From assembly GCF_002379095.1 (NCBI RefSeq), contig NZ_NBZV01000011.1, positions 1 to 64,000 on the forward strand: a stretch of 64,000 nucleotides of DNA. Direction: 5' to 3'. Source of the DNA: Polaromonas sp. AER18D-145 (lineage in GTDB: Bacteria; Pseudomonadota; Gammaproteobacteria; Burkholderiales; Burkholderiaceae_C). Position 1 is the stretch's first letter; every line of letters begins with the position of its first letter. Below are positions 1 through 64,000 of the stretch, piece by piece. The notes under the pieces were generated by a model that did no database searches, was not told where the DNA came from, and worked only from the letters and a program-made list of their open reading frames with translations. The position numbers and the translations under genes were made by a program.

Positions 1-151
1 CCTGGACGAGTTCGTCTTCCGCTTCAACCGCCGCACCTCCAGCTCTCGCGGGATGCTGTTCTACAGGCTGATGCAACAAGCCGTGGTCACCGATCCGGTG
101 ACCTACGCCGACATCGTGCTGCCCGCCGAAAAAGCCGCTGAAATGACCTAG
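1..151 (+). CDS. IS1595-family (ISXO2-like) transposase, C-terminal fragment
   Basis: Open from the left edge to a TAG at 149-151, giving 49 residues that begin LDEFVFRFNRR and continue RGMLFYRLMQQAV. This is the conserved C-terminal end of the DDE transposases of the IS1595 family (ISXO2-like domain). The catalytic part lies outside the window, so it is not possible to say whether the element is intact. It is followed directly by a probable terminal repeat and then by other mobile DNA, so this end of the window is an insertion hot spot. Family assignment is by recognition of the motif only. Confidence 0.75.
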   Translation, partial: LDEFVFRFNRRTSSSRGMLFYRLMQQAVVTDPVTYADIVLPAEKAAEMT

Positions 152-171
152 TGGAGCTAAGCGGATACCCC
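151..171. repeat. putative right terminal inverted repeat of the IS1595-like element
   Basis: The 21 bases directly after the transposase stop read, on the complementary strand, GGGGTATCCGCTTAGCTCC and so on, as expected for an IS1595-type end starting with a G run. The other end is outside the window, so the match between ends and the expected 8-bp target duplication cannot be verified. Confidence 0.4.
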
Positions 172-339
172 TTATTTTCATACAGCACATTAGAAAATGC
201 AAGGGCTAAGTCCTGAGTTTCAACATCGTTGATTAGGTCAAACGCGCTTATTAGCTGTACAGCAAACAAGGCCAGCCTTGTTACCCCAACGAAGCACCGA
301 CAAGACGGTGCCTCACTGAACCTGAGCTTGGGCGAGGCC

Positions 340-498
340 TGTTGACACTTTCATTTCATAGAAAAGGCCGAAAAAAGCCAGCGAGCTGCGGAATTTTCGA
401 AATCGACGGATTGCAATGGTGCCTCGGAACCCGCATGGATTAAGGAAAGGGACTGAGTGTTGACACTTTCATTTCCAAAATGTTGTCAACTTCATTTC
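340..498 (+). repeat. three copies of an 18-bp repeat
   Basis: TGTTGACACTTTCATTTC occurs exactly at 340-357 and 458-475, and a 15/18 match starts at 481 (TGTTGTCAACTTCATTTC). Spacings are 118 and 23 bp. Multiple ordered copies of a terminal motif starting TGT are typical of IS21-family ends, but no istA/istB genes are present here. It may be the remnant end of such an element or a protein-binding array next to the dif-like site at 545. No convincing gene is seen between 152 and 628. Confidence 0.6.
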
Positions 499-544
499 GC
501 CGGACGATAGCCGTGGTGATCGAGTGAATAACTTGGATGGTGAC

Positions 545-572
545 ATTTAACATAATATACATCGTGGAACAT
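545..572 (+). other. dif: dif-like Xer recombination site (left att of the IMEX)
   Basis: Bases 545-561 (ATTTAACATAATATACA) match 17 of 17 with the reverse complement of the Escherichia coli dif XerD arm plus the 6-bp central region. The XerD arm is 545-555 and the centre TATACA is 556-561. The other arm, 562-572 (TCGTGGAACAT), does not match the usual XerC arm (TTATGCGCACC). One perfect XerD arm with a divergent XerC arm is what is described for junctions formed by Xer-using elements such as TLC phage and the gonococcal genetic island. The site is therefore probably a hybrid of the chromosomal dif and the element's own attachment site. Confidence 0.8.
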
Positions 573-628
573 ACAATCAAGGTCCACAGCTCCCGCCCAA
601 AACCCGCCAAGCCCGTGAAACCCGCGCC

Positions 629-1216
629 ATGCTTAGCTCTCGCTTCAAAGTCCTGTGCGCTGACGCTGGCCTGTCCATCGACGAGGCCGCGAAGCTTCTT
701 CACGTCACGCCCCGGACCGTGCGGTACTGGTTTTCCGGGAAAGTCACGGTCCCGTATGCGGCCTACAAGCTGGTGCGGGTGCTGCGCTGGTTTGAGCTGC
801 CGGGGCCGGCGTGGCGCGGCTGGCACTTCCATAGCGGCAAGCTCTGGACGCCTGAGGGCCACGGATTCGAGCCTCACGACGCCAACTGGTGGTCCTTGCT
901 GGTCCGCCAGGCCCGTTCCTTCAGAACCATCTATGAGCGGGAATCAGCCATGCGCCAAGCCTTGCGGGCGGGACGGACAGACGCACCGGTCCGGCAGGCG
1001 GTGGCCGAAGGCTCGCCAGACGGCCGGGGCGAGCTGGTCGAGCCCACCGGCATGGCCGGTGGGGCGGCGCAGCCGCCCCGCTTAATTTATCTTAAGAACA
1101 CTACTGGACATAACACGTCAAACCGGGCCTCCACCATTGGGGAAACCTCCAAAACCATCGCATGGCAAATAGCCCACGGAATTCCACATCATGAAAAACA
1201 GGGGGTTTCGGTATGA
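629..1216 (+). CDS. xafT: VC1465/XafT-family Xer recombination activation factor
   Basis: The 195-residue product has an N-terminal helix-turn-helix region with the family signature: LSIDEAAKLLHVTPRTVRYW, then VPYAAYKLVRVL and a WRGW...LWTPEGHGFE stretch ending WWSLLVRQAR at about residue 92. This is the DUF3653 / VC1465 family. Its studied member XafT of the cholera satellite phage TLC activates XerD so that recombination at dif can occur without FtsK. The C-terminal half (from about residue 100) is low-complexity and probably disordered. The start at 629 leaves only a short distance from the dif-like site. The stop overlaps the next gene by ATGA. The function is inferred from the family and from the adjacent dif site; the match of gene and site makes it persuasive. 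Confidence 0.8.
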   Translation: MLSSRFKVLCADAGLSIDEAAKLLHVTPRTVRYWFSGKVTVPYAAYKLVRVLRWFELPGPAWRGWHFHSGKLWTPEGHGFEPHDANWWSLLVRQARSFRTIYERESAMRQALRAGRTDAPVRQAVAEGSPDGRGELVEPTGMAGGAAQPPRLIYLKNTTGHNTSNRASTIGETSKTIAWQIAHGIPHHEKQGVSV

Positions 1217-1413
1217 GTGGCCTGGCTGGCGTGGCGCCGGACGTTCTGGAAGAAACCCGTGGGGCCTGCGCCTGGCTGCATGGGATCGCGGTGGACTCAG
1301 AGTCGCTCGGGACGGCTCCTGAGGGCGTTGCGGACTGGCTGGAACGGCTCGGGATGGCCTGCGCTGCTCAGCTCCAGGCGACTGGCCACATGCCCAAAGG
1401 TGGCATCCAGTGA
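1213..1413 (+). CDS. small hypothetical protein of the IMEX
   Basis: A 66-residue protein whose ATG overlaps the stop of the xafT-like gene (ATGA), suggesting translational coupling. It has two Cys residues, a short acidic helical character (ETRGACAWLHGIAVDSES) and no recognisable domain or signal peptide. Small genes after the activation factor are common in Xer-dependent phages and islands. I do not recognise this one. Confidence 0.5.
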   Translation: MSGLAGVAPDVLEETRGACAWLHGIAVDSESLGTAPEGVADWLERLGMACAAQLQATGHMPKGGIQ

Positions 1414-1628
1414 CCGGCCCAGGGTATGGGGGCAGGCCCCCATGGGAGCAAAGCGAAACGGGTCCCGTCTTAAGGCTCAGGGCGCACATCGGATGTTTGG
1501 ACGCGGCTGCGGCTGTGCGCTTAAACCCGCCCTCCTTCGTGCCATGTCAAACCGGTAACTCAGTTACGAAAACCAGAACAACTTGCATTCTGGTGTGGAC
1601 AACTGCCAAAAAATTTAACTCAAAGTGA
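1410..1628 (+). CDS. doubtful small open frame after the IMEX gene pair
   Basis: A GTG start overlaps the previous stop (GTGA), giving 72 residues with no recognisable motif, a mixed basic character and a C-terminus rich in Lys and Thr. Its coding region contains a perfect palindrome at 1426-1443, which argues for a structural or replication role of the DNA rather than protein coding. It is listed because of the overlap arrangement only. Confidence 0.2.
   Translation: MTGPGYGGRPPWEQSETGPVLRLRAHIGCLDAAAAVRLNPPSFVPCQTGNSVTKTRTTCILVWTTAKKFNSK
1426..1443. repeat. perfect palindrome ATGGGGGC-AG-GCCCCCAT
   Basis: Two 8-bp arms are separated by 2 bp. The element's small genes end around here and no T run follows, so it is not a classical terminator. 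In small phage-like replicons such hairpins can be replication or packaging signals. That is inference. Confidence 0.5.
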
Positions 1629-1651
1629 AGAAATTTCCAATGAAATCAACA

Positions 1652-1679
1652 CCTTACAAAACTATACATCGTGGAATAT
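1652..1679 (+). other. second dif-like att site (right end of the IMEX)
   Basis: The centre TATACA at 1663-1668 is followed by TCGTGGAATAT, which matches the left site's arm at 10 of 11 positions, and the similarity continues for a few bases (ACAA). The preceding 11 bp match the XerD arm at only about 5 positions. This is consistent with the element's own degenerate XerD arm. The expected chromosomal XerC arm is absent, so a further element or a deletion may have followed. Confidence 0.6.
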
Positions 1680-1739
1680 ACAAGGCAGATCCAAAACAGC
1701 AAAACTTGGTCCGGCTGCTGTTTCAACGCCTTCTCCGAT

Positions 1740-2411
1740 TCACCATTTGCCGGTGGCTTGCCGCTTGCGCACGGCTGTCGCGATGATATCCATGGATTCA
1801 GTGCGGCTGACGCGCTGGGCAAAGCCGATGGCGGTCAGGCCTTGCTGGTTTTTCAGCAAGGGATCGGCGCCGGCGTCCAGCAGCAGTTTGACCGCGGGCG
1901 TGGTGCCGTATTGCGCGGCCATCATCAGCGGTGTGGTGCCGTTGGGTGATTCGGCGTCGATGTAGGCGTGGTTTTCCAGCAGCAGGTTCATGATGGCCAG
2001 GTGCCCCTTGCTGGCGGCGTAATGCAGCGGTGTCCAGCCGGTCTTGTTGACGTCGGCATCCCGCTTGATCAAAGCGGCCACCATTTCAAGCTGGCCCTTG
2101 ATCGCGGCCAGCATCAGCGGGCTTTCGCCATTGGCATTGAGCGCGTTGACGTTGGTTTTGGGCCAGTCCAGCAGGGCCTGGGCGGCCTTCAGCGATGGCT
2201 CCTGGATCGCCAGGTACAGGCCAGGCTGGCCTTTGGGGTCGACGGTGTTGGCATCAAAACCACGGGTCAGCAACTGGCGGATGACGCCCGGGTTGTCCTG
2301 CGTGATGGCTGCAAAAAAGTCTTCATACGAGCCGGCATTGACTGTAATAAACCCAGTAACGACAAATAGATAGACGATTTTTTTAAAGTGATTGATGAGG
2401 TATGTTTTCAT
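1740..2411 (-). CDS. exported ankyrin-repeat protein
   Basis: 223 residues. Residues 1-27 form a signal peptide (basic start, hydrophobic stretch [13 protein letters not shown]). The rest is ankyrin repeats, recognisable by [40 protein letters not shown] and [12 protein letters not shown], about five units to residue 200. Ankyrin repeats bind other proteins; the partner is unknown, and the location is probably periplasmic. It begins 4 bases into the end of the tatD-like gene and closes the mltG-to-tatD gene run. Confidence 0.85.
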
Positions 2412-3211
2412 GCCATGACTCCCGAAAAAAGCCGTTCGAAGTTGCGGCTGGTGGCCTCGGCAATGGCTTCCACCGGCATCTGCCGGATCTCGGCGACCTG
2501 CCTGGCCACGTAAGGAACATAGGACGGATTGTTGGTTTTGCCGCGGTAAGGCATGGGTGCCAGGTAAGGGCTGTCGGTTTCGATCAGGGTGCGGTCCAGC
2601 GGCACAAAACGGGCCACTTCGCGCAGGTCGGCGGCATTCTTGAAGGTCAGGATGCCGGAAAACGAGATGTAAAACCCCAGGTCCAGCGCGGCCCGGGCCA
2701 CTTCGGCGGTTTCGGTGAAGCAGTGGAAAACCCCGCCGGCCCGCCCTGCTCCGCCGACGGTTTCACCCTCTTCCTTCAGGATCGCCAGCGTGTCTGCGGA
2801 GGCACTGCGGGTGTGGATCACCAGCGGCTTTTGGGTCTGGCGCGCGGCGCGGATGTGGGTGCGAAAGCGTTCGCGCTGCCAATGCATGTCGGCGATGCTG
2901 CGCTCGCCCAGGCGGTAGTAGTCAAGCCCGGTTTCGCCAATGGCCACCACCTTGGGCAAGGCGGCGCGCTGCACCAGGTCGGCCAGGCTGGGCTCGGTCA
3001 CACCTTCGTTGTCGGGGTGCACGCCGACGCTGCACCAGAAGTTGTCGTAGGTGGTGGCCAGCGCATGAACGGTGGGGAACTCTTCGAGCGTGGTGCAAAT
3101 GCACAGCGCGCGGTCCACTTGGGCCTGCGCCATGGCTTCGCGTATCTGCGGCAACTGGGCCTGGAGCTCGGGAAAACTCAGGTGGCAATGGGAATCGGTG
3201 AACATCGGCAA
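2408..3211 (-). CDS. tatD: TatD-family metal-dependent hydrolase
   Basis: 267 residues, the normal length. It shows the TatD metal-site set: DSHCHL at residue 6, [23 protein letters not shown] and ETDSPYLAP. The family comprises Mg-dependent 3'-to-5' deoxyribonucleases, also described as quality-control nucleases; the YcfH/YjjV/TatD branch cannot be decided by eye. It is the last conserved gene of the tmk-holB-pilZ-tatD run and is separated from pilZ by a repeat copy (3228-3284). Confidence 0.9.
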
Positions 3212-3227
3212 GGCTTTGTTGGGTGTG

Positions 3228-3284
3228 AAAAATGGCTGTAGCCCATACCAGACGGGCGCAGTCAGCTATCAAAAATAAAGCAGC
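3228..3284. repeat. GCTAT-type dispersed repeat copy
   Basis: On the complementary strand it reads TTTTTGATAGCTGACTGCGC and then ATGGGCTACAGCC. It closely resembles the copy at 29690-29745 and belongs to the same family as those at 16626 and 42883. It fills the pilZ-tatD gap. Confidence 0.6.
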
Positions 3285-3305
3285 CCGGGCAGGGCCTGCA
3301 AGGGC

Positions 3306-3710
3306 CTAGATCGTCTGCGTCGGACGGTCGGAGGCCAGGTGGGCACCGAGGATTTCCTCGATCTTGATCTTCAGCAGGCGGGACTTTTCGTCGTTGGGGA
3401 AACGCACGCCCACGCCCTGGGTCCGGTTGCCGGAGGCCCGCGCCGGGGTGACCCAGGCCACTTTGCCCGCCACCGGGTAGCGCTGCGTGTCTTCGGGCAA
3501 GGTCAGCAGCACATAAACGTCGTCGCCCAGCTTGTAGTCGCGCGCAGAGGGGATGAAAACGCCGCCTTCGGTGAACAGCGGAATGTAGGCGGCGTAGAGT
3601 GCGGCTTTTTCGCGGATCGCCAGCTGGATGACGCTGGGCCGGGCGGCGCTGGAACTGGTGGCGGTGGCACCGGCAGCACCGGGAGAACCAGCAGGAGGCG
3701 TTGTACTCAT
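3306..3710 (-). CDS. pilZ: type IV pilus PilZ-domain protein
   Basis: 134 residues. After a low-complexity Ala/Ser/Gly start, the PilZ beta-barrel runs from about residue 28, with GGVFIPSARDYKLGDDVYVL, GKVAWVTP and GVGVRFP followed by a C-terminal helix. It lacks the RxxxR c-di-GMP-binding box before the barrel, as the original PilZ of type IV pilus assembly does. The position after holB is the same as for pilZ in Pseudomonas aeruginosa, which supports a role in pilus assembly rather than c-di-GMP sensing. Confidence 0.85.
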   Translation of the reverse strand: MSTTPPAGSPGAAGATATSSSAARPSVIQLAIREKAALYAAYIPLFTEGGVFIPSARDYKLGDDVYVLLTLPEDTQRYPVAGKVAWVTPARASGNRTQGVGVRFPNDEKSRLLKIKIEEILGAHLASDRPTQTI

Positions 3711-3759
3711 GCGCCTAGTTTATCGGGTTGACCGCCGGGCTGTCAGCAAGAAACAGCGC

Positions 3760-4851
3760 TTATTTTGCATTGAGAGCCAGCTGCGCGCGGCTGACCAGCG
3801 CTTCGAGCATCAGGCCGGGATTGTAGGGGTGCTCCACGGTACGCGCCGTGGCGGCCAGCTCCTTGGCCCAGGCGCCCAGCGCGGCAAAGCCGGGGCCGGC
3901 GCCCGCGCCAGCCGCACCGGGTTTGCCGGCTGGCTGCACCGGCAAGTCCCCGTGGCGAAAAAACCGCGGTTCGGCGCCGGCCCGGGTGGCCAGCATGTCG
4001 TGGCAGAGCTTTTGCAATGCATCGACGGCCTGGGTCGGCCCGAAGTCGCTGAGCGCCCCGACCTCGCCCCGGGCCATGGCTTTGGGCAGGGCCTGCCAGT
4101 GCTGGGCGATGGCGCTGCTCGGTCCGGCCTGCGCGCGTTCCAGCGCATCGGCGGGCCGGCCACCGGCGGCGGCCAGCAGGGTGTGCAGGTCGGCGGCGGC
4201 CGGCAATTTGCCGGCCTTGCCTTCCGGCCCCGCGCGCCCGGCCAGCCAGGCCAGTGCCTGGTCAAAATCCGGCCAGTGCATGGTGTGGCCCTGGCAGCGG
4301 CTGCGGATGGTGGGGAGCAACTGGTGCGCGGCCTCGGTGGCGAGGATGAACTGCACCGCACCCGGCGGCTCTTCCAGCGTCTTGAGCAGCGTGTTGGCGG
4401 TGATCGCGTTCATGCGTTCGGCCGGGTAGACCAGCACCACCTTGGTACTGCCGCGCGAACGTGTGAACTGCGTGAACGTGACGGCCTCGCGCGCGGCGTC
4501 GACCTTGATTTCCTTGCTGGGCTTGCGTTTCTTGCTGTCCAGGTCGTCCTGGGTTTTTTCGTCCAGCGGCCAGCCGAGTGCCAGCGACAGGGTTTCGGGC
4601 ATGAGCATGCAGAGGTCGGCATGGGTGTGGACATCGACGGCATGGCAACTGCCGCACACGCCGCAGGCGCCCTGCGCCGTGGCCTGCTCGCACAGCCAGG
4701 CCCGTGCCAGTGCCAGCGCCAGGTCGAACTGGCCCAGGCCGGACGGACCGCTGAGCAGCCAGGCATGGCCGCGCTGGGCCAGCAGGGTTTGCAGCTGGGT
4801 CTGCAGCCAGGGGGCCAGGGGGGGGCTGGGCGCGACGGAATCGCTGGTCAT
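3760..4851 (-). CDS. holB: DNA polymerase III subunit delta'
   Basis: 363 residues. The clamp-loader delta' subunit is recognised from an AAA-type fold with a degenerate P-loop (SGPSGLGQFD, with Gln in place of Lys), a four-Cys zinc motif (ACGVCGSCH ... CML) and the TLLKTLEEPP motif. Delta' is normally not an active ATPase, so the missing Lys is expected. The start ATG overlaps the last base of the tmk stop, as expected for coupled translation in the tmk-holB pair. Confidence 0.93.
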   Translation of the reverse strand: MTSDSVAPSPPLAPWLQTQLQTLLAQRGHAWLLSGPSGLGQFDLALALARAWLCEQATAQGACGVCGSCHAVDVHTHADLCMLMPETLSLALGWPLDEKTQDDLDSKKRKPSKEIKVDAAREAVTFTQFTRSRGSTKVVLVYPAERMNAITANTLLKTLEEPPGAVQFILATEAAHQLLPTIRSRCQGHTMHWPDFDQALAWLAGRAGPEGKAGKLPAAADLHTLLAAAGGRPADALERAQAGPSSAIAQHWQALPKAMARGEVGALSDFGPTQAVDALQKLCHDMLATRAGAEPRFFRHGDLPVQPAGKPGAAGAGAGPGFAALGAWAKELAATARTVEHPYNPGLMLEALVSRAQLALNAK

Positions 4852-5669
4852 CAGAGCCAGCCCTTGCCGGTAAACACACTATGCACCGACTGCCACACGG
4901 CCTCGCGTGTCCGGTCGGCGTCAATGCGGGCAAAACGTCCGGGGTCGGCGGCCATGCGGTCGGCGTAGCCCTGGGCCACACGGCGGAAAAATTCCACCGG
5001 CTGGGCTTCGAACTTGTCCGGCACGCGGGCGCCGGCCAGGCGCTGGGCGGCTTTTTCGGGCGGCAGGTCGAACCAGACCGTCAGGTCGGGCTGGACAATC
5101 GCCGCAGCTTCTCCCTTTTGGCCAAGTTCATGAACAAAATCACGCCCCAGCCCCCGTGCATCCTGCGCCCATAGCTCCAGTTTTGATAGCACGTCGAGGT
5201 CGAAGCCGCGCCCGCCGCCCTGGTAGGCAAAGGTCGCGTCGGTGAACCGGTCGCACAGCACCACATCACCGCGTGCCAGTGCCGGAACGATCACGGTGGT
5301 CAGGTGGTCGCGCCGCGCCGCAAAAATCAGCAGGGCTTCGGTCAGCGGGTCCATCACGTCGTTGAGGATCAGGGCGCGCAGCTTCTCGGCCAGCGGCGTG
5401 CCGCCGGGTTCGCGGCTCAGGGTCACGGCCCTGCCCTGCGCCCGGAAAGCGTCGGCCAGCGCGCTGATGTGCGTCGATTTCCCGGCGCCGTCTATGCCTT
5501 CGAAGCTGATGAAGAGGCCAGGAGCGACACGCGAGGCGGCGCTCTCCCAATCAGCCAGGGCCGCGGAACCGGCCTTGGCCTGTCCTGAGCCTGTCGAAGG
5601 GCCGGGCCGCAGGCGCAGCGCCCCCTCGGGGGGCAGCGCATTACGCGAAGCGAAAAGCGTGGGGGCCAT
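4851..5669 (-). CDS. tmk: thymidylate kinase with a repeat-derived N-terminal extension
   Basis: Phosphorylates dTMP to dTDP. The P-loop is [11 protein letters not shown], followed by the [16 protein letters not shown] motif and the [10 protein letters not shown] strand. The normal Tmk domain starts only at about residue 51 (GLFISFEG). The first 50 residues are the translation of a GC-rich dispersed repeat (5552-5669). From the ATG at 5669 to the domain there is no in-frame ATG, GTG or TTG, only CTG codons. The protein therefore either carries the extension or starts at a CTG. The start is 3 bp after the mltG stop. Confidence 0.9.
5552..5669. repeat. GC-rich dispersed repeat, copy A, inside tmk
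   Basis: Same family as the copies at 7704, 41740, 43468, 51981, 58574 and 60650-60826: GCCGCGGAACCGG, then CCGCAGGCGCAGCG, the hairpin CCCCTCGGGGGG, then GCGAAGCG and a final GTGGGGGCC. This copy carries an internal insertion that includes a 19-bp motif (5583-5601, TCCTGAGCCTGTCGAAGGG) also found at 45650. It supplies the start codon region of tmk. Confidence 0.85.
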
Positions 5670-5672
5670 ATT

Positions 5673-6674
5673 TCAGCGCTGGTATTTGTTGACGGCGCGG
5701 TTGTGCTCGTCCAGGCTGCTGCTGAAATGGCTGGTGCCGTCGCCGCGCGCGACAAAATACAGGGCCTTGGTCTGGGCTGGCTGCACCGCGGCCAGCAGGG
5801 CCGCCTTGCCGGGCATGGCAATCGGCGTGGGGGGCAGGCCGGTGCGGGTGTAGGTGTTGTACGGTGTGTCGGCCAGCAGATCGCGCTTGCGCAGGTTGCC
5901 GTCGAACTGTTCTCCCATGCCGTAAATCACGGTCGGGTCGGTCTGCAGCATCATGCCGATGCGCAGGCGGTTGCTGAAAACCCCGCCGATTTCCGGGCGG
6001 TCCGAGGGTTTGCCGGTTTCCTTTTCAACAATGCTGGCCAGGACCAGGGCTTCATCGGGCGTCTTCAGGGGCGTGTCCGCGCTGCGCAGGGCCCAGGCCG
6101 CTTCCAGGCGTTTGTCCATCGCGCGGGCCGCGCGTTTGAGGACGGCCAGGTCGCTGGAGCCCTTGGCATAGGTATAGGTGTCGGGGAAAAACCGTCCCTC
6201 GGGATGCACACCGGGCTTGCCCAGCTGCGCCATGACGGCTTCCGCGCCCAGCCCCTGGGTGTCGGGTTTGAGGGCTTCGGCCTTTTGCAGGGCTGCGCGC
6301 ACCTGGCGGAAATTCCAGCCTTCGACCAGGGTCACGCTTTTGAGGCTTTCCTCGCCGCGGACCAGCATGCTCAGCAGCTTGCGTGGCGTGGTGCCCGGCG
6401 TGATCTCGTAACTGCCGGCCTTGATCTGGCGCGCCTGACCCGAGAGGCGAAACCAGGCATAAAGCAACACCGGCTGCACATCGACGCCGCTGGCGGCCAC
6501 GACGCCGGCCACGCGCTGGGCGGAGGTGCCGGGCTCGATCTCCAGGTCCAGCACCAGGCTGCCGGGCTGCGGCTTCAGGGTCAAGGGTTCGTGCAGCCAC
6601 CAGCCGACGGCACCAAACACCACCAGACCGGCGAGAAACGCCAGCACGAGCAAACTCATCAAGAAACGACGCAC
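5673..6674 (-). CDS. mltG: endolytic murein transglycosylase MltG
   Basis: 333 residues. There is one N-terminal membrane helix (about 5-27), a LysM-like region, and the YceG domain with the catalytic Glu in LASIVEKET (about residue 217), GRFFPDTYTY, and the C-terminal LPPTPIAMPG and YFVARGDGTSHF motifs. It cuts nascent glycan strands and so limits their length at the inner membrane. It is divergent from ygfZ and leads the mltG-tmk-holB-pilZ-tatD order. Confidence 0.93.
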   Translation of the reverse strand: MRRFLMSLLVLAFLAGLVVFGAVGWWLHEPLTLKPQPGSLVLDLEIEPGTSAQRVAGVVAASGVDVQPVLLYAWFRLSGQARQIKAGSYEITPGTTPRKLLSMLVRGEESLKSVTLVEGWNFRQVRAALQKAEALKPDTQGLGAEAVMAQLGKPGVHPEGRFFPDTYTYAKGSSDLAVLKRAARAMDKRLEAAWALRSADTPLKTPDEALVLASIVEKETGKPSDRPEIGGVFSNRLRIGMMLQTDPTVIYGMGEQFDGNLRKRDLLADTPYNTYTRTGLPPTPIAMPGKAALLAAVQPAQTKALYFVARGDGTSHFSSSLDEHNRAVNKYQR

Positions 6675-6706
6675 AACCCTGTTACCTTCCGGAAAACGAT
6701 GGGTCT

Positions 6707-7690
6707 ATGATAATTCAGCCCATGTTGACCCTCCCTTCCGATTCCCCTCCTGTTTCCCTGCCATTGGCCACCCTGCCGTCCGGCGTTGCCGAACTGACGC
6801 ACCTGGGTGTGATCCGTGTTGCCGGCGAGGAGGCCGCCAAATTCCTTCAGGGCCAGCTGACGCAGGACGTGGCGCTGCTGGGGCTGACCGCAGCGCGCCT
6901 GGCCGCTTTCTGCAATGCCAAGGGCCGCATGCAGGCCAGCTTCATTGTTTTCAAACGCAGCGAGCACGAGATCCTGCTGGCCTGCAGCCGCGACATCCTG
7001 CCCGCCACCCTCAAGCGCCTGTCCATGTTTGTGCTGCGTGCCAAGGCCCGGTTGAGCGATGCCACGGCGGAGTACACCCTTTGCGGGCTGGCTGGTGATG
7101 CTATTGAAACCATAGCTGGCGGCGCACATCCTGCCTGGGCCAAGCTTGATTTGGATGCGGCAAACCTGGTGTTCCTGTATCCCGGCGCCGGCCAGCCGCG
7201 CGCCCTGTGGTGCGCCCCGGCCGGCACCCCGGCGCCTGCGGGCCCGGTGTTGCCGCTGGCGCGCTGGCACTGGCTCGATGTGCAGTCGGGCATCGCCATG
7301 ATCACGCAGCCGATTTTCGAAGCCTTTGTGCCGCAGATGCTCAACTACGAGTCGGTCGGCGGCGTGAGCTTCAAGAAAGGCTGTTACCCCGGCCAGGAAA
7401 TCGTGGCGCGCAGCCAGTTTCGCGGCACGCTCAAGCGCCGCGCTTACCTGGCGCACACCGACGGCACGCCGCAGGTGGGCCAGGAGGTGTTTCATGCCGC
7501 CGACGCGGAACAACCTTGCGGCCTGGTCGCGGCCTGTGCCCCGCACCCGGCGGCAGGTTTTGATCTGATCGTGTCCATGCAGACCGCCGCTGCGGCCGAT
7601 GCCGACGGCGGCCGACTGACCCTGGGCAATGCCACCGGTCCAGCGCTGGCGCTGCTGCCCCTGCCCTACCCTTTGCTTGAAGACATCTAG
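6707..7690 (+). CDS. ygfZ: YgfZ/GcvT-family folate-binding protein (Fe-S cluster maintenance)
   Basis: 327 residues, with the diagnostic KGCYPGQEIVAR motif at about residue 225 including its conserved Cys, plus FLQGQLTQDV and FCNAKGRMQAS near the N-terminus. YgfZ uses folate and supports assembly or repair of certain Fe-S enzymes. Two ATGs are possible, 6707 and 6722. The first lies inside a TATGATAAT stretch that looks like a -10 element, so the later start is also credible. It is divergent from mltG. Confidence 0.88.
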   Translation: MIIQPMLTLPSDSPPVSLPLATLPSGVAELTHLGVIRVAGEEAAKFLQGQLTQDVALLGLTAARLAAFCNAKGRMQASFIVFKRSEHEILLACSRDILPATLKRLSMFVLRAKARLSDATAEYTLCGLAGDAIETIAGGAHPAWAKLDLDAANLVFLYPGAGQPRALWCAPAGTPAPAGPVLPLARWHWLDVQSGIAMITQPIFEAFVPQMLNYESVGGVSFKKGCYPGQEIVARSQFRGTLKRRAYLAHTDGTPQVGQEVFHAADAEQPCGLVAACAPHPAAGFDLIVSMQTAAAADADGGRLTLGNATGPALALLPLPYPLLEDI

Positions 7691-7703
7691 TGCGTCGCGC
7701 TTA

Positions 7704-7790
7704 CGCCGGAATTTTCCGCCGGGCCGCCCCAAGGGAAATTAGCCCCCTCGGGGGGCAGCGTATTACGCGGAGCGAAAAGCGTGGGGGCCA
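7704..7790. repeat. GC-rich dispersed repeat, copy B
   Basis: Core CCCCTCGGGGGG at 7744-7755, then GCGTATTACGCGGAGCG and GTGGGGGCC. The left flank (GGGCCGCCCCAAGGG) is a variant also partly seen at 60700-60730. It ends 3 bp before the start codon of the following gene, so it forms that gene's leader. Confidence 0.8.
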
Positions 7791-7793
7791 TGA

Positions 7794-8642
7794 ATGTGCC
7801 TGATCGCCTTTGCCATTGACGCTTCGCCGCGCTGGCCGCTGGTAATCGCTGCCAACCGCGATGAATTCCTGAACCGGCCCACGGGGCCGCTGGCGCGCTG
7901 GACCACCGATGCGGGCAAGGAAGTGATCTCCGGTCGCGACCTGCGCGCCGGTGGCACCTGGCTGGGCCTGAACCCCGGCGGGCGGATGGCGATGCTGACC
8001 AATGTGCGCGAGCCGCACCCGGTGGCCGGCGAACGGTCCCGCGGTGAGCTGGTCATGCGCTGGCTCGAAGGCGGGATGGATGCCAGCCAGTTCATGGCGC
8101 AGACCGACAGCGCGCTGTATGGCGCCTTCAACCTCGTGCTCGGTGACTTCCAGTCGTCGGCCTGGCATTGGCTCACCAACCAGTCCGACGCTAACGGCAG
8201 GCCGGTTGAGGGCTGGCAGTCGTGCGCGCTCCAGCCCGGTGTTTACGGCCTGTCCAACGGCGCGCTGGACACGCCCTGGCCCAAAACCCGCGCGCTGAAA
8301 ACAGCGCTGCGCCAAGCGCTGGATTCCGACAGCCAGGAGGACCTGCAGGCCGGACTCTGGTCCGCCCTGCAGAACAGGCAACGCCCCGGCGACGAGCAAC
8401 TGCCGCGCACGGGGGTGCCGCTGGCCCTGGAGCGCGCGCTGTCGAGTGTGTTTGTCGAATTCCCCGAGCACGGTTATGGAACGCGCAGCAGCACGCAGCT
8501 GGTGGTGAGCCGCGGCGGCACCGGCGATGACGGCCACCGCCACGACGTGCTGATTCAGGAACAGACTCACCTGCGGCCCGGTGGTCTGGCCGATGCTCCC
8601 GCGCAGGCAGCTTTTCGCCTGCACTGGAGCGCAGCGGCTTAA
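7794..8642 (+). CDS. NRDE (TANGO2-like) family protein
   Basis: 282 residues. It begins MCLIAF and has the family signature AANRDEFLNRPT, then GGTWLGLNPGGRMAMLTNVR. The Cys at position 2 is the candidate N-terminal nucleophile of this Ntn-hydrolase-like fold. The cellular role in bacteria is not settled; the animal relative TANGO2 has been linked to haem or lipid handling. The start abuts repeat copy B. The stop overlaps by 4 bases the stop of the convergent next gene. Confidence 0.85.
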   Translation: MCLIAFAIDASPRWPLVIAANRDEFLNRPTGPLARWTTDAGKEVISGRDLRAGGTWLGLNPGGRMAMLTNVREPHPVAGERSRGELVMRWLEGGMDASQFMAQTDSALYGAFNLVLGDFQSSAWHWLTNQSDANGRPVEGWQSCALQPGVYGLSNGALDTPWPKTRALKTALRQALDSDSQEDLQAGLWSALQNRQRPGDEQLPRTGVPLALERALSSVFVEFPEHGYGTRSSTQLVVSRGGTGDDGHRHDVLIQEQTHLRPGGLADAPAQAAFRLHWSAAA

Positions 8643-10906
8643 AGCCGTGTCAGGTACGCAGCCGGAATTTTCTGCCGGGTCGCTTCCTTTTCCCTGGTCG
8701 CGTCGGGGCTGGCCGCCAGCGCTGCGCGGTAGGCCTCCAGCGCCAGGGCGTCGTTCTTCTTGTGTTCGGCGTAGATCCGTCCCAGCTCCAGCAACGCCTC
8801 CACTTGCCCCTCCGGCCAGCCCTGGTTGCGCAGAGTCAATCCGTTGATGGAAAGGTCGTAGTCCTGCGTGCGCAGGCCCAGGCTCACCGCGGCATTGACG
8901 AGGTTGTAGTCGTAGAAGCCTTCGTCCAGGTAGCGACGCGCCAGCTTCGCGGCTTCCGGTTCGCGTCCGGCATGGGCCAGCACCAGCAACTCCAGCCCAC
9001 GCACGGCCGGGGACTCTGGTTGCAGTTTCTTGCAGCGCTCCAGAAACTCCAGTGCCTTGGCGTGTTGGCCAAGCTGGGAATAACCGCGCACGAGATTGGA
9101 CAACATTGCCACCACATGCGGCCTGGACTCCACCACCGACTCCCAGATCCAGATTGCGTTGTCCCAGTCCCCCCAGCGCGCCAGATGGTCCGCGACCATG
9201 GGGGTGATCTTGCGGTAATGCGGGTTGATCCTGGTGCCCTCATCCATCAGAATCAGCATCTCGTTTTTGCTTTTATTCCAGCGCGGGTTCGTGGGGTCGC
9301 CGGACTGCGAGATCATGAGAGCCCGCTTGACGGCGGTGATGATCTTGTATTCACTCGCGGCTGCCTGCTGGCTGATATAGCCGGCAAGCATCAGGCAAAA
9401 AATGCTGGCAAAAAAGCCTGCCCGTGAAAATGCCGGCCGCCAGGGCAGTGGGCTGCTCCAGCCCCATCGGGACGCACCCCGCCGAGCATCGGAAGCGGCA
9501 AGCAGGGCCAGACCCGTGGCAAAAATGGCACCCGTCGACGCCAGCCGCCATGGAAAACCGGCGTTGCTGACCAGCAGCAGCGCCAGCAAACTGGTGAGCA
9601 AAATGGCGCGTGCCCCAGCATCGGAGGGGCCACCGGCTCTCCGGTCCTGAAATGTATCCCAAGCCGAGAGCAGCAGGTAGCCGAACAAGCCCATCAAGGT
9701 GATCCAGCCGACAAGGCCGTATTCGGCGATCAGCTGAAGGCTTTCGTTGTGTGCGTAGTAGTCGGTTTCCAGCGGCGAGTCTGCAGTCTGGTAAAGGGGG
9801 GAGTCGACTTCCCACGCCCCTGCCCCGACCCCGCTGAAAGGCCGGTCGGCAATCATGCGCCCTGTGGCCTTCCACATGATCAGTCGCACCGAGACAGAGC
9901 CCGTGGCAAACGCCTGCTCGTTACTGAGTTCGTGGGCCACCGAGGCACTGCGGTAGATGCTGCGTTCCAGAGCGTTGCTCCCGCGCTGTTCGCCCGCAAT
10001 GCTTGGGTTGCCGGTGTCGATCAGGCCGAGACCGACCACCGTGCCGAACAGAACCATGAGTGCCAGCGCACGCCAGACGGGGGACCAGCGCGAAAAATTG
10101 AACTGCCGACGGTAGATGAAACCGATCGCCGGCAAGACCATAAAGAGCATGAACCAAAAGGTGATGAGCGCCGAGCGGGTGCCGGTCATTAACAGGGCGA
10201 CCACGATAAAGCCTGTGCTGAAGGCCATCAGGACAATCTGCGACAGGCGCTGCGACTGGGCCAGAAGATAGACGGAAAACGGGATGGCGCACACCGCCAT
10301 TTCCGCGAAAAAATTACGGTTGGCAAAGGTCGAGGCGGGGTTGGGGCCTTGCGGAAAATAGCTGAAATTCACCCAGAACTGCAATGCTGTCCATAGCGAG
10401 GCCATGGCGGCTCCCCAGTGGATGCCCCGGGCCAGCAAGGGCAGCGCAGCCGGTGAAAACGTGTTCAACCCGAGCCACAGCAGCAGGCTGAAAACAAACC
10501 AGCGTATCGCCTCCACGCCGGCCAGATAGGTATGGGACCAGGCCATGCTGCCAAGGGCATAAGCCATCAGGATCAGCGGAAACCACATCAGGACATGCCA
10601 GCGCAAAGGCTGTTGGCGCTTGCGCTGGTGCCAGAAAAACAGCAGCGCTGCGGCCAGGGTCATCAGCGAAACCACCATCGATTTCAGGGTGTCCTGCACC
10701 ATTTCCTGAAAAGGAACGCCGATGGCCGGCACCAGAAACAGCATGGCCGCCAACACGGCGACCGCGGCGCCGCTCCGAACCTCACTGGTCGCCGGGGAAG
10801 TGATCGCTTGTCTGTGCGACAACGGTTGGTCCAGGGAAAGCAGCACATCGGCCCCCGCCGTGAGGGCGGCCGGTTTGCCGGTGGAAGCTCTCTTTTTCTT
10901 GGCCAT
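8639..10906 (-). CDS. O-antigen ligase / Wzy-family membrane protein with C-terminal helical repeats
   Basis: 755 residues. About ten or more membrane helices lie between residues 45 and 500. The large periplasmic loop of the Wzy_C fold is recognisable by RLIMWKATGRMIADRPFSGV, GAGAWEV and YAHNESLQLIAEYGLVGW. From about residue 540 there is a soluble TPR-like tail (GYSQLGQHAKALEFLERC, and others). Such proteins join or polymerise lipid-linked sugar chains, or act as pilin oligosaccharyltransferases. No glycan genes are nearby, so the substrate cannot be named. The Lys-rich start (MAKKKRAS) is cytoplasmic. Confidence 0.8.
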   Translation of the reverse strand: MAKKKRASTGKPAALTAGADVLLSLDQPLSHRQAITSPATSEVRSGAAVAVLAAMLFLVPAIGVPFQEMVQDTLKSMVVSLMTLAAALLFFWHQRKRQQPLRWHVLMWFPLILMAYALGSMAWSHTYLAGVEAIRWFVFSLLLWLGLNTFSPAALPLLARGIHWGAAMASLWTALQFWVNFSYFPQGPNPASTFANRNFFAEMAVCAIPFSVYLLAQSQRLSQIVLMAFSTGFIVVALLMTGTRSALITFWFMLFMVLPAIGFIYRRQFNFSRWSPVWRALALMVLFGTVVGLGLIDTGNPSIAGEQRGSNALERSIYRSASVAHELSNEQAFATGSVSVRLIMWKATGRMIADRPFSGVGAGAWEVDSPLYQTADSPLETDYYAHNESLQLIAEYGLVGWITLMGLFGYLLLSAWDTFQDRRAGGPSDAGARAILLTSLLALLLVSNAGFPWRLASTGAIFATGLALLAASDARRGASRWGWSSPLPWRPAFSRAGFFASIFCLMLAGYISQQAAASEYKIITAVKRALMISQSGDPTNPRWNKSKNEMLILMDEGTRINPHYRKITPMVADHLARWGDWDNAIWIWESVVESRPHVVAMLSNLVRGYSQLGQHAKALEFLERCKKLQPESPAVRGLELLVLAHAGREPEAAKLARRYLDEGFYDYNLVNAAVSLGLRTQDYDLSINGLTLRNQGWPEGQVEALLELGRIYAEHKKNDALALEAYRAALAASPDATREKEATRQKIPAAYLTRL

Positions 10907-10994
10907 GGAACGTCAGTTTTCGTGCTTATGGGGTGCGAAGGGGAAAGTACCTTGCCCCCTCTGCTCTGTATTGTCACCGGGCCATGCGCAGGCC

Positions 10995-11852
10995 TCAGAG
11001 TTGGCGAAACATCTCGATGTGGGCAATGGCCACCTCATCGAAAGGCTCGCCGCGCGGTGTGAAACCCAGCCGGCTGTAAAAACCCTCGGCGCTGCGCTGG
11101 GCGTGTAGCAGCACCTCGGTGTCGCCGCGCTGCCGGGCCTGGGCCATCAGGGCGTGCAGCAGTTCGCGTCCCAGGCGGGTACCCCGGAGCACCCGGCTCA
11201 CGGCCATGCGCCCGATTTTCCCGGTGCCGGGGGCGTGTTGCAGCAGCCGGCCTGTGGCCACCGGCTGGCCCAGGCCGTTGTAGGCCACGGCATGCACGGC
11301 ACTGTGGTCGGCTTCGTCCCATTCCATCTCCAGCGGAATGCCCTGCTCTTCTATGAACACTTCGGAGCGGATGGCCCCCGCATGGGTGCCGAGTTCGGCC
11401 CAGGAGCCCAGCTTGAGCGTGACCATGGGCTCGCCGGCTTCGTAGGCGGTCAAAATGCGGCGCAACCCGTCGGGCACCGGCCGGGAGGTTTGCGTGACCG
11501 GATCGGCAAACACGTAGATCAACTCGCCGGTGATCAGCAACTGCTCGCCACGGAAGATGGCGCCGGTGAACACCATGGACGAGGTGCCGATGCGCGAGCA
11601 CTTCATGGCGACGTCGAGCTGGTCGTCACAACGGGCCGACGCATGGAATTCGACGGTGGCTTTCTTGACATACAACTCGCCGCCCAGCTGCTGCATGGCC
11701 TGTTCATACGGCAGGGCCAGCGCGCGCCAGTAGTCGGTGACCGCCGTGTCGAAGTACATCAGGTAGTGCGCGTTGAAGACAATTTTCTGCATGTCCACTT
11801 CGGCCCAGCGCACACGCAGGCGGTGAAAAAATCGGAAATCCTGTCGGTTCAT
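10995..11852 (-). CDS. fusion of YbgC-type acyl-CoA thioesterase and GNAT acetyltransferase
   Basis: 285 residues. Residues 1-145 form a hotdog thioesterase of the YbgC/FadM type (RVRWAEVDMQKIVFNAHYL). Residues 155-285 form a GNAT domain (RSEVFIEEQGIPLEMEWDEA, then GRMAVSRVLRGTRLGRELL for acetyl-CoA binding). Both domains look complete. YbgC enzymes hydrolyse acyl-CoA or acyl-ACP at the membrane; the substrate of the GNAT half is unknown. The start overlaps the esterase gene by 4 bp, so the two are probably co-translated. Confidence 0.88.
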   Translation of the reverse strand: MNRQDFRFFHRLRVRWAEVDMQKIVFNAHYLMYFDTAVTDYWRALALPYEQAMQQLGGELYVKKATVEFHASARCDDQLDVAMKCSRIGTSSMVFTGAIFRGEQLLITGELIYVFADPVTQTSRPVPDGLRRILTAYEAGEPMVTLKLGSWAELGTHAGAIRSEVFIEEQGIPLEMEWDEADHSAVHAVAYNGLGQPVATGRLLQHAPGTGKIGRMAVSRVLRGTRLGRELLHALMAQARQRGDTEVLLHAQRSAEGFYSRLGFTPRGEPFDEVAIAHIEMFRQL

Positions 11853-12814
11853 GAGTCAATCTCTTTCAAAAAAGCACGGCGCAAGGCACCGGCCGCGTCG
11901 GCATGGGCTTGCCGCGCCTCGGGAAGGATGCGGCCCATCTTGATGAACTCGTGGGTGACGCCGCGGTAAATTTCCAGGTCGACCGCCACGCCGGCCATTC
12001 TCAGTTTGTCGGCATACATCACGCCTTCGTCGACCAGCGGGTCGCATTCGGCCAGACCCACCCAGGCCGGCGCCACGCCGTCCACATCGGGCGCATTCAG
12101 GGGCGCGAAACGCCAGTCGTCGCGGTCGGCCGGGCCGCGCACATAACGGCTGAAAAACCAGTTGATCTCGCGCTCCTCGAGCACAAAGCCGCGTGCAAAC
12201 TGGCGGTGCGAGGGCGTGTCCTGGTGCGCCGAGCAGCCGGGGTAAAACAGCAGCTGCAGGGCCAGCGGCAGACCGGCATCGCGGGCCAGCACCGCACACA
12301 TGGCAGCCAGCGTGCCACCGGCGCTGTCGCCGCCCACCGCCAACCGCTCACTGTCCAGCCCAAGCCTGTTCGCGTGGGTTGCCAACCACTGCAGCGCATC
12401 CTCAGCGTCATGGGCAGCCGTCGGAAACTTGTGCTCGGGGGCGAGGCGATAGTCCACCGACACCACCGCACAGCCCGCCAGGTGGCTGAGCTGGCGACAC
12501 AAAATGTCATGCGTCGCGATGCTGCCTATGGTGAACCCGCCGCCATGGAAATACAGCAGCACCGGCAACACCTCGGCCAAAGGCGCGTACAGCCGGGCCG
12601 GCAAGGCATGGCCGTCGCGCGCCGGGATGCTGAAGTCTTCGATACGCACCAGTGCCGGTCTGGGAATTTCCAGCACGCCGGCACCGGCCTCGTAGGCCGC
12701 GCGGGCCTGGGTAGCCGTCAGCGTGTGAAACGCCGGGTGCCCTGCCCGCCCCATGCGGCTGATCACGTCGCGCATGGCGGGTGTCAGCAGGGCGTGTGCA
12801 GCCTGTCCCCGCAT
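11849..12814 (-). CDS. alpha/beta-hydrolase of the hormone-sensitive-lipase family
   Basis: 321 residues. The oxyanion motif is LLYFHGGGFTIGS, the nucleophile Ser is in GGDSAGGTLAA, the acid is in AECDPLVDEG and the His in GVTHEFIKMG, so the catalytic set is complete. These are esterases for short or medium acyl chains, usually cytoplasmic; there is no signal peptide. The gene is divergent from the alcohol dehydrogenase and overlaps the downstream thioesterase-GNAT gene. Confidence 0.9.
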   Translation of the reverse strand: MRGQAAHALLTPAMRDVISRMGRAGHPAFHTLTATQARAAYEAGAGVLEIPRPALVRIEDFSIPARDGHALPARLYAPLAEVLPVLLYFHGGGFTIGSIATHDILCRQLSHLAGCAVVSVDYRLAPEHKFPTAAHDAEDALQWLATHANRLGLDSERLAVGGDSAGGTLAAMCAVLARDAGLPLALQLLFYPGCSAHQDTPSHRQFARGFVLEEREINWFFSRYVRGPADRDDWRFAPLNAPDVDGVAPAWVGLAECDPLVDEGVMYADKLRMAGVAVDLEIYRGVTHEFIKMGRILPEARQAHADAAGALRRAFLKEIDS

Positions 12815-12983
12815 TTACCGGAAGGCCAGAAACATCGGCCGGGCGCCCGCTATCGCCAAAGTGACCATCATCCGGGTCTGCATGCAAGTCAAGAAAGTCT
12901 CCAGCCGGTAAAGTAGCGTATTCAGGTTGGGGCAGAAATACGCCAACCGCCCTGCATCGTACAACGCCGAAAGACAGCAAACC

Positions 12984-14120
12984 ATGGCCTTCATTTACTA
13001 CGTCACCCAGATCCAGTTCGAGTATGGCGCGGTCAAGCTCCTCAAGCAGGAATGTGAACGTGTGGGCATCAGCAAGCCGCTGGTCATCACCGACGCCGGG
13101 GTCAAGGCGGCCGGCGTCCTGCAAAAAGCACTCGACGCCCTGCCCGGCATGACCGTGGCGGTGTTCGACCAGACGCCCTCGAACCCGACCGAAGCCGCCG
13201 TGCGCGCCGCAGTCGCCGTGTACAAGGCCCAGGGCTGCGACGGCCTGATCGCCGTCGGCGGCGGCTCGGCGATCGACTGCGCCAAGGGCGTGGCGATCGC
13301 CGCCACCCATGAAGGCCCGCTCAAGACCTACGCCACCATCGAGGGCGGCTCACTCAAGATCACCGACCGCGCGGTACCGCTGATTGCCGTGCCCACCACC
13401 AGCGGCACCGGCAGCGAGGTGGCGCGCGGCGCCATCATCATCCTGGACGACCACCGCAAGGTCGGCTTCCACTCCTGGCATCTGGTGCCAAAAACCGCGA
13501 TCTGCGACCCCGAACTGACACTGGGCCTGCCGGCCAAACTGACGGCGGCCACCGGCATGGACGCGATTGCGCACTGCATGGAAACCTTCATGGCGCCCGC
13601 CTTCAACCCGCCGGCCGACGGCATTGGCCTGGACGGCCTGCAGCGCGGCTGGGCCCACATCGAGCGCGCCACCAAGGACGGCAGCGACCGCGAGGCCCGG
13701 CTCAACATGATGAGCGCATCCATGCAGGGCGCCATGGCCTTCCAGAAAGGCCTGGGCTGCGTGCACAGCCTGAGCCACAGCCTGGGCGGCGTCGATCCGC
13801 GCCTGCACCACGGAACGCTGAACGCCATGTTTTTGCCGGCCGTGGTGCGTTTCAACGCGAGCGCCGAGTCGATCCAGAAGGAAAACCGCCTGAACCGCAT
13901 GGCGCAGGTCATGGGCCTGGCTTCAGGCAGCGATATTCCCGAAGCGATCCGGGACATGAACGCCCGCCTGGGGCTGCCCAAGGGCTTGGCCGAGATGGGC
14001 GTTCAGCGCGAGCAGTTCGACCAGATCATCGTGGGCGCGATGGCCGACCATTGCCACAAGACGAATCCGCGGATTGCGACGGCGCAGGAGTATGCGGAGA
14101 TGTTGGGGGATTCGCTTTGA
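12984..14120 (+). CDS. iron-containing alcohol dehydrogenase
   Basis: 378 residues from the ATG at 12984; an in-frame ATG at 12927 would add 19 residues not expected in the family. It has GGGSAIDCAKGVAIAA for nucleotide binding, PTTSGTGSEVA, and metal ligands in TGMDAIAHCME, VHSLSHSLGG and RLHHGTLNA. It oxidises an alcohol, or reduces an aldehyde, with NAD(P). The substrate is not evident. After its stop an imperfect hairpin (GAGCGGT, 14119-14125; ACCGCTC, 14145-14151) without a T run may help termination. Confidence 0.9.
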   Translation: MAFIYYVTQIQFEYGAVKLLKQECERVGISKPLVITDAGVKAAGVLQKALDALPGMTVAVFDQTPSNPTEAAVRAAVAVYKAQGCDGLIAVGGGSAIDCAKGVAIAATHEGPLKTYATIEGGSLKITDRAVPLIAVPTTSGTGSEVARGAIIILDDHRKVGFHSWHLVPKTAICDPELTLGLPAKLTAATGMDAIAHCMETFMAPAFNPPADGIGLDGLQRGWAHIERATKDGSDREARLNMMSASMQGAMAFQKGLGCVHSLSHSLGGVDPRLHHGTLNAMFLPAVVRFNASAESIQKENRLNRMAQVMGLASGSDIPEAIRDMNARLGLPKGLAEMGVQREQFDQIIVGAMADHCHKTNPRIATAQEYAEMLGDSL

Positions 14121-14274
14121 GCGGTGCTCGCGTAAGACTGGCAGACCGCTCAACTTCGGTAGACAACACGTTGAGGTCTTCATAGTTGCCTTCCGGAAAG
14201 CGTCACGTTCGCATATGCTGCTAAAAACTGGTGGCATTCACCCGCCCGTGTGTGTCAAAGACTCATTGAAAAAA

Positions 14275-15198
14275 TCAACCCTCCTCGAAGTAATCAGAGT
14301 CAACACGCTTGACCACGTAAGAAGCTGACGCCGAAACACCCACATCAAAATCGATCATTAACGCAGACAACGCCTTGCCATCAATGAGTACCACCTTTGT
14401 GTCGATTCTTGAGGCATAGTCAATCGCATCGGCTGTGAAAGTTGATGTAGTGATGAAGACGCCTTTCCTCGCGCGCTGGCCTTGAAGTGCACCAACAAAC
14501 TTTTGAATTTCAGGGCGTCCGACCGATCCTTGCCAGCGTTTTGCCTGAATGAAGATCGTGTCCAAGCCAAGACGATCTTCCTTGATGATTCCGTCGATAC
14601 CGCCATCGCCGGTCTGCCCAATTCGCTCACCCGCATCGCGCCTGGAACCGCCATAACCCATCTTCACAAGCACATCAACAACAAGCTGCTCGAAAAATAC
14701 TGGAGAGCAACTCAGAATTACAGCAAGCAGTTCCTGCGCGAGTTGCTCACGCAAACCTTGGTAGGCACGCTCGATTTCCTCCTCTGGGGTGACAGTAGGG
14801 GATGCATTTAGCGCAGTCGGCTCCGAAGCCGTTGTGTTCTCGTTTGTTTTCTTGGAGATTTCCCTGAATTCCACGAACTCGGGAAACTGCTCCAAAAACT
14901 TTCCGTCGATTCGGACTGGATTTGTTGACAGAACTTTGAGTCCTCTATCAGTGATCTTGAATACGCCACGCTTAGGCGCCTCGATGAGGCATGCCTTTTT
15001 TAAGTATGTTCTTGCCCAGCCGATCCTGTTTTTGAAGACTCTCTGCTGCCCACTTGCTAGCAGTTCGGCGCGCTCGGTGGCGGACAACTGGAAATACTCA
15101 CCCAGCGATTCCTCAGCGTCGCGAAGGGAATGTTCCTCGCTATCGCCGAGAAAACGTAGAAATGGGAGCATGCAGGTTTGGTAGTCTGGAATAGCCAT
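14275..15198 (-). CDS. Mrr-like type IV restriction endonuclease
   Basis: 307 residues. Residues 5-90 form an Mrr N-terminal winged-helix region (LRDAEESLGEYFQLSATERA, RIGWARTYLKKA). Residues 165-280 form the restriction-endonuclease fold with GDGGIDG and IFIQAKRW, a D-(Q)xK form of the PD-ExK site. The family cuts modified foreign DNA. The base and codon use is more AT-rich than that of the neighbours (for example the TNENTTASEP linker), which suggests transfer. It follows the toxin-antitoxin operon on the same strand. Confidence 0.85.
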   Translation of the reverse strand: MAIPDYQTCMLPFLRFLGDSEEHSLRDAEESLGEYFQLSATERAELLASGQQRVFKNRIGWARTYLKKACLIEAPKRGVFKITDRGLKVLSTNPVRIDGKFLEQFPEFVEFREISKKTNENTTASEPTALNASPTVTPEEEIERAYQGLREQLAQELLAVILSCSPVFFEQLVVDVLVKMGYGGSRRDAGERIGQTGDGGIDGIIKEDRLGLDTIFIQAKRWQGSVGRPEIQKFVGALQGQRARKGVFITTSTFTADAIDYASRIDTKVVLIDGKALSALMIDFDVGVSASASYVVKRVDSDYFEEG

Positions 15199-15236
15199 GC
15201 CCAGAGGATAACTGCACTAAAGCTTTGGTAGCAAAG

Positions 15237-15458
15237 CTAGTGCTTTGCCCTACGGCTTTCCGTAATCGGCACAGCCTGCTCGGCGGGAGCGGTCGGGCAG
15301 TGCTTGGTCTCATAGTCCTGAATAAGCGCGACCATCGCCTCAAAGTGCGATCCGGCATCACTGCCAACCTCGGGCTCGTTCTCAAAGTACGGCGCAATCA
15401 GTTGTAGCGCAGCTCGGTAATCGGCTTCGGTGTAAATCGGGCGAACAACGGGCGTCAT
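15237..15458 (-). CDS. HigA-like antitoxin N-terminal domain, lacking the HTH
   Basis: 73 residues starting MTPVVRPIYTEADYRAALQL and containing NEPEVGS and ALIQDYETKHCP. This is the N-terminal segment typical of HigA-type antitoxins, which normally continue into a helix-turn-helix. Here the frame stops right after it. The ATG overlaps the stop of the PIN-toxin gene (ATGA), so it is translated with the toxin. It may be a decayed antitoxin or an added regulatory domain. A 7-bp stem hairpin (15221-15238) spans its stop. Confidence 0.6.
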   Translation of the reverse strand: MTPVVRPIYTEADYRAALQLIAPYFENEPEVGSDAGSHFEAMVALIQDYETKHCPTAPAEQAVPITESRRAKH

Positions 15459-15880
15459 GGGCTGCACAAGTAAAGCCCAACACGGTCCGTCGTCCACGTT
15501 GCGACGCCTGTTCCGAAAAAGTCCGCGTCTTCGGTCCATACCGGACAACCAATGGTCATGGCACATGCAAGCACCGGCCAATCATCGGCATCGCGGATGG
15601 CGATTCGCTGCAGGGCCTGCTCCTGCATGCCGGCGTAAAGTTCTAGCTCAATGGCCTGGACTATGCCCTCGAGGCCATCCAGAACAGCCATGGCCGCGGA
15701 ACCCATAACGCCCCGCTTTTCCAGCAACGCTGGCAGGTACTTTCGGGCATCTGCATAGGCCGCGTCGGGGGCGAAGAACTTGACGGTCGAAGCGTTTTCA
15801 AGAATCAGCTCCCGCACCCGCCTTCCCAACACGGCCCGGATCAGGATGTTTGCATCCAGGACGATGGCTTTGCTGCTCAT
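15455..15880 (-). CDS. PIN-domain toxin
   Basis: 141 residues. The PIN acidic residues are visible: VLDANILIRAVLG near the start, the Asp pair in RDADDWPVLACA, and WTEDADFFG near the end. PIN toxins are Mg-dependent RNases; VapC members often cut tRNA or rRNA. It overlaps the upstream antitoxin gene by 4 bp and the downstream HigA-like frame by ATGA, giving a tight three-gene unit. Confidence 0.85.
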   Translation of the reverse strand: MSSKAIVLDANILIRAVLGRRVRELILENASTVKFFAPDAAYADARKYLPALLEKRGVMGSAAMAVLDGLEGIVQAIELELYAGMQEQALQRIAIRDADDWPVLACAMTIGCPVWTEDADFFGTGVATWTTDRVGLYLCSP

Positions 15881-16161
15881 GCAGTCCTGGCTTTTGCCTT
15901 TTTGGCTTGCGTTGCTTTTTTACGGGCTACCTTGAACTCTGAGACCACCTCATTGACATCAACGCCGTGGGTTTGCAGCAGCTGATCCAGGACTTCGCTG
16001 GCTTGCTTCAATGCCGAAAGGTCTGCGCCCACCTGGCCCTGTGTCGGAATGAAATAGCCTACGGTCTGGCCGTGGCGCGTCACGGCCACCGGGGTGCTGG
16101 AGGCGATGTACTCCGCCAGGTCAGCACGAAACTCCCGAATGCCAACTTTGGTCGTTTCCAT
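15877..16161 (-). CDS. Phd/YefM-type antitoxin
   Basis: 94 residues beginning METTKVGIREFRADLAEYI, followed by TPVAVTRHGQTVGYFIPT. This is the Phd/YefM DNA-binding fold that neutralises a partner toxin and represses its own promoter. The C-terminal tail is Lys/Ala-rich (ARKKATQAKKAKARTA). A strong ribosome site (AAGGAGG) lies about 9 bases before the start. Palindromes at 16189-16217 sit between promoter and start, as expected for autoregulation. Confidence 0.88.
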   Translation of the reverse strand: METTKVGIREFRADLAEYIASSTPVAVTRHGQTVGYFIPTQGQVGADLSALKQASEVLDQLLQTHGVDVNEVVSEFKVARKKATQAKKAKARTA

Positions 16162-16188
16162 GTGGTGATACCTCCTTGCTGCGTGTGG

Positions 16189-16217
16189 TTCGCACTTTGC
16201 GAATCATTGTGTACACA
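16189..16217. promoter_or_regulatory. two palindromes before the antitoxin gene (probable autorepression operators)
   Basis: TTCGCA-CTT-TGCGAA at 16189-16203 and TGTGTACACA at 16208-16217 are both perfect. They lie directly downstream of, and touching, the -10 of the promoter at 16217-16245, where a repressor would block transcription. Confidence 0.6.
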
Positions 16218-16245
16218 TTATGCGCTGCCCTTCAGTCGATCACAA
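16217..16245 (-). promoter_or_regulatory. sigma-70-type promoter of the toxin-antitoxin operon
   Basis: On the minus strand TTGTGA is followed by a 17-bp spacer and CATAAT, close to consensus. It points into the Phd-type gene at 16161. Confidence 0.6.
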
Positions 16246-16303
16246 GTACCGCCAGCAGGGGTTACGGCGTGGCCGAAACCCTTCGAGGCCGCCGCGGCGC
16301 CCG

Positions 16304-17431
16304 TTAAAGCGCCTCCACCCGCCCCATGTCCGGCCGCAGCAGCCATTCCTGAAATTCATCGGCCAGCTGCCGGCTCGCCGCCACTGCCGTGCTCCAGGCC
16401 TTGATGCGTCCGGGCAGGTCGGCGCCATAACGGAGAAAGTCGTTGCGATCGGGCAGCTTGTGGTTAGGCAGGGTCTGGACCCAGGCCGGGTCGGGCGCCA
16501 GCAGCAGCATGTTGTCGAGGAAGTGCGTGGCGCCGTGGCGCCATTTCAGGCCCTTGTCGAGCCAGCCGGGCACCACGGCTTTCTGGAAGTGCGGGTACAG
16601 AACCAGACCCGGAGATTTTGAGTCATTTTGGCCTCCAGCCCCCGCGCTATCTGCGTCAGACGCTATCAAATCAGAAGCGTAGTTGAGGTGCAGGTGATAG
16701 TCGGTGATGCCGCCGTCCCAGTAGGCGCCGGGCGGTGCGTCGGGAATGTTGTGCACGGCCTGGAGCATGAAGGGAATCGAGCAACTGGCCTGCAGCGCGG
16801 GGTTGAAGTTGGCCTCGGTCAGTGCCAGCTGGCGCGTGCGGTAGTCGCTGGTGGCAAAGGGCAAAGGCGCGCCCTGGCTGGAAAACACCACGCGCTCCAG
16901 CCAGGCGCCCATGGCCTTGCGGCGCAGGGTGTTGGTGAGGAATGCGCCCAGGTAGCCCAGCGGCGTGCCCAGGCGGTGTTCACGCCTCAGCAGGTGGCGC
17001 CCGCGCGAGGTGACGATGTGCAGGCGGTAACGCGGGTGCTGCAGCACCTGCTGCACGCGGCCGCCGTAAAAGTCCTGCAGGCTCTGGCCGAACTGCTCGC
17101 TGACGTGCTGCGCGCTGGGCCGCTTCTGGCCGGGCTGCCAATCGAAATGCTGCCGGATGTAGTCGTCTTCCAGGCGCTGGAAGGCCGCCACTGGCTCATC
17201 CAGGCAGGCGGTCGCCATGCGCCAGGCGCCTATCGATGCGCCGACCAGGTGCACGGGCTGGCTGCTGCCCGCCAGCCAGTCGCCGAAGATGAAGCGGTCC
17301 AGCGGCCCCAGCACCAGGCCCTTGGGCCCCCCCGCCGCGCCCGGCACCACACGCACATCCTGCGGACGCATGCCGTGTTTTTCGATGTGGCGTCGGGCCT
17401 GGGGGCCGGCGTAAAGGCGTAGGGCTTGCAT
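16304..17431 (-). CDS. patatin-like phospholipase
   Basis: 375 residues. It has the glycine-rich oxyanion part (PGAAGGPKGLVLGPLDRF), the nucleophile in LVGASIGAWRMA and the Asp in YWDGGITDYHLHL, which together give the patatin Ser-Asp dyad. It is a lipid acyl hydrolase with no signal peptide. A GCTAT-family repeat (16626-16677) lies in frame inside the gene and encodes the stretch around SDLIASDADSAGAGGQ near residue 260, so the repeat has been tolerated as a surface loop. Confidence 0.85.
   Translation of the reverse strand: MQALRLYAGPQARRHIEKHGMRPQDVRVVPGAAGGPKGLVLGPLDRFIFGDWLAGSSQPVHLVGASIGAWRMATACLDEPVAAFQRLEDDYIRQHFDWQPGQKRPSAQHVSEQFGQSLQDFYGGRVQQVLQHPRYRLHIVTSRGRHLLRREHRLGTPLGYLGAFLTNTLRRKAMGAWLERVVFSSQGAPLPFATSDYRTRQLALTEANFNPALQASCSIPFMLQAVHNIPDAPPGAYWDGGITDYHLHLNYASDLIASDADSAGAGGQNDSKSPGLVLYPHFQKAVVPGWLDKGLKWRHGATHFLDNMLLLAPDPAWVQTLPNHKLPDRNDFLRYGADLPGRIKAWSTAVAASRQLADEFQEWLLRPDMGRVEAL
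16626..16677. repeat. GCTAT-type dispersed repeat copy inside the patatin gene
   Basis: Complementary strand: GCTTCTGATTTGATAGCGTC, then GCGGGGGCTGGAGGCC. It is related to the copy at 42883-42930 (GCTATTGATTTAAGAGCTGC ... GGGCTGGAG) and is in frame with the gene. Confidence 0.65.
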
Positions 17432-17543
17432 GGACGGATCGCGGTTGCTATGGTTTTGGTAGCTGCTGGCGCCCGTGGTGATTGATCCAGATGCCGATTT
17501 GACACCAAAAACCGGCGCGCTGCAGCCTTCTGCGCGACAAACG

Positions 17544-19910
<2,367 letters not shown>

Positions 19911-20036
19911 GAAGTGAAGCGATTCGTCGTTGGCTGTGAATGGGGGGCCGGGTTGGCGCCGGGCCTCAAACCACGGCGTCAAGGGTCGGAATTGTCCCAC
20001 AGCGGAAAGCCCTGGCCTGGCAGCGTGGCCGGGTTC

Positions 20037-20205
20037 CTAGGAGCCTGTCGGGCTTGGGGCGTCGAAAGCGAAAATCGGCCTCGGCGAGGACAGTTTTTGC
20101 CGGATTTGCAGGCCCATAGCCCAGCTATGGGACAAAAAGACGGTGAAAAATGGACCGCTGCGGTCGATTTGCAGCCGACGATTCCCAAGTCCGACAGGCT
20201 CCTAG
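20037..20205. mobile_element. MITE-like 169-bp element with 22-bp terminal inverted repeats
   Basis: Ends CTAGGAGCCTGTCGGGCTTG (20037-) and its complement at 20184-20205 match at 21 of 22 positions. An internal hairpin lies at 20113-20131 (CCCATAG / CTATGGG). No coding frame fits. The CTAG at both tips may be a target duplication, as made by some IS5-group elements whose ends begin GAGCCTGT. The right tip contains the TAG stop of the adjacent histidine kinase. Confidence 0.75.
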
Positions 20206-21536
20206 ACGTCGGCAGGCCCCACCGGTCCGGCGCAGAGTTCGGGATCCAGCGGCAAGGTCAGCTGCACGCGGGTACCGCCGCCGAACTTGCTCGCGATCGT
20301 CAGTTCACCGCCCATCAGCCGGGCGCGCTGGCGCATGTTCTCCAGGCCCTTGCCGATTGCTTCCGACGCCATGTTGTGCGCGATGCCCACGCCGTTGTCC
20401 CGCACCTCGAACTCCATGCAGCCCATGTCCGCCGCGTAGCGGCAGGACACGATAACCCGGGAGGCCTTTGCATGGCGCATGACATTGGACAGGCACTCCT
20501 GCGCAATGCGAAGAACCTGCCGTGCCTCCTCGCCGCGAACGGTTTCCAGGGCGCTGCATATCTCAACCTCCCAGACCATGTGGATGCCCAGCTTGTCGAG
20601 GGGGCGCTGCACCCGGTAGCGCAGGGAGCCCAGTGCTTCGACGATGTTCTGGTCCTCCGACTCGATGCCGTCCACCGTCAGCTTGATGTCCAGCAGGCAT
20701 TGTTCGAGCGCCAGGCCCAGGGCTTGCTGTTCAGGCGCGCAGTGGTCCAGCGACGACAGGATGCTGACAATCTGGGAGGCGACACCATCGTGCAGGTCCC
20801 GCGCAATGCGGTGGCGCTCATGGAGAATGGCGGAAGCGGTCGCCTCCGTCTCGTGACTGCTCCCGGCCCAAGGAGAGTCGCCCGCGCTCAGAACGCTCAG
20901 GCGCCCGCGTCGCGTCACCCACTGCCAGACCACCAGCAGGAGCAGCACGTAAAAGTGCTTGAAAAGGATGGCGCTGTCGTCGGTGGTGTCTGCCAGTGTC
21001 ACCTGCTGGATACAGATGCCCAGTCCCAGCATGCTGCCTGTCAGGGCCAACCAGCCCGGGTAGCTGCGCGGCAGGTAGACGCAGGCAGCGATGGCGATGG
21101 TCAGCAACATGGCCGAGAGCAGGTTCAGTACCATCCAGGGCACAGGCACATCTGCCCCGCCGGCGTTGCCGTTGTAATACAGCGCCGTCGCTCCCGCTAC
21201 GGCTTGCACCCCGAGGATCCAGTAAATTCCGGCGCTGGCCACGTGCACCACGGTGAACAGGAAGTAGGCCGCGCTGATGATCAGGAACTGAACCCCCAAC
21301 TGTGCAACGTAGGCCCCGTGCGGTGATCCTGCCTTGAAACCCAGCCCCATGCTGACCAGAAAATGGGTCAGCCATAGCAGCAGCGCCAGCAGCAGAGCCC
21401 CGGGTAGGGCGGCGCTGAAAAAACCGCGTTGCAACGGACCCGGGTTGGAGGATTCAGGCCGCGCCGGAGACGCGGCCGGGCGCACAGGCTTGGCGTGCGT
21501 ATGGACCAGACCATCGGGAACTGTGCGCAAGGACAT
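20202..21536 (-). CDS. sensor histidine kinase, NarL/DesK type
   Basis: 444 residues. The cytoplasmic start is followed by about six membrane helices (residues 45-205) without a large periplasmic domain, so the sensor is probably membrane-embedded. The HisKA_3 phosphorylation site is ERHRIARDLHDGVASQ (His about 249), followed by an ATPase domain with NVMRHA, RDNGVGI and GGGTRVQLTLP. It is partnered with the response regulator gene that starts upstream. Its stop codon lies in the end of the MITE-like element, so the last few residues may have been altered by that insertion. Confidence 0.92.
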   Translation of the reverse strand: MSLRTVPDGLVHTHAKPVRPAASPARPESSNPGPLQRGFFSAALPGALLLALLLWLTHFLVSMGLGFKAGSPHGAYVAQLGVQFLIISAAYFLFTVVHVASAGIYWILGVQAVAGATALYYNGNAGGADVPVPWMVLNLLSAMLLTIAIAACVYLPRSYPGWLALTGSMLGLGICIQQVTLADTTDDSAILFKHFYVLLLLVVWQWVTRRGRLSVLSAGDSPWAGSSHETEATASAILHERHRIARDLHDGVASQIVSILSSLDHCAPEQQALGLALEQCLLDIKLTVDGIESEDQNIVEALGSLRYRVQRPLDKLGIHMVWEVEICSALETVRGEEARQVLRIAQECLSNVMRHAKASRVIVSCRYAADMGCMEFEVRDNGVGIAHNMASEAIGKGLENMRQRARLMGGELTIASKFGGGTRVQLTLPLDPELCAGPVGPADV

Positions 21537-21545
21537 GATGGTCCC

Positions 21546-22331
21546 CTAGAACAGGCCGCGATGCGCCGCATAACTGACCGCCTGGGCCCGGCTGCGCACA
21601 TGGAGCTTGCGGTAGATGTTCTTGATGTGGGAGTTGACCGTCTGGCAACTGACGGCAAGCCGCGCGCCAATTTCGTTGCTGGTGTAACCCGCAGCCACCA
21701 GCTTCAGCACTTCCTTTTCGCGATCCGACAGCCTCTTGTTGCTCGTTCCATTGGAGGAATGCCCGGGGTCCTGATCATTGTGCAGCTTGCGCAGCAGCCG
21801 CCGCGCGAGGTGGGGCGTGATGGAGGCGCCGCCATTGGCCACCTGCAGCACGGCTTCGGGAAAGTTGCCGAACCAGGAGTTCTTGACGAAGTAGCCGGTG
21901 GCACCCAGTGTGAAGGCGCGCAAGGCGTGTTCCTCGTCTTCCAGGGTGGAGATCACCACCGCCTCGGCCATGGGCCTGACGGTTTTCATGTGGTCGATCA
22001 GGTCGAACCCGGTGCCGTCGCCCAGATTGAGGTCCACCAGCATCACGTCGAACTCAAGCTGCGAAATCAGGCGACGGCCCTCGCGCATGCTGCTGGCCTC
22101 TCCCACCACGTCGGTGCGCAGGTCACCCAGCAATTCCTGCGAGATCACCTTGCGGATGTGGGGATCGTCATCGATCAGCAGGACCCGCACCGGCTGCCCG
22201 GGCTGGCCGTGGAGGAAGTTGGGCCACTGGGAGGGGGGGCCCTCGTGTGATGCCTGCAGGCCTGGCTGAATTCCGCGAATATCGCGGGGCGGGGGCTGCA
22301 ACGCAGCCGTGGTCTGGATGATGTTTTGCAT
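21546..22331 (-). CDS. LuxR/NarL-family response regulator
   Basis: 261 residues. After a non-conserved 45-residue start, the receiver domain has VRVLLIDDDPHIRKVI and the phospho-acceptor Asp in VMLVDLNLGDGTG (about residue 100). The C-terminal LuxR HTH has RLSDREKEVLKLVAAGYTSN and VNSHIKNIYRKLHVRSR. It is 9 bp upstream of the kinase gene and divergent from the secreted repeat-protein operon at 22960. It is therefore the natural candidate regulator of that operon. Confidence 0.92.
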   Translation of the reverse strand: MQNIIQTTAALQPPPRDIRGIQPGLQASHEGPPSQWPNFLHGQPGQPVRVLLIDDDPHIRKVISQELLGDLRTDVVGEASSMREGRRLISQLEFDVMLVDLNLGDGTGFDLIDHMKTVRPMAEAVVISTLEDEEHALRAFTLGATGYFVKNSWFGNFPEAVLQVANGGASITPHLARRLLRKLHNDQDPGHSSNGTSNKRLSDREKEVLKLVAAGYTSNEIGARLAVSCQTVNSHIKNIYRKLHVRSRAQAVSYAAHRGLF

Positions 22332-22959
22332 AACTTCCCTGTACTGTTTTTTACCTGCTCTTCAACGGAACCGGTGCAAGTCTGGAGAGCGGACACCTGT
22401 TGCGGTATGACCCGCATCAAAAAAATCCCGGATGGTGCCGCTGGCATCGACCCGTGGTTTCACTGAACACCCTTGCGCCTGGTTGTTTGCCCACTCCCAA
22501 AATTTTGCTGAAAACCTTCGCTGATTCGTTACATCAAGTCACGTGGGGCGCGACGCAGAAACATCGAACATCCGTGATTTTTTTGACACAACGAAGTAAT
22601 TAGGTCCCAAATAGGTGACCCCATTGATGTTTATTTCTGCGTGTTTCCTTGGATACAACTTGTTACTAACTATTCCCATTCACCGAAGCATCTCACAAAT
22701 TGATAGCGTTGTCTCCTTGAAGGGCCGTCGTCGCAACATCGATTCCTGAAAAGGGGAGAAGGCTTTTCTCCCCCGATTGAACTACTCACGACTGGTTATT
22801 GGCGTAACCCTGCGCCGTACCCAAACTCCACCTCGACAACGCCGAAAGAGCGGCCGATTCCCAAAGGAAAAAGCTGTCCTCCACCGCGAAGTCACTGTGG
22901 CTGGACACCGGATTCCCCGGTGGCCAGAAGGTCTTAAGTCACTTTTTAAGGAAACTGTC
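22332..22959 (+). promoter_or_regulatory. 628-bp divergent regulatory region of the amyloid-like locus
   Basis: No convincing gene. It is more AT-rich than its surroundings (22480-22740) and must hold the promoters of both the two-component pair and the export operon. A hairpin is at 22753-22773, and the ribosome site AAGGAA lies just before the ATG at 22960. I could not choose a single promoter with confidence. Confidence 0.5.
22753..22773 (+). promoter_or_regulatory. leader hairpin GGGGAGAA-GGCTT-TTCTCCCC
   Basis: A perfect 8-bp stem with a 5-base loop, about 190 bp before the start of the repeat-protein gene. No T run follows, so it is not a standard terminator. It may stabilise or regulate the leader RNA. 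Confidence 0.4.
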
Positions 22960-23439
22960 ATGAAAAAACTTGTACTCCTCGCCTTGTCCGCTGTTGCTAC
23001 CGCCGCGATGGCTACCGGCCCGACACCTGCCAGCGAAATCACGATCCGCGGCAACTCGGCCCAGATCGCGGTACTGTCCACCACAGGCGTTGTCAACACC
23101 GCCAACGGCAGTGATTCTGTGGCCCAGCAAAACCTGGCCAGCAATGCCGGTGATGTGACGATCAGCGGCAACTCGCTGCAGATCGTCGCTGCACGCGGCA
23201 GCTATGTGGGCAATACCGCGAACGCCGACACGATGGCCCAGCAGAACCTGTCGTCCAACGTCGGTGACGTCACTGTGAGTGGCAACTCGCTGCAGGCCAC
23301 GCTGCTGCATAACAGCTATGTGCTCAACAGCGCCACCGGCCGCGATGCGTCAGCGGTGCAGAACATTGCTTCGAACAATGCCTGCTTCACTTGCCCCACA
23401 ACCGGCGGCGGTCACGGCGGCGGCCACGGCGGCCACTGA
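22960..23439 (+). CDS. secreted three-repeat protein with CxxC and Gly-His tail (amyloid-like candidate)
   Basis: 159 residues. The signal peptide covers about residues 1-18 (AVATAAMA). Three repeats of 38-39 residues follow at 26-64, 65-102 and 103-140, each with the pattern (D/E)(I/V)T(I/V)xGNSxQ...N.A......AQQNLASN. A CxxC (142-145) comes next, then a tail of GGGHGGGHGGH type. Short Asn/Gln/Ala/Ser-rich beta repeats and a C-terminal CxxC resemble subunits of functional amyloids (Fap and, in rhythm, curlin). It heads an operon with a CsgG-like lipoprotein. I infer a fibre or surface subunit; the family is not one I can name. Confidence 0.7.
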   Translation: MKKLVLLALSAVATAAMATGPTPASEITIRGNSAQIAVLSTTGVVNTANGSDSVAQQNLASNAGDVTISGNSLQIVAARGSYVGNTANADTMAQQNLSSNVGDVTVSGNSLQATLLHNSYVLNSATGRDASAVQNIASNNACFTCPTTGGGHGGGHGGH

Positions 23440-23591
23440 GAGCACCGTTCCAGGGCCTCTTTCGCGCCGAATCCGCTTTCAGCCCTGGCTGATGCAACGG
23501 GTTCTGTGGTTGAAGGCCCTGGCGGGGCGTGCCGGGTCAGGCGGTGTTTGGTCCGGCACTTTCCTTTCCTTTAACGTGTGGAGATTCCGTC

Positions 23592-24020
23592 ATGAAAACG
23601 TCATCGCAGGTAGTGGGCGTAGCCACCATGGCCGCCATGTTTCTGATGGGGTCCGCGTGGGCACAGAATGCGCCCGGCGAGGACCCGGTCATTCTGACCA
23701 AACGCATCTCGGTGCAGATGGCGCCGATTGGCGGCGCACGTCCCAGCTCGCCGCTGGAGTCCATGAACAACATGCCGGCATGGATGAAGGCCAAGGTCGC
23801 GCGTTACGAGGCCAAGGCCAATTCCGACCAGACCAACGGCATCTCGACCGACGAGGACGCGATCCGCTCGGCCAGTTCCGACGGATTCAAGAAAACCTGC
23901 ATCCAGGAAGTTGGCAGCACGACGGTGGCGAGTGCCGCTCCCGGCGCCCGGCAAAACGGTCTTTCCAGCAACCAGCAGATCGTGGTGCTCAAGGGCGATC
24001 TCGTGAACATCTGCAAGTAG
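23592..24020 (+). CDS. small secreted protein of the CsgG-like operon
   Basis: 142 residues. A signal peptide of about 25 residues ends ...MGSAWA. The mature part has no known domain. It contains two Cys residues, in FKKTCIQEVG and DLVNICK, which could form a disulphide, and a QQIVVLKGD strand between them. Its position between the repeat protein and the CsgG-like gene suggests a chaperone, nucleator or minor subunit, by analogy with curli and holdfast gene sets. That role is inference. Confidence 0.6.
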   Translation: MKTSSQVVGVATMAAMFLMGSAWAQNAPGEDPVILTKRISVQMAPIGGARPSSPLESMNNMPAWMKAKVARYEAKANSDQTNGISTDEDAIRSASSDGFKKTCIQEVGSTTVASAAPGARQNGLSSNQQIVVLKGDLVNICK

Positions 24021-24102
24021 CCCTGGCTTTGCCGCGCGGCAGACCTGGCATGCCTTCAGGCCGTCATTTCAAAATTTTCACAATCGTCGTGGGGAGAACA
24101 AC

Positions 24103-25836
24103 ATGAAACCATCCATCCGGCTTGAACCTGTCAGGTCCCGCTTCAGTTCGCTGGCCACCGTGCTGGGCCTTGCAGGGGCCGTCCTGCTGGCGGGCTGCGC
24201 GACGCCGGCCGATCCGCGCGACGATGCAAAATTCCAGTCCTATGCCAGCGCCACCAACCGGCCCGTGGTGCGGCCCGTGCGATCGGTCTCGAGTTTTTCC
24301 GATTCGCTGATGTGCATGGACTACCTGTTCCGCGAGGCGGAGATATCCACCACGCTGATCACCAGCAAGCAGATCCCCGATTTTTCGACCCGCGTGCCGG
24401 TTGCCACGAAAGACATGATCATCACGGCGCTCTCGCAGATGTCCCGTCTCAGCAATGCCTTCCGTTATGTCGACTACGAGGTTGACATCGCGCGCCAGGA
24501 CACGGTGCAGAACCTGACCACCATCCTGCTCAACAACAACCAGATCCAGCTGCAGCGCCCCGCCCTCTATTTCTCCGGCGCGATCGCGTTTGTCGACCAG
24601 AACGTGATCAACAACCGCTTCGAAGTGGGCACCGCTGCGTCGCGGCTGGACACCGGTTACAGCAAGAACCGCAACGCCACCATCATCGGGCTGGAACTGC
24701 ATATCGGCGACTTCCGTTCGCGCACCCTGATCCCCGGGCTCGACTCCGCCAATGAAGTCATCATCGCGTCCGGCGGACAGGGCCTGGATCTGGCCGGCCG
24801 GATCGGCAGCTACGGCGTGCAGTTCAATGTGGGCCGCGACTATGCACAGGGCGCCGGTGCGGCCATCCGGACGCTGGTCGAGCTGGCGACCATCGAACTG
24901 GTCGGCAAATGGGCGCGTGTGCCTTACTGGCAGTGCCTGACCCTGGAGCAGACCCACCCCGACTTCCAGCGGCAGCTGCGCGACTGGTACGACCAGGGTT
25001 CGCCGCTGCTGCACAACAAACTGGTGCAGCGCTCGCTCATCAGCCATGGCTATCTCGGCGAAAACGGCACGCAGCTGGAGGAACACAGCCCGGAGTTCCG
25101 CACGGCACTGGGGCGCTTCCAGGCCGATTCCGGCATGGTGGTGTCCGGGCTGGTGGATTTCCCCACCTACGAGCGCGCCCTGCGCCATTTTGTGTCGCTG
25201 GGCAAGGACGGCAAACTTGTGCAGATCGGCTGGTCCTCCACCAGCGCATCGCCGCTGGCCAACGCGGCAGACTACCAGCGCCCGGGAGGCGCCAACCCCT
25301 ACGGGCCCTCGGCCTATGGCAGCGCGGCCCCCCCCAGAAGGATCAGCCTGCAGATCGAAAACGTGCTGGTGGGACGTTCCGCCTTCGAGGTGGGCGAGCA
25401 GATCTTCCTGTCGGCGAGCCTGTCACGCGCGTCCTACATGTATTGCTTCCTGCATGAGGCGGGCGGCAAGGTGATGCGCCTGCTGCCCAATGCCACGAAT
25501 CCGAACGCCTTGCTGAGCGCCAACCAGGCGATCCGCATCCCGGACTGGATGAGCCCGACGCCCGGCTTCATCATGGATTCAACCAGCGCAGGCACCGAGC
25601 GCGTGGGCTGTTTTGCGACCGATACCGACGTGGCCGGAAAACTGCCACAGTACCTGCAGGCCCCGGCGCTGGCACCGCTGCGGCAGACGACCAGCCTCGA
25701 TGACATCAACAAGGCGTTTGCCAGCAGCCTGGGGCCAGATGGCTACACCTTTGCCGGTGTCCAGTGGCAGGTCGGGCCCAAGCGCGCAGTTGCGCCGGCG
25801 GCCGCCGCCGCGGCGCCGCCTGCAGCCGCGCGTTAG
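24103..25836 (+). CDS. CsgG/HfaB-like outer-membrane lipoprotein with peptidoglycan-binding and DUF4384 domains
   Basis: 577 residues. The lipobox is LLAGC (Cys about 32). Residues 60-280 resemble CsgG/HfaB-type secretion pores: an N-terminal alpha/beta part, LYFSGAIAFVDQNVINNR, and GAAIRTLVELATIELVGKWA leading to WQCL. Residues 300-365 look like a peptidoglycan-binding module (EFRTALGRFQADSGMVVSG). Residues 413-505 look like DUF4384 (RISLQIENVLVGRSAFEVG ... MRLLPN). The C-terminus is Ala/Pro-rich. This would be an outer-membrane export pore anchored to the wall, exporting the repeat protein encoded upstream. Domain calls are by eye; the pore assignment is the least certain. Confidence 0.65.
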   Translation: MKPSIRLEPVRSRFSSLATVLGLAGAVLLAGCATPADPRDDAKFQSYASATNRPVVRPVRSVSSFSDSLMCMDYLFREAEISTTLITSKQIPDFSTRVPVATKDMIITALSQMSRLSNAFRYVDYEVDIARQDTVQNLTTILLNNNQIQLQRPALYFSGAIAFVDQNVINNRFEVGTAASRLDTGYSKNRNATIIGLELHIGDFRSRTLIPGLDSANEVIIASGGQGLDLAGRIGSYGVQFNVGRDYAQGAGAAIRTLVELATIELVGKWARVPYWQCLTLEQTHPDFQRQLRDWYDQGSPLLHNKLVQRSLISHGYLGENGTQLEEHSPEFRTALGRFQADSGMVVSGLVDFPTYERALRHFVSLGKDGKLVQIGWSSTSASPLANAADYQRPGGANPYGPSAYGSAAPPRRISLQIENVLVGRSAFEVGEQIFLSASLSRASYMYCFLHEAGGKVMRLLPNATNPNALLSANQAIRIPDWMSPTPGFIMDSTSAGTERVGCFATDTDVAGKLPQYLQAPALAPLRQTTSLDDINKAFASSLGPDGYTFAGVQWQVGPKRAVAPAAAAAAPPAAAR

Positions 25837-25856
25837 TCCGCTGCAGGAAGCCGGCC

Positions 25857-26975
25857 ATGCTGCGGTTCATTTCCCGTGTCATCTGCTGCTGCCTGTGGCT
25901 GGGGTCGGTCCAGGCTGCCGGCAGCGTCCAGCAGGAGCCGGCGTTCGACGGATCGCCGCCGCCTCCGGCACCGCTGCGTGCGGCGGACCCGACGCCCGAG
26001 ACGCTCAGCGCCACCCAATTGCCGCCTGCTCCGCTGCAGGCCAGGGAGCAGCCCTCTGCGCTGGAGGCGGAGGTGTCGCGCCTGCGCTCACGGGCCCTGT
26101 CGGTGGACCCGCAACCGGGCCGCGTCGCGCGGGAGCAGGCCCGCGCCGCCTGGCTGCTCGGCCTGCTGTACCTGCACGGCCTCGGCGTGACAGCCAGCCC
26201 GGGCGAGGCCGCCGTGTGGTTTGAGCGCGCGCGTGCGCTGGGTGAGCCGCTGGCCGCCGCTGGTCTGGCCTGGTGCGAGATCGATGGCTGCCGCACTGCC
26301 CCCAACCCCGCGGCAGCGCAACGCTGGATCGCGCTGCTGCGCCGGGTGGACCTGCCGCGCGCCCAGTACCTGCAGTGGCTGGCTGACGAACGGCTGTCGC
26401 CGCTACAGCTGGCAACTCCGGGCTTGCGCGGCGAACCTGCCCCCGCGACGCCCGCGCCGGACCGGCAACTGCTGCTGAGCGCGGCGCGGGGCGGCAACGT
26501 GCATGCCCGGATAGAACTGGGCTTCGAAAGTATCAGTGCCAACCGGCCCGCGGAAGCGCTGGAGCATTTTCGCGCCGCCGCACCCAGGTCGGAAGCGGCT
26601 TCTGCCAACGCGGCACTGCTGTCGGAACGCCTGCGCGTCACGCCGCCCGCCCGCAGTTCCGCCTCCGTCGCTGACACTTTTGCACGGGCGCAGCGCAATC
26701 ACCGCGGCGAAGGCCAGCCGGCCAATTTCGTGGAGGCCATCCGCCTCTACCGCCTGGCGCAAAACCAGGGCAGCGAGCCGGCCAAGAGGATGCTGGAGCT
26801 GATCTTTTCCCGACCCGGCCCCGACGGACAGGTTGATATCGCCTGGATGCAGCAGCTGGCCTATCTGAACCTGTCCAGCGGCGCGCCTGCGCTGGACAGC
26901 ACCACGGTTCGCCGCGCGCTGCGCCGCGAGCCGACGCCGCTGTTTGACATGCTGCCCGCCTCCCTGCGCAAGTAG
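25857..26975 (+). CDS. periplasmic Sel1/TPR-repeat protein
   Basis: 372 residues from the ATG at 25857 (signal peptide ending WLGSVQA; upstream in-frame codons overlap the previous gene). It has Sel1-type repeats: AAWLLGLLYLHGLGVTASPG with AAVWFERARALGEPLAAAGL, and VEAIRLYRLAQNQGSEPAKR near the C-terminus. Sel1 proteins are scaffolds. It starts 20 bp after the CsgG-like gene and is the last gene of this operon, so it probably helps assembly in the periplasm. Confidence 0.75.
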   Translation: MLRFISRVICCCLWLGSVQAAGSVQQEPAFDGSPPPPAPLRAADPTPETLSATQLPPAPLQAREQPSALEAEVSRLRSRALSVDPQPGRVAREQARAAWLLGLLYLHGLGVTASPGEAAVWFERARALGEPLAAAGLAWCEIDGCRTAPNPAAAQRWIALLRRVDLPRAQYLQWLADERLSPLQLATPGLRGEPAPATPAPDRQLLLSAARGGNVHARIELGFESISANRPAEALEHFRAAAPRSEAASANAALLSERLRVTPPARSSASVADTFARAQRNHRGEGQPANFVEAIRLYRLAQNQGSEPAKRMLELIFSRPGPDGQVDIAWMQQLAYLNLSSGAPALDSTTVRRALRREPTPLFDMLPASLRK

Positions 26976-27089
26976 GCAGGAAGGGAAAGCAAAGAGGCAC
27001 GCAGGCCCCATGGCGTGCATGCCTTGCGCCGCCAAACTCCGCTACCATCCTGAGCATCAGCCCCCGCGGGGCGCGTTCACGGGAATGTG

Positions 27090-28970
27090 ATGGCAGTCGA
27101 ACAAGGCAGTGAGCTGGTCAAGGTGGTGGTGTTGCTGGCCGCGGGCGTGCTGGCCGTGCCGCTGTTCAAGCGGCTGGGTCTGGGCTCGGTGCTGGGTTAT
27201 CTGGCAGCCGGCCTGGCCATCGGTCCCTTCGGCCTGGGCCTGTTTCGCGAGGCCGGCACGATCCTGCACTTGGCCGAACTTGGCGTGGTGATGTTCCTGT
27301 TTGTCATCGGGCTGGAGATGCAGCCGACCCGGCTCTGGACGCTGCGGCGCCAGATCTTCGGCCTTGGCCTGGCGCAGGTGGTGGTCTGCGGCGCCCTGCT
27401 CACGGCGCTGGGCATGGGCGCCGGGCTGAAACCGGTGGTGGCGTTCATCGCAGCCATGGGTTTTGTACTGTCATCCACCGCCATCGTCATGCAGCTGCTC
27501 GAAGAACGCGGCGACACCTCCACACCGCGTGGCCAGCGCATGGTGTCCATCCTGCTGCTGGAAGACCTCGCCATCGTGCCCTTGCTGGCGATCGTGGCCT
27601 TTCTGGCGCCGGAGGCGAACGACGGCGCGGGTGTGTCGCGCTGGGTCAGCATTGGCGTGGCGCTGGCGGCCATCATCGGCCTGGTGGCGGTGAGTCGCTG
27701 GCTGCTCAACCCGCTGTTTCGCGTGCTGGCCAAGGCCAGGGCACGCGAGGTGATGACGGCGGCCGCCCTGCTGGTGGTGCTGGGCGCCGCCCTGGCCATG
27801 CAGTGGGGCGGCCTGTCGATGGCGCTCGGTGCGTTTGCCGCGGGCGTGATGTTGTCCGAATCCACCTTCCGCCACCAGCTGGAAGCCGACATCGAGCCCT
27901 TCCGCGGCATTTTGCTCGGCCTGTTTTTCATGGGTGTGGGCATGTCGCTGGACCTCAAGCTGGTGCTGGCCGACTGGCCGCTGATTCTTGGCGGCGTGCT
28001 GGCCTACATGGCATTCAAGGGCATGGGCATTTACACCGTCGCCCGCATCACCAAGTCCAGCCATGGCGATGCCCTGCAACGCACCGCCATGATGGCCCAA
28101 GGGGGCGAATTTGCCTTTGTGCTGTATTCGGCTGCAGCCACGGCCGGCATTGTGGAGGCCAGTGTCAACGCCGTGCTGACGGCGGCCATCATCATCTCGA
28201 TGGCGCTGACGCCGCTGGCCGTGTTTGCGTTGCGCTGGGTTATGCCGGACAAGCCAGGGCAGGACATGGACGGCGTGGAGAGCGTGGAGGAGGCGCAGGG
28301 CCTCAAGGGAAGCGTACTCATCATCGGTTTCGGCCGTTTCGGACAGATCGCGAGCCAGTCGCTGCTGGCGCGCGGCATCGACATCGCCCTCATCGAAAAC
28401 GACACCGACATGATCCGCGCGGCGGCCCGGTTCGGCTTCAAGGTGTATTACGGCGACGGCACGCGGCTGGACGTGCTGCACGCCAGCGGCGCCGGCCATG
28501 CCCGTGCCATCCTGGTCTGTGTTGACAAGAAAGAGGCGACCAGCCGCATCGTGGAGCTGGCCAAGCATGAGTTCCCCTTGACACCGGTGCTTGCCCGCGC
28601 CTATGACCGCCAGCACGCGATTGAGCTGATACGTCTGGGGGTGGATTACCAGCTGCGGGAAACCCTGGAGTCGGCCCTGGCCTTCAGCAGTGCGGCGTTG
28701 CGCCAACTGGGCGTGCAGGAGGCCGAGGTCGCCGAAATCGCCGAAGACATCCGCCGCCGCGATGCCGAACGACTGCAGCTTCAGCTGTGCGGCGACATCA
28801 GCAGCGGCATTGACCTGATGCATGGCGGGCGCTGGACGCCGGCGCCGCTGACCAGGCCCAAGCAGTCCGGCAAGGCGCTCAACGAGCAAGCCGCCGAAGC
28901 GCTGGAGCCGGCCGGTCCCGGCGCTTCAGGCGGGCCAAAACCGGCCGGACACCGCGCGCGGCCCGACTGA
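27090..28970 (+). CDS. CPA2-family cation:proton antiporter with RCK domain (Kef type)
   Basis: 626 residues. About 12 membrane helices cover residues 8-390 with ELGVVMFLFVIGLEMQP, GFVLSSTAIVMQLLEERGD, LLLEDLAIVPLLAIVAFL and LGAFAAGVMLSES. After them comes a TrkA-N/RCK nucleotide-binding domain (VLIIGFGRFGQIASQSLLARG). It exchanges K+ for H+ as KefB/KefC do. A GTG lies directly before the ATG; either could start translation. The C-terminal 45 residues are disordered, rich in Pro and Gly. Confidence 0.92.
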   Translation: MAVEQGSELVKVVVLLAAGVLAVPLFKRLGLGSVLGYLAAGLAIGPFGLGLFREAGTILHLAELGVVMFLFVIGLEMQPTRLWTLRRQIFGLGLAQVVVCGALLTALGMGAGLKPVVAFIAAMGFVLSSTAIVMQLLEERGDTSTPRGQRMVSILLLEDLAIVPLLAIVAFLAPEANDGAGVSRWVSIGVALAAIIGLVAVSRWLLNPLFRVLAKARAREVMTAAALLVVLGAALAMQWGGLSMALGAFAAGVMLSESTFRHQLEADIEPFRGILLGLFFMGVGMSLDLKLVLADWPLILGGVLAYMAFKGMGIYTVARITKSSHGDALQRTAMMAQGGEFAFVLYSAAATAGIVEASVNAVLTAAIIISMALTPLAVFALRWVMPDKPGQDMDGVESVEEAQGLKGSVLIIGFGRFGQIASQSLLARGIDIALIENDTDMIRAAARFGFKVYYGDGTRLDVLHASGAGHARAILVCVDKKEATSRIVELAKHEFPLTPVLARAYDRQHAIELIRLGVDYQLRETLESALAFSSAALRQLGVQEAEVAEIAEDIRRRDAERLQLQLCGDISSGIDLMHGGRWTPAPLTRPKQSGKALNEQAAEALEPAGPGASGGPKPAGHRARPD

Positions 28971-29066
28971 GCACAAGCTTCCCGGCGCGTGCAGACAGGC
29001 TTTTTTCCTACAGACAAGCCTTCCAGCGACCACCATGATCAGGACTTCAATTCCTGGAGCCCGAAC

Positions 29067-29582
29067 ATGCGTATCCGAACCATTGTGTTGATCGTCGCCA
29101 TTGTGCTGATGGCCGGTTTTGCCGCGCTCAATCTCGACGAGTTCAGCCGGCCCTCCGTGCTGAGCCTGGGCTTCACCACCGTGCAGGCGCCGCTGGGCCT
29201 GGTCATGCTGGTGCTGCTTGCCGCCGTGCTGCTGGTATTCCTGGCCACCACGCTGTACATCCAGAGCACCCACCTGCTGGAAATGCGGCAGTCCACCCGG
29301 GCGCTGACAGCCCAGCGTGAGCTGGCCGACAAGGCGGAGGCGTCACGTTTCACGGAGCTGCGCCAGTACCTCGAAGCCCAGGCCGTAGCAGCCCAGCAGC
29401 GCGAGGCCGCCCACGGCACGGTGCTGGCGGAACGGCTGGCCCAGACCCAGCAGGTGCTGATCGGCAAGATCGAGCAGTCCGGCAACACGCTGGCCGCCTA
29501 TATCGGCGAGCTGGAAGACCGCCTCGAAACCCGCGAGAGCGGGCTGCGTCCAGCGCGTGCGGATACACCTTCCCTGCTTTGA
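29067..29582 (+). CDS. LapA/DUF1049-type small membrane protein with coiled coil
   Basis: 171 residues from the ATG at 29067. Two membrane helices (about 5-22 and 45-70) are followed by a long Gln/Ala/Glu-rich helix (RALTAQRELADKAEASR ... AERLAQTQQVLIGKIEQSG) likely to be a coiled coil. The LapA-type topology is linked in some bacteria to LPS assembly control. Here the neighbours do not help, so only the topology is certain. Confidence 0.7.
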   Translation: MRIRTIVLIVAIVLMAGFAALNLDEFSRPSVLSLGFTTVQAPLGLVMLVLLAAVLLVFLATTLYIQSTHLLEMRQSTRALTAQRELADKAEASRFTELRQYLEAQAVAAQQREAAHGTVLAERLAQTQQVLIGKIEQSGNTLAAYIGELEDRLETRESGLRPARADTPSLL

Positions 29583-29883
29583 GCCTGCTGGCCGGTCAGG
29601 CCTGAGGTACATCTGGCGCCTGTAAGAACCCGGGCGGCCGCACGACCAACGGGGGTCTCCGTTTGACAAGGACCCCGTCATGGCTCTCTTTACTCCCAAA
29701 TTCATAGCTTCTTGCGCTTTATGGACGGGGGCTACAGCCACATTTGGCATGCAAGCCCAGTGCGCGGCGGGTTCCGGGCCGCTGGTCACCCCGGTGTTGG
29801 CGCTATAGACCGATCCACGAAGCGGCAAGACCCTGCAGGCCCTGAGCCTGCAATGCACGGGGTAGTTTTTCGCAGCGTCAGAT
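29583..29883. other. 301-bp intergenic region holding a GCTAT-type repeat
   Basis: No supported gene. A repeat copy at about 29690-29745 (CATAGCTTCTTGCGC, then GGGGGCTACAGCCA) matches the copy at 3228-3284 in reverse orientation. The rest shows nothing recognisable. Confidence 0.6.
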
Positions 29884-30864
29884 TCACGGGTGTTTCGCCG
29901 GGTCCGGTGCCTTGACGGATTCGGCCTCCGCCATCAGCCAGCGCACGAAATCCTGGGCGTCGGGGTTGCCTGCGGCGCGCGGCGACATGTTCACGAAGTA
30001 ACCCATGCGGGATGCCACGCCGCTGAAAGGCGCGACCAGCCGGCCATCACGCAGCAACTCGGCAAGCAGGGGCAGGCGGCCTATCGCCACGCCCTGCCCT
30101 GCCACGGCCGCCGCCACCACATCGGAATACTGCGAAAAGCGCAGCGTGTTTTTCATGCGCACTTCTGGCAGCCCCATGACCTTGAACCAAGGCTCCCAGT
30201 CGATGGTGAGCGGCTGGCCTTGCGGCATGTCGGTGGCCAGCAGGGTGTGGCCGGCCAGGTCGGCCGGTTTTTTCAAAGGCAGCGCACGGTTCTTCAGCAA
30301 CTGCGGCGCACAGACGGGCAACACCGTTTCCTCGAACAGCGTGTTGCCCACGCCGTGGTTGGTCAGGCTCAGGCGTACCGACACATCGATGCCGCTGCGT
30401 TCGAGGTCCAGCAGTTCCAGCGTGGCGGAAATCCGCACATCCACCCCGGGATGGCTTGCCGTGAAACGGGCCAGCCGCGGAATCAGCCAGAGCGAGGCAA
30501 ACCCCGGCGTGGTCGTGATGGCCACCTGCCGCGCCGACGTGCTGGCGCGCACGCTGGCGGTGGCATCGCGCAGCCGCTCCAGGCAGTCGCTGACAGCGCG
30601 CTGCATGAGCTTGCCGGCGTCGGTCAGCGCCAGCGCGCGGTGGCGCCGCTCGAACAGCGTGGTGCCCAGGTCGGCTTCAATCTGCTGGATCTGCCGGCTG
30701 ACGGCCGACTGCGTGAGAAACAGTTCGGCGGCTGCACGCGTGAAACTCAGCGTGCGTGCGGCGGCCTCGAAGCTGCGAAGGAGGTCCAGGCGTGGCAGTT
30801 CGCTGCGGCGAAAGCCCTGGACCAGGACCGCTAACGAAGCCGGTTTCACATTCCTTGGGTGCAT
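29884..30864 (-). CDS. LysR-family transcriptional regulator (GcvA-like)
   Basis: About 326 residues from the ATG at 30864. Earlier in-frame ATGs at 30918 and 30924 would run into the operator and promoter of the divergent gene. Winged HTH: LDLLRSFEAAARTLSFTRAA then LTQSAVSRQIQQIEADLG. The effector domain contains AITTTPGFASLWLIPRL. The sequence style is that of the GcvA/AmpR branch. It is divergent from the DUF2917 gene, which it probably controls through the palindrome at 30919-30937. Confidence 0.88.
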   Translation of the reverse strand: MHPRNVKPASLAVLVQGFRRSELPRLDLLRSFEAAARTLSFTRAAAELFLTQSAVSRQIQQIEADLGTTLFERRHRALALTDAGKLMQRAVSDCLERLRDATASVRASTSARQVAITTTPGFASLWLIPRLARFTASHPGVDVRISATLELLDLERSGIDVSVRLSLTNHGVGNTLFEETVLPVCAPQLLKNRALPLKKPADLAGHTLLATDMPQGQPLTIDWEPWFKVMGLPEVRMKNTLRFSQYSDVVAAAVAGQGVAIGRLPLLAELLRDGRLVAPFSGVASRMGYFVNMSPRAAGNPDAQDFVRWLMAEAESVKAPDPAKHP

Positions 30865-30886
30865 GCAAAGAATTCCAAATGACCGT

Positions 30887-30915
30887 TTGAACACTCTGGC
30901 GCTGGCCAGTATATT
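30887..30915 (+). promoter_or_regulatory. sigma-70-type promoter of the DUF2917 gene
   Basis: TTGAAC, a 17-bp spacer and TATATT, immediately before the palindrome at 30919-30937 and 31 bp before the start codon. Confidence 0.65.
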
Positions 30916-30918
30916 CAT

Positions 30919-30937
30919 TTTCACACCGAATGTGAAA
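30919..30937. promoter_or_regulatory. palindrome TTTCACA-N5-TGTGAAA, probable LysR operator
   Basis: Perfect 7-bp arms with a central CCGAA. It fits the T-N11-A type of LysR site and lies at the expected transcription start of the divergent gene. Confidence 0.55.
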
Positions 30938-30945
30938 GGAGTGCC

Positions 30946-31260
30946 ATGATGACCGACTCAAGCCCCCTGGACCTGACTCTTTCCCACCGGGCGATGTTCA
31001 GCGTGTCCGACGCCGCAGGCGTTCAGATCACCTGCCACGAAGGCAGTTTGTGGGTCACGCTCGATGACGATCCGCGCGATATCGTGGTGGACGCCGGCGG
31101 CAGCTTCCTGACGACGGAGCACCGCCGCGCGCTGATTTACGCGATGAAGCCATCGTCGCTGAGCCTGGTGGTGGCCACCGCTGGCGCACGCACACGCCGC
31201 GCCGGGCGCACGGCGGCAGCGGCCGACGTCAAGGTGACGTTTGCACTGCAGCCAGCCTGA
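30946..31260 (+). CDS. DUF2917 protein
   Basis: 104 residues (tandem ATGs at 30946 and 30949; AAAGGAG just before). The cupin-like small DUF2917 fold is visible in GVQITCHEGSLWVTLDDDPR and DIVVDAGGSFLTTEHRRALI. The basic C-terminus (ARTRRAGR) is less conserved. Function unknown. In this group of bacteria it is commonly seen divergent from a LysR gene, as here. Confidence 0.8.
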   Translation: MMTDSSPLDLTLSHRAMFSVSDAAGVQITCHEGSLWVTLDDDPRDIVVDAGGSFLTTEHRRALIYAMKPSSLSLVVATAGARTRRAGRTAAAADVKVTFALQPA

Positions 31261-31785
31261 ACCCCGCCGGCGCAACCGCAACACGCATTCGCCGACCGGG
31301 TAAAGCACGACCACGCCCGGCCATTCAGACGGCCGCTGCCGCGCGTTCGCCGTCCCGTTCCTGCCGTTGACCTGACGGGCCACGATCGCCGGCCTGGTGA
31401 TGCACCGGTTGATCCGGACTGCACCAGGACGGCGGGACCGGCGCCAGCCCTTCCCGATACTTCACCTCACTGTTTTTATACGACCGGTTACCGGCTTTAC
31501 ACCTCGCTATGGAGGCGCTGGCGTGCCCTGCGCCTCTCGAAAAAATGACGCCTTCTCCAAGCTAGGCCTGATGAATTCCGGATGCCGCATGCATCCAACC
31601 CAGCGTCAAGTGTGCAGGCGGGGATACCTCATTGAAGGGATTGGCAGACCCGGCGGCGGGGATGAAACTGACACCCGATAACGCAGGCCATGTGAAGTCC
31701 TGTCTCAAGGACTACTTCATTGCCACGCGATGTCGAGCAGACGGGTGATGCTGGATTCATCCGACAGCGAAGGGAGAAGAAAATC
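31261..31785 (+). promoter_or_regulatory. 525-bp region upstream of the Fap-type operon
   Basis: No supported gene; an open frame at 31397-31681 has no ribosome site or family signature. A small inverted repeat CCGGT-T-ACCGG is near 31494-31504. I looked for a c-di-GMP riboswitch (GEMM) core and did not find one. The promoter of the operon must lie here. The ribosome site AAGGGAG precedes the ATG at 31786. Confidence 0.45.
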
Positions 31786-32283
31786 ATGTCTCACTATCCA
31801 GAGAGATGGGCTTGCGCTGGCGTGCTGGCGTTGGGTCAATTTATCTTTGCCGCGCAGGTTTTTGCCGGGGATGGCTTCCTGGTCATCACCCGGGATGTGC
31901 CTTACCAGTCGGTAGCCGGTCCGCGCCATACCGGGCAGGTCACCGGCGTCCAAACCGCGCCGGATGTCCCGATATTGGGTGCCGGATCAGCGGTCCGCGC
32001 AGGCGCAGTCACTGAGCTGACGGATCGCGAGTCGGCAGCGATCGCAGGACGCGTGCAGGGCCACATGGGCAGCGTCGCTGCCACCATGCAGACGGCGACG
32101 GCGCAATCGGGACTGGCGTCGGGAAAATTCACAGGTGCAGGCGGTGATGCCTTCGCGCCAGCAGGCGGGATGGGGTCGCTGGTTGGCGGCTTCGGCATGC
32201 AGGCGGGAAGCACTGTCGGTCGCGCCACCGGTGCAATGGGCCAGGCCCTGAGCGGCGCCCTTGCCCCCGCCGGCACCCGGTAG
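31786..32283 (+). CDS. first gene of the Fap-type operon (FapA position)
   Basis: 165 residues. The signal peptide ends at about residue 28 (FAAQVFAG). The mature part is Gly/Ala-rich with TELTDRESAAIAGRVQGHMG and a tail rich in GxxG units (GGMGSLVGGFGMQAGS). The Gly/Ala-rich tail suggests a secreted, low-complexity protein. In Pseudomonas the first gene, fapA, encodes a chaperone-like protein that controls fibre composition. By position this could be its counterpart, but I see no clear sequence signature. It is 10 bp upstream of the FapB-like gene. Confidence 0.6.
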   Translation: MSHYPERWACAGVLALGQFIFAAQVFAGDGFLVITRDVPYQSVAGPRHTGQVTGVQTAPDVPILGAGSAVRAGAVTELTDRESAAIAGRVQGHMGSVAATMQTATAQSGLASGKFTGAGGDAFAPAGGMGSLVGGFGMQAGSTVGRATGAMGQALSGALAPAGTR

Positions 32284-32293
32284 GGAGACGGCC

Positions 32294-32923
32294 ATGATGC
32301 AGATTCAACGCAAGTCATACACCGTTCTGGCGCTGGCCTGGCTGATCTCGCTACCTTGCTGGAGCCAGGGTACCGGACCGGAGTTGCCGGGCTACGTCAC
32401 GCGCAGCGTGATCGACGGCAATGCGCTGAGCAATGTTCGCGGGCGATTCGCCGTGAACATGGCAGCAGGAGATTCAAATGCCCAGACGAATGCGGGCGCC
32501 ATGGCCATTGGCCTGGACGGCGGCACTGCCGCGGCCCTGGTCGGTGTGCACCAGGCGACAGGATGGATTCGCGCTACCACGCCGGATCTGTCCATCGCAG
32601 TGATCGGGGGCCGTGCCTTTGCAAACAGCTCGGGTGCAGTCTCTGTGAACCAGACCAGCGGCGTGGGGAACACCCAGGCCAACGGCATGGCGGTTGCGGT
32701 GGGCTTTGACGTGGAAGCAGTTTCAGAGAGCGTGCTCGCTGCGACTGCTTCCGGTGTTGGGCTGGCTGGTCCGGCCAGGGGCGCAAACATGAAGGCGGTA
32801 TCGATCTCCGATGCAGCCTTTCGCGGCTCGCGCGGCCTGGTCCAGATCAACCAGTCTGCGGGGTCGGGCAACAGCACGGCCAACAACTTCGCCTTCCAGC
32901 TTCAGCTGGGGACGAAACCTTAA
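32294..32923 (+). CDS. fapB: FapB-like amyloid subunit (nucleator candidate)
   Basis: 209 residues. A signal peptide ends at about residue 25. Three repeats of the Fap pattern lie at 39-73 (NALSNVRGRFAVNMAAGDSN), 104-138 (AFANSSGAVSVNQTSGVGN) and 171-206 (FRGSRGLVQINQSAGSGN). Each has the core G..xVNxxxGxxNxQxN, separated by linkers. In Pseudomonas FapB is the smaller subunit and nucleates FapC. There is no C-terminal CxxC; the protein ends LQLGTKP. Naming follows repeat type, size and order in the operon. Confidence 0.7.
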   Translation: MMQIQRKSYTVLALAWLISLPCWSQGTGPELPGYVTRSVIDGNALSNVRGRFAVNMAAGDSNAQTNAGAMAIGLDGGTAAALVGVHQATGWIRATTPDLSIAVIGGRAFANSSGAVSVNQTSGVGNTQANGMAVAVGFDVEAVSESVLAATASGVGLAGPARGANMKAVSISDAAFRGSRGLVQINQSAGSGNSTANNFAFQLQLGTKP

Positions 32924-32953
32924 GACAGTACTTAACTTTTTGGAGATCATTCC

Positions 32954-34156
32954 ATGAAAACACGCAAAATGAAGTCCGCTCCTCTGGCTCTGGCGGTGGC
33001 CGCTTTGTTCGCCGCTCCTCTGGCCTTTTCGCAGGACGGCACCCAGGACAGCAAATCGACGTCGGCGACCAGCGTCAGTACGGACAGCAGTTCCACGGAG
33101 AACCGCACCAGGGTCAACATCGAAAAAGACCTGCGTTATCGGCAGGAGGTCAACGTCAGCGGCAATGTGCAGGTCACCGGTGCGATCAGGGTCGACTCGA
33201 GTTCCGCAGCCGTGGTTGACGACAAGCAGATCAACTACCTCAACGAGGTCGCCAATGACGAAGTCACGAACTCGTCGGTGGTCAACGGCAACGCCCTGCA
33301 GAACGCGGCAGGCAACATCGGCCTGAACGTCACGGCCGGCGACAACAACCAGCAGGCGAATTCTGCCGCGCTGTCCGCATCCGATGCCAGCTTCCTGTTC
33401 GGTTCGTCCGACGCTGAAATCTTTGCACGCCAGGATGTCCAGGCCAACCGGGCCATCAACTTCGGCAACACCAACACGGCATCATTGGCCGGCAATGCGT
33501 TGCAGAATGCGACCGGAAACATCGGGGTCAACATCTCCGCCGGCAACAGCAACCAGCAGAAAAACGACTTGGCGGCGTCTGTCGCGGTCGCACGCATGGC
33601 CACGGCGACGGTGGCGGTCAAGCAAATGAACGACCACAACGTCACGTCCAACACGCCCAAGCAGCGGGAAGTCGTGACCATGGTTCCGGTGAACCTGGCC
33701 TTCCAGTCCCGGGGTGTCTATGCCGGCATCTCCGACCAGAAGGGTGACCAGTATCCCGACACATGGACCGGCACCACCCATCCGGGCGGCACCCAGACCG
33801 GTCACATGGACCTCGACAGTGCTGTGCAGGGCGCGCAGAATCGCCAGGCCTCGTCCGGCCTGAACGCCAACGGCACACCCAACGGCGACTCCAGCGCCGG
33901 AGGCGCCCTGAGCTTCAATGAGCAGGGCGACATCGCCTTGAGCGGCTCGGTCACCGGCATGATTCCCGTTGTGACGCGTGTCAGCATTGCCACGACCAAC
34001 ACGTCTTCCCTGGGCGGCAACGCCTTGATGGGCGCGGCGGGCAATATCGGCGTGAACATCGCATCGGGCACCAACAACCAGCAATACAACGGTATGGCGG
34101 TGTCGGCGACCCACGCCGGTGGCACCAACGGCGGCGGCGAGGCACTGCGCCGCTGA
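32954..34156 (+). CDS. fapC: FapC-like major amyloid subunit
   Basis: 400 residues. The signal peptide covers about residues 1-26 (AAPLAFSQ). A Ser/Thr-rich N-terminal region is followed by three strong repeats at about 105-140 (NALQNAAGNIGLNVTAGDNN), 174-210 (NALQNATGNIGVNISAGNSN) and 347-386 (NALMGAAGNIGVNIASGTNN), each ending in QQxN. The linkers differ greatly in length, as in FapC (about 35 and 135 residues). There is no Cys, so the CxxC of Pseudomonas FapC is missing. It is probably the main fibre subunit. A strong hairpin after its stop separates it from the export genes. Confidence 0.8.
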   Translation: MKTRKMKSAPLALAVAALFAAPLAFSQDGTQDSKSTSATSVSTDSSSTENRTRVNIEKDLRYRQEVNVSGNVQVTGAIRVDSSSAAVVDDKQINYLNEVANDEVTNSSVVNGNALQNAAGNIGLNVTAGDNNQQANSAALSASDASFLFGSSDAEIFARQDVQANRAINFGNTNTASLAGNALQNATGNIGVNISAGNSNQQKNDLAASVAVARMATATVAVKQMNDHNVTSNTPKQREVVTMVPVNLAFQSRGVYAGISDQKGDQYPDTWTGTTHPGGTQTGHMDLDSAVQGAQNRQASSGLNANGTPNGDSSAGGALSFNEQGDIALSGSVTGMIPVVTRVSIATTNTSSLGGNALMGAAGNIGVNIASGTNNQQYNGMAVSATHAGGTNGGGEALRR

Positions 34157-34175
34157 AGTCCCGTTGCTGGATCAA

Positions 34176-34210
34176 CCTTCGGCCGCCCTCCCCCGGCGGC
34201 CGAAGGTTTT
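34176..34210 (+). terminator. strong hairpin with short T run between fapC-like and fapD-like genes
   Basis: A perfect 12-bp stem CCTTCGGCCGCC (34176-34187) / GGCGGCCGAAGG (34195-34206) with a 7-base C-rich loop, followed by TTTT. It fits a partial terminator or RNA-stabilising end that would favour subunit message over that of the export genes. Confidence 0.75.
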
Positions 34211-34233
34211 CAGCTGGACAAGGATGAACCGCC

Positions 34234-34950
34234 ATGCCTCTGGCAAACCACAAATGGATCCCGCCTGCAGCGTGGCTGCTGGGCCATGCCCTGGCCTGCC
34301 TGCTGGTGGCGGGCCAGGCCGGCGCGGTTGGCCTCGGCGGTGTGATTCCCGGCGCCGGCCCCATCCACAAGAACGTGCTGAGCATGCGGGAGCTGCGGTA
34401 TGTGGACATGGTTCCGCAGAAAACCGACTTCAGCTGCGGTGCGGCAGCGCTTGCCACCATCCTCAATTACGCCTATGGCCAGAAGCTGACGGAAGACGAA
34501 GTCATCCAGGGGCTGCTCCAGGTCAGTGATCCCGCCATCGTCAGAGAGAAGGGATTTTCCCTGCTCGACCTGAAAAACTACGTGCAGGCCAGGGGCATGC
34601 GCGGACGTGGCTACAACATGTCGTCGGAGATGCTGGACAGAGTCAAGGTCCCGACCATCGTGCTGCTCGATATCCGGGGGTACAAACATTTTGTGGTGCT
34701 CAAGAAGACGACACCGGACAAGGTCTACATTGCCGACCCGGCTCTGGGCAACCGGGTCGTTGCCAGGCAGGAGTTTGAAAGCGGGTGGAACCGGGTGGTG
34801 TTCGCCGTGATCGGTCAGGGCTTTGAGCGTGACACCGTGCTGTTGCGACCCAGCGAGCCGCTGACAGCACGCAGCACCATGGACACGTGGCGGCCACTGA
34901 CGGATGCCCAGTTGCTGGAGTTCGGGTTCTCCAGCGCAGAGCTTTTCTGA
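34234..34950 (+). CDS. fapD: FapD-like C39 cysteine peptidase
   Basis: 238 residues. The signal peptide ends at about residue 30 (LLVAGQAGA). The C39 active-site Cys is in KTDFSCGAAALATILNYAYG, the His in GYKHFVVLKK and the Asp in VYIADPALGN, so the catalytic set is complete. FapD is required for fibre secretion in Pseudomonas and is predicted to process Fap subunits or machinery in the periplasm. It lies directly after the fapC-like gene, as in Pseudomonas fap operons. Confidence 0.85.
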   Translation: MPLANHKWIPPAAWLLGHALACLLVAGQAGAVGLGGVIPGAGPIHKNVLSMRELRYVDMVPQKTDFSCGAAALATILNYAYGQKLTEDEVIQGLLQVSDPAIVREKGFSLLDLKNYVQARGMRGRGYNMSSEMLDRVKVPTIVLLDIRGYKHFVVLKKTTPDKVYIADPALGNRVVARQEFESGWNRVVFAVIGQGFERDTVLLRPSEPLTARSTMDTWRPLTDAQLLEFGFSSAELF

Positions 34951-35056
34951 GGCGTTGCGCGATGGATCCGCAGCGCCCGATGAATCACCAGATGCGCAAG
35001 CTGATGGTCTTCAGTTGACGGACAGCACGCTGTCCTGAAGTTTGAGGGGACATGTG

Positions 35057-35941
35057 ATGACACGAACCATTTATTCATTGGCGCTTGCCGCGGCGCAACA
35101 GGAAAAACCGTGGCACGGCAAGTCGCCGTCCACTGCGGGCGGTTGCAGGTCGTGGCAACAGCGTGCGCTGGTTGCAGCGTTGGCAGGCGCTTTGGTTACC
35201 CTGCCCCTGGCACGCGCCGCGCTGCCGCCCGACCTGAATGTGTTTGATCATGCGTCCGAGATTCCTGACGGTGAGCTCGGCCACATGCGCGGCAAATTCG
35301 TGGCGGCCGGACAAGTCATGTACTTCGGCGTCGAAATGGTGACACGGTGGCTGGCATCCTCGGGACAGTCGATTACCGCCTCCGGCGTGCTGCAGATCAG
35401 TCTGGCCGGCAACACGCCGCAGGTCAGCTTTGTACCGACCATCACCGTCGAGCAAAAGGCCGCCATGGGCGGTACTGCAGGTCAGGGCTCTGCGGTGGCA
35501 AGCGGCGGCGGCGGGCTGCAGGACGTCACTGGTGTGGTGCAGAACATCCAGGTGGCGGGCGCCTCGAACGGAATCACCAACACCATAGGCATCAACGTCC
35601 AGAACGCGTCGGGGCCACCGGCGCTGCAGTCCCAGCCCCAGGGGGCGCTCTCGGCATCCACCACCACAGCCAGCGGCAGCGTGGCCTCCGTCGGCCTCGG
35701 CGGCAACGGCATGAGTGTCGCCGTCGCCGTGCCGGACCAGGGCCGGGCGATGCAACAGATTCGCCAGGTGGGCATGGGCGGGGGGCAGGTGTTGCAGTCG
35801 GTACAGCTGGGCGGCGACGTCAACCAGATTCACAACCGGATCAACCTCAATGTCCAGATGAATTCCGCGTCCGGACCGGCATCCCCGTCGGGCAACCTGT
35901 TGCTGGGGATGAAGCTCATGCCGCAAAGCGGTACTTTTTAA
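35057..35941 (+). CDS. fapE: FapE-like secreted protein
   Basis: 294 residues from the ATG at 35057 (GAGGGG before it). The signal-type segment lies late (LVAALAGALVTLPLARAA, ending about residue 55). The mature part opens ASEIPDGELGHMRGKFVAAG, then Gly/Ser/Ala/Gln-rich beta segments with VVQNIQVAGASNGITNTIG and a C-terminal NQIHNRINLNVQMNSASG that resembles half a Fap repeat. FapE is a minor fibre component or export factor in Pseudomonas. No CxxC is present. The assignment rests on order and composition. Confidence 0.65.
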   Translation: MTRTIYSLALAAAQQEKPWHGKSPSTAGGCRSWQQRALVAALAGALVTLPLARAALPPDLNVFDHASEIPDGELGHMRGKFVAAGQVMYFGVEMVTRWLASSGQSITASGVLQISLAGNTPQVSFVPTITVEQKAAMGGTAGQGSAVASGGGGLQDVTGVVQNIQVAGASNGITNTIGINVQNASGPPALQSQPQGALSASTTTASGSVASVGLGGNGMSVAVAVPDQGRAMQQIRQVGMGGGQVLQSVQLGGDVNQIHNRINLNVQMNSASGPASPSGNLLLGMKLMPQSGTF

Positions 35942-36069
35942 GTCGCCCGGACGGGCCAGCCGCGCCCGTCCGTCACAGATTCGGGGCCGCACTGGGCGCT
36001 GAAAAGGGGAGCGCCGCCTTGTAGCGGCCGGCAAATTTGGCAATCAAAAAAACTGATGAGGGAGATCTT

Positions 36070-37335
36070 ATGCGACGTTTTTTTCCGCTGCGGCCCCTGG
36101 TGTTGATGATGGCAGCCGGCCTCCCCCTGGCTTGCCTGGCAGACAACGATGACGAAGTGGCCGACCTGCGCCGGCAGGTACAGGAGTTGACCCAGCGCGT
36201 TGACACGCAGCAGTCGTCTCTGCGGGTGCTGGCCGCGCGCTTGCAGCAGCTTGAGGCGGCAGGCCCGGGCCAGGCGCGCATGGTGAGAACGACCGATGCC
36301 GTCCAGCCCGATGGGTCCGCAAGCCGGGAGCCCGCCTCCGCAGAGGGTAGCGGTGGAGAGAAGGTGGTCAGGGAAGCACCGCCTTCGCGCAGTGCCGAGG
36401 CGGTGTACCGGGAACAGAGCGCCATGTTCGACCGCAAGTTCACCCTGGAAACCGGCGTGAGTTACTCCCACTCGAACCGGCGGGACCTTTTCCTCAATGG
36501 TTTTCTGGCGCTGGATGCGATCTTTCTCGGGCAGATCAATCTTGACCGCATCAAGGCCGACACCCTGACCTTTGACCTGACGGGGCGTTATGCGCCCACG
36601 GACCGGCTCCAGTTCGATCTCAACGTGCCCTACCTGTACCGCTATTCCGCCTTTTCGTCGGTTGGCGCGGGTTTCAGCACCTCTGCCGTGGCCGAGAGAA
36701 ATGTCTCGAACGGCAATGTGGGTGACGTCAGTGCTGGTGTGTTCTACCGCCTGATCCAGGAAAGCGCAGACAGCCCCGACACCGTGCTCAACTTCCGCGT
36801 CAAGGCGCCGACCGGAACCAGCCCCTATGGCATCAAGTTCGAGGATTCGCCGGATTCAGGTGGCAACCTGAAGATTCCCGCGAAGTTGCCAACCGGCAAT
36901 GGCGTGTGGGCCGCCTCGGCCGGGGTGAGCTTCATCAAGACGGTGGATCCGGCCATCCTGTTCGCCAACCTGGGCTACACGCACCACTTTGACCGCAGCT
37001 TCAGCGACATCAGCTCGGACCCGAACACGCGAACACCGGGCAGCGTCAGGCTGGGGGACCAGTTTTCGCTGGGCGCGGGTTTTGCCTTTGCGCTCAACGA
37101 ACGCATGAGCCTGAGCACCTCGTATTCCCACCGCTTTGCAAGAAAGGCGCGTGTCCGCCAGCAGGGCCAGGACTGGCAAACCGTCAATGGCAGCGACTCC
37201 AGCGCCGGCGTGCTCAACTTCGGCGTGACCTATGCCTTGTCGGACCGGCGGTCCATGGTGTTCAACCTCGGCATCGGCGTCACCGCCGACGCGCCGGACA
37301 TCACCATCGGGGTCAAGTTCCCCTTCAGCTTCTGA
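36070..37335 (+). CDS. fapF: FapF-like outer-membrane beta-barrel transporter
   Basis: 421 residues. After the signal peptide (ends about LACLA) there is an N-terminal coiled coil (DEVADLRRQVQELTQRVDTQ and on, to about residue 70), then an outer-membrane barrel with alternating strands (LTFDLTGRYAPTDRLQFDLN, LSLSTSYSHRFA) ending in a terminal Phe (KFPFSF). The layout of coiled coil, linker and barrel is that of FapF, the trimeric pore that exports amyloid subunits. It is the last gene of the operon and nothing downstream continues it. Confidence 0.78.
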   Translation: MRRFFPLRPLVLMMAAGLPLACLADNDDEVADLRRQVQELTQRVDTQQSSLRVLAARLQQLEAAGPGQARMVRTTDAVQPDGSASREPASAEGSGGEKVVREAPPSRSAEAVYREQSAMFDRKFTLETGVSYSHSNRRDLFLNGFLALDAIFLGQINLDRIKADTLTFDLTGRYAPTDRLQFDLNVPYLYRYSAFSSVGAGFSTSAVAERNVSNGNVGDVSAGVFYRLIQESADSPDTVLNFRVKAPTGTSPYGIKFEDSPDSGGNLKIPAKLPTGNGVWAASAGVSFIKTVDPAILFANLGYTHHFDRSFSDISSDPNTRTPGSVRLGDQFSLGAGFAFALNERMSLSTSYSHRFARKARVRQQGQDWQTVNGSDSSAGVLNFGVTYALSDRRSMVFNLGIGVTADAPDITIGVKFPFSF

Positions 37336-37354
37336 GCGTAGCCAGGCTCCGTGC

Positions 37355-38260
37355 CTAGGCTTCGCGAAGGGCTTTTTTCAGCTGCTCGCCGATTTCCGGC
37401 TTGTGTGCAAACGGGTTGGTCGGGTTGCGCGCCTGCAGGATGTCCTCCAGCCGCGTCTGCACCGAGCCAATCGCCTTGGGGTGGCTATAGATGTAGAACT
37501 GGTTGGCGGCGATCGCGTCGAACACCTTTTGCGCCACGTCGGCCGCCGTTACCTTGCCGGACCCGACCGCCTTGTCGCTCATGGCCTGGCCGATCAGCTG
37601 GCTTTTGGTCGGCTTGGCGGCAGGCAGATCATCGGGCCGGTTGCGCTGGCTCTGGCTGATGCCGGTCGGCACGAAGAAGGGGCACAGCACCGAGGCGCTG
37701 ATCTGGTCGGTAACCAGCGCCAGGTCCTGGTACAGGGTTTCGCTGAGGCTGACGACCGCATGTTTGCTGACGTTGTAAATGCCCATGTTGGGCGCATTGA
37801 GCAAGCCTGCCATGCTGGCCGTGTTGACGATGTGGCCCTGCCAGGCCGGGTCTTTTCCGGCGGCTTCCAGCATCATGGGCGTGAACACACGCACGCCGTG
37901 CGCCACTCCCATCAGGTTGACGCCGATGACCCATTCCCAGTCCTTGAGCGTGTTCTCCCAGATCAGTCCCCCTGCCCCGACGCCGGCGTTGTTGAAGACA
38001 AAATGCGGCGCGCCGAAACGTGCCAGCACGGCGGCGCCGAGCGCTTCGACCTCGGCGGCCTTGGACACGTCGAGGCGGAAAGCCAGTACCTGCGCGCCGG
38101 CGGCCGTCATTTCAGCGGCAGCCTTGTCGAGCGCATCCTGCTGCACATCGGCGAGCACGAGGTTCATGCCGAGCCGGGCGCCTATGCGTGCGCACTCGAG
38201 GCCGAAGCCCGAGCCGGCGCCGGTGAGAACGGCGGTTTTGCCTTTGAAATTCGTGATCAT
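37355..38260 (-). CDS. short-chain dehydrogenase/reductase
   Basis: 301 residues. Cofactor site TGAGSGFGLECARIGARLG, NNAGVG, and the catalytic set in VNTASMAG, then YNVSKHAVV (Tyr-x-x-x-Lys). The acidic DVQQ after strand 2 suggests preference for NAD(H). Substrate unknown. It is convergent with the fapF-like gene and separated from the GNAT gene by a MITE-like element. Confidence 0.88.
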   Translation of the reverse strand: MITNFKGKTAVLTGAGSGFGLECARIGARLGMNLVLADVQQDALDKAAAEMTAAGAQVLAFRLDVSKAAEVEALGAAVLARFGAPHFVFNNAGVGAGGLIWENTLKDWEWVIGVNLMGVAHGVRVFTPMMLEAAGKDPAWQGHIVNTASMAGLLNAPNMGIYNVSKHAVVSLSETLYQDLALVTDQISASVLCPFFVPTGISQSQRNRPDDLPAAKPTKSQLIGQAMSDKAVGSGKVTAADVAQKVFDAIAANQFYIYSHPKAIGSVQTRLEDILQARNPTNPFAHKPEIGEQLKKALREA

Positions 38261-38275
38261 CAGTAACTCCTTGAA

Positions 38276-38544
38276 TAGGGCCTGTTCACACTATGGATGC
38301 AAGTGCGAACGTGGTGAAAACAACGCCAATCTAGGCGCGCGACGACGCCCAGCCTGGGCGGCTGGGCTAGGAGTGCAACGACGAGTGGCGCTGTTTTCAC
38401 CACGTTCCCTCCGGGTTGCGGCCAAAAAGGCCATGCGCAGCGTTGCAAAGCCTTGCCGGGCGCCAGCCCGGCTGCATTTTGCGCCTCGCGCATGACCTTT
38501 TTGACTCGCAACGCATCTTGCATCCATAGTGTGAACAGGCCCTA
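38276..38544. mobile_element. MITE-like 269-bp element with 27-28-bp perfect inverted ends
   Basis: Left end TAGGGCCTGTTCACACTATG (from 38276) and the exact complement at 38517-38544. Inside is a second inverted pair, GTGGTGAAAAC (about 38310) and GTTTTCACCAC (about 38397). No coding frame is supported. The TA at both tips could be a target duplication. The right tip is the TAG stop of the GNAT gene. The ends (GGGCCTGTTC) recall those of IS5-group elements and of the element at 20037. Confidence 0.8.
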
Positions 38545-38991
38545 AGGGCGCAGCATCTCAACATGGGGAATGCCATCTTCGATATAAGGCAAGCCCGCAG
38601 TCAAAAAACCGTGCTGTAAATAAAACTTTTCAAGCCGCGCCTGCGCGCCTATGCGTATGGGCTGCGCACCCCAGTGCCCGAAAACACAGGCGATGGCCTG
38701 CCGCATGAGTTCATGACCCATGCCGCTTCCACGCAGCATCTCGCGGGTGATCACGCGCCCTATGCTGGCTTCGGCAAACTTGACGCCGGCCGGAAAGCAG
38801 CGTGCATAAGCCACGAGTTGGCCACCGGATACGCCAAGAACATGCACGGCCTCGTGGTCGGAACCGTCCATGTCCTGATAGATGCCGGCTTGCTCCATCA
38901 CGAAAACCTCCGTGCGAAGCTGCAGGACTTCATAAAGCTCGGGGGTGGTCAGCGCAGCAAATGGGACAGCCCGCCAGGCGATCCCGCTCAT
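38542..38991 (-). CDS. ElaA-like GNAT acetyltransferase
   Basis: 149 residues. It has LRTEVFVMEQAGIYQDMDG, ASIGRVITREMLRGSGMGHE for acetyl-CoA binding, and FYLQHGFLTAG near the end. ElaA substrates are unknown. It resembles the GNAT half of the YbgC fusion at 10995. The start overlaps the GST gene by ATGA. The final codons run straight into the MITE-like element, which gives the TAG stop. Confidence 0.88.
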   Translation of the reverse strand: MSGIAWRAVPFAALTTPELYEVLQLRTEVFVMEQAGIYQDMDGSDHEAVHVLGVSGGQLVAYARCFPAGVKFAEASIGRVITREMLRGSGMGHELMRQAIACVFGHWGAQPIRIGAQARLEKFYLQHGFLTAGLPYIEDGIPHVEMLRP

Positions 38992-39941
38992 GCCTGGGCG
39001 ACAGCCTTCATTGCATACCCGATGCGCGGAAAATGCACATGCACGGTGCCGGCTCTCTCGTCGCTGCGGCTCAAGGTGTAGTGCGTACGGGTGGCGGCGA
39101 TCAGCTCACCTTCGGTGGGCTCGGGCCCGAAACTTTCGGCCGTGATGCTGACGCGGCTGCCTAGAGGGATGCCGTGTTCGTCCTGGAAGGTGCTGTCAGT
39201 CAACAGGCCGTGGCCGACCGGCATGGGGTCGGCGGCTGCCGCGGCGGCGATGGCCTGGGCCGCATCGAATTTTTCCATGGTGCCGTGGCCGATGGCGTTC
39301 ATGCGGTCCATCCAGTCGAGCACGGCCGGTGTGAGCTGCAGGATGTCGGCCACCACGGGCGTGCGCACCCGGGTGAACCACAGCGGGTGGTAGGCGGAAA
39401 AATCGGCGATGCAGGGCACCTGGCCCAGCAGGAAAGGCTGCTCGTCGAGCATATCCGACAGGCGCCGCAAATACGATTTGTAGGCCGCGGCTGCATCGGC
39501 CGGGCGCAGCCGCGTCATGTTGAAACTCATGGCCTTGCGGTCTTCGCCGAAAGCCTTGGCGGCTTCGGAGGGCGCGCCGGCAAACATGTGCGCCGCGCCT
39601 TTGGGGCCCAGGTTGTGGGCCATGGCGGCCCAGAACAGCGTGCTGTCGGCCCACTGCGCCAGCGTGCGCGCCAGGCCCTTGCCCGGCTCGGGGTAAAGGG
39701 ATGGCACGGGCTGCAGGTGCTCCAGCACATCGGCGATCAGCGCGCTGTCGCAATAGATGTCGGCGCCAACCTGCAGGAAGGGCGTTTTTCGGTAGCCACC
39801 GGTCAGCGCCAGCACGTCGGGCTTGGGCATGATGCTGGGGATGATCACCGACTTCCAGGCCAGCTGCTTGTAGCCGAGGATCAGTCGGACCTTCTCGGAA
39901 AACGGCGAGGTCGGGTAGTGGTGAAGAATCAGGTCGGCCAT
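38988..39941 (-). CDS. glutathione S-transferase family protein
   Basis: 317 residues, longer than usual GSTs. N-terminal thioredoxin fold: LILHHYPTSPFSEKVRLILG, TPFLQVGADIYCDSALIADV. The helical domain ends about residue 215. The last 90 residues (from about 225) are an added domain with GSRVSITAESFGPEPTEGEL and VHVHFPRIGYAM. Substrate unknown. It is coupled to the GNAT gene by a 4-bp overlap. Confidence 0.85.
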   Translation of the reverse strand: MADLILHHYPTSPFSEKVRLILGYKQLAWKSVIIPSIMPKPDVLALTGGYRKTPFLQVGADIYCDSALIADVLEHLQPVPSLYPEPGKGLARTLAQWADSTLFWAAMAHNLGPKGAAHMFAGAPSEAAKAFGEDRKAMSFNMTRLRPADAAAAYKSYLRRLSDMLDEQPFLLGQVPCIADFSAYHPLWFTRVRTPVVADILQLTPAVLDWMDRMNAIGHGTMEKFDAAQAIAAAAAADPMPVGHGLLTDSTFQDEHGIPLGSRVSITAESFGPEPTEGELIAATRTHYTLSRSDERAGTVHVHFPRIGYAMKAVAQA

Positions 39942-40041
39942 GGGAGCTCCAGTTGACCGTCATCCCGGGCTTGACCCGGGATCCATGACGGCGTGCCAGG
40001 GAGGGATTGCGGATCAAGTCCGCAATGACAAGAACACGTGT

Positions 40042-41682
40042 TCATCGCGGCATGGCGCGGGTGATCAGGGCGTCGAAGTCCACATCGGCGCCCAGGGTGC
40101 CGAAAGCCTGGCCCCAGTCGCCGCCCAGCCGTGAGTCGCAGAAAGCCTCGAACACGGCCGCGGGTGCGCTCTGGTAGAGCAGCGCGGCCTGCACGGCCAG
40201 CGCCACGTCTTGCGCCAGCCGCCGGGCTTCGATTTCTGTGGCCATCTCCTCGACACGGGTTGGCAAGGCCGCGGCCAGCCGGTCCAGCGCCGGGTGTGCA
40301 CCTTGGGCGGGTGCCAGTTCCTGCGCCAGCGCGGCGGGCGCATCGGCCTTGCGCAAGGCGCGCAGCAGGTCCAGCGCCATGATGTTGCCGGCGCCCTCCC
40401 AGATCGAGTTGAGCGGCATCTCGCGGTAGATGCGGGCCATGATGCCTTCGCCACCCTCCTCCACATACCCATTGCCGCCCAGGCACTCCATGGCTTCCTG
40501 CGCAAAGTGACTGCCGCGTTTGCAGATCCAGAACTTGGCGACCGGCGTGAGCAGGCGCGCCATCGCCTGCTCGTGCGGGTCGGCACTGTGGTCAAAGGCC
40601 CGGGCCAGCCGGATGGCCAGCGCGGTGGCTGCTTCGGATTCGAGCGCCAGGTCGGCCAGCACGTTGCGCATCAGCGGCTGGACGATCAGCGGCCGGCCGA
40701 AGGCCTCGCGCTGGGCGCAATGGTTGAGCGCAATGCTGAGCGCCTGGCGCATCAGGCCGCTGGTGCCGAGTGCGCAGTCCAGTCGCGTCATGGTGCCCAT
40801 CTCGAGGATTTGCGGCACGCCGCGGCCTTCCTCGCCGACCAGCCAGGCGGTGGCGCTGTCGAACTCGACTTCGGAGCTTGCGTTGGCCTTGTTGCCGAGT
40901 TTGTCTTTCAGGCGCTGGATACGGATCGCGTTGAGGCTCTTGTCCGGAAGAACGCGCGGAATGAAGAAGCAGCTCAAGCCCGCGGGCGCCTGCGCCAGCA
41001 CCAGGAAGGCGTCGCACATGGGCGCCGAGAAGAACCATTTGTGGCCGGTCAGGCGAAAGCGCCGGCCCCAACCGTCGCTGCCATCGGGCACCGCCTGCGT
41101 CGTGTTGGCGCGCACGTCGGAGCCGCCCTGCTTCTCGGTCATGCCCATGCCCATGGTCACACCGGTTTTTTCCGAGAACTGCTTGAGTGCCGGATCGTAG
41201 GCGCGGCTGGTGAGCCGGGGCGCCCAGTCGGCGTGGATGGCGGCGTTGCTGCGCAGCGCCGGCGTGACCGCGTAAGTCATGGAGATCGGGCACAGGATGG
41301 AGGGTTCCAGCTCGGTGAACAGCATGAAACCGGCAGCCCTGCGCACGTGCGGCGATGGCCCTTCGCCGTTCCACGGCGTGCCGTGCAATCCGGCCCTGGT
41401 TGCGGCATCCATGAGCACGTGATAACTCGGGTGGAACTCCACTTGGTCCACCCGCCGGCCGAAGCGGTCATGGCTGTGCAGCTGCGGCGTGTGGGTGTTG
41501 GCCAGCCGCGCATGGGTCTGCATGGCGGTGCTGCCAAGGCTTGCCCCCAGCGCACTCAGTTCCGCCGTGGCCAGCTGCGGCGCATTGAACTTCAACGCGT
41601 CGCGCAGGCCCTGGTTGGTGTCGAACAGGTTGTAGTCGGCCAGCGGCTCGGGCTGGTTGAAGACTTCATGGGTCGTTTCCAT
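40042..41682 (-). CDS. aidB: AidB-like acyl-CoA dehydrogenase family protein
   Basis: 546 residues from METTHEVFNQPEPL; a start 18 bp earlier is possible. It shares the AidB hallmarks: FNQPEPL near the N-terminus, FHPSYHVLM, GMGMTEKQGGSDVRANTT, GHKWFFSAPMCDAFLVLAQ, LKDKLGNKANAS, MTRLDCALGTSGLMRQAL and REMPLNSIWEGAGNIM. AidB is an FAD protein of the alkylation response in E. coli, but relatives are also found with fatty-acid genes as here. The location is cytoplasmic. Confidence 0.9.
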   Translation of the reverse strand: METTHEVFNQPEPLADYNLFDTNQGLRDALKFNAPQLATAELSALGASLGSTAMQTHARLANTHTPQLHSHDRFGRRVDQVEFHPSYHVLMDAATRAGLHGTPWNGEGPSPHVRRAAGFMLFTELEPSILCPISMTYAVTPALRSNAAIHADWAPRLTSRAYDPALKQFSEKTGVTMGMGMTEKQGGSDVRANTTQAVPDGSDGWGRRFRLTGHKWFFSAPMCDAFLVLAQAPAGLSCFFIPRVLPDKSLNAIRIQRLKDKLGNKANASSEVEFDSATAWLVGEEGRGVPQILEMGTMTRLDCALGTSGLMRQALSIALNHCAQREAFGRPLIVQPLMRNVLADLALESEAATALAIRLARAFDHSADPHEQAMARLLTPVAKFWICKRGSHFAQEAMECLGGNGYVEEGGEGIMARIYREMPLNSIWEGAGNIMALDLLRALRKADAPAALAQELAPAQGAHPALDRLAAALPTRVEEMATEIEARRLAQDVALAVQAALLYQSAPAAVFEAFCDSRLGGDWGQAFGTLGADVDFDALITRAMPR

Positions 41683-41739
41683 CGTTTTCCCTTTCACCAT
41701 GACTTGATCGCAATGCGCGAACGCGGGAACTCTTCACGC

Positions 41740-41833
41740 CAGCCGGGGCCGCGGAACCGGCTTTGCCGGGCCGCAGGCGCAGCGGCCCCCTCGGGGGGCA
41801 GGAAGCGACACGCAGTGCGCGACCGTGGGGGCC
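41740..41833. repeat. GC-rich dispersed repeat, copy C
   Basis: CAGCCGGGGCCGCGGAACCG, the CCCCCTCGGGGGG hairpin and a GTGGGGGCCAC end. It occupies the gap between the aidB-like gene and the oxidoreductase gene. Confidence 0.85.
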
Positions 41834-41839
41834 ACATAC

Positions 41840-42856
41840 CTAAATCAGTTTGACCAGTTGTTTGCCAAAGTTTTTGCCTTTAAGCAAACCCAGGAAGGAT
41901 TCCGGCGCAGCCGCAATGCCCTGCGCAATGGTTTCGCGCGGCTTGAGCTTGCCGGTGGCGACCAGGGTGCCGAGTTCCTTCAGGGCCTCGGGCCAGATTT
42001 CCATGTGTTCGCTGACGATGAAGCCCTGGATTTTCAGGCGATTGGTCAAAATCAGTTGCGGGTAAGTCATGGGCAGCGGCTGACCGTCATAACCGGCGAT
42101 CATGCCGCACAGCGCGATGCGGCCGAAGGCGTTCATGCGTGAGAGCACGGCGTCCAGGACCATGCCACCGACGTTTTCGAAGTAGCCGTCGATGCCGTCG
42201 GGGCAGGCTTCCTTGAGCGCTTTCGACAGCGACGCCGCGTCCTTGTGCTGCTTGTAGTCGATGCAGGCGTCAAAGCCGAGTTCTTCCACCGCGTATTTGC
42301 ATTTGTCCGGTCCGCCGGCAATGCCGACCGCGCGGCAGCCGCGCGCCTTGGCCAAAGCGCCGAAGGCACTGCCCACGGCGCCGGTGGCGGCGCTGACCAC
42401 CACGGTCTCGCCGGCTTTGGGTTCAATAATTTTCACCAGACCGTACCAGGCGGTGACGCCCGGCATGCCCACGGCACCCAGGTAATGCGACAGCGGCACA
42501 TGGGTGGTGTCGACCTTGCGCAGGGCGCCGGGCTGGGTCGCATCGACCACGCTGTACTCCTGCCAGCCGCCCATGCCGACCACCTTGTCACCGACGGCGA
42601 ACTTGGGGTTTTTCGACTCGACCACCTCGCCGGCCGTGCCGCCGCCCATGACCTGGCCCAGCGCCTGCGGCTGGGCATAACTCTTGGCGTCGTTCATGCG
42701 GCCGCGCATGTAGGGGTCCAGGCTCAGGTAGTGGTGGCGCACCAGCACCTGGCCGTCCGCCAGCGCGGGCGTGTCGCTGCTGACCAGCTTGAAGTTGCTG
42801 GCGACGGCTTCGCCGCTGGGACGGTTGTCGAGAAGGATTTGCTGATTGACTGGCAT
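41840..42856 (-). CDS. NADP-dependent oxidoreductase, zinc-independent MDR (CurA/leukotriene-reductase type)
   Basis: 338 residues. It has RNHYLSLDPYMRGRM-like text (VRHHYLSLDPYMRGRM), GMPGVTAWYGL, the nucleotide site VVSAATGAVGSAFGALAKA, and YFENVGGMVLDAVL. The family reduces the double bond of enones and alkenals with NADPH. It lacks the zinc ligands of classic alcohol dehydrogenases. It may detoxify unsaturated aldehydes from lipid breakdown. Confidence 0.9.
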   Translation of the reverse strand: MPVNQQILLDNRPSGEAVASNFKLVSSDTPALADGQVLVRHHYLSLDPYMRGRMNDAKSYAQPQALGQVMGGGTAGEVVESKNPKFAVGDKVVGMGGWQEYSVVDATQPGALRKVDTTHVPLSHYLGAVGMPGVTAWYGLVKIIEPKAGETVVVSAATGAVGSAFGALAKARGCRAVGIAGGPDKCKYAVEELGFDACIDYKQHKDAASLSKALKEACPDGIDGYFENVGGMVLDAVLSRMNAFGRIALCGMIAGYDGQPLPMTYPQLILTNRLKIQGFIVSEHMEIWPEALKELGTLVATGKLKPRETIAQGIAAAPESFLGLLKGKNFGKQLVKLI

Positions 42857-42882
42857 GCGGTGTCTCCTGGGGGAATGTGGAT

Positions 42883-42930
42883 TGCTATTGATTTAAGAGC
42901 TGCTGAAGCAAGCGCAATAAGGGCTGGAGC
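42883..42930. repeat. GCTAT-type dispersed repeat copy
   Basis: TTGCTATTGATTTAAGAGC, then AAGCAAGCGCAATAAGGGCT. It is the clearest intergenic member of the family in this window and lies in the leader of the oxidoreductase gene. Confidence 0.65.
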
Positions 42931-42962
42931 ACGATTTGTCTTGTAAAAATACGTTCTGCCCA

Positions 42963-43409
42963 CTAATCCGTCGAAATGACGGTCTGGAGGGCGTTTACCC
43001 CTTTTGAGCCCACGGCCAGGCGTTTGACGTACTTGAAGGTGCCGGTGGCATGCGAGCAAATCCGGCCCTGGTCGTCGTACACCGAGCCTTCGGTGAAGGC
43101 CATGGTTGCGGTGCGGTGGATCAGCCGGCCCTTGGCCGTCAGCTTGCTGCCGTCACCGGGCGCCGGGCGCATGAAGCTGGTTTTCATCTCGATGGTGACC
43201 ACGCCCATGTCTGGCTGCACGCTGCGCGCCGCCGTCGCCATGACCACGTCCTGCAGCGTCATCAGTGCGCCCCCGTGGGTGACATGGAACGAGTTCAGGT
43301 GCTCGGCCAGGGGCGTGTAGTCGATCTGCGACGCCCCGCCTTCGAACAGCACGAGCTCGAAACCGAGGTGGTTGACAAAGGGAATGTCGACGCCGAAGCT
43401 CATAGACAT
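42963..43409 (-). CDS. PaaI-type hotdog thioesterase
   Basis: 148 residues. The hotdog fold has the HGGALMTLQDVVMATAAR helix and VVTIEMKTSFMRPAPGDG. Such enzymes release CoA from acyl or phenylacetyl-type esters in the cytoplasm. It is one of two hotdog enzymes in this catabolic run (the other is at 46542). It is separated from the SDR gene by repeat copy D. Confidence 0.88.
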   Translation of the reverse strand: MSMSFGVDIPFVNHLGFELVLFEGGASQIDYTPLAEHLNSFHVTHGGALMTLQDVVMATAARSVQPDMGVVTIEMKTSFMRPAPGDGSKLTAKGRLIHRTATMAFTEGSVYDDQGRICSHATGTFKYVKRLAVGSKGVNALQTVISTD

Positions 43410-43467
43410 ATCGCCAGTGGGGGCAGAGCAGCACGCAAAGCGATGAGGGCGGGGGCTCTCCCCTGAC

Positions 43468-43559
43468 CAGCCGGGGCCGCGGAACCGGCTTTGCCGGGCC
43501 GCAGGCGCAGCACCCCCTCGGGGGGCAGAGAGCTACGCGAAGCGAGCGAACGTGGGGGC
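43468..43559. repeat. GC-rich dispersed repeat, copy D
   Basis: CAGCCGGGGCCGCGGAACCG, CACCCCCTCGGGGGGCAG and a final CGTGGGGGCT. It abuts the stop of the SDR gene at 43567. Confidence 0.85.
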
Positions 43560-43566
43560 TTCATTT

Positions 43567-44358
43567 CTAGCCACCGGTGACTGCAGACACGCCGCCGTCC
43601 ACTGCCAGCCACTGCGCGGTGATGTGTTTGCCGGCGTCCGACGCGTACAGCACACACAGGCCCTTGAGGTCTTCGTCGTCGCCCAGTCGCTGCAGCGGCG
43701 CGTGGGCGGCCAGTTTTTCCTCGCCCAGGGCCTTGAGCGTGCCCATGGTCATCTTGCTCGGGAAAAAACCCGGGCAGATGGCGTTGACGGTGATGTTGTA
43801 CTTGCCCCATTCGCAGCCCAGCGCGCGCGTGAAGTTGATCACCGCGCCCTTGGAGGTGTTGTAGGCCACCGTGGTCATCTCGGGCGGGTTGCCGCCCAGG
43901 CCGGCGATGGAGGCCACGTTGATGATGCGGCCGGAGCGGCGCGCGATCATGCTGTGTTTGGCGATGTGCTGGCTCAGGATGAAGTAGCCGCGGATGTTCA
44001 GGTTCATGACCTTGTCCCAGGCTTCGACCGGGTGGTCTTCGGCCGGTGCACCCCAGGCGGCGCCCGCATTGTTGACGAGGATGTCCACGTGGCCGAAGCG
44101 CTGGATGGTTTCATCGGCCAGCGCGCGGATGTCCGCTTCCCTGGAGCAATCGGCAGCGATCCAGTCGACGTCGATGCCGGCGGCCTTGAGTTCGGCCGCA
44201 GACTCCTGCAGGTCTTCGGCCTTGCGCGAGCTCAACATGATTTTGGCGCCGGCTTCGCCGAGCGCCTGCGCCAGCTGCAGGCCCAGGCCGCGCGAACCGC
44301 CGGTGACGAGGGCGGTCTTGCCGGTGAGGTCGAACAGCTGCTGGATGGTACGGGTCAT
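43567..44358 (-). CDS. short-chain dehydrogenase/reductase
   Basis: 263 residues. Cofactor site TGGSRGLGLQLAQALGEAG with SSRK after it (suggesting NADP), NNAGAAWG, INVASIAG, and YNTSKGAVINFTR with the catalytic Tyr and Lys. The ICPGFFPSKM and WLAVDGG ends are intact. It is likely a 3-hydroxyacyl-type or ketoreductase step of the surrounding acyl-CoA metabolism. Substrate unproven. Confidence 0.9.
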   Translation of the reverse strand: MTRTIQQLFDLTGKTALVTGGSRGLGLQLAQALGEAGAKIMLSSRKAEDLQESAAELKAAGIDVDWIAADCSREADIRALADETIQRFGHVDILVNNAGAAWGAPAEDHPVEAWDKVMNLNIRGYFILSQHIAKHSMIARRSGRIINVASIAGLGGNPPEMTTVAYNTSKGAVINFTRALGCEWGKYNITVNAICPGFFPSKMTMGTLKALGEEKLAAHAPLQRLGDDEDLKGLCVLYASDAGKHITAQWLAVDGGVSAVTGG

Positions 44359-44438
44359 GAGGGGGCTCCTTGTTGTTGGGAAAGGTGGGAACGAGTGTCG
44401 CGCAAAGTGCGCCTGCCGGCTGTCGCAGGGCGGACGGG

Positions 44439-44669
44439 TCAGTCGCTGCTGGTGAGGCGGGAACGCACGTAGATCAGCACAAACCCGATGGCCGCCACGA
44501 CGCTGCCGCCGACCACCATGGACCAGCCGAGGGCGTCATCCATGCGCTGCACCGACAGGCCCAGCACCAGCGTGAGCAGCCCGCCGTAGATCAGGATCCA
44601 GATCAGCTGCTGCAGCCGGGCAATCAACTTGCTCGACGTGGTACTCCCTGATTCCTTGAAAAAACCCAT
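44439..44669 (-). CDS. small two-helix membrane protein
   Basis: 76 residues with two membrane helices (about 24-40 and 48-68: QQLIWILIYGGLLTLVLGL and WSMVVGGSVVAAIGFVLIYV). The ATG shares its A with the stop codon of the acyl-CoA dehydrogenase, so it is translated with it. I do not recognise the family. Confidence 0.75.
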   Translation of the reverse strand: MGFFKESGSTTSSKLIARLQQLIWILIYGGLLTLVLGLSVQRMDDALGWSMVVGGSVVAAIGFVLIYVRSRLTSSD

Positions 44670-46519
44670 CAGAACGCCTCCTCCGGCAAGTCGGCGCAGG
44701 TCAGATCGCGGGCTGCGACCACCTGGAGCCAAGCGTCGATTTTAGGCAATTCGTAGTGATAAAAGTAGCGGACCGCGCCCAATTTACCGGCGGTAACTGC
44801 TATTGATTTTGTAGCATCGGCCTGCAGCGCGGCCAGCGCCACGTCCAGCCAGATCCAGGCCAGCACGGTATGGCCGAAGCCCTGCATGTAGGGCACGGCA
44901 TTGGCCAGCGCATCCTGCGGGTTGCCGGTGGCCCAGGCGGCCTGGGTGGTCGCCCCGACCTGCTGCAGCGCCTGGCCCAGCGCCTTGGCATAGTCCGCGA
45001 GTTCCGGCACCTGGCTCGCCCGCTCCATCGTGCTGTGGATGCGCGCCGCCAGCAGCTGCAGGCCCTTGCCGCCCTCCATCAGCACCTTGCGGCCCAGCAG
45101 GTCGGTGGCCTGGATGCCGTGGGTGCCCTCGTGGATCATGTTCAGGCGGTTGTCGCGCCAGTACTGCTCGACCGGGAAGTCGCGCGTGTAGCCGTAGCCG
45201 CCGTGGATCTGGATCGCCAGCGAGTTCGCCTCCAGGCACCATTCGCTGGGCCAGCTCTTGGCAATCGGCGTCAGCACCTCCAGCAGCAGGCGGGCATCGT
45301 CCGCCGGACCGGCCTCGGCCGTGTGCTGCTCGTCCACCAGGCGGGCGCAGTACAGCTCCAGCGCCAGCGCGCCTTCGCAGTAGGCTTTTTGCGCCAGCAG
45401 CATGCGTTTGACATCGGCGTGTTCGATGATGCGCACCTGCGGCTGGGCCGAATCCTTGCCCGCCGGTCCGACCGGCCTGCCCTGCGGCCGGTTCTTCGCG
45501 TAGTCGAGCGAGGCGTAGTACCCGGCCATGCCCAGCATGACGGCCGCCGTGCCCACGCCGATGCGGGCCTCGTTCATCATGTGGAACATGCAGCGCAGGC
45601 CTTCGTGCGGCTTGCCGACCAGGTAACCCACGGCACCGGCCACCGGTCGTCCTGAGCCTGTCGAAGGGACCGGGTACTTGCCCTCGCCGAAATTGAGCAG
45701 CGTGTTGGTCGTGCCGCGCCAGCCGAGCTTGTGGTTCAGGCCAGCCAGTGCCACGTCATTGCGTTCGCCGGTCAGCTGGCCATCCGTGCCCACCATTTTC
45801 TTGGGCACGATGAACAGCGAGATGCCGCGCGTGCCGGGGATCAGTTTGCCGTCCGGCCCGGGAATTTTTGCCAGCACCAGGTGAATGATGTTTTCGGTGA
45901 GCTCGTGCTCGCCGGCCGAGATCCACATCTTGTTGCCCTTGAGCCTGTAGCGCGGGCCCAGCGGCTCGGCTTCGAAGTCGTCGCCGTCCGGCACGGCGCG
46001 TGTCGTGATGTCGCTCAGCGAGGAACCGGCCTGCGGCTCGGACAGGCACATGGTGCCGGAAAAACGCCCGGCAAACTCGTTGCGCGCGAACACCTCTTTC
46101 TGCGCTTCGGTGCCGTGCACCAGCAGCAGGTTGGCATTGCCCTTGGTCAGCAGGCTGGAGCCTATGCTGACCGAGGCCATGGCGAAAAAACAGTTGGCCG
46201 CGGCCTCGATGGTGTAAGGCAGCTGCATGCCGCCTTCGTCGTAGTCCTGCGCGGCGCTGAGCATGCCGGAGCCGGCGTAGGCCTTGTGCGCCTCGTGCGT
46301 GGCCTGCGGCAGGATCACTTTTTCGCCGTCGAACTGCGGCTCCTGGGTATCAACCAGCCGGTTGAAAGGCGCAAATTTTTCACGCGCGATGCGTTCGCAG
46401 GTGTCGAACACCGCGTCGAAGGTCTCGCGCGAATGATCGGCAAAACGCTCGCGCTGGTTCAGCGACTCGGCGGCCAGCCACTGGTAGAGCAGGAAATCAA
46501 GGGTGGGTCTCAGGCTCAT
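44669..46519 (-). CDS. acyl-CoA dehydrogenase (long form)
   Basis: 616 residues from MSLRPTLDFLLY. The FAD enzyme has MCLSEPQAGSSLSDITT, YRLKGNKMWISAGEHEL, MNEARIGVGTAAVMLGMAGY and IHGGYGYTRDFPVEQYWRD, plus the extra C-terminal domain of about 150 residues typical of this class. It makes the first double bond in acyl-CoA oxidation. An in-frame 19-bp dispersed repeat (45650-45668) encodes PSTGSGRP near residue 285. GCTATTGATTTTGTAGC (44800-44816), part of a second repeat family, is also in frame near the C-terminus. Confidence 0.9.
   Translation of the reverse strand: MSLRPTLDFLLYQWLAAESLNQRERFADHSRETFDAVFDTCERIAREKFAPFNRLVDTQEPQFDGEKVILPQATHEAHKAYAGSGMLSAAQDYDEGGMQLPYTIEAAANCFFAMASVSIGSSLLTKGNANLLLVHGTEAQKEVFARNEFAGRFSGTMCLSEPQAGSSLSDITTRAVPDGDDFEAEPLGPRYRLKGNKMWISAGEHELTENIIHLVLAKIPGPDGKLIPGTRGISLFIVPKKMVGTDGQLTGERNDVALAGLNHKLGWRGTTNTLLNFGEGKYPVPSTGSGRPVAGAVGYLVGKPHEGLRCMFHMMNEARIGVGTAAVMLGMAGYYASLDYAKNRPQGRPVGPAGKDSAQPQVRIIEHADVKRMLLAQKAYCEGALALELYCARLVDEQHTAEAGPADDARLLLEVLTPIAKSWPSEWCLEANSLAIQIHGGYGYTRDFPVEQYWRDNRLNMIHEGTHGIQATDLLGRKVLMEGGKGLQLLAARIHSTMERASQVPELADYAKALGQALQQVGATTQAAWATGNPQDALANAVPYMQGFGHTVLAWIWLDVALAALQADATKSIAVTAGKLGAVRYFYHYELPKIDAWLQVVAARDLTCADLPEEAF
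45650..45668. repeat. 19-bp repeat TCCTGAGCCTGTCGAAGGG inside a coding sequence
   Basis: Identical to 5583-5601 within repeat copy A. This motif is a widespread dispersed repeat in many proteobacteria. Here it is in frame with the acyl-CoA dehydrogenase gene. Confidence 0.8.
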
Positions 46520-46541
46520 GGGGATCCGATCTGGAGGAAGT

Positions 46542-46973
46542 TCAGGTGGCGCTGCTTTTGCCCGGCAGCCGGACGATGGTGCCCTGGGCCACGGCGCAGA
46601 GTTTTTCCTGGCCGTCCACCAGGACAAACACGTCGCAGCGGCACACCGCCTGCGATTTGCCGGCATGCACGGCTTCGGCGCGCGCAATCAGGCGCTCGCC
46701 GACCGCGGGCCGCAGGTAGTTGATCTTGAATTCGGAGGTGACGACGGCCCAGTCCAGGGCCGTGCCGCCGGCATAGGTCAGCGCATTGTCGGCCGCGTAA
46801 CTGACCACCCCGCCATGCACAAAACCGTTCTGCTGGAGGATGTTCGGCGTGATGGGCACCTGCAGCTCGCACCGGCCCAGGGACAAGGCATGCAGCTCGG
46901 CGCCTATCAACACGCTGAAAGGCTGCAGGGCCAGAAACGCCTGCCCTTTCTGAAGGAGCAGGGTTTCATCCAT
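46542..46973 (-). CDS. PaaI/YigI-type hotdog thioesterase
   Basis: 143 residues. LGRCELQVPITPNILQQNGF, VHGGVVSYAADNALTYAGG and TSEFKINYLRPAVGERLI show the hotdog fold with its HGG loop. It probably hydrolyses acyl-CoA made in the pathway and sits between the thiolase and the acyl-CoA dehydrogenase genes with short gaps. Confidence 0.88.
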   Translation of the reverse strand: MDETLLLQKGQAFLALQPFSVLIGAELHALSLGRCELQVPITPNILQQNGFVHGGVVSYAADNALTYAGGTALDWAVVTSEFKINYLRPAVGERLIARAEAVHAGKSQAVCRCDVFVLVDGQEKLCAVAQGTIVRLPGKSSAT

Positions 46974-46988
46974 GCGAGTGAATGCCTG

Positions 46989-48164
46989 TTACAGGACTTC
47001 GAAAATGCCGGCCGCGCCCATGCCGCCGCCAATACACATGGTCACGCAGACACGTTTGGCGCCGCGACGCTTGCCTTCGATCAGCGCATGGCCGGTCAGG
47101 CGCTGGCCGCTGACGCCGTAGGGGTGGCCCACGGCAATCGCACCGCCGTTGACATTGAGCTTGTCCATCGGAATGCCCAGCTTGTCGCGGCAGTAAATGA
47201 CCTGCACCGCAAAGGCTTCGTTGAGTTCCCACAGGTCGATGTCGCTGACCTTCAGGCCCAGGCGGGCCAGCACCTTGGGGATGGCGTACACGGGGCCGAT
47301 GCCCATTTCGTCAGGCTCGCAGCCGGCGACCGCAAAACCGAGGAAGCGGCCCAGCGGCGCCAGGCCTTTTTTCTCGGCCACTTTTTCATCCATCACCACG
47401 ACAGCGCCGCCGCCGTCGGAGAACTGGCTGGCATTGCCGGCCGAAATCACGCCGCCGGGAACGGCCGGCTTGATGCCGCTGATGCCTTCCTTGGTCGTGC
47501 CTTCGCGAATGCCTTCGTCCTTGCTGACCGTCACCTGCTTGGTGGTCAGACCCATCACGGCGTCGGCCACACCCATGGTGACGGTGATCGGTGCAATTTC
47601 GGCGTCGAACAGGCCGGCAGCCAGGGCCGCCGAGGCTTTTTGCTGGCTGGCGGCACCGTATTCGTCCATTTGCTCGCGCGTGATGCCATAACGCTTGGCG
47701 ACCTGCTCGGCCGTCTGCAGCATGTTCCAGTAGATCTCGGGCTTGTTCTTGACCAGCCACGGGTCGGCCAGCATGTGGGTGTTCATTTCCTGCTGCACGC
47801 AGGAAATGCTTTCAACGCCACCGGCCACATAGATGTCGGCTTCGCCGGCAATGATGCGCTGGGCGGCCAGGGCAATGGTCTGCAGGCCGGACGAACAGAA
47901 ACGGTTGACGGTCATGCCCGACACGGTGATGGGGCACCCGGCGCGCAGCGCGATCTGGCGCGCAATGTTGGCGCCGGTCGCGCCTTCGGGGTTGGCGCAG
48001 CCCATGATCACGTCCTCGACCTCGCCAGCCTCGATGCCGGCGCGCTGGATGGCGTGTTCGACCGCGTGGCCGCCCAGGGTGGCCCCGTGGGTCATGTTGA
48101 AAGAGCCCTTCCAGCTTTTGGCCAGGGGGGTGCGGGCGGTGGAAACGATTACAGCTGAAGTCAT
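46989..48164 (-). CDS. acetyl-CoA C-acyltransferase (thiolase)
   Basis: 391 residues. The nucleophile Cys is in [18 protein letters not shown] (about residue 90), the His in [20 protein letters not shown] and the second Cys in [15 protein letters not shown]. It performs the last step of beta-oxidation, cleaving 3-ketoacyl-CoA with CoA. It lies 15 bp after the multifunctional FadB-like gene, so the two likely work as a pair like FadB and FadA. Confidence 0.93.
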
Positions 48165-48179
48165 GAAAATCTCCGGAAA

Positions 48180-50279
48180 TTAATTGAACGTCTTGCCTTC
48201 GGCGGCCAGCTTGGCAAGCAAGGGCGCCGGTTGCCAGAACTTGGCGTCGTCCAGCGGGTTCTGGGCAAAACGCTTCATGCTCTGCACCACATTGAACAGG
48301 CCCACCTGGTCGGCGTAATTCATGGGGCCGCCGCGGTAGATCGGGAAACCGTAACCCATGAGGTAGACCATGTCGATGTCGCTGGCTTTGGACGCAATGC
48401 CCTCTTCCAGAATGTGCGCGCCTTCGTTGACCAGCGCGTAAACCAGGCGCTGGACGATTTCCTCGTCGGAGATCTTGCGTGGTGTGATGCCCAGCGATGC
48501 GCGGTGGTCTTCAATCATCTTGACCACCTCGGCGTTTGGAATCGCGTCGCGTTTGCCGGGCACGTAGTCGTACCAGCCGGCACCGGTCTTCTGGCCGAAG
48601 CGGCCCTTCTCGCACAGCAGATCCGCAGTCTTGCTGTACTTCATGTCCGGCTTTTCCTGGTAGCGGCGCTTGCGGATGGCCCAGCCGATGTCGTTGCCGG
48701 CCAGGTCGCCCATGCGGAACGGGCCCATGGCCATGCCGAATTTTTCCATCGCCTTGTCCACCTGCGCGGGCGTGCAGCCCTCGTCGAGCAGGAAGCCGCC
48801 TTGGCGGCCGTACTGCTCGATCATGCGGTTGCCGATGAAGCCATCGCAGACGCCGGACACGACGGCGGTTTTCTTGATTTTTTTGCTGACGGCCATCACC
48901 GTGGCCAGCACGTCCTTGGCGGTTTTTTCCCCGCGCACGACTTCGAGCAGCTTCATCACATTGGCCGGGCTGAAGAAATGCATGCCGACCACGTCCTGGG
49001 GACGCTTGGTGAAGGCCGCGATTTTGTTGACATCCAGCGTCGAGGTGTTGGAGGCCAGGATAGCGCCCGGTTTCATCACGCGGTCGAGTTCCTTGAACAC
49101 TTTTTCCTTGACACCCATTTCCTCGAACACGGCCTCGATCACCATATCGGTATCCTTGAGCTCATCGTAGCTCAGCGTGGTGCTGAGCAGGCCCATGCGC
49201 TGCTCGTACTTGTCCTGCTTGAGCTTGCCCTTCTTGACCTGGGCTTCGTAGTTCTTGCGGATGGTGGCAATGCCCTTGTCCAGCGCCTCCTGCTTCATTT
49301 CGAGCATCTTGACGGGAATGCCGGCGTTCAGGAAGTTCATGGCAATGCCGCCGCCCATGGTGCCGGCGCCAATGACGGCGACGGACTGGATCTCGCGCTT
49401 GGGCGTGTCTTCCGGCACGTCCGGAATTTTGGACGCAGCGCGCTCGGCCGCGAAAATATGGCGCAACGCCTTGCTCTCCGGCGTCCACATCAGGTTGATG
49501 AAGATCTCGCGCTCAAACAGCATGCCTTCGTCGAATTTCTTCTTGGTCGCGGCCTCCACGGCATCCACGCACTTGACGGGGGCCGGAAAATTCTTGGCCA
49601 TGCCCTTGACCATGTTGCGCGCAAACTGGAAGTAGGCGTCGCCGCCCGGGTGTTTGCAGGGCAGGTTGCGCACCAGCGGCAAGGGGCGCGTGTCGGACAC
49701 GGACTGGGCAAAGGCCAGCGCTTCCTGGGCCAGTGATTCAGCGGACGCCGCCATCTTGTCGAACAGCTTCTGGCCGGGGATCTGGGCCAGCAGTTCGCTC
49801 TTGACCGGCTCGCCGCTGACAATCATGTTCAGGGCCGGCTCGACGCCGAGCGCGCGCGGCAGCCGCTGCGTGCCGCCGGCACCGGGGATCAGGCCGAGCT
49901 TGACTTCAGGCAGTGCCACGCTGCAGCCAGGCGCTGCAATGCGGTAGTGGCAGCCCAGCGCGAGCTCCAGCCCACCGCCCATGCAGACCGAATGAACCGC
50001 CGCAACCACTGGCTTGGGAGAATTCTCAAGCGCGAGGATCACGCTCAGCAGGTTGGGCTCGGCCAGTGCTTTCGGCGTGCCGAATTCCTTGATGTCGGCA
50101 CCGCCGGAAAAGGCCTTGCCTGCACCGGTCAGCACAATGGATTTGACGGCCGCATCGGCATTGGCTTTTTGCAGGCTGTCGGTGATGCCCACGCGGGTGG
50201 CATGACCCAGGCCATTGACCGGGGGGTTGTCGAGCGTGATCACCGCGACACTGCCGTGGACTTCGTATTTGGCTGTCAT
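48180..50279 (-). CDS. multifunctional enoyl-CoA hydratase / 3-hydroxyacyl-CoA dehydrogenase (FadB/FadJ-like)
   Basis: 699 residues. Residues 1-190 form an enoyl-CoA hydratase/isomerase with GKAFSGGADIKEFG, HSVCMGGGLELALGCHYRIA and KLGLIPGAGGTQRLPRALG. From about residue 298 there is a 3-hydroxyacyl-CoA dehydrogenase with the NAD site VAVIGAGTMGGGIAMNFLNA, SNTSTLDVNKIA, GMHFFSPANVMKLLEVV and the C-terminal dimer domains. It does the hydration and oxidation steps of beta-oxidation. A palindromic operator lies 76 bp upstream. Confidence 0.94.
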   Translation of the reverse strand: MTAKYEVHGSVAVITLDNPPVNGLGHATRVGITDSLQKANADAAVKSIVLTGAGKAFSGGADIKEFGTPKALAEPNLLSVILALENSPKPVVAAVHSVCMGGGLELALGCHYRIAAPGCSVALPEVKLGLIPGAGGTQRLPRALGVEPALNMIVSGEPVKSELLAQIPGQKLFDKMAASAESLAQEALAFAQSVSDTRPLPLVRNLPCKHPGGDAYFQFARNMVKGMAKNFPAPVKCVDAVEAATKKKFDEGMLFEREIFINLMWTPESKALRHIFAAERAASKIPDVPEDTPKREIQSVAVIGAGTMGGGIAMNFLNAGIPVKMLEMKQEALDKGIATIRKNYEAQVKKGKLKQDKYEQRMGLLSTTLSYDELKDTDMVIEAVFEEMGVKEKVFKELDRVMKPGAILASNTSTLDVNKIAAFTKRPQDVVGMHFFSPANVMKLLEVVRGEKTAKDVLATVMAVSKKIKKTAVVSGVCDGFIGNRMIEQYGRQGGFLLDEGCTPAQVDKAMEKFGMAMGPFRMGDLAGNDIGWAIRKRRYQEKPDMKYSKTADLLCEKGRFGQKTGAGWYDYVPGKRDAIPNAEVVKMIEDHRASLGITPRKISDEEIVQRLVYALVNEGAHILEEGIASKASDIDMVYLMGYGFPIYRGGPMNYADQVGLFNVVQSMKRFAQNPLDDAKFWQPAPLLAKLAAEGKTFN

Positions 50280-50354
50280 TTGCTTTTCCTTTGTTGCGTG
50301 TTACCCGACCATGGGCGGGATCAGGTGGTGATTCTCAAACGGCTGGGCGTCCAA

Positions 50355-50376
50355 AAATAGTACGACCGTTCTATTT
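50355..50376. promoter_or_regulatory. TetR-type operator before the FadB-like gene
   Basis: AAATAG-N10-CTATTT with an inner TACGACCGTT that is itself near-symmetric (ACG..CGT). Most positions of the 22 bp are symmetric. It lies 76-97 bp before the start codon. Palindromes of this TAG-ACG-CGT-CTA type are bound by TetR regulators of fatty-acid use such as FadP described for betaproteobacteria; the match to that motif is from memory. Confidence 0.6.
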
Positions 50377-50451
50377 GTCATTGTAGAAGGCTGGCGGGAC
50401 ACTGCAAGCCTGGCCGGCGCCGAGCTTGTCCCTGCCGTGACAAAGTCTGCC

Positions 50452-51147
50452 TCAGACTTCCAGCCACTCCTTGCGGGTGTAGGCGTCGGCGCGCAGGCTT
50501 TCCGGCGTGCCCTCAAACACGATGCTGCCATGGCCCATGACCAGCGCCCGGTCCGAGATCGCCATGGCAATGGTCAGCTTCTGCTCAATCAGCAGCACTG
50601 AAATCCCCTTGGCCTTCAGGGTCTGCAGGTACTGGCCCACGAGTTCGACAATCTTGGGCGCCAGCCCCTCGGTCGGCTCGTCGATGATGATCAGGTCCGG
50701 GTCGCCCATCAGCGCACGGCACAGCGTGAGCATCTGCTGCTCGCCGCCGGACAACACGCCGGCTTCGGTGTGCTGCCTTTCCCTCAGGCGCGGAAACATC
50801 TGGTACATGTCTTCAAACGACCAGCGGCTGCCTTTGCCCTTGCCTTTTTGCCCGAGCATGAGGTTCTGGTGCACGGTGAGCGTCGGGAAGATGTCGCGGT
50901 TTTCCGGCACATAACCAATGCCCAGGTGCGCTATCTCGTAGGCCTTCTGCCCGGTGATCCGCTGGCCTTTCCACTGGATGTCGCCTTCGCATTCCACCAG
51001 GCCCATGATGGCCTTGGCCGTGGTCGACCGACCCGAGCCGTTGCGGCCCAGCAGGGCGACGATTTCACCGGGCTGGACCTCAAAGTGGACCCCGTGCAGA
51101 ACATGGCTCTTGCCGTAGTAGGCGTGGAGATTTTCTATTTTGAGCAT
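50452..51147 (-). CDS. livF: branched-chain amino-acid-type ABC transporter ATP-binding protein LivF
   Basis: 231 residues. Walker A is ALLGRNGSGRSTTAKAIMG; note Arg in place of the usual Lys in GxGKST (GSGRST), an oddity in a key ATP-binding residue. The signature motif is VLSGGEQQMLTLCRALMGDP and Walker B LIIIDEPTEGL. It is adjacent to livG with a 2-bp gap. The substitution deserves checking, because the Lys normally binds the phosphates. Confidence 0.9.
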   Translation of the reverse strand: MLKIENLHAYYGKSHVLHGVHFEVQPGEIVALLGRNGSGRSTTAKAIMGLVECEGDIQWKGQRITGQKAYEIAHLGIGYVPENRDIFPTLTVHQNLMLGQKGKGKGSRWSFEDMYQMFPRLRERQHTEAGVLSGGEQQMLTLCRALMGDPDLIIIDEPTEGLAPKIVELVGQYLQTLKAKGISVLLIEQKLTIAMAISDRALVMGHGSIVFEGTPESLRADAYTRKEWLEV

Positions 51148-51149
51148 GT

Positions 51150-51920
51150 TCAGTGTCCTCCCGCCTGGGAATCGGCCACGGCAGAGCCCAGGTAGGCCTC
51201 CTGCACCCGCGGGTTGGCGCGTACCGCTTCGGGCACGTCAAAGGCCAGAACCTCTCCGTAAACCACCACCGCGATCTTGTCGGCCAATCCGAACACCACC
51301 CCCATGTCGTGCTCCACTGTGAGCAAGGTCTTGCCTGTCGTGACCTCCTTGATCAGGCTGATGAAGCGGCTGGTTTCGCTGCGGCTCATGCCGGCGGTCG
51401 GCTCGTCGAGCAGGATGACGTTGGCACCGCCGGCAATGGTGATGCCGATCTCCAGCGCGCGCTGCTCCGCGTAGGTCAGGTTGATGGCCAGCACGTCGCG
51501 CTTTTTGTCGAGCTTGATCATCTGCATGAGTTCGTCAGCGCGCTGGTTCGCGTCATCGAGGTCGGCCAGGAACTTCAGGAAGGTGTATTTGTAGCCTAGG
51601 CTCCACAGCACGCCGCAGCGCAGGTTCTCGAAGACACTGAGCTTGGGGAAGATGTTGGTGATCTGGAAGCTGCGCGACAGGCCGGCCCGGTTGATCTCGA
51701 ACGGCTTCTTGCCGTCAATGCGCTGGCCGTTGAGCAACACCTCGCCGCTGGTGGGCGCAAAGCGCCCGCTGATCAGGTTGAACAGCGTGGATTTGCCGGC
51801 ACCGTTGGGGCCGATGATGCCAATCCGCTCGCCGGCATTCACGGTCAGGTTCACCCCGCGGATGATTTCGGTCTTGCCGAAACTCTTGCGCAGGTCTTTG
51901 AGTTCAAGTGCGTAGGTCAT
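51150..51920 (-). CDS. livG: ABC transporter ATP-binding protein LivG
   Basis: 256 residues from MTYALELKDLRKSFG. Walker A is GIIGPNGAGKSTLFNLISG and Walker B VILLDEPTAGMS; the signature region is NLTYAEQRALEIGITIAGG, in the variant form usual for LivG. It pairs with LivF to power the LivHM permease. Its leader contains repeat copy E; a longer frame back into that repeat exists but lacks family similarity. Confidence 0.92.
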   Translation of the reverse strand: MTYALELKDLRKSFGKTEIIRGVNLTVNAGERIGIIGPNGAGKSTLFNLISGRFAPTSGEVLLNGQRIDGKKPFEINRAGLSRSFQITNIFPKLSVFENLRCGVLWSLGYKYTFLKFLADLDDANQRADELMQMIKLDKKRDVLAINLTYAEQRALEIGITIAGGANVILLDEPTAGMSRSETSRFISLIKEVTTGKTLLTVEHDMGVVFGLADKIAVVVYGEVLAFDVPEAVRANPRVQEAYLGSAVADSQAGGH

Positions 51921-51980
51921 ATTGCTTTCCACCCAGCCAGTGCACCGTACACGGCGGGGCCAAGGTACCGTCTGTACCAA

Positions 51981-52069
51981 CTGGGGCCGCGGAACCGGCT
52001 TTGCCGGGCAGCAGGCGCAGCGCCCCCCCGGGGGGCAGCGCAGTACACGAAGTGACGAGCGTGGGGGCT
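51981..52069. repeat. GC-rich dispersed repeat, copy E
   Basis: CTGGGGCCGCGGAACCGG, a CCCCCCCGGGGGG hairpin (one base changed from the usual core) and GCGTGGGGGCTCA. It separates livM from livG and touches the livM stop codon. Confidence 0.85.
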
Positions 52070-53358
52070 CATAGTGCCTCCCTGCGCTTGATTTCTTTTT
52101 CAATGTATTCCTGGATCTCGCCCCACTCGTGCAGGAACTGCCGGCGCGTGACCTCGAACAGGCCCAGTCCGGTCAGCATGACAAGTGCCGCACCGAACCA
52201 GCTGTTGACGCTCTTGGCGTCCAGCGGCACGCCCAGAAACTCCAGCTTGGAGCCCAGCGTGGTATTGAGCTGCAGGTGGTAGACCATTTCGATCATGGCG
52301 CCGGCGCCCAGCAGCAGGACCAGCGCGGTGACCGCCAGCGCCAGGTAGCTGCCCCACAGTTGCCTGAGCTTGCCATACAGTGCCACGCGCAGGTTCATCA
52401 TGATCAGGCTGGCAATGCCGCCGGGGGCGTACATGACCATGAACAGGAAAATCAGGCCAAGGTAAAGCAGCCAGGCCTTGGTGAACTCGGACAGCAGCAC
52501 AAAGGCCAGCACCATCAGGATGGCCCCAATGATGGGCCCGAAAAAGAAGGTGGCGCCGCCCAGGAAGGTGAACAGCAGGTAGGCCCCCGAGCGTGCGGCG
52601 CCGACCACTTCCGCGGTGACGATCTCGAAATTGAGCGCGGCCAGTCCGCCCGAGATGCCGGCAAAAAAGCCGGCAATGATGAAGGCGATGTAGCGGACCT
52701 TCTGGGTGTCGTAGCCCACGAACTCCACGCGTTCCGGGTTGTCGCGCACGGCATTGAGCATGCGGCCCAGCGGCGTTCGGGTGAAGGCGAACATGGCCGC
52801 GACCGCGACGAAGGTGTAGGCGGCGATCAGGTAATACACCTGGATCTGCGGACCGAAGGTGATGCCCAGCCGGGCAGTGCCGGTCACCCGGTTGCCTGAC
52901 ACGCCACCCTCCCCGCCAAAAAATTCCGGGATCATCAGCGACAGTGCAAAGACAAGTTCACCCAGGCCCAGCGTGATCATGGCAAAGGTTGTACCGGACT
53001 TGCGGGTGGTGACATAACCGAACAGCACCGCAAAACCCACGCCGGCCAGTCCGCCCACCATGGGCACGAGTGATACCGGCAGCGACAAGGAGCCGCTGGC
53101 GACGCTGTTGAGCGCATGGATGGCCAGAAACGAGCCCAGGCCGGTGTACACCGCATGGCCGAAACTCAGCATGCCGCCCTGCCCCAGCAGCATGTTGTAG
53201 GACAGGCAGGCAATGATGGCAATGCCCATCTGGGACAGCACGGTCATGGCCAGCCCGCTGCCAAACATCAGCGGCGCGACGGCAAGAACCAGGGCGAACA
53301 GCCCCCATGTGAGCCAGCGCCCGATGTTGAGCGGCGCAAATTGGTAATGGTTTTTCAT
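52069..53358 (-). CDS. livM: ABC transporter permease LivM with C-terminal extension
   Basis: 429 residues, about 80-100 longer than typical LivM. The permease part has MGIAIIACLSYNMLLGQGG, MLSFGHAVYTGLGSFLAIHA and the FAGISGGLAALNFEIV loop, with about ten membrane helices. After residue 325 there is an additional hydrophobic segment (YLALAVTALVLLLGAGAMIE), then a charged tail (RRQFLHEWGEIQEYIEKEI). The extension may contact the ATPases. It starts 3 bp after livH. Confidence 0.92.
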   Translation of the reverse strand: MKNHYQFAPLNIGRWLTWGLFALVLAVAPLMFGSGLAMTVLSQMGIAIIACLSYNMLLGQGGMLSFGHAVYTGLGSFLAIHALNSVASGSLSLPVSLVPMVGGLAGVGFAVLFGYVTTRKSGTTFAMITLGLGELVFALSLMIPEFFGGEGGVSGNRVTGTARLGITFGPQIQVYYLIAAYTFVAVAAMFAFTRTPLGRMLNAVRDNPERVEFVGYDTQKVRYIAFIIAGFFAGISGGLAALNFEIVTAEVVGAARSGAYLLFTFLGGATFFFGPIIGAILMVLAFVLLSEFTKAWLLYLGLIFLFMVMYAPGGIASLIMMNLRVALYGKLRQLWGSYLALAVTALVLLLGAGAMIEMVYHLQLNTTLGSKLEFLGVPLDAKSVNSWFGAALVMLTGLGLFEVTRRQFLHEWGEIQEYIEKEIKRREAL

Positions 53359-53361
53359 GAA

Positions 53362-54396
53362 TCAGCTCTCCCGCTTGCCCAGCAGGCCGCGGGGCCTGAA
53401 GATCAGGATGAGCACCAGGAACAGGTAGGGAAGGATGGGCGCCACCTGCGACAGCGTGAGCTTGATGTAGGAGTTGCCGGCCACGCCCGCACTGAGCGGC
53501 AAGCCGATCTGTTGCGCCAGGGTCGCCAGCGAATAGTCAAAAGCCACGGCGAAGGTCTGGATGACGCCGATCAGCAAGGACGCCACGAACGCCCCCGACA
53601 GGGAGCCCATGCCGCCGACCACGACCACCACGAAGATGACGGAGCCCACGGTGGCGGCCATGGCCGGCTCCGTGAGGAAGGTGCTGCCGCCGATCACGCC
53701 CGCCAGCCCTGCCAGGGCGGAGCCCGCGCCGAACACCATCATGAACACGCGGGGAACGTTGTGGCCGAGGGACTCCACCGCTTCCGGATGTGTCAGCGCG
53801 GCCTGGATCACCATGCCGATGCGGGTGCGCGTCAGCAGCAGCCAGACGGAAGCCAGCATCACCAGGGCGACCAGCATCATGAAGCCCCGGGTCGCGGGAA
53901 ACGGCGAGCAGACGATGCGCACGGCGGCATCGGCCGCGCTGCACAGCTCCGCAGGCGCGGTGCCCCAGACCATGCTCAGGCCCTTGACGGAATCGTTGAT
54001 CAGGGTGAAAACAGGCCCCTGAAGTACTGCGGGCGGGTGGAACTCGACGGCAATGCGGCCCCAGATCAGTTGCACCAGCTCGACAATCACATAAGACAGG
54101 CCGAAGGTGATCAGCAACTCGGGGACGTGCCCGAACTTGTGCACCTTGCGCAAAAACTGGCGCTCAAACAGGGCGCCCAGCGCGCCGACGACCAGGGGCG
54201 CGGCGACCAGTGCCGGCCAGAACCCGACGAACTGGGCCACGGTGTAGCCCACATAGGCTCCCAGCATGTAAAAGCTGGCGTGCGCAAAATTCAGGACGCC
54301 CATCATGCTGAAAATCAGCGTGAGCCCGGAACTCAGCATGAACAGCAAAAGCCCGTAGCTCAGCCCGTTCAGCATCGAGATGATGAAAAACTCCAT
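53362..54396 (-). CDS. livH: ABC transporter permease LivH
   Basis: 344 residues. The membrane protein starts MEFFIISMLNGLSYGLLLFM and has SSGLTLIFSMMGVLNFAHAS, FGAGSALAGLAGVIGG and VVVVGGMGSLSGAFVASLLI. A periplasmic insertion of about 50 residues follows FHPPAVLQGP. It forms the inner-membrane channel with LivM. A terminator-like hairpin lies between it and the upstream binding-protein gene. Confidence 0.93.
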   Translation of the reverse strand: MEFFIISMLNGLSYGLLLFMLSSGLTLIFSMMGVLNFAHASFYMLGAYVGYTVAQFVGFWPALVAAPLVVGALGALFERQFLRKVHKFGHVPELLITFGLSYVIVELVQLIWGRIAVEFHPPAVLQGPVFTLINDSVKGLSMVWGTAPAELCSAADAAVRIVCSPFPATRGFMMLVALVMLASVWLLLTRTRIGMVIQAALTHPEAVESLGHNVPRVFMMVFGAGSALAGLAGVIGGSTFLTEPAMAATVGSVIFVVVVVGGMGSLSGAFVASLLIGVIQTFAVAFDYSLATLAQQIGLPLSAGVAGNSYIKLTLSQVAPILPYLFLVLILIFRPRGLLGKRES

Positions 54397-54420
54397 TCCT
54401 GTCGACCTTCCTCATCGGTA

Positions 54421-54459
54421 AAAAGTAAAAAAGCCCGATACGGCAGACCCGCTCGGGCT
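54421..54459 (-). terminator. terminator/attenuator between the binding-protein gene and livH
   Basis: On the minus strand AGCCCGA, a 14-base loop and TCGGGCT are followed by TTTTTTACTTTT. Reading through at reduced level would give more binding protein than permease. Confidence 0.7.
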
Positions 54460-54479
54460 CCTGGTTCAGGATGACTCGC

Positions 54480-55712
54480 TTACGGACGTTTCATCTGGCA
54501 GCTGGTCGGCGTGCTCGAGACATAGTTGGGGTATTCCTTCAGCGGAGCCATCGTCATGCCGGTCTTCTCGGGGCTGTAGGGATACTTGGCGTCGGCTTTC
54601 TGCCAGACCGACATGTACAGCGGTTGCTGCAACTGGTGGTCGGTCTTGCGCATTTCGACTTCACCGTTGAAGCTCTTGACCTTCAGGCCCTCCATCGCGG
54701 CAGCCACTTTCACCGGATCGGTGGATTTGGCCTTGGCCATGGCCGCGCCCAGCATTTCATAGATGCGGATGGTGGAGCCGGTGTAGAAGTCGTCGTTGTA
54801 CTTGGCGTTGAACTCCTTCATCCATTTGTCCATCTGCCCACCCATGTTGTAGTGGTTGTAGGCGATCTGGTAGACGCGGCCGGCACCATTGGTGCCCAAC
54901 GCTGTGGGGGTGCCCGTGACGCCAGCGTAGTAGGTGAAGAACTTGCCGGTGTAGCCGTTTTCGTTGGCGGCCTTGATCAGCAGGGACAGGTCGGAACCCC
55001 AGTTGCCGGTGATCACGGTGTCGGCGCCCGAGGCCTTGATCTTGGCGATGTACGGTGCGAAGTCGCGCGTCTGTGCCAGCGGATGCAGGTCTTCGCCCAC
55101 GATCTGGATATCAGGACGCTTGCGCGCCAGGGATTCCTTGGCGTATTTGGCGACCTGGTGACCGTGGGAGTAATTCTGGTTCAGCAGGTAGACTTTTTTG
55201 ATGTCCTTCTGGTCCACCATGAAGCTGGACATGGCTTCCATTTTCATCGACGTGTCGGCATCAAACCGGAAGTGCCAGTAGCTGCACTTGCTGTTGGTCA
55301 GGTCCGGGTCCACCGCCGAGTCATTGAGGTACAGCACTTCCTTGCCGGGATTGCGTTCATTGTGTTTGGTGATGGCATCTGACAGGGCCACCGCCACCGA
55401 AGAGCCGTTGCCCTGAATGATGTAGCGCGCGCCCTGGTCGATGGCGGCTTTCAGCGCGTTCAGGCTTTCTGCGGGGCTGAGTTTGTTGTCGATGGGGGTG
55501 ATTTCAAACTTCACGCCAGCCGGGTTGCCGGCGCCGCTGAATTTTTCGGCAAAGAACTGGTAGCCCTTGATCTGGCTGACGCCCACCGGTCCCAGCAACC
55601 CGGTCAGAGGGTCAATTCGGACCATCTTGACGGTCTCGCCCTTTTGGGCGAAGGACACACCGGCAGCCATCATCATGGCCGTCGCTGCAACAATTTTCAT
55701 GGTCAATTTCAT
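54480..55712 (-). CDS. periplasmic substrate-binding protein of the Liv-type ABC transporter
   Basis: 410 residues from MKLTMKIVAATAMM with AAGGAGA before it. The signal peptide ends at about residue 22 (GVSFA). Peripla_BP_6/LivK-like fold: VRIDPLTGLLGPVGVSQIKG, ARYIIQGNGSSVAVALSDAI and TVITGNWGSDLSLLIKAANE. It captures the substrate for LivHMGF. Given the neighbouring ligase and beta-oxidation genes, the substrate may be a carboxylic acid rather than an amino acid; that is inference. Confidence 0.9.
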   Translation of the reverse strand: MKLTMKIVAATAMMMAAGVSFAQKGETVKMVRIDPLTGLLGPVGVSQIKGYQFFAEKFSGAGNPAGVKFEITPIDNKLSPAESLNALKAAIDQGARYIIQGNGSSVAVALSDAITKHNERNPGKEVLYLNDSAVDPDLTNSKCSYWHFRFDADTSMKMEAMSSFMVDQKDIKKVYLLNQNYSHGHQVAKYAKESLARKRPDIQIVGEDLHPLAQTRDFAPYIAKIKASGADTVITGNWGSDLSLLIKAANENGYTGKFFTYYAGVTGTPTALGTNGAGRVYQIAYNHYNMGGQMDKWMKEFNAKYNDDFYTGSTIRIYEMLGAAMAKAKSTDPVKVAAAMEGLKVKSFNGEVEMRKTDHQLQQPLYMSVWQKADAKYPYSPEKTGMTMAPLKEYPNYVSSTPTSCQMKRP

Positions 55713-55902
55713 CAAATGTCTCCTTGTTAACTGATAAGGGCAGAGTACAAGTTTTTGTGCGCTGCAGCGTAGGGGATTGCCCGTAAAAACCGGCCTGGCT
55801 ATCGCGCAGGTGACAAAGTACCGTGGCAGAAAAATCCGGGCATTCCGCAGCGCGGAATGAACCGCGCTGCCCGGCCCGTTGCCGGCCACGGCAAGGCTGG
55901 CA

Positions 55903-57531
55903 TCACACGCCGGGCAAGGTGTAGTCCTTGAGCTGCTCGCGCAGGCGTGTCTTGAGCATTTTTCCGGTCGCGCCCAGGGGAATCGCATCGACAAACACGA
56001 CGTCGTCGGGAATCTGCCACTTGGCCGTCTTGCCTTCGTAGAAACTGAGCAATTCCTCGCGGGTGACTTCGGCGCCCGGCTTTTTCACCACCGCGATGAT
56101 GGGTCGCTCGTCCCACTTGGGATGCCTCACGCCAATGCAGGCCGCCATGGCCACGGCGGGATGCGCCACGGCGATGTTTTCAATGTCGATGGAGCTGATC
56201 CACTCGCCGCCCGACTTGATCACGTCCTTGCTGCGGTCGGTGATCTGCATGTAGCCATCGGGGTCGATGGTGGCGACGTCGCCGGTCGGGAACCAGCCGT
56301 CGATCAGCGGATTGCCGCCCTCGCCCTTGAAGTACTCGGCAATGATCCAGGGGCCCTTGACATGCAGGTCGCCGAATGCCTTGCCGTCCCAGACGATTTC
56401 CTTGCCTTCGGGGTCGACAATTTTCATGTCCACACCGTAGATCGCCCGCCCCTGCTTGAGCCGGATCTTCATCTGCTCGTCCTTGGACATGCTCAGGTGC
56501 TTGTTCTTCAGCGTACACAGCGTGCCCAGCGGCGACATCTCGGTCATGCCCCAGGCGTGCAGCACCTCGACGCCGTAGTCCTCCTGGAAGGCGTGGATCA
56601 TCGCGGGGGGACAGGCCGAGCCGCCAATGACCGTGCGCTTGAGCGTGGAGAATTTGAGGCCGGCGGGCTTCATGTGGCCCAGCATCATCTGCCAAACGGT
56701 GGGCACGCCGGCGGCATAGGACACCTTCTCGGCTTCGATCAGTTCATAAATCGACTTGCCGTCCAGTGCCGGACCGGGAAACACCAGCTTGGCGCCAGTC
56801 AGCGCGGCCGAGTACGGAATGCCCCAGGCGTTGACGTGGAACATGGGCACCACGGGCAGGATGGAATCGCGTGCGCTCAGGCACATCACGTCGGGCAGCG
56901 CCGCGGCGTAGGCATGCAGGATGGTCGAGCGGTGGCTGTACAGCGCCGCTTTCGGGTTGCCCGTGGTGCCGCTGGTGTAACACATGCTCGAGGCCGAGTT
57001 CTCGTCAAAACTGGGCCAGCGGTAGTCGGTCGGGTGCGGGGCGATCCAGGCTTCGTAGCTGCTCAGATTGGGGATGCCGCTGTCCGCGGGCAGCTTGTCC
57101 GCATCACACAGCGCGATGTAATGCTTGATGGTCGTGCACTTCGCATGGAAGGCCTGGACCAGCGGGAGGAAGGACATGTCAAAACACAGCACCTGGTCCT
57201 CGGCGTGGTTGGCGATCCAGGCGACCAGGTCAGGGTGCAGGCGCGGGTTCAGCGTGTGCAGCACACGGCCGGAGCCGCTGACGCCGAAATACAGCTCAAG
57301 GTGGCGGTAGCCGTTCCATGCCAGCGTGGCGACCCGGTCGCTGAACTGCAGCTTGAGCGCATCCAGCGCGCCGGCCACCTGGCGCGAGCGGCGCGCCACA
57401 TCCCGGTAGGTGTAGCGGTGAATGTCGCCTTCCACACGGCGCGAAACAATCTCTGCATCGCCGTGATGGCGCTCCGCAAAATCGATCAGCGATGAAATCA
57501 GCAGTGGCTGGTTTTGCATCAAACCCAACAT
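55903..57531 (-). CDS. AMP-forming acyl-CoA ligase (long/medium-chain fatty-acid type)
   Basis: 542 residues from MLGLMQNQPLLISS. The AMP-binding enzyme has CYTSGTTGNPKAALYSHRS, HAWGMTEMSPLGT, GWFPTGDVATIDPDGYMQ and DRSKDVIKSGGEWIS, with the terminal Lys in PLGATGKMLKTRLREQL. It activates a carboxylic acid to its CoA ester, feeding the acyl-CoA dehydrogenase, FadB-like enzyme and thiolase encoded downstream. It is divergent from a Crp-like regulator. Confidence 0.92.
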   Translation of the reverse strand: MLGLMQNQPLLISSLIDFAERHHGDAEIVSRRVEGDIHRYTYRDVARRSRQVAGALDALKLQFSDRVATLAWNGYRHLELYFGVSGSGRVLHTLNPRLHPDLVAWIANHAEDQVLCFDMSFLPLVQAFHAKCTTIKHYIALCDADKLPADSGIPNLSSYEAWIAPHPTDYRWPSFDENSASSMCYTSGTTGNPKAALYSHRSTILHAYAAALPDVMCLSARDSILPVVPMFHVNAWGIPYSAALTGAKLVFPGPALDGKSIYELIEAEKVSYAAGVPTVWQMMLGHMKPAGLKFSTLKRTVIGGSACPPAMIHAFQEDYGVEVLHAWGMTEMSPLGTLCTLKNKHLSMSKDEQMKIRLKQGRAIYGVDMKIVDPEGKEIVWDGKAFGDLHVKGPWIIAEYFKGEGGNPLIDGWFPTGDVATIDPDGYMQITDRSKDVIKSGGEWISSIDIENIAVAHPAVAMAACIGVRHPKWDERPIIAVVKKPGAEVTREELLSFYEGKTAKWQIPDDVVFVDAIPLGATGKMLKTRLREQLKDYTLPGV

Positions 57532-57879
57532 GGTTTTGTTTCCTTTCTTGTCCGCTAAAAATTCTGTGCCGTTCGGCAGCCTGGTAAGCGCATGGTAACG
57601 CCCGTGAAGCGAGTTCTGGACCCACCAGCGCCTCAATCAGCACCTTGGCGACAGCGCAGGGACGGTGTCTTTGTTTTTCTTGACGTGCATCACGGTCGGC
57701 CAGGTGCCGGGCCCGCCACGCGAACCACCATGCCGCACTGTGCGCCGCTGCGTCCGGTGCCGGCAAGAGATGTCGTTGCTCCGACAGTTTGTAGGTACAA
57801 ACCCCATGCCACTCCCCGTGGCGCTCGGACATTCCAAACCGGCCAGGTCGTGCCCCGCGGCTGCGGAGACAATCGTTCC
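57532..57879. promoter_or_regulatory. divergent regulatory region between ligase and Crp-like genes
   Basis: 348 bp without a supported gene. It should hold both promoters. I see no clear copy of the palindrome found at 50355 and no strong -35/-10 pair. Confidence 0.4.
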
Positions 57880-58572
57880 ATGTCCCTTGAAGAAGCCGTT
57901 TTCCCGCACCACCGCTTTTTGCGCAGCCAGCCGTGGTTTGCCGCCCTCCCTGCCGACACCCAGACCCGACTGCTGGAGCGCACCCTCACGCTGTCGGGCC
58001 GCAAAGGCGAGGTCATGCTGGCGGCGGGTTCGCCGGTCAAGGGCTGGTATGCCGTGCTGTCGGGGCTGGTCAAGCTGCAAAGCACCTCCTGCACCGGTCG
58101 GGTGTCGGCTTTTCTCGGGGTGCCGGACGGCGAGTGGTTTGGCGAGGGCTCGGTCCTGAAAACCGAGCCGCGCCGTTATGACGTGATTGCCCTGCGCGAC
58201 ACTTTGCTGCTGTGCCTGCCGCGCGCCCAGTTCGATGAATTGCTGGCCCACAGCCTGCCCTTCAACCACTTTCTGGTGGCGCACCTGAACCGGCGCCTGG
58301 GCCAGGCCATGACCATCATCGAGGCGGAGCGCCTGCGCTCCCCCGAGCAGCGTGTGGCCCTGTACCTGACCCGCGTGTTCTGGCAGGGCCGGCGCCGGCT
58401 GGTGCTGTCGCAGGAAGAACTCGGCCACCTGGCCGGGCTGTCGCGGCAGACGGTCAACCGCGCCCTCAAGACGCTGGAGCAGGAAGGCCTGGTGTCGCTG
58501 GAGTTTGGCCGTGTCGCCATGCTCGATGAACAGGCCCTGGCCGCGTATGCCGTCCGGCCCGAGGGAGGATAG
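57880..58572 (+). CDS. Crp/Fnr-family transcriptional regulator
   Basis: 230 residues from MSLEEAVFPHHRFL; the open frame extends upstream without family similarity. The cNMP-type barrel has GRKGEVMLAAGSPVKGWYAV and LGVPDGEWFGEGSVL. The C-terminal winged helix has LVLSQEELGHLAGLSRQTVN and RALKTLEQEGLVSLEFGRV. There is no N-terminal Cys cluster, so it is not an Fe-S FNR. It is divergent from the acyl-CoA ligase and may control it. The stop is 1 bp before repeat copy F. Confidence 0.88.
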   Translation: MSLEEAVFPHHRFLRSQPWFAALPADTQTRLLERTLTLSGRKGEVMLAAGSPVKGWYAVLSGLVKLQSTSCTGRVSAFLGVPDGEWFGEGSVLKTEPRRYDVIALRDTLLLCLPRAQFDELLAHSLPFNHFLVAHLNRRLGQAMTIIEAERLRSPEQRVALYLTRVFWQGRRRLVLSQEELGHLAGLSRQTVNRALKTLEQEGLVSLEFGRVAMLDEQALAAYAVRPEGG

Positions 58573-58573
58573 G

Positions 58574-58665
58574 GCCCCCACGCTTGTCGCTTCGCGTACT
58601 GCGCTGCCCCCCGAGGGGGCACTGCGCCTGCGGCCCGGCGAAGCCGGTTCCGCGGCCCCGGCTGG
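58574..58665. repeat. GC-rich dispersed repeat, copy F (inverted orientation)
   Basis: GCCCCCACGCTTGTCGCTTC, the CCCCCCGAGGGGG hairpin, then CCGGTTCCGCGGCCCCGGCT. It lies between the Crp-like gene and selO, oriented opposite to copies A-E. Confidence 0.85.
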
Positions 58666-58722
58666 CCAAAACGGCTTAACCCCACCGGCACAGGGCTGCG
58701 GGCCGCATAGGACAATGACCGC

Positions 58723-60201
58723 ATGAACTCTGTCATCGGCGAGCCGCTTGCTGCGATCCCAGGCCTGAAATGGGCCAACCGCTTTGCCCGTCTGGGCACG
58801 GATTTTTACACCGACCGCCTTCCCAGCCCCCTGCCCGCACCGTATTGGGTCAGCCGCAACCAGGCCCTGGCCCGCGAGTTGGGTCTGGACCATGCCTGGT
58901 TTGAATCGCAGGAAGCGCTGGCGCTGTTCACCGGCAACCAGCTAGCCCAGGGCTTGCAGCCGCTGGCCAGCGTCTACAGCGGCCACCAGTTCGGCCAGTG
59001 GGCCGGCCAGCTCGGTGACGGCCGCGCCATCCTGCTGGGCGAGCTGGCCACCCCGGGCGGGCCGCAGGAAGTGCAGCTCAAGGGCGCCGGCATGACGCCT
59101 TACTCCCGCATGGGTGATGGCCGCGCCGTGCTGCGCAGCTCGATCCGCGAATACCTCTGCTCCGAGGCCATGCATGGCCTGGGCATCCCGACCACGCGCG
59201 CCCTGTGTGTCACCGGGTCTGATGCCAGGATCCGCCGGGAGGAGATCGAAACGGCTGCCGTGGTGACACGCACCTCGCCGAGTTTCATCCGCTTCGGGCA
59301 CTTCGAGCATTTCAGCTACAGCGACCAACACGCGCAGCTCAAGGTGCTGGCCGATTTCGTGATCGACCACTTTTATCCCGCCTGCCGCGAGAGCAGCCAG
59401 CCTTATGCCGCCTTGCTCCAGGCCGTCAGCGAACGCACCGCCCGCCTGATGGCGGCCTGGCAGGCCACCGGCTTTTGCCACGGCGTGATGAACACCGACA
59501 ACATGAGCATCCTGGGCCTGACCATCGATTACGGCCCTTTCCAGTTTCTCGATGCGTTTGACCCCGGCCACGTCTGCAACCACTCGGACACCCAGGGCCG
59601 CTACGCCTACAACAAGCAGCCCAACATTGCCTACTGGAACCTGTTTTGCCTGGGGCAGGCCCTGTTGCCGCTGATCGAGGTGCAGGACCAGGCGCTGGCC
59701 GCGCTGGAGTCCTACAAGACCGTGTTTCCCGACGCGCTGGAGGCCCGCATGCGCGCCAAGCTGGGCCTGCCGGATGCCCGCCCGGAAGACAAGGCCCTGA
59801 TCGAAGCCGCCTTCAAGCTGCTGGCCGCGGACAAGGTGGACTACACCATCTTCTGGCGCCGCCTGTGCCATTTCGGCACGCCGCAGGGGCGTGAAGCGGT
59901 ACGCGACCTGATTCTGGACCGGGCCGCCTTCGATGCCTGGGCGCTACAGTATTCGGAGCGCCTGGCGTACGCAGATACTGGGCTGGCGGCCGATTTGATG
60001 CTGAAGAACAATCCGAAGTATGTGTTGCGCAACCATATCGGCGAACAGGCGATCCAGGCCGCGAAACTAAAAGATTTTTCAGGGGTCAACACCTTGCTGA
60101 CCCTGCTGCAGGCCCCATTTGAAGAACACCCGGACCATGACAGCCATGCCGGTTTTCCGCCCGACTGGGCGGCCTCCATCGAAATCAGCTGCAGTTCGTA
60201 A
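58723..60201 (+). CDS. selO: SelO/YdiU-family protein adenylyltransferase
   Basis: 492 residues, normal length. Pseudokinase-fold AMPylase motifs: [68 protein letters not shown] and [13 protein letters not shown]. The C-terminus ends ISCSS, with the Cys that replaces the selenocysteine of animal SelO. It adds AMP to proteins in redox stress responses, which fits the msrB gene just downstream. Confidence 0.94.
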
Positions 60202-60235
60202 GCAGACTCAAGAAGTCATTTCCAAAGGTAAAGCC

Positions 60236-60646
60236 ATGCCCCCGAAAATCCAGAAAACCGATGCCGAGTGGAAAGCCCTGCTCGCCGAGAAAGGGGCCGA
60301 ACCCGGCGCTTTCCAGGTGACGCGCCAGGCGGCCACCGAACGCGCCTTCACCGGCAAGTACGACAAGAATTTTGCACCGGGCACTTACCGCTGCATCTGC
60401 TGCGACGCCGAACTGTTCGACGCTTCGTCCAAGTTTGACGCAGGCTGCGGCTGGCCCAGTTTTTCGCAAGAGGTCCGGGAGGGCGCGATTGAAGAACATG
60501 TGGACCGCGCCTACGGCATGACACGCACAGAAACCGTCTGCGCCAACTGCGGCGCCCACCTGGGCCATGTGTTCCCGGATGGGCCCACACCCACCGGCCT
60601 GCGCTACTGCATGAACTCCGCCTCGCTGGATTTCAAGAAAAAGTGA
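60236..60646 (+). CDS. msrB: peptide-methionine (R)-S-oxide reductase MsrB
   Basis: 136 residues from [12 protein letters not shown]. Two zinc CxxC pairs ([10 protein letters not shown] and [10 protein letters not shown]), the GCGWPSF motif and the catalytic Cys in [11 protein letters not shown]. It reduces methionine-R-sulfoxide in proteins. It begins 34 bp after selO, so the two probably form one oxidative-stress unit. Confidence 0.95.
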
Positions 60647-60649
60647 TCA

Positions 60650-60826
60650 GCCCCCACGCTTGTCGCTTCGCGTACTGCGCTGCCCCCCCACGGGGGCGCA
60701 TTTTTCCTTGGGGCGGCCCTGCGGAAAAACAGCCCCCACGGTCGCTCACTGCGTGTAGCTCCCTGCCCCCCTGGGAGGCCGCTGCGCCTGCGGTCTGGCG
60801 AAACCAGTCCCGCGGCCCCTGCTTGA
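60650..60826. repeat. GC-rich dispersed repeats, copies G and H in tandem
   Basis: G starts at 60650 (GCCCCCACGCTTGTCGCTTC) and runs to about 60730, with the TTGGGGCGGCCCTGCGGAAA tail seen in copy B. H starts at 60732 (GCCCCCACGGTCGCTCACTG) and ends CAGTCCCGCGGCCCCTGCTT near 60826. Both are in the same orientation as F. They fill the msrB-yciB gap. Confidence 0.8.
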
Positions 60827-60890
60827 AAAAGCGGCACGCAACGAAGTGACGCCTGCTCTTGCCATCCTTTTTGCCACCGATAATCAACCC

Positions 60891-61511
60891 ATGAAAATTC
60901 TGTTCGATTTCCTGCCCATTGTTCTTTTCTTCGGCATGTTCAAGTACGCCGAGGCCAACACCGCGTGGTCGGCCCAGACGGCGACCGACTGGCTCGGCTT
61001 CATGGTCTCCGGTGGCGTGGTGGGAATCGCCGAGGCGCCGGTGCTGCTGGCGACGGTGGTGGTGATCCTGGCCACCCTGGGGCAGATCCTCTGGCTGGTG
61101 GCGCGCGGCCGCAAGATAGACACCATGCTCTGGGTCAGCCTGGGGCTGGTGACCATGCTCGGCGGTGCCACGATTTATTTCCACAGTGAAAGCTTCATCA
61201 AGTGGAAGCCCACCGTGCTCTACTGGGTCATGGGCGGCGCGCTGCTGGTCGGGCAGCTGGTGTTCGGCAAAAACGGCATCCAGTCGCTGATGGGCGCGCA
61301 GATGGCCCTGCCCGACGCGATCTGGCGCAAGGTCAACTACAGCTGGATCGCGTTTTTCGCGGTCATGGGTGTGCTCAACCTGTGGGTGGCGTTCAACTTC
61401 CCGACGGCCACCTGGGTCAACTTCAAGCTGTTCGGCGGCCTGGGCCTGATGCTGGTTTTTGTGCTGGCGCAGGCTGTTTTCCTGAACAAACACGTCAAGA
61501 CCGAACCATGA
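60891..61511 (+). CDS. yciB: YciB/septation protein A-type inner membrane protein
   Basis: 206 residues from MKILFDFLPIVLFFGMFKY, five to six membrane helices, and the family's KPTVLYWVMGGALL and NLWVAFNFPTATWVNFKLFG. YciB affects cell-envelope synthesis and intracellular septation. The stop overlaps the bolA-type start by ATGA. Confidence 0.93.
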   Translation: MKILFDFLPIVLFFGMFKYAEANTAWSAQTATDWLGFMVSGGVVGIAEAPVLLATVVVILATLGQILWLVARGRKIDTMLWVSLGLVTMLGGATIYFHSESFIKWKPTVLYWVMGGALLVGQLVFGKNGIQSLMGAQMALPDAIWRKVNYSWIAFFAVMGVLNLWVAFNFPTATWVNFKLFGGLGLMLVFVLAQAVFLNKHVKTEP

Positions 61512-61804
61512 TGCCCGCGGCCCCCACCACCGCCCTGCCCGTCCACGCGGCCCGGATCGAGGAACAGCTGCGCCAGCGCCTGAGCCCGAGCCTGCTGGAA
61601 GTGATCGACGAAAGCGCGGCGCATGCCGGCCACGCAGGCGCCAATGCCCAGGGTTTCGGCAGCCATTTTCGCGTGCGGATTGCGAGCCCCGCCTTTGCGG
61701 GCAAGAGCCGCGTCGCGTGCCACCGGCTTGTGTATGATGCACTGCAAAATTTCATTGATCAGGGCCTGCACGCGCTGGCCATTGAAATCCTTCCACCCCC
61801 CTGA
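61508..61804 (+). CDS. BolA-family protein
   Basis: 98 residues. It has the BolA fold with VIDESAAHAGHAGANAQGFG and FRVRIASPAFAGKSRVACHR. BolA proteins partner with monothiol glutaredoxins and Fe-S clusters. Tandem ATGs at 61508 and 61511; the first overlaps the yciB stop. The order yciB, bolA, peptidyl-prolyl isomerase looks like a single operon. Confidence 0.9.
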   Translation: MMPAAPTTALPVHAARIEEQLRQRLSPSLLEVIDESAAHAGHAGANAQGFGSHFRVRIASPAFAGKSRVACHRLVYDALQNFIDQGLHALAIEILPPP

Positions 61805-61864
61805 TTTTCGGCCTACGCCCAGAGCGGCGCCGTTCCTCCATCAACGACTACCCAAGGAAACCCC

Positions 61865-62650
61865 ATGAAAAAGCAAGTCTTACTGGCAGGCGCCCTCACC
61901 GGCCTGATGGCGCTGGGCGCATCGGGTGCCTTTGCCCAGAACATTGCCATCGTCAACGGCAAGGCCGTGCCCAAGGCCCGCGTTGACGCGCTGGCGCAGC
62001 AGCTGGCGCGCTCCGGCCGTCCGGTCACCCCCGAAATGCAGGGCCAGATCAAGGAAGAAGTCATCGCCCGCGAAGTGTTCATGCAGGAAGCCGAGAAACT
62101 CGGCCTGTCGGCCAGCAACGACTTCAAGACGCAGATGGAACTGGCCCGCCAGGCCATTCTGATCCGCGAGTTGTTCGCCGATTTCCAGAAGAAAAACCCG
62201 GTGACCGATGCCGATCTCAAGGGCGAGTACGACAAGTTCGTTGCAGCCAACGGCGGCAAGGAATACAAGGCGCGCCACATCCTGGTGGAAAAGGAAGACG
62301 AAGCCAAGGCCATCATTGCCAGTCTGAAAAAAGGCGGCAAGTTTGAAGACATCGCCAAGAAGTCTTCCAAAGACGCCGGCTCCGGCGCCAACGGCGGCGA
62401 CCTGGACTGGGCCAACCCGAGCAGCTATGTGCCCGAGTTTGCCGAAGCGATGACCAAGATGAACAAGGGCCAGCTGACCGACGTGCCGGTGAAAACCCAG
62501 TTCGGTTACCACGTGATCCGCGTGGACGACATCCGCACCGCCCAGTTGCCACCGTTCGAGGAACTCAAGCCGCAGATCGCGCAGCAGATGCAGCAGCAAA
62601 AACTCGGCGCCTTCCAGCAAGGGCTGCGCGAAAAGGCCAAGGTCGAGTGA
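61865..62650 (+). CDS. parvulin-type peptidyl-prolyl isomerase, exported
   Basis: 261 residues. The signal peptide ends at about residue 24 (ASGAFA). A helical chaperone part (VTPEMQGQIKEEVIAREVFM) surrounds a rotamase domain at about 135-235: YKARHILVEKEDEAKAIIAS, GGDLDWANPSSYVPEFAEA and TQFGYHVIRVDDI. It folds outer-membrane or periplasmic proteins, like SurA or PrsA. A bidirectional terminator follows. Confidence 0.92.
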   Translation: MKKQVLLAGALTGLMALGASGAFAQNIAIVNGKAVPKARVDALAQQLARSGRPVTPEMQGQIKEEVIAREVFMQEAEKLGLSASNDFKTQMELARQAILIRELFADFQKKNPVTDADLKGEYDKFVAANGGKEYKARHILVEKEDEAKAIIASLKKGGKFEDIAKKSSKDAGSGANGGDLDWANPSSYVPEFAEAMTKMNKGQLTDVPVKTQFGYHVIRVDDIRTAQLPPFEELKPQIAQQMQQQKLGAFQQGLREKAKVE

Positions 62651-62681
62651 TCAGCGGGGCAGGCCGGAGCGTCTGCCATCG

Positions 62682-62711
62682 CAAAAAAAAGCAGCTCTTG
62701 AGCTGCTTTTT
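62682..62711. terminator. bidirectional Rho-independent terminator
   Basis: The 8-bp stem AGCAGCTC-TT-GAGCTGCT (62690-62707) is preceded by an A run and followed by TTTTT. It serves both the isomerase gene and the convergent katE. Confidence 0.88.
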
Positions 62712-62728
62712 CATTTCTGCCCCGGGTT

Positions 62729-64000
62729 TCAGACCGCGGGCGGATCAGTTTCCCTTTCTGCATGCCGGGGTCCGGCCACTGCGGCGATGAACGCCTCGAT
62801 CGCGCCGGCTACGTTGCCGGCCTTGGCCATCAACAGGCCGGGGTCGGCCTTGCCACCCGGCAAGGTGGCGGGCAGGCCTGCCTTGTCGATCAGGGCGCGC
62901 GAGGCGCCCAGCACCAGCAGGGATTTGCCATGGCGGTACTGGTCACGGATGAACTCCATGGTGTGACCGTCCCTGGCCAGCGCCGCCACGGCCTGCTCGC
63001 CGTCAGGCAGTACCAGGGCGTCAAACAGGAAGCCGGGTTCATTTTCCAGGGAAGCGTCCGCCTCCAGGGTGTCGCCTTCCAGGGTGGTCACCGGTCCAAT
63101 ACGTGGCGCCACCAGGCGCGGGACGGCGCCCTGCGCAAACAGCGCCGCCTGCACTTGGGCGATCGAGTCGCCGGCCACGCCGGGCGCGACCAGAACCACC
63201 ACTTTGCGGCCCTGGATGGAGCCGTCACCGGGTCTGGCCAGCAGGGACAGCGTCGGCGACACCGTGACCTCGGGCTTGGCCGGCTTGGCGAGTGCCCGCG
63301 GCAGCGCTGCGGGCAAAGCGTCCATGCCCAGGCCCTCGGCCACTTCGCGGGCCAGCGCTTCCGAGGCATTGCGCAGCGAGGCCACCATGCGTTCGCGGAT
63401 GGCGGGCACGGTGACCTTGCTCAGTTCGAAACGGAAGGCGGCCGCGATGTGTGCCTGCTCGACCGGCGTCTGGCTGTCGTAAAACAGCGTGGCCTGGGTG
63501 TAGTGGTCGGCGAACTTCTCGGGCTTGCCGCGCACCTTGGCCTGCTCCTCTTTGGCCTGCAGTCGCGCGGCCACCGACACAAACCCTTGGGCCGCGCCCG
63601 CCTGGAAGGGGCAGCCGCCGGCCAGCGAGTTGGGCTCATAAGAGACCCGGCCGCGGTGGAGGGCCTGGCGGTGCATGCCGTCGCGCTGGTTGTTGTGCAC
63701 CTGGGCAATCGGCGCATTGATCGGGATCTCATGGAAGTTGGGCCCGCCCAGGCGCGAGATCTGGGTGTCTACGTAGGAATGGATGCGCCCGGCCAGCAAG
63801 GGGTCGTTGGAAAAATCAATGCCGGGCACCACATGCGCCGTACAGAAAGCGACCTGCTCGGTCTCCGCGAAAAAGTTGTCGGGGTTGCGATTCAGCACCA
63901 TGCGGCCCACCTTCTGCACTGGCACCAGTTCTTCCGGAACGAGCTTGGTGGCATCCAGGATGTCGAAGCTGAATTTCTCCGCCTGCGCTTCGGTGAAGAT
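62729..64000 (-). CDS. katE: large-subunit catalase KatE (HPII), N-terminus outside the window
   Basis: About 424 residues are visible, open to the right edge. The catalase core has [57 protein letters not shown] and [20 protein letters not shown] with the haem-ligand Tyr in the HSYVDTQ part. The C-terminal DJ-1/PfpI-like domain is present ([17 protein letters not shown]). It splits H2O2. The start and the catalytic His are beyond 64000. Confidence 0.94.

Follow-up and report, generated by a model that had tools for sequence, protein, structure and literature searches.

A very small element at the dif site of Polaromonas looks like a stripped-down filamentous-phage satellite

Near the start of the window (the whole stretch of 64,000 nucleotides analysed here, which forms the start of a 97,947-bp contig in a 4.82-Mb draft of 135 contigs) a short segment with a gene of the Xer activation factor type lies between two dif-like sites, and this raises the question of what kind of element it is and how it could move. 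The first-pass annotation had described it as a minimal Xer-dependent element (IMEX). The Xer element measures 1107 bp (window 545-1679). Its left site at 545-572 reads ATTTAACATAA-TATACA-TCGTGGAACAT, and the reported match to the XerD arm plus centre of dif (17/17 at 545-561) was confirmed; by arithmetic, about 0.0006 such runs of 17 exact bases would be expected by chance on both strands of 4.82 Mb. The XerC arm, previously called divergent, is in fact the usual one for the genus, as the arm starts with TCGT in 27/27 same-genus sites besides the window's and with TCGT(G/A)GAA in 22 of these 27 (counted by eye). The second site at 1652-1679, CCTTACAAAAC-TATACA-TCGTGGAATAT, was also correctly annotated, having the same centre and a right arm identical at 10 of 11 positions. 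Its XerC arm and centre are dif-like and its XerD arm is degenerate, a pattern shared across the element family. Dif-like attachment sites are present at both ends of the element, at the chromosomal dif, the arrangement by which a TLC-type IMEX is recognized. A dif-like site was found in 28 of 37 same-genus genomes (source genome counted), always as a single one. The 18-mer ATTTAACATAATATACAT (XerD arm plus centre) has no second place at up to 3 mismatches in the 135-contig draft, so that a canonical dif elsewhere, which the annotation had named as an argument against itself, was not found there. A chance origin of the two sites was ruled out by the lack of other places for the 18-mer and by the same-genus sites.

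The comparison with an element-free strain, which had also been proposed, is provided by the near relative G025. It has one dif, with a right flank 91% identical to that of the window over 1487 bp, and its left flank does not match that of the window element. Here the contig starts within the apparent end of an IS1595-type transposase (window 1-150, by eye), after which TGTTGACACTTTCATTTC occurs twice, near 342 and near 457, so the left flank of the element appears rearranged in comparison with its relatives. Regarding chromosomal position, the distance from dnaA to the dif or element is 47-54% of the large contig in G023, G036, G210, and G126, which is a terminus position only if those contigs are circular chromosomes; in G221 dnaA and the dif or element are on separate contigs. 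As the annotation had supposed, the window element is probably located in the replication terminus.

The gene itself was assigned with two models. In agreement with the earlier assignment, the ORF at 629, starting 56 bp past the left site, exceeded the cut-offs of NCBIfam NF040522, 'VC1465 family Xer recombination activation factor' (98.8 bits; cut-off 70), and of Pfam DUF3653 (37.9 bits; cut-off 22.4). The ATG at 629 is internal to a longer frame and represents the first in-frame start codon of the integrated window copy (Table 1). Codons between core and domain are constrained (pS 0.38, pN 0.16 over seven element pairs; domain codons for comparison, pS 0.46, pN 0.10), and one pair of eight, G320-G242, presents no constraint upstream of the domain. 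A search for plasmid carriage of xafT gave no match. Capsid or assembly genes are absent from the ORF list and from the Pfam and PHROG results for the 1107-bp element, and the 66-aa ORF matched neither Pfam nor PHROG.

Table 1. Features of the window element and its right flank (window coordinates).
Feature	Position	Strand	Remarks
Left junction	545..572	+	dif XerD arm 545-555, centre 556-561, XerC arm 562-572
xafT body (VC1465 family)	557..1213	+	Frame open from dif core to stop 1214-1216
Origin-like segment	1083..1110	+	TAATTTAT..TTA.AGAACACT; in relatives (G028, G070a, and G061) this segment matches the intergenic region of an inovirus
Small ORF, 66 aa	1213..1413	+	Coding status uncertain
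Hairpin	1424..1445	+	GTATGGGGG-CAGG-CCCCCATGG; putative packaging signal
RBS and ATG	1627..1642	+	GAAGAA 1627-1632, ATG 1640-1642; same phase as xafT body across core
Right junction	1652..1679	+	Degenerate XerD arm 1652-1662, centre 1663-1668, chromosomal XerC arm 1669-1679
Chromosomal flank, 223-aa ORF	1740..2411	-	Ankyrin-repeat-like by eye; window 1714-3200 matches element-free G025

The frame of xafT is open from core to domain in each element. Just before the right core, a start codon preceded by a Shine-Dalgarno motif stands in phase with the xafT body in 32 of 36 copies (26/29 in one set, then 6/6 further copies). At these right ends the remaining two phases passed in 0/58 and 1/12 cases (together 1/70), and random positions in 4.6%. 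An ATG within 39 nt was searched for in the set of 29 and an ATG or GTG within 45 nt in the set of six; the right end of G368b and several centres were positioned by eye, and the 36 copies are not independent, as G032, L152, and L155 each give two copies with the same right end. Copies with one end only (the second copies of G070 and G320, G081, G490, G427, L151, L153, and L158), G094 (no dif), and L159 (frame not assigned between its sites) were excluded. The in-phase start occurs in all three phases (0, 1, and 2), depending on the lineage. The four failures are G264 without an ATG, G100 and G213 with an ATG and no Shine-Dalgarno sequence by the pattern used, and L172. The last one, from a class-level genome, has an XafT-like gene at dif and a ~930-bp repeat open throughout, with no start at the right end; it is an exception to the split-start rule and has perhaps found another solution.

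The two kinds of junction differ accordingly. An upstream in-frame ATG precedes the left junction in only 1/24 first copies (the Ramlibacter copy, 113 nt off) and is present in 5/5 second copies of arrays. Moreover, a leader that spans attP (e.g., MKST....IHR) is the native N-terminus of 10 of the 120 relatives listed out of 392 found, and two others among those 120 read in from the dif side. The in-phase start at the right end, the native leaders, and the codon constraint indicate that the N-terminus of XafT is encoded across attP from the body. As far as can be read from sequence, xafT is split at attP, with its ribosome binding site and start on the right end of the element and its body on the left end; integration at dif removes the start, which later copies of an array retain. 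An internal start codon before the domain remains in 19/24 integrated first copies, including the ATG at 629 of the window (five have none), so translation may persist. We infer silencing of xafT by integration with the strongest case in G032, G100, G126, and L154. In addition, the leader KKCTLC of L132 (G368) resembles that of the Neisseria protein P0116, which suggests the same split arrangement in Neisseria.

This arrangement recurs in a whole family of elements. The VC1465 model scored over its cut-off in 8/87 genus genomes (10 copies) and in 17/397 family genomes, with G427 just below, leading to 31 distinct xafT copies (10 in the genus and 21 in 16 other family genomes). Thirty of the 31 occupy a dif-like site or directly follow a copy that does, and the sole genus copy of the xafT family away from such a site is found in L084 at 8800-9350 (G094). 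Both ends are visible in 26 copies, including that of a Ramlibacter MAG, with sizes from 860 to 2728 bp (median about 1.4 kb). Tandem pairs occur in 7/24 carrier genomes (G032, G070, G210, G277, G320, G368, and G467), and the tandem copies of G032 are identical to each other over 1317 bp. Some hosts have other centres (TGCACA, CACACA, and TACACA), alike at both ends. The largest element, that of G320 (2728 bp), encodes its own Rep (PF23343) and is a link between the small elements and TLC. In wider scans the model exceeded its cut-off in 3/397 phylum, 3/377 class, and 13/399 order genomes, counts that include genomes already met in narrower scans, and at the VC1465-family loci from the class and order scans dif adjoins the gene in only 2 of 18 cases; association with dif is therefore a feature of a subgroup. 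The same segment lying apart from dif in many genomes, which the annotation had offered as evidence against it, was thus not met within the genus and family, while outside them the gene usually stands without dif. One search of the protein database led to 392 XafT relatives, many of them on contigs of 1-2 kb; these were not counted as evidence of circles, because metagenome contigs are short anyway. Taken together, these data place the segment in a family of very small, putatively mobile elements at dif, the site of chromosome resolution in bacteria; they look like stripped-down satellites of filamentous phages, and their single clear gene straddles the attachment site.

The likeness to filamentous phages comes from DNA modules in common with inoviruses. 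In 15/20 elements a hairpin of the form ATGGGG(G)-loop-(C)CCCCAT precedes the right core by 140-298 nt, and within the genus the pattern occurs in 4/87 genomes, solely inside these elements. In the G032 element the region around the hairpin is 83% identical to window 1422-1468 (E-value = 2.5e-8); no DNA in common with phage records was found for the hairpin region of the window. Among 2.9 million viral contigs the pattern occurs in 8 and the reversed pattern in 11, so the hairpin count alone was dropped as evidence and only the content differs. A Zot relative is encoded by 7/8 contigs with the true pattern vs. 0/11 with the reversed one (the Zot queries were picked by eye from those same seven contigs, each contig being judged with the Zot of another; the match of L090 reaches only 9e-5). 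In the seven contigs zot is followed on its own strand by the hairpin, at a distance of about 10-230 bp, and in L094, L095, and L096 a dif-like site follows shortly in the same orientation. A stricter hairpin pattern matched one viral contig, found before, and its reverse none.

A 21-base flank pattern also matched a single viral contig, L162. This contig encodes Zot and Rep domains, and its terminal repeat of 127 bp suggests that the genome is circular. It carries a dif-like site with the XerC arm TCGTGGAAGA and shares 41 bp with the G070 element at 90% identity (half of this stretch is the search pattern itself) and an unselected 38 bp at 95% with the G032 element, just upstream of rep. More generally, when every element was compared by blastn with 20 inovirus sequences, 28 matches at E ≤ 1e-3 were obtained, with one match in the reversed inoviruses and one in other viral contigs as controls. 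These 28 sort into the hairpin and four origin-like types, located at the 5' end of rep (L092 and L094-L096; elements G277, G264, and G100), in the region behind zot (L093; G028, G070, and G061), upstream of rep (L162; G032), and between rep and the gene that follows it (L155; six xanthomonad-type elements and L160). The window element, unlike these relatives, has no inovirus match at E ≤ 1e-3. This includes its origin-like segment, which could be aligned only by eye and by local alignment with relatives whose matches to L093 have E-values from 1e-8 to 8e-4.

Inoviruses are also found as neighbours. Searching the viral contigs with an alignment of XafT proteins gave 11 loci, seven of them with a strong Zot match (E < 1e-30), and in both L152 and L155 two tandem elements come after an inovirus at a dif-like site. 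DNA in common between an element and the neighbouring prophage of the same viral contig is strong only in L155 (1e-8), weak in L160, and absent or at chance level in the others. Furthermore, in four phage records annotated as Inoviridae the XafT relative is an ordinary gene near zot.

In the light of these data, we consider it likely that the element is a filamentous-phage satellite of the TLC type, integrating through Xer and only ~1.1 kb long after reduction, whose integration cuts off its own Xer activator. The excised circle would carry attP (a good XerC arm and centre with a degenerate XerD arm) and the origin-like segment, from which the Rep of a helper would replicate it, and the phage-type hairpin may serve packaging. 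On the circle the start of xafT would lie upstream of attP and its body downstream, and the XafT so made would activate XerD at dif without FtsK and drive integration. The start would then be exchanged for the XerD arm of dif, leaving no start and usually an in-frame stop; stop codons in that arm (TTAACATAA) would help to close the frame. With its start replaced in this way, a single integrated copy would lose its main translation start and become locked in, while arrays or circles would keep it. Neither an excised circle nor a particle was observed; the tandem arrays and the element-free dif of G025 speak indirectly for Xer-dependent integration or excision. Excision, transfer, helper replication, packaging, and the expression switch are predictions, as distinct from the anatomy of the sites, the family, the split start, and the common modules, which can be followed in the sequences themselves. 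The best reading of the family members is that they are mostly Rep-less inovirus satellites. To a more general proposal we give about an even chance, namely that natural miniphages, down to ~0.9 kb, form a widespread family at dif and use Xer recombination as an on/off switch by having attP run through the 5' end of the activator gene. The circle would make the activator and integration would behead it, resulting in one-way integration with no excision or directionality factor. The putative helper origins differ between members, so these would track different inoviruses.

A helper is not always at hand. The 10 genomes of the Polaromonas set, eight of them carriers, yielded no Zot gene, and among the 16 other family carriers seven have one and nine have none, so a resident helper is often absent. 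This, and the lack of a direct inovirus match for the window copy, would suit a minimal Xer element transferred solely as naked DNA, through natural transformation and Xer integration, with no helper and with its phage modules as relics. We regard such an element as unlikely, because four origin-like types have been retained, each matching a different inovirus, the hairpin is kept in 15/20 elements, elements adjoin inovirus prophages in viral contigs, and G032 has exact tandem copies.

The satellite reading is also preferred to that of an immobile remnant left at dif by the decay of a larger filamentous prophage. Larger forms do exist (G320, 2728 bp with its own Rep), and the window element is a single copy with a left flank unlike its relatives; however, 26 copies have the same compact plan with both ends, tandem arrays occur, the reading frame is constrained, and start and phase are preserved, which makes decay quite improbable. 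Hardest to maintain, and disfavoured as very improbable, is a resident gene of the host beside dif, the second site then being a chance repeat. Most carriers in the family do have the gene at dif, but it exceeds the cut-off in only 8/87 genus genomes, dif is free of the element in G025, and arrays and both-ended copies are found. Of the first-pass annotation's reading as a minimal IMEX, the very small Xer-exploiting element at dif with an XafT-family gene stands; the split start and the phage modules had been missed.

Among known systems, the attP of TLC has an intact XerC arm and centre with a degenerate XerD arm and integrates XerD-first, independently of FtsK (PMC4246890; PMC5357621), and XafT assists this integration (PMC9765430). 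The TLC satellite phage of Vibrio cholerae resembles the present elements in its integration at dif, attP pattern, XafT-family activator, and lack of morphogenesis genes, but it has its own replication module, whereas most elements here, of 0.9-2 kb, show none. The gonococcal genomic island is likewise a Xer element in which XerC arm and centre are intact and the XerD arm is divergent, but it has 57 kb and type IV secretion genes. Arrays of the RS1 satellite and CTX phage are similar in that satellites and filamentous prophages are adjacent at dif, and CTX differs in integrating as a folded single strand via XerC. Both RS1 and CTX are larger than the elements reported here. A very small genome packaged with a helper is known from the M13 miniphage of 221 nt (PMC10480500). 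This laboratory construct is comparable as a tiny circle with an origin and a packaging signal, which in our elements are predicted from sequence, and differs in being engineered, without integration and without a gene. If the proposed mechanism holds, these are very small natural elements exploiting Xer, and one-way integration on a reversible host Xer machine is achieved by an attP placed through the element's own activator gene. The 392 protein relatives, many on contigs of 1-2 kb, point to a large number of filamentous-phage satellites that have so far gone unseen.

Searches of the open-licence literature listed no publication describing such elements or a split of xafT at attP. The nearest printed idea is the mycobacteriophage BPs, where attP is within the repressor gene and integration alters the product (PMC4557955). 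The likeness is an attP inside a regulatory gene, so that integration changes what is made; the difference is that the BPs repressor is truncated at its C-terminus and thereby activated, whereas here the start of a recombination activator would be removed. The VC1465 family may be split in another way in the Stenotrophomonas filamentous phages L137 (4911) and L138 (6437), in which a half dif site, GAACATAATATACA, lies in the ORF upstream of a DUF3653-half gene and is oriented opposite to that gene. Finally, a small ORF (M[AT][YFI]NLRLP..) was observed in another frame within the long C-terminal frame of xafT at 6026-6334 of L080 (G100). The G100 copy had no Pfam match, and similar small ORFs are located within the xafT C-terminal frame of G032, G264, G277b, G185, and G297, making overlapping genes possible.
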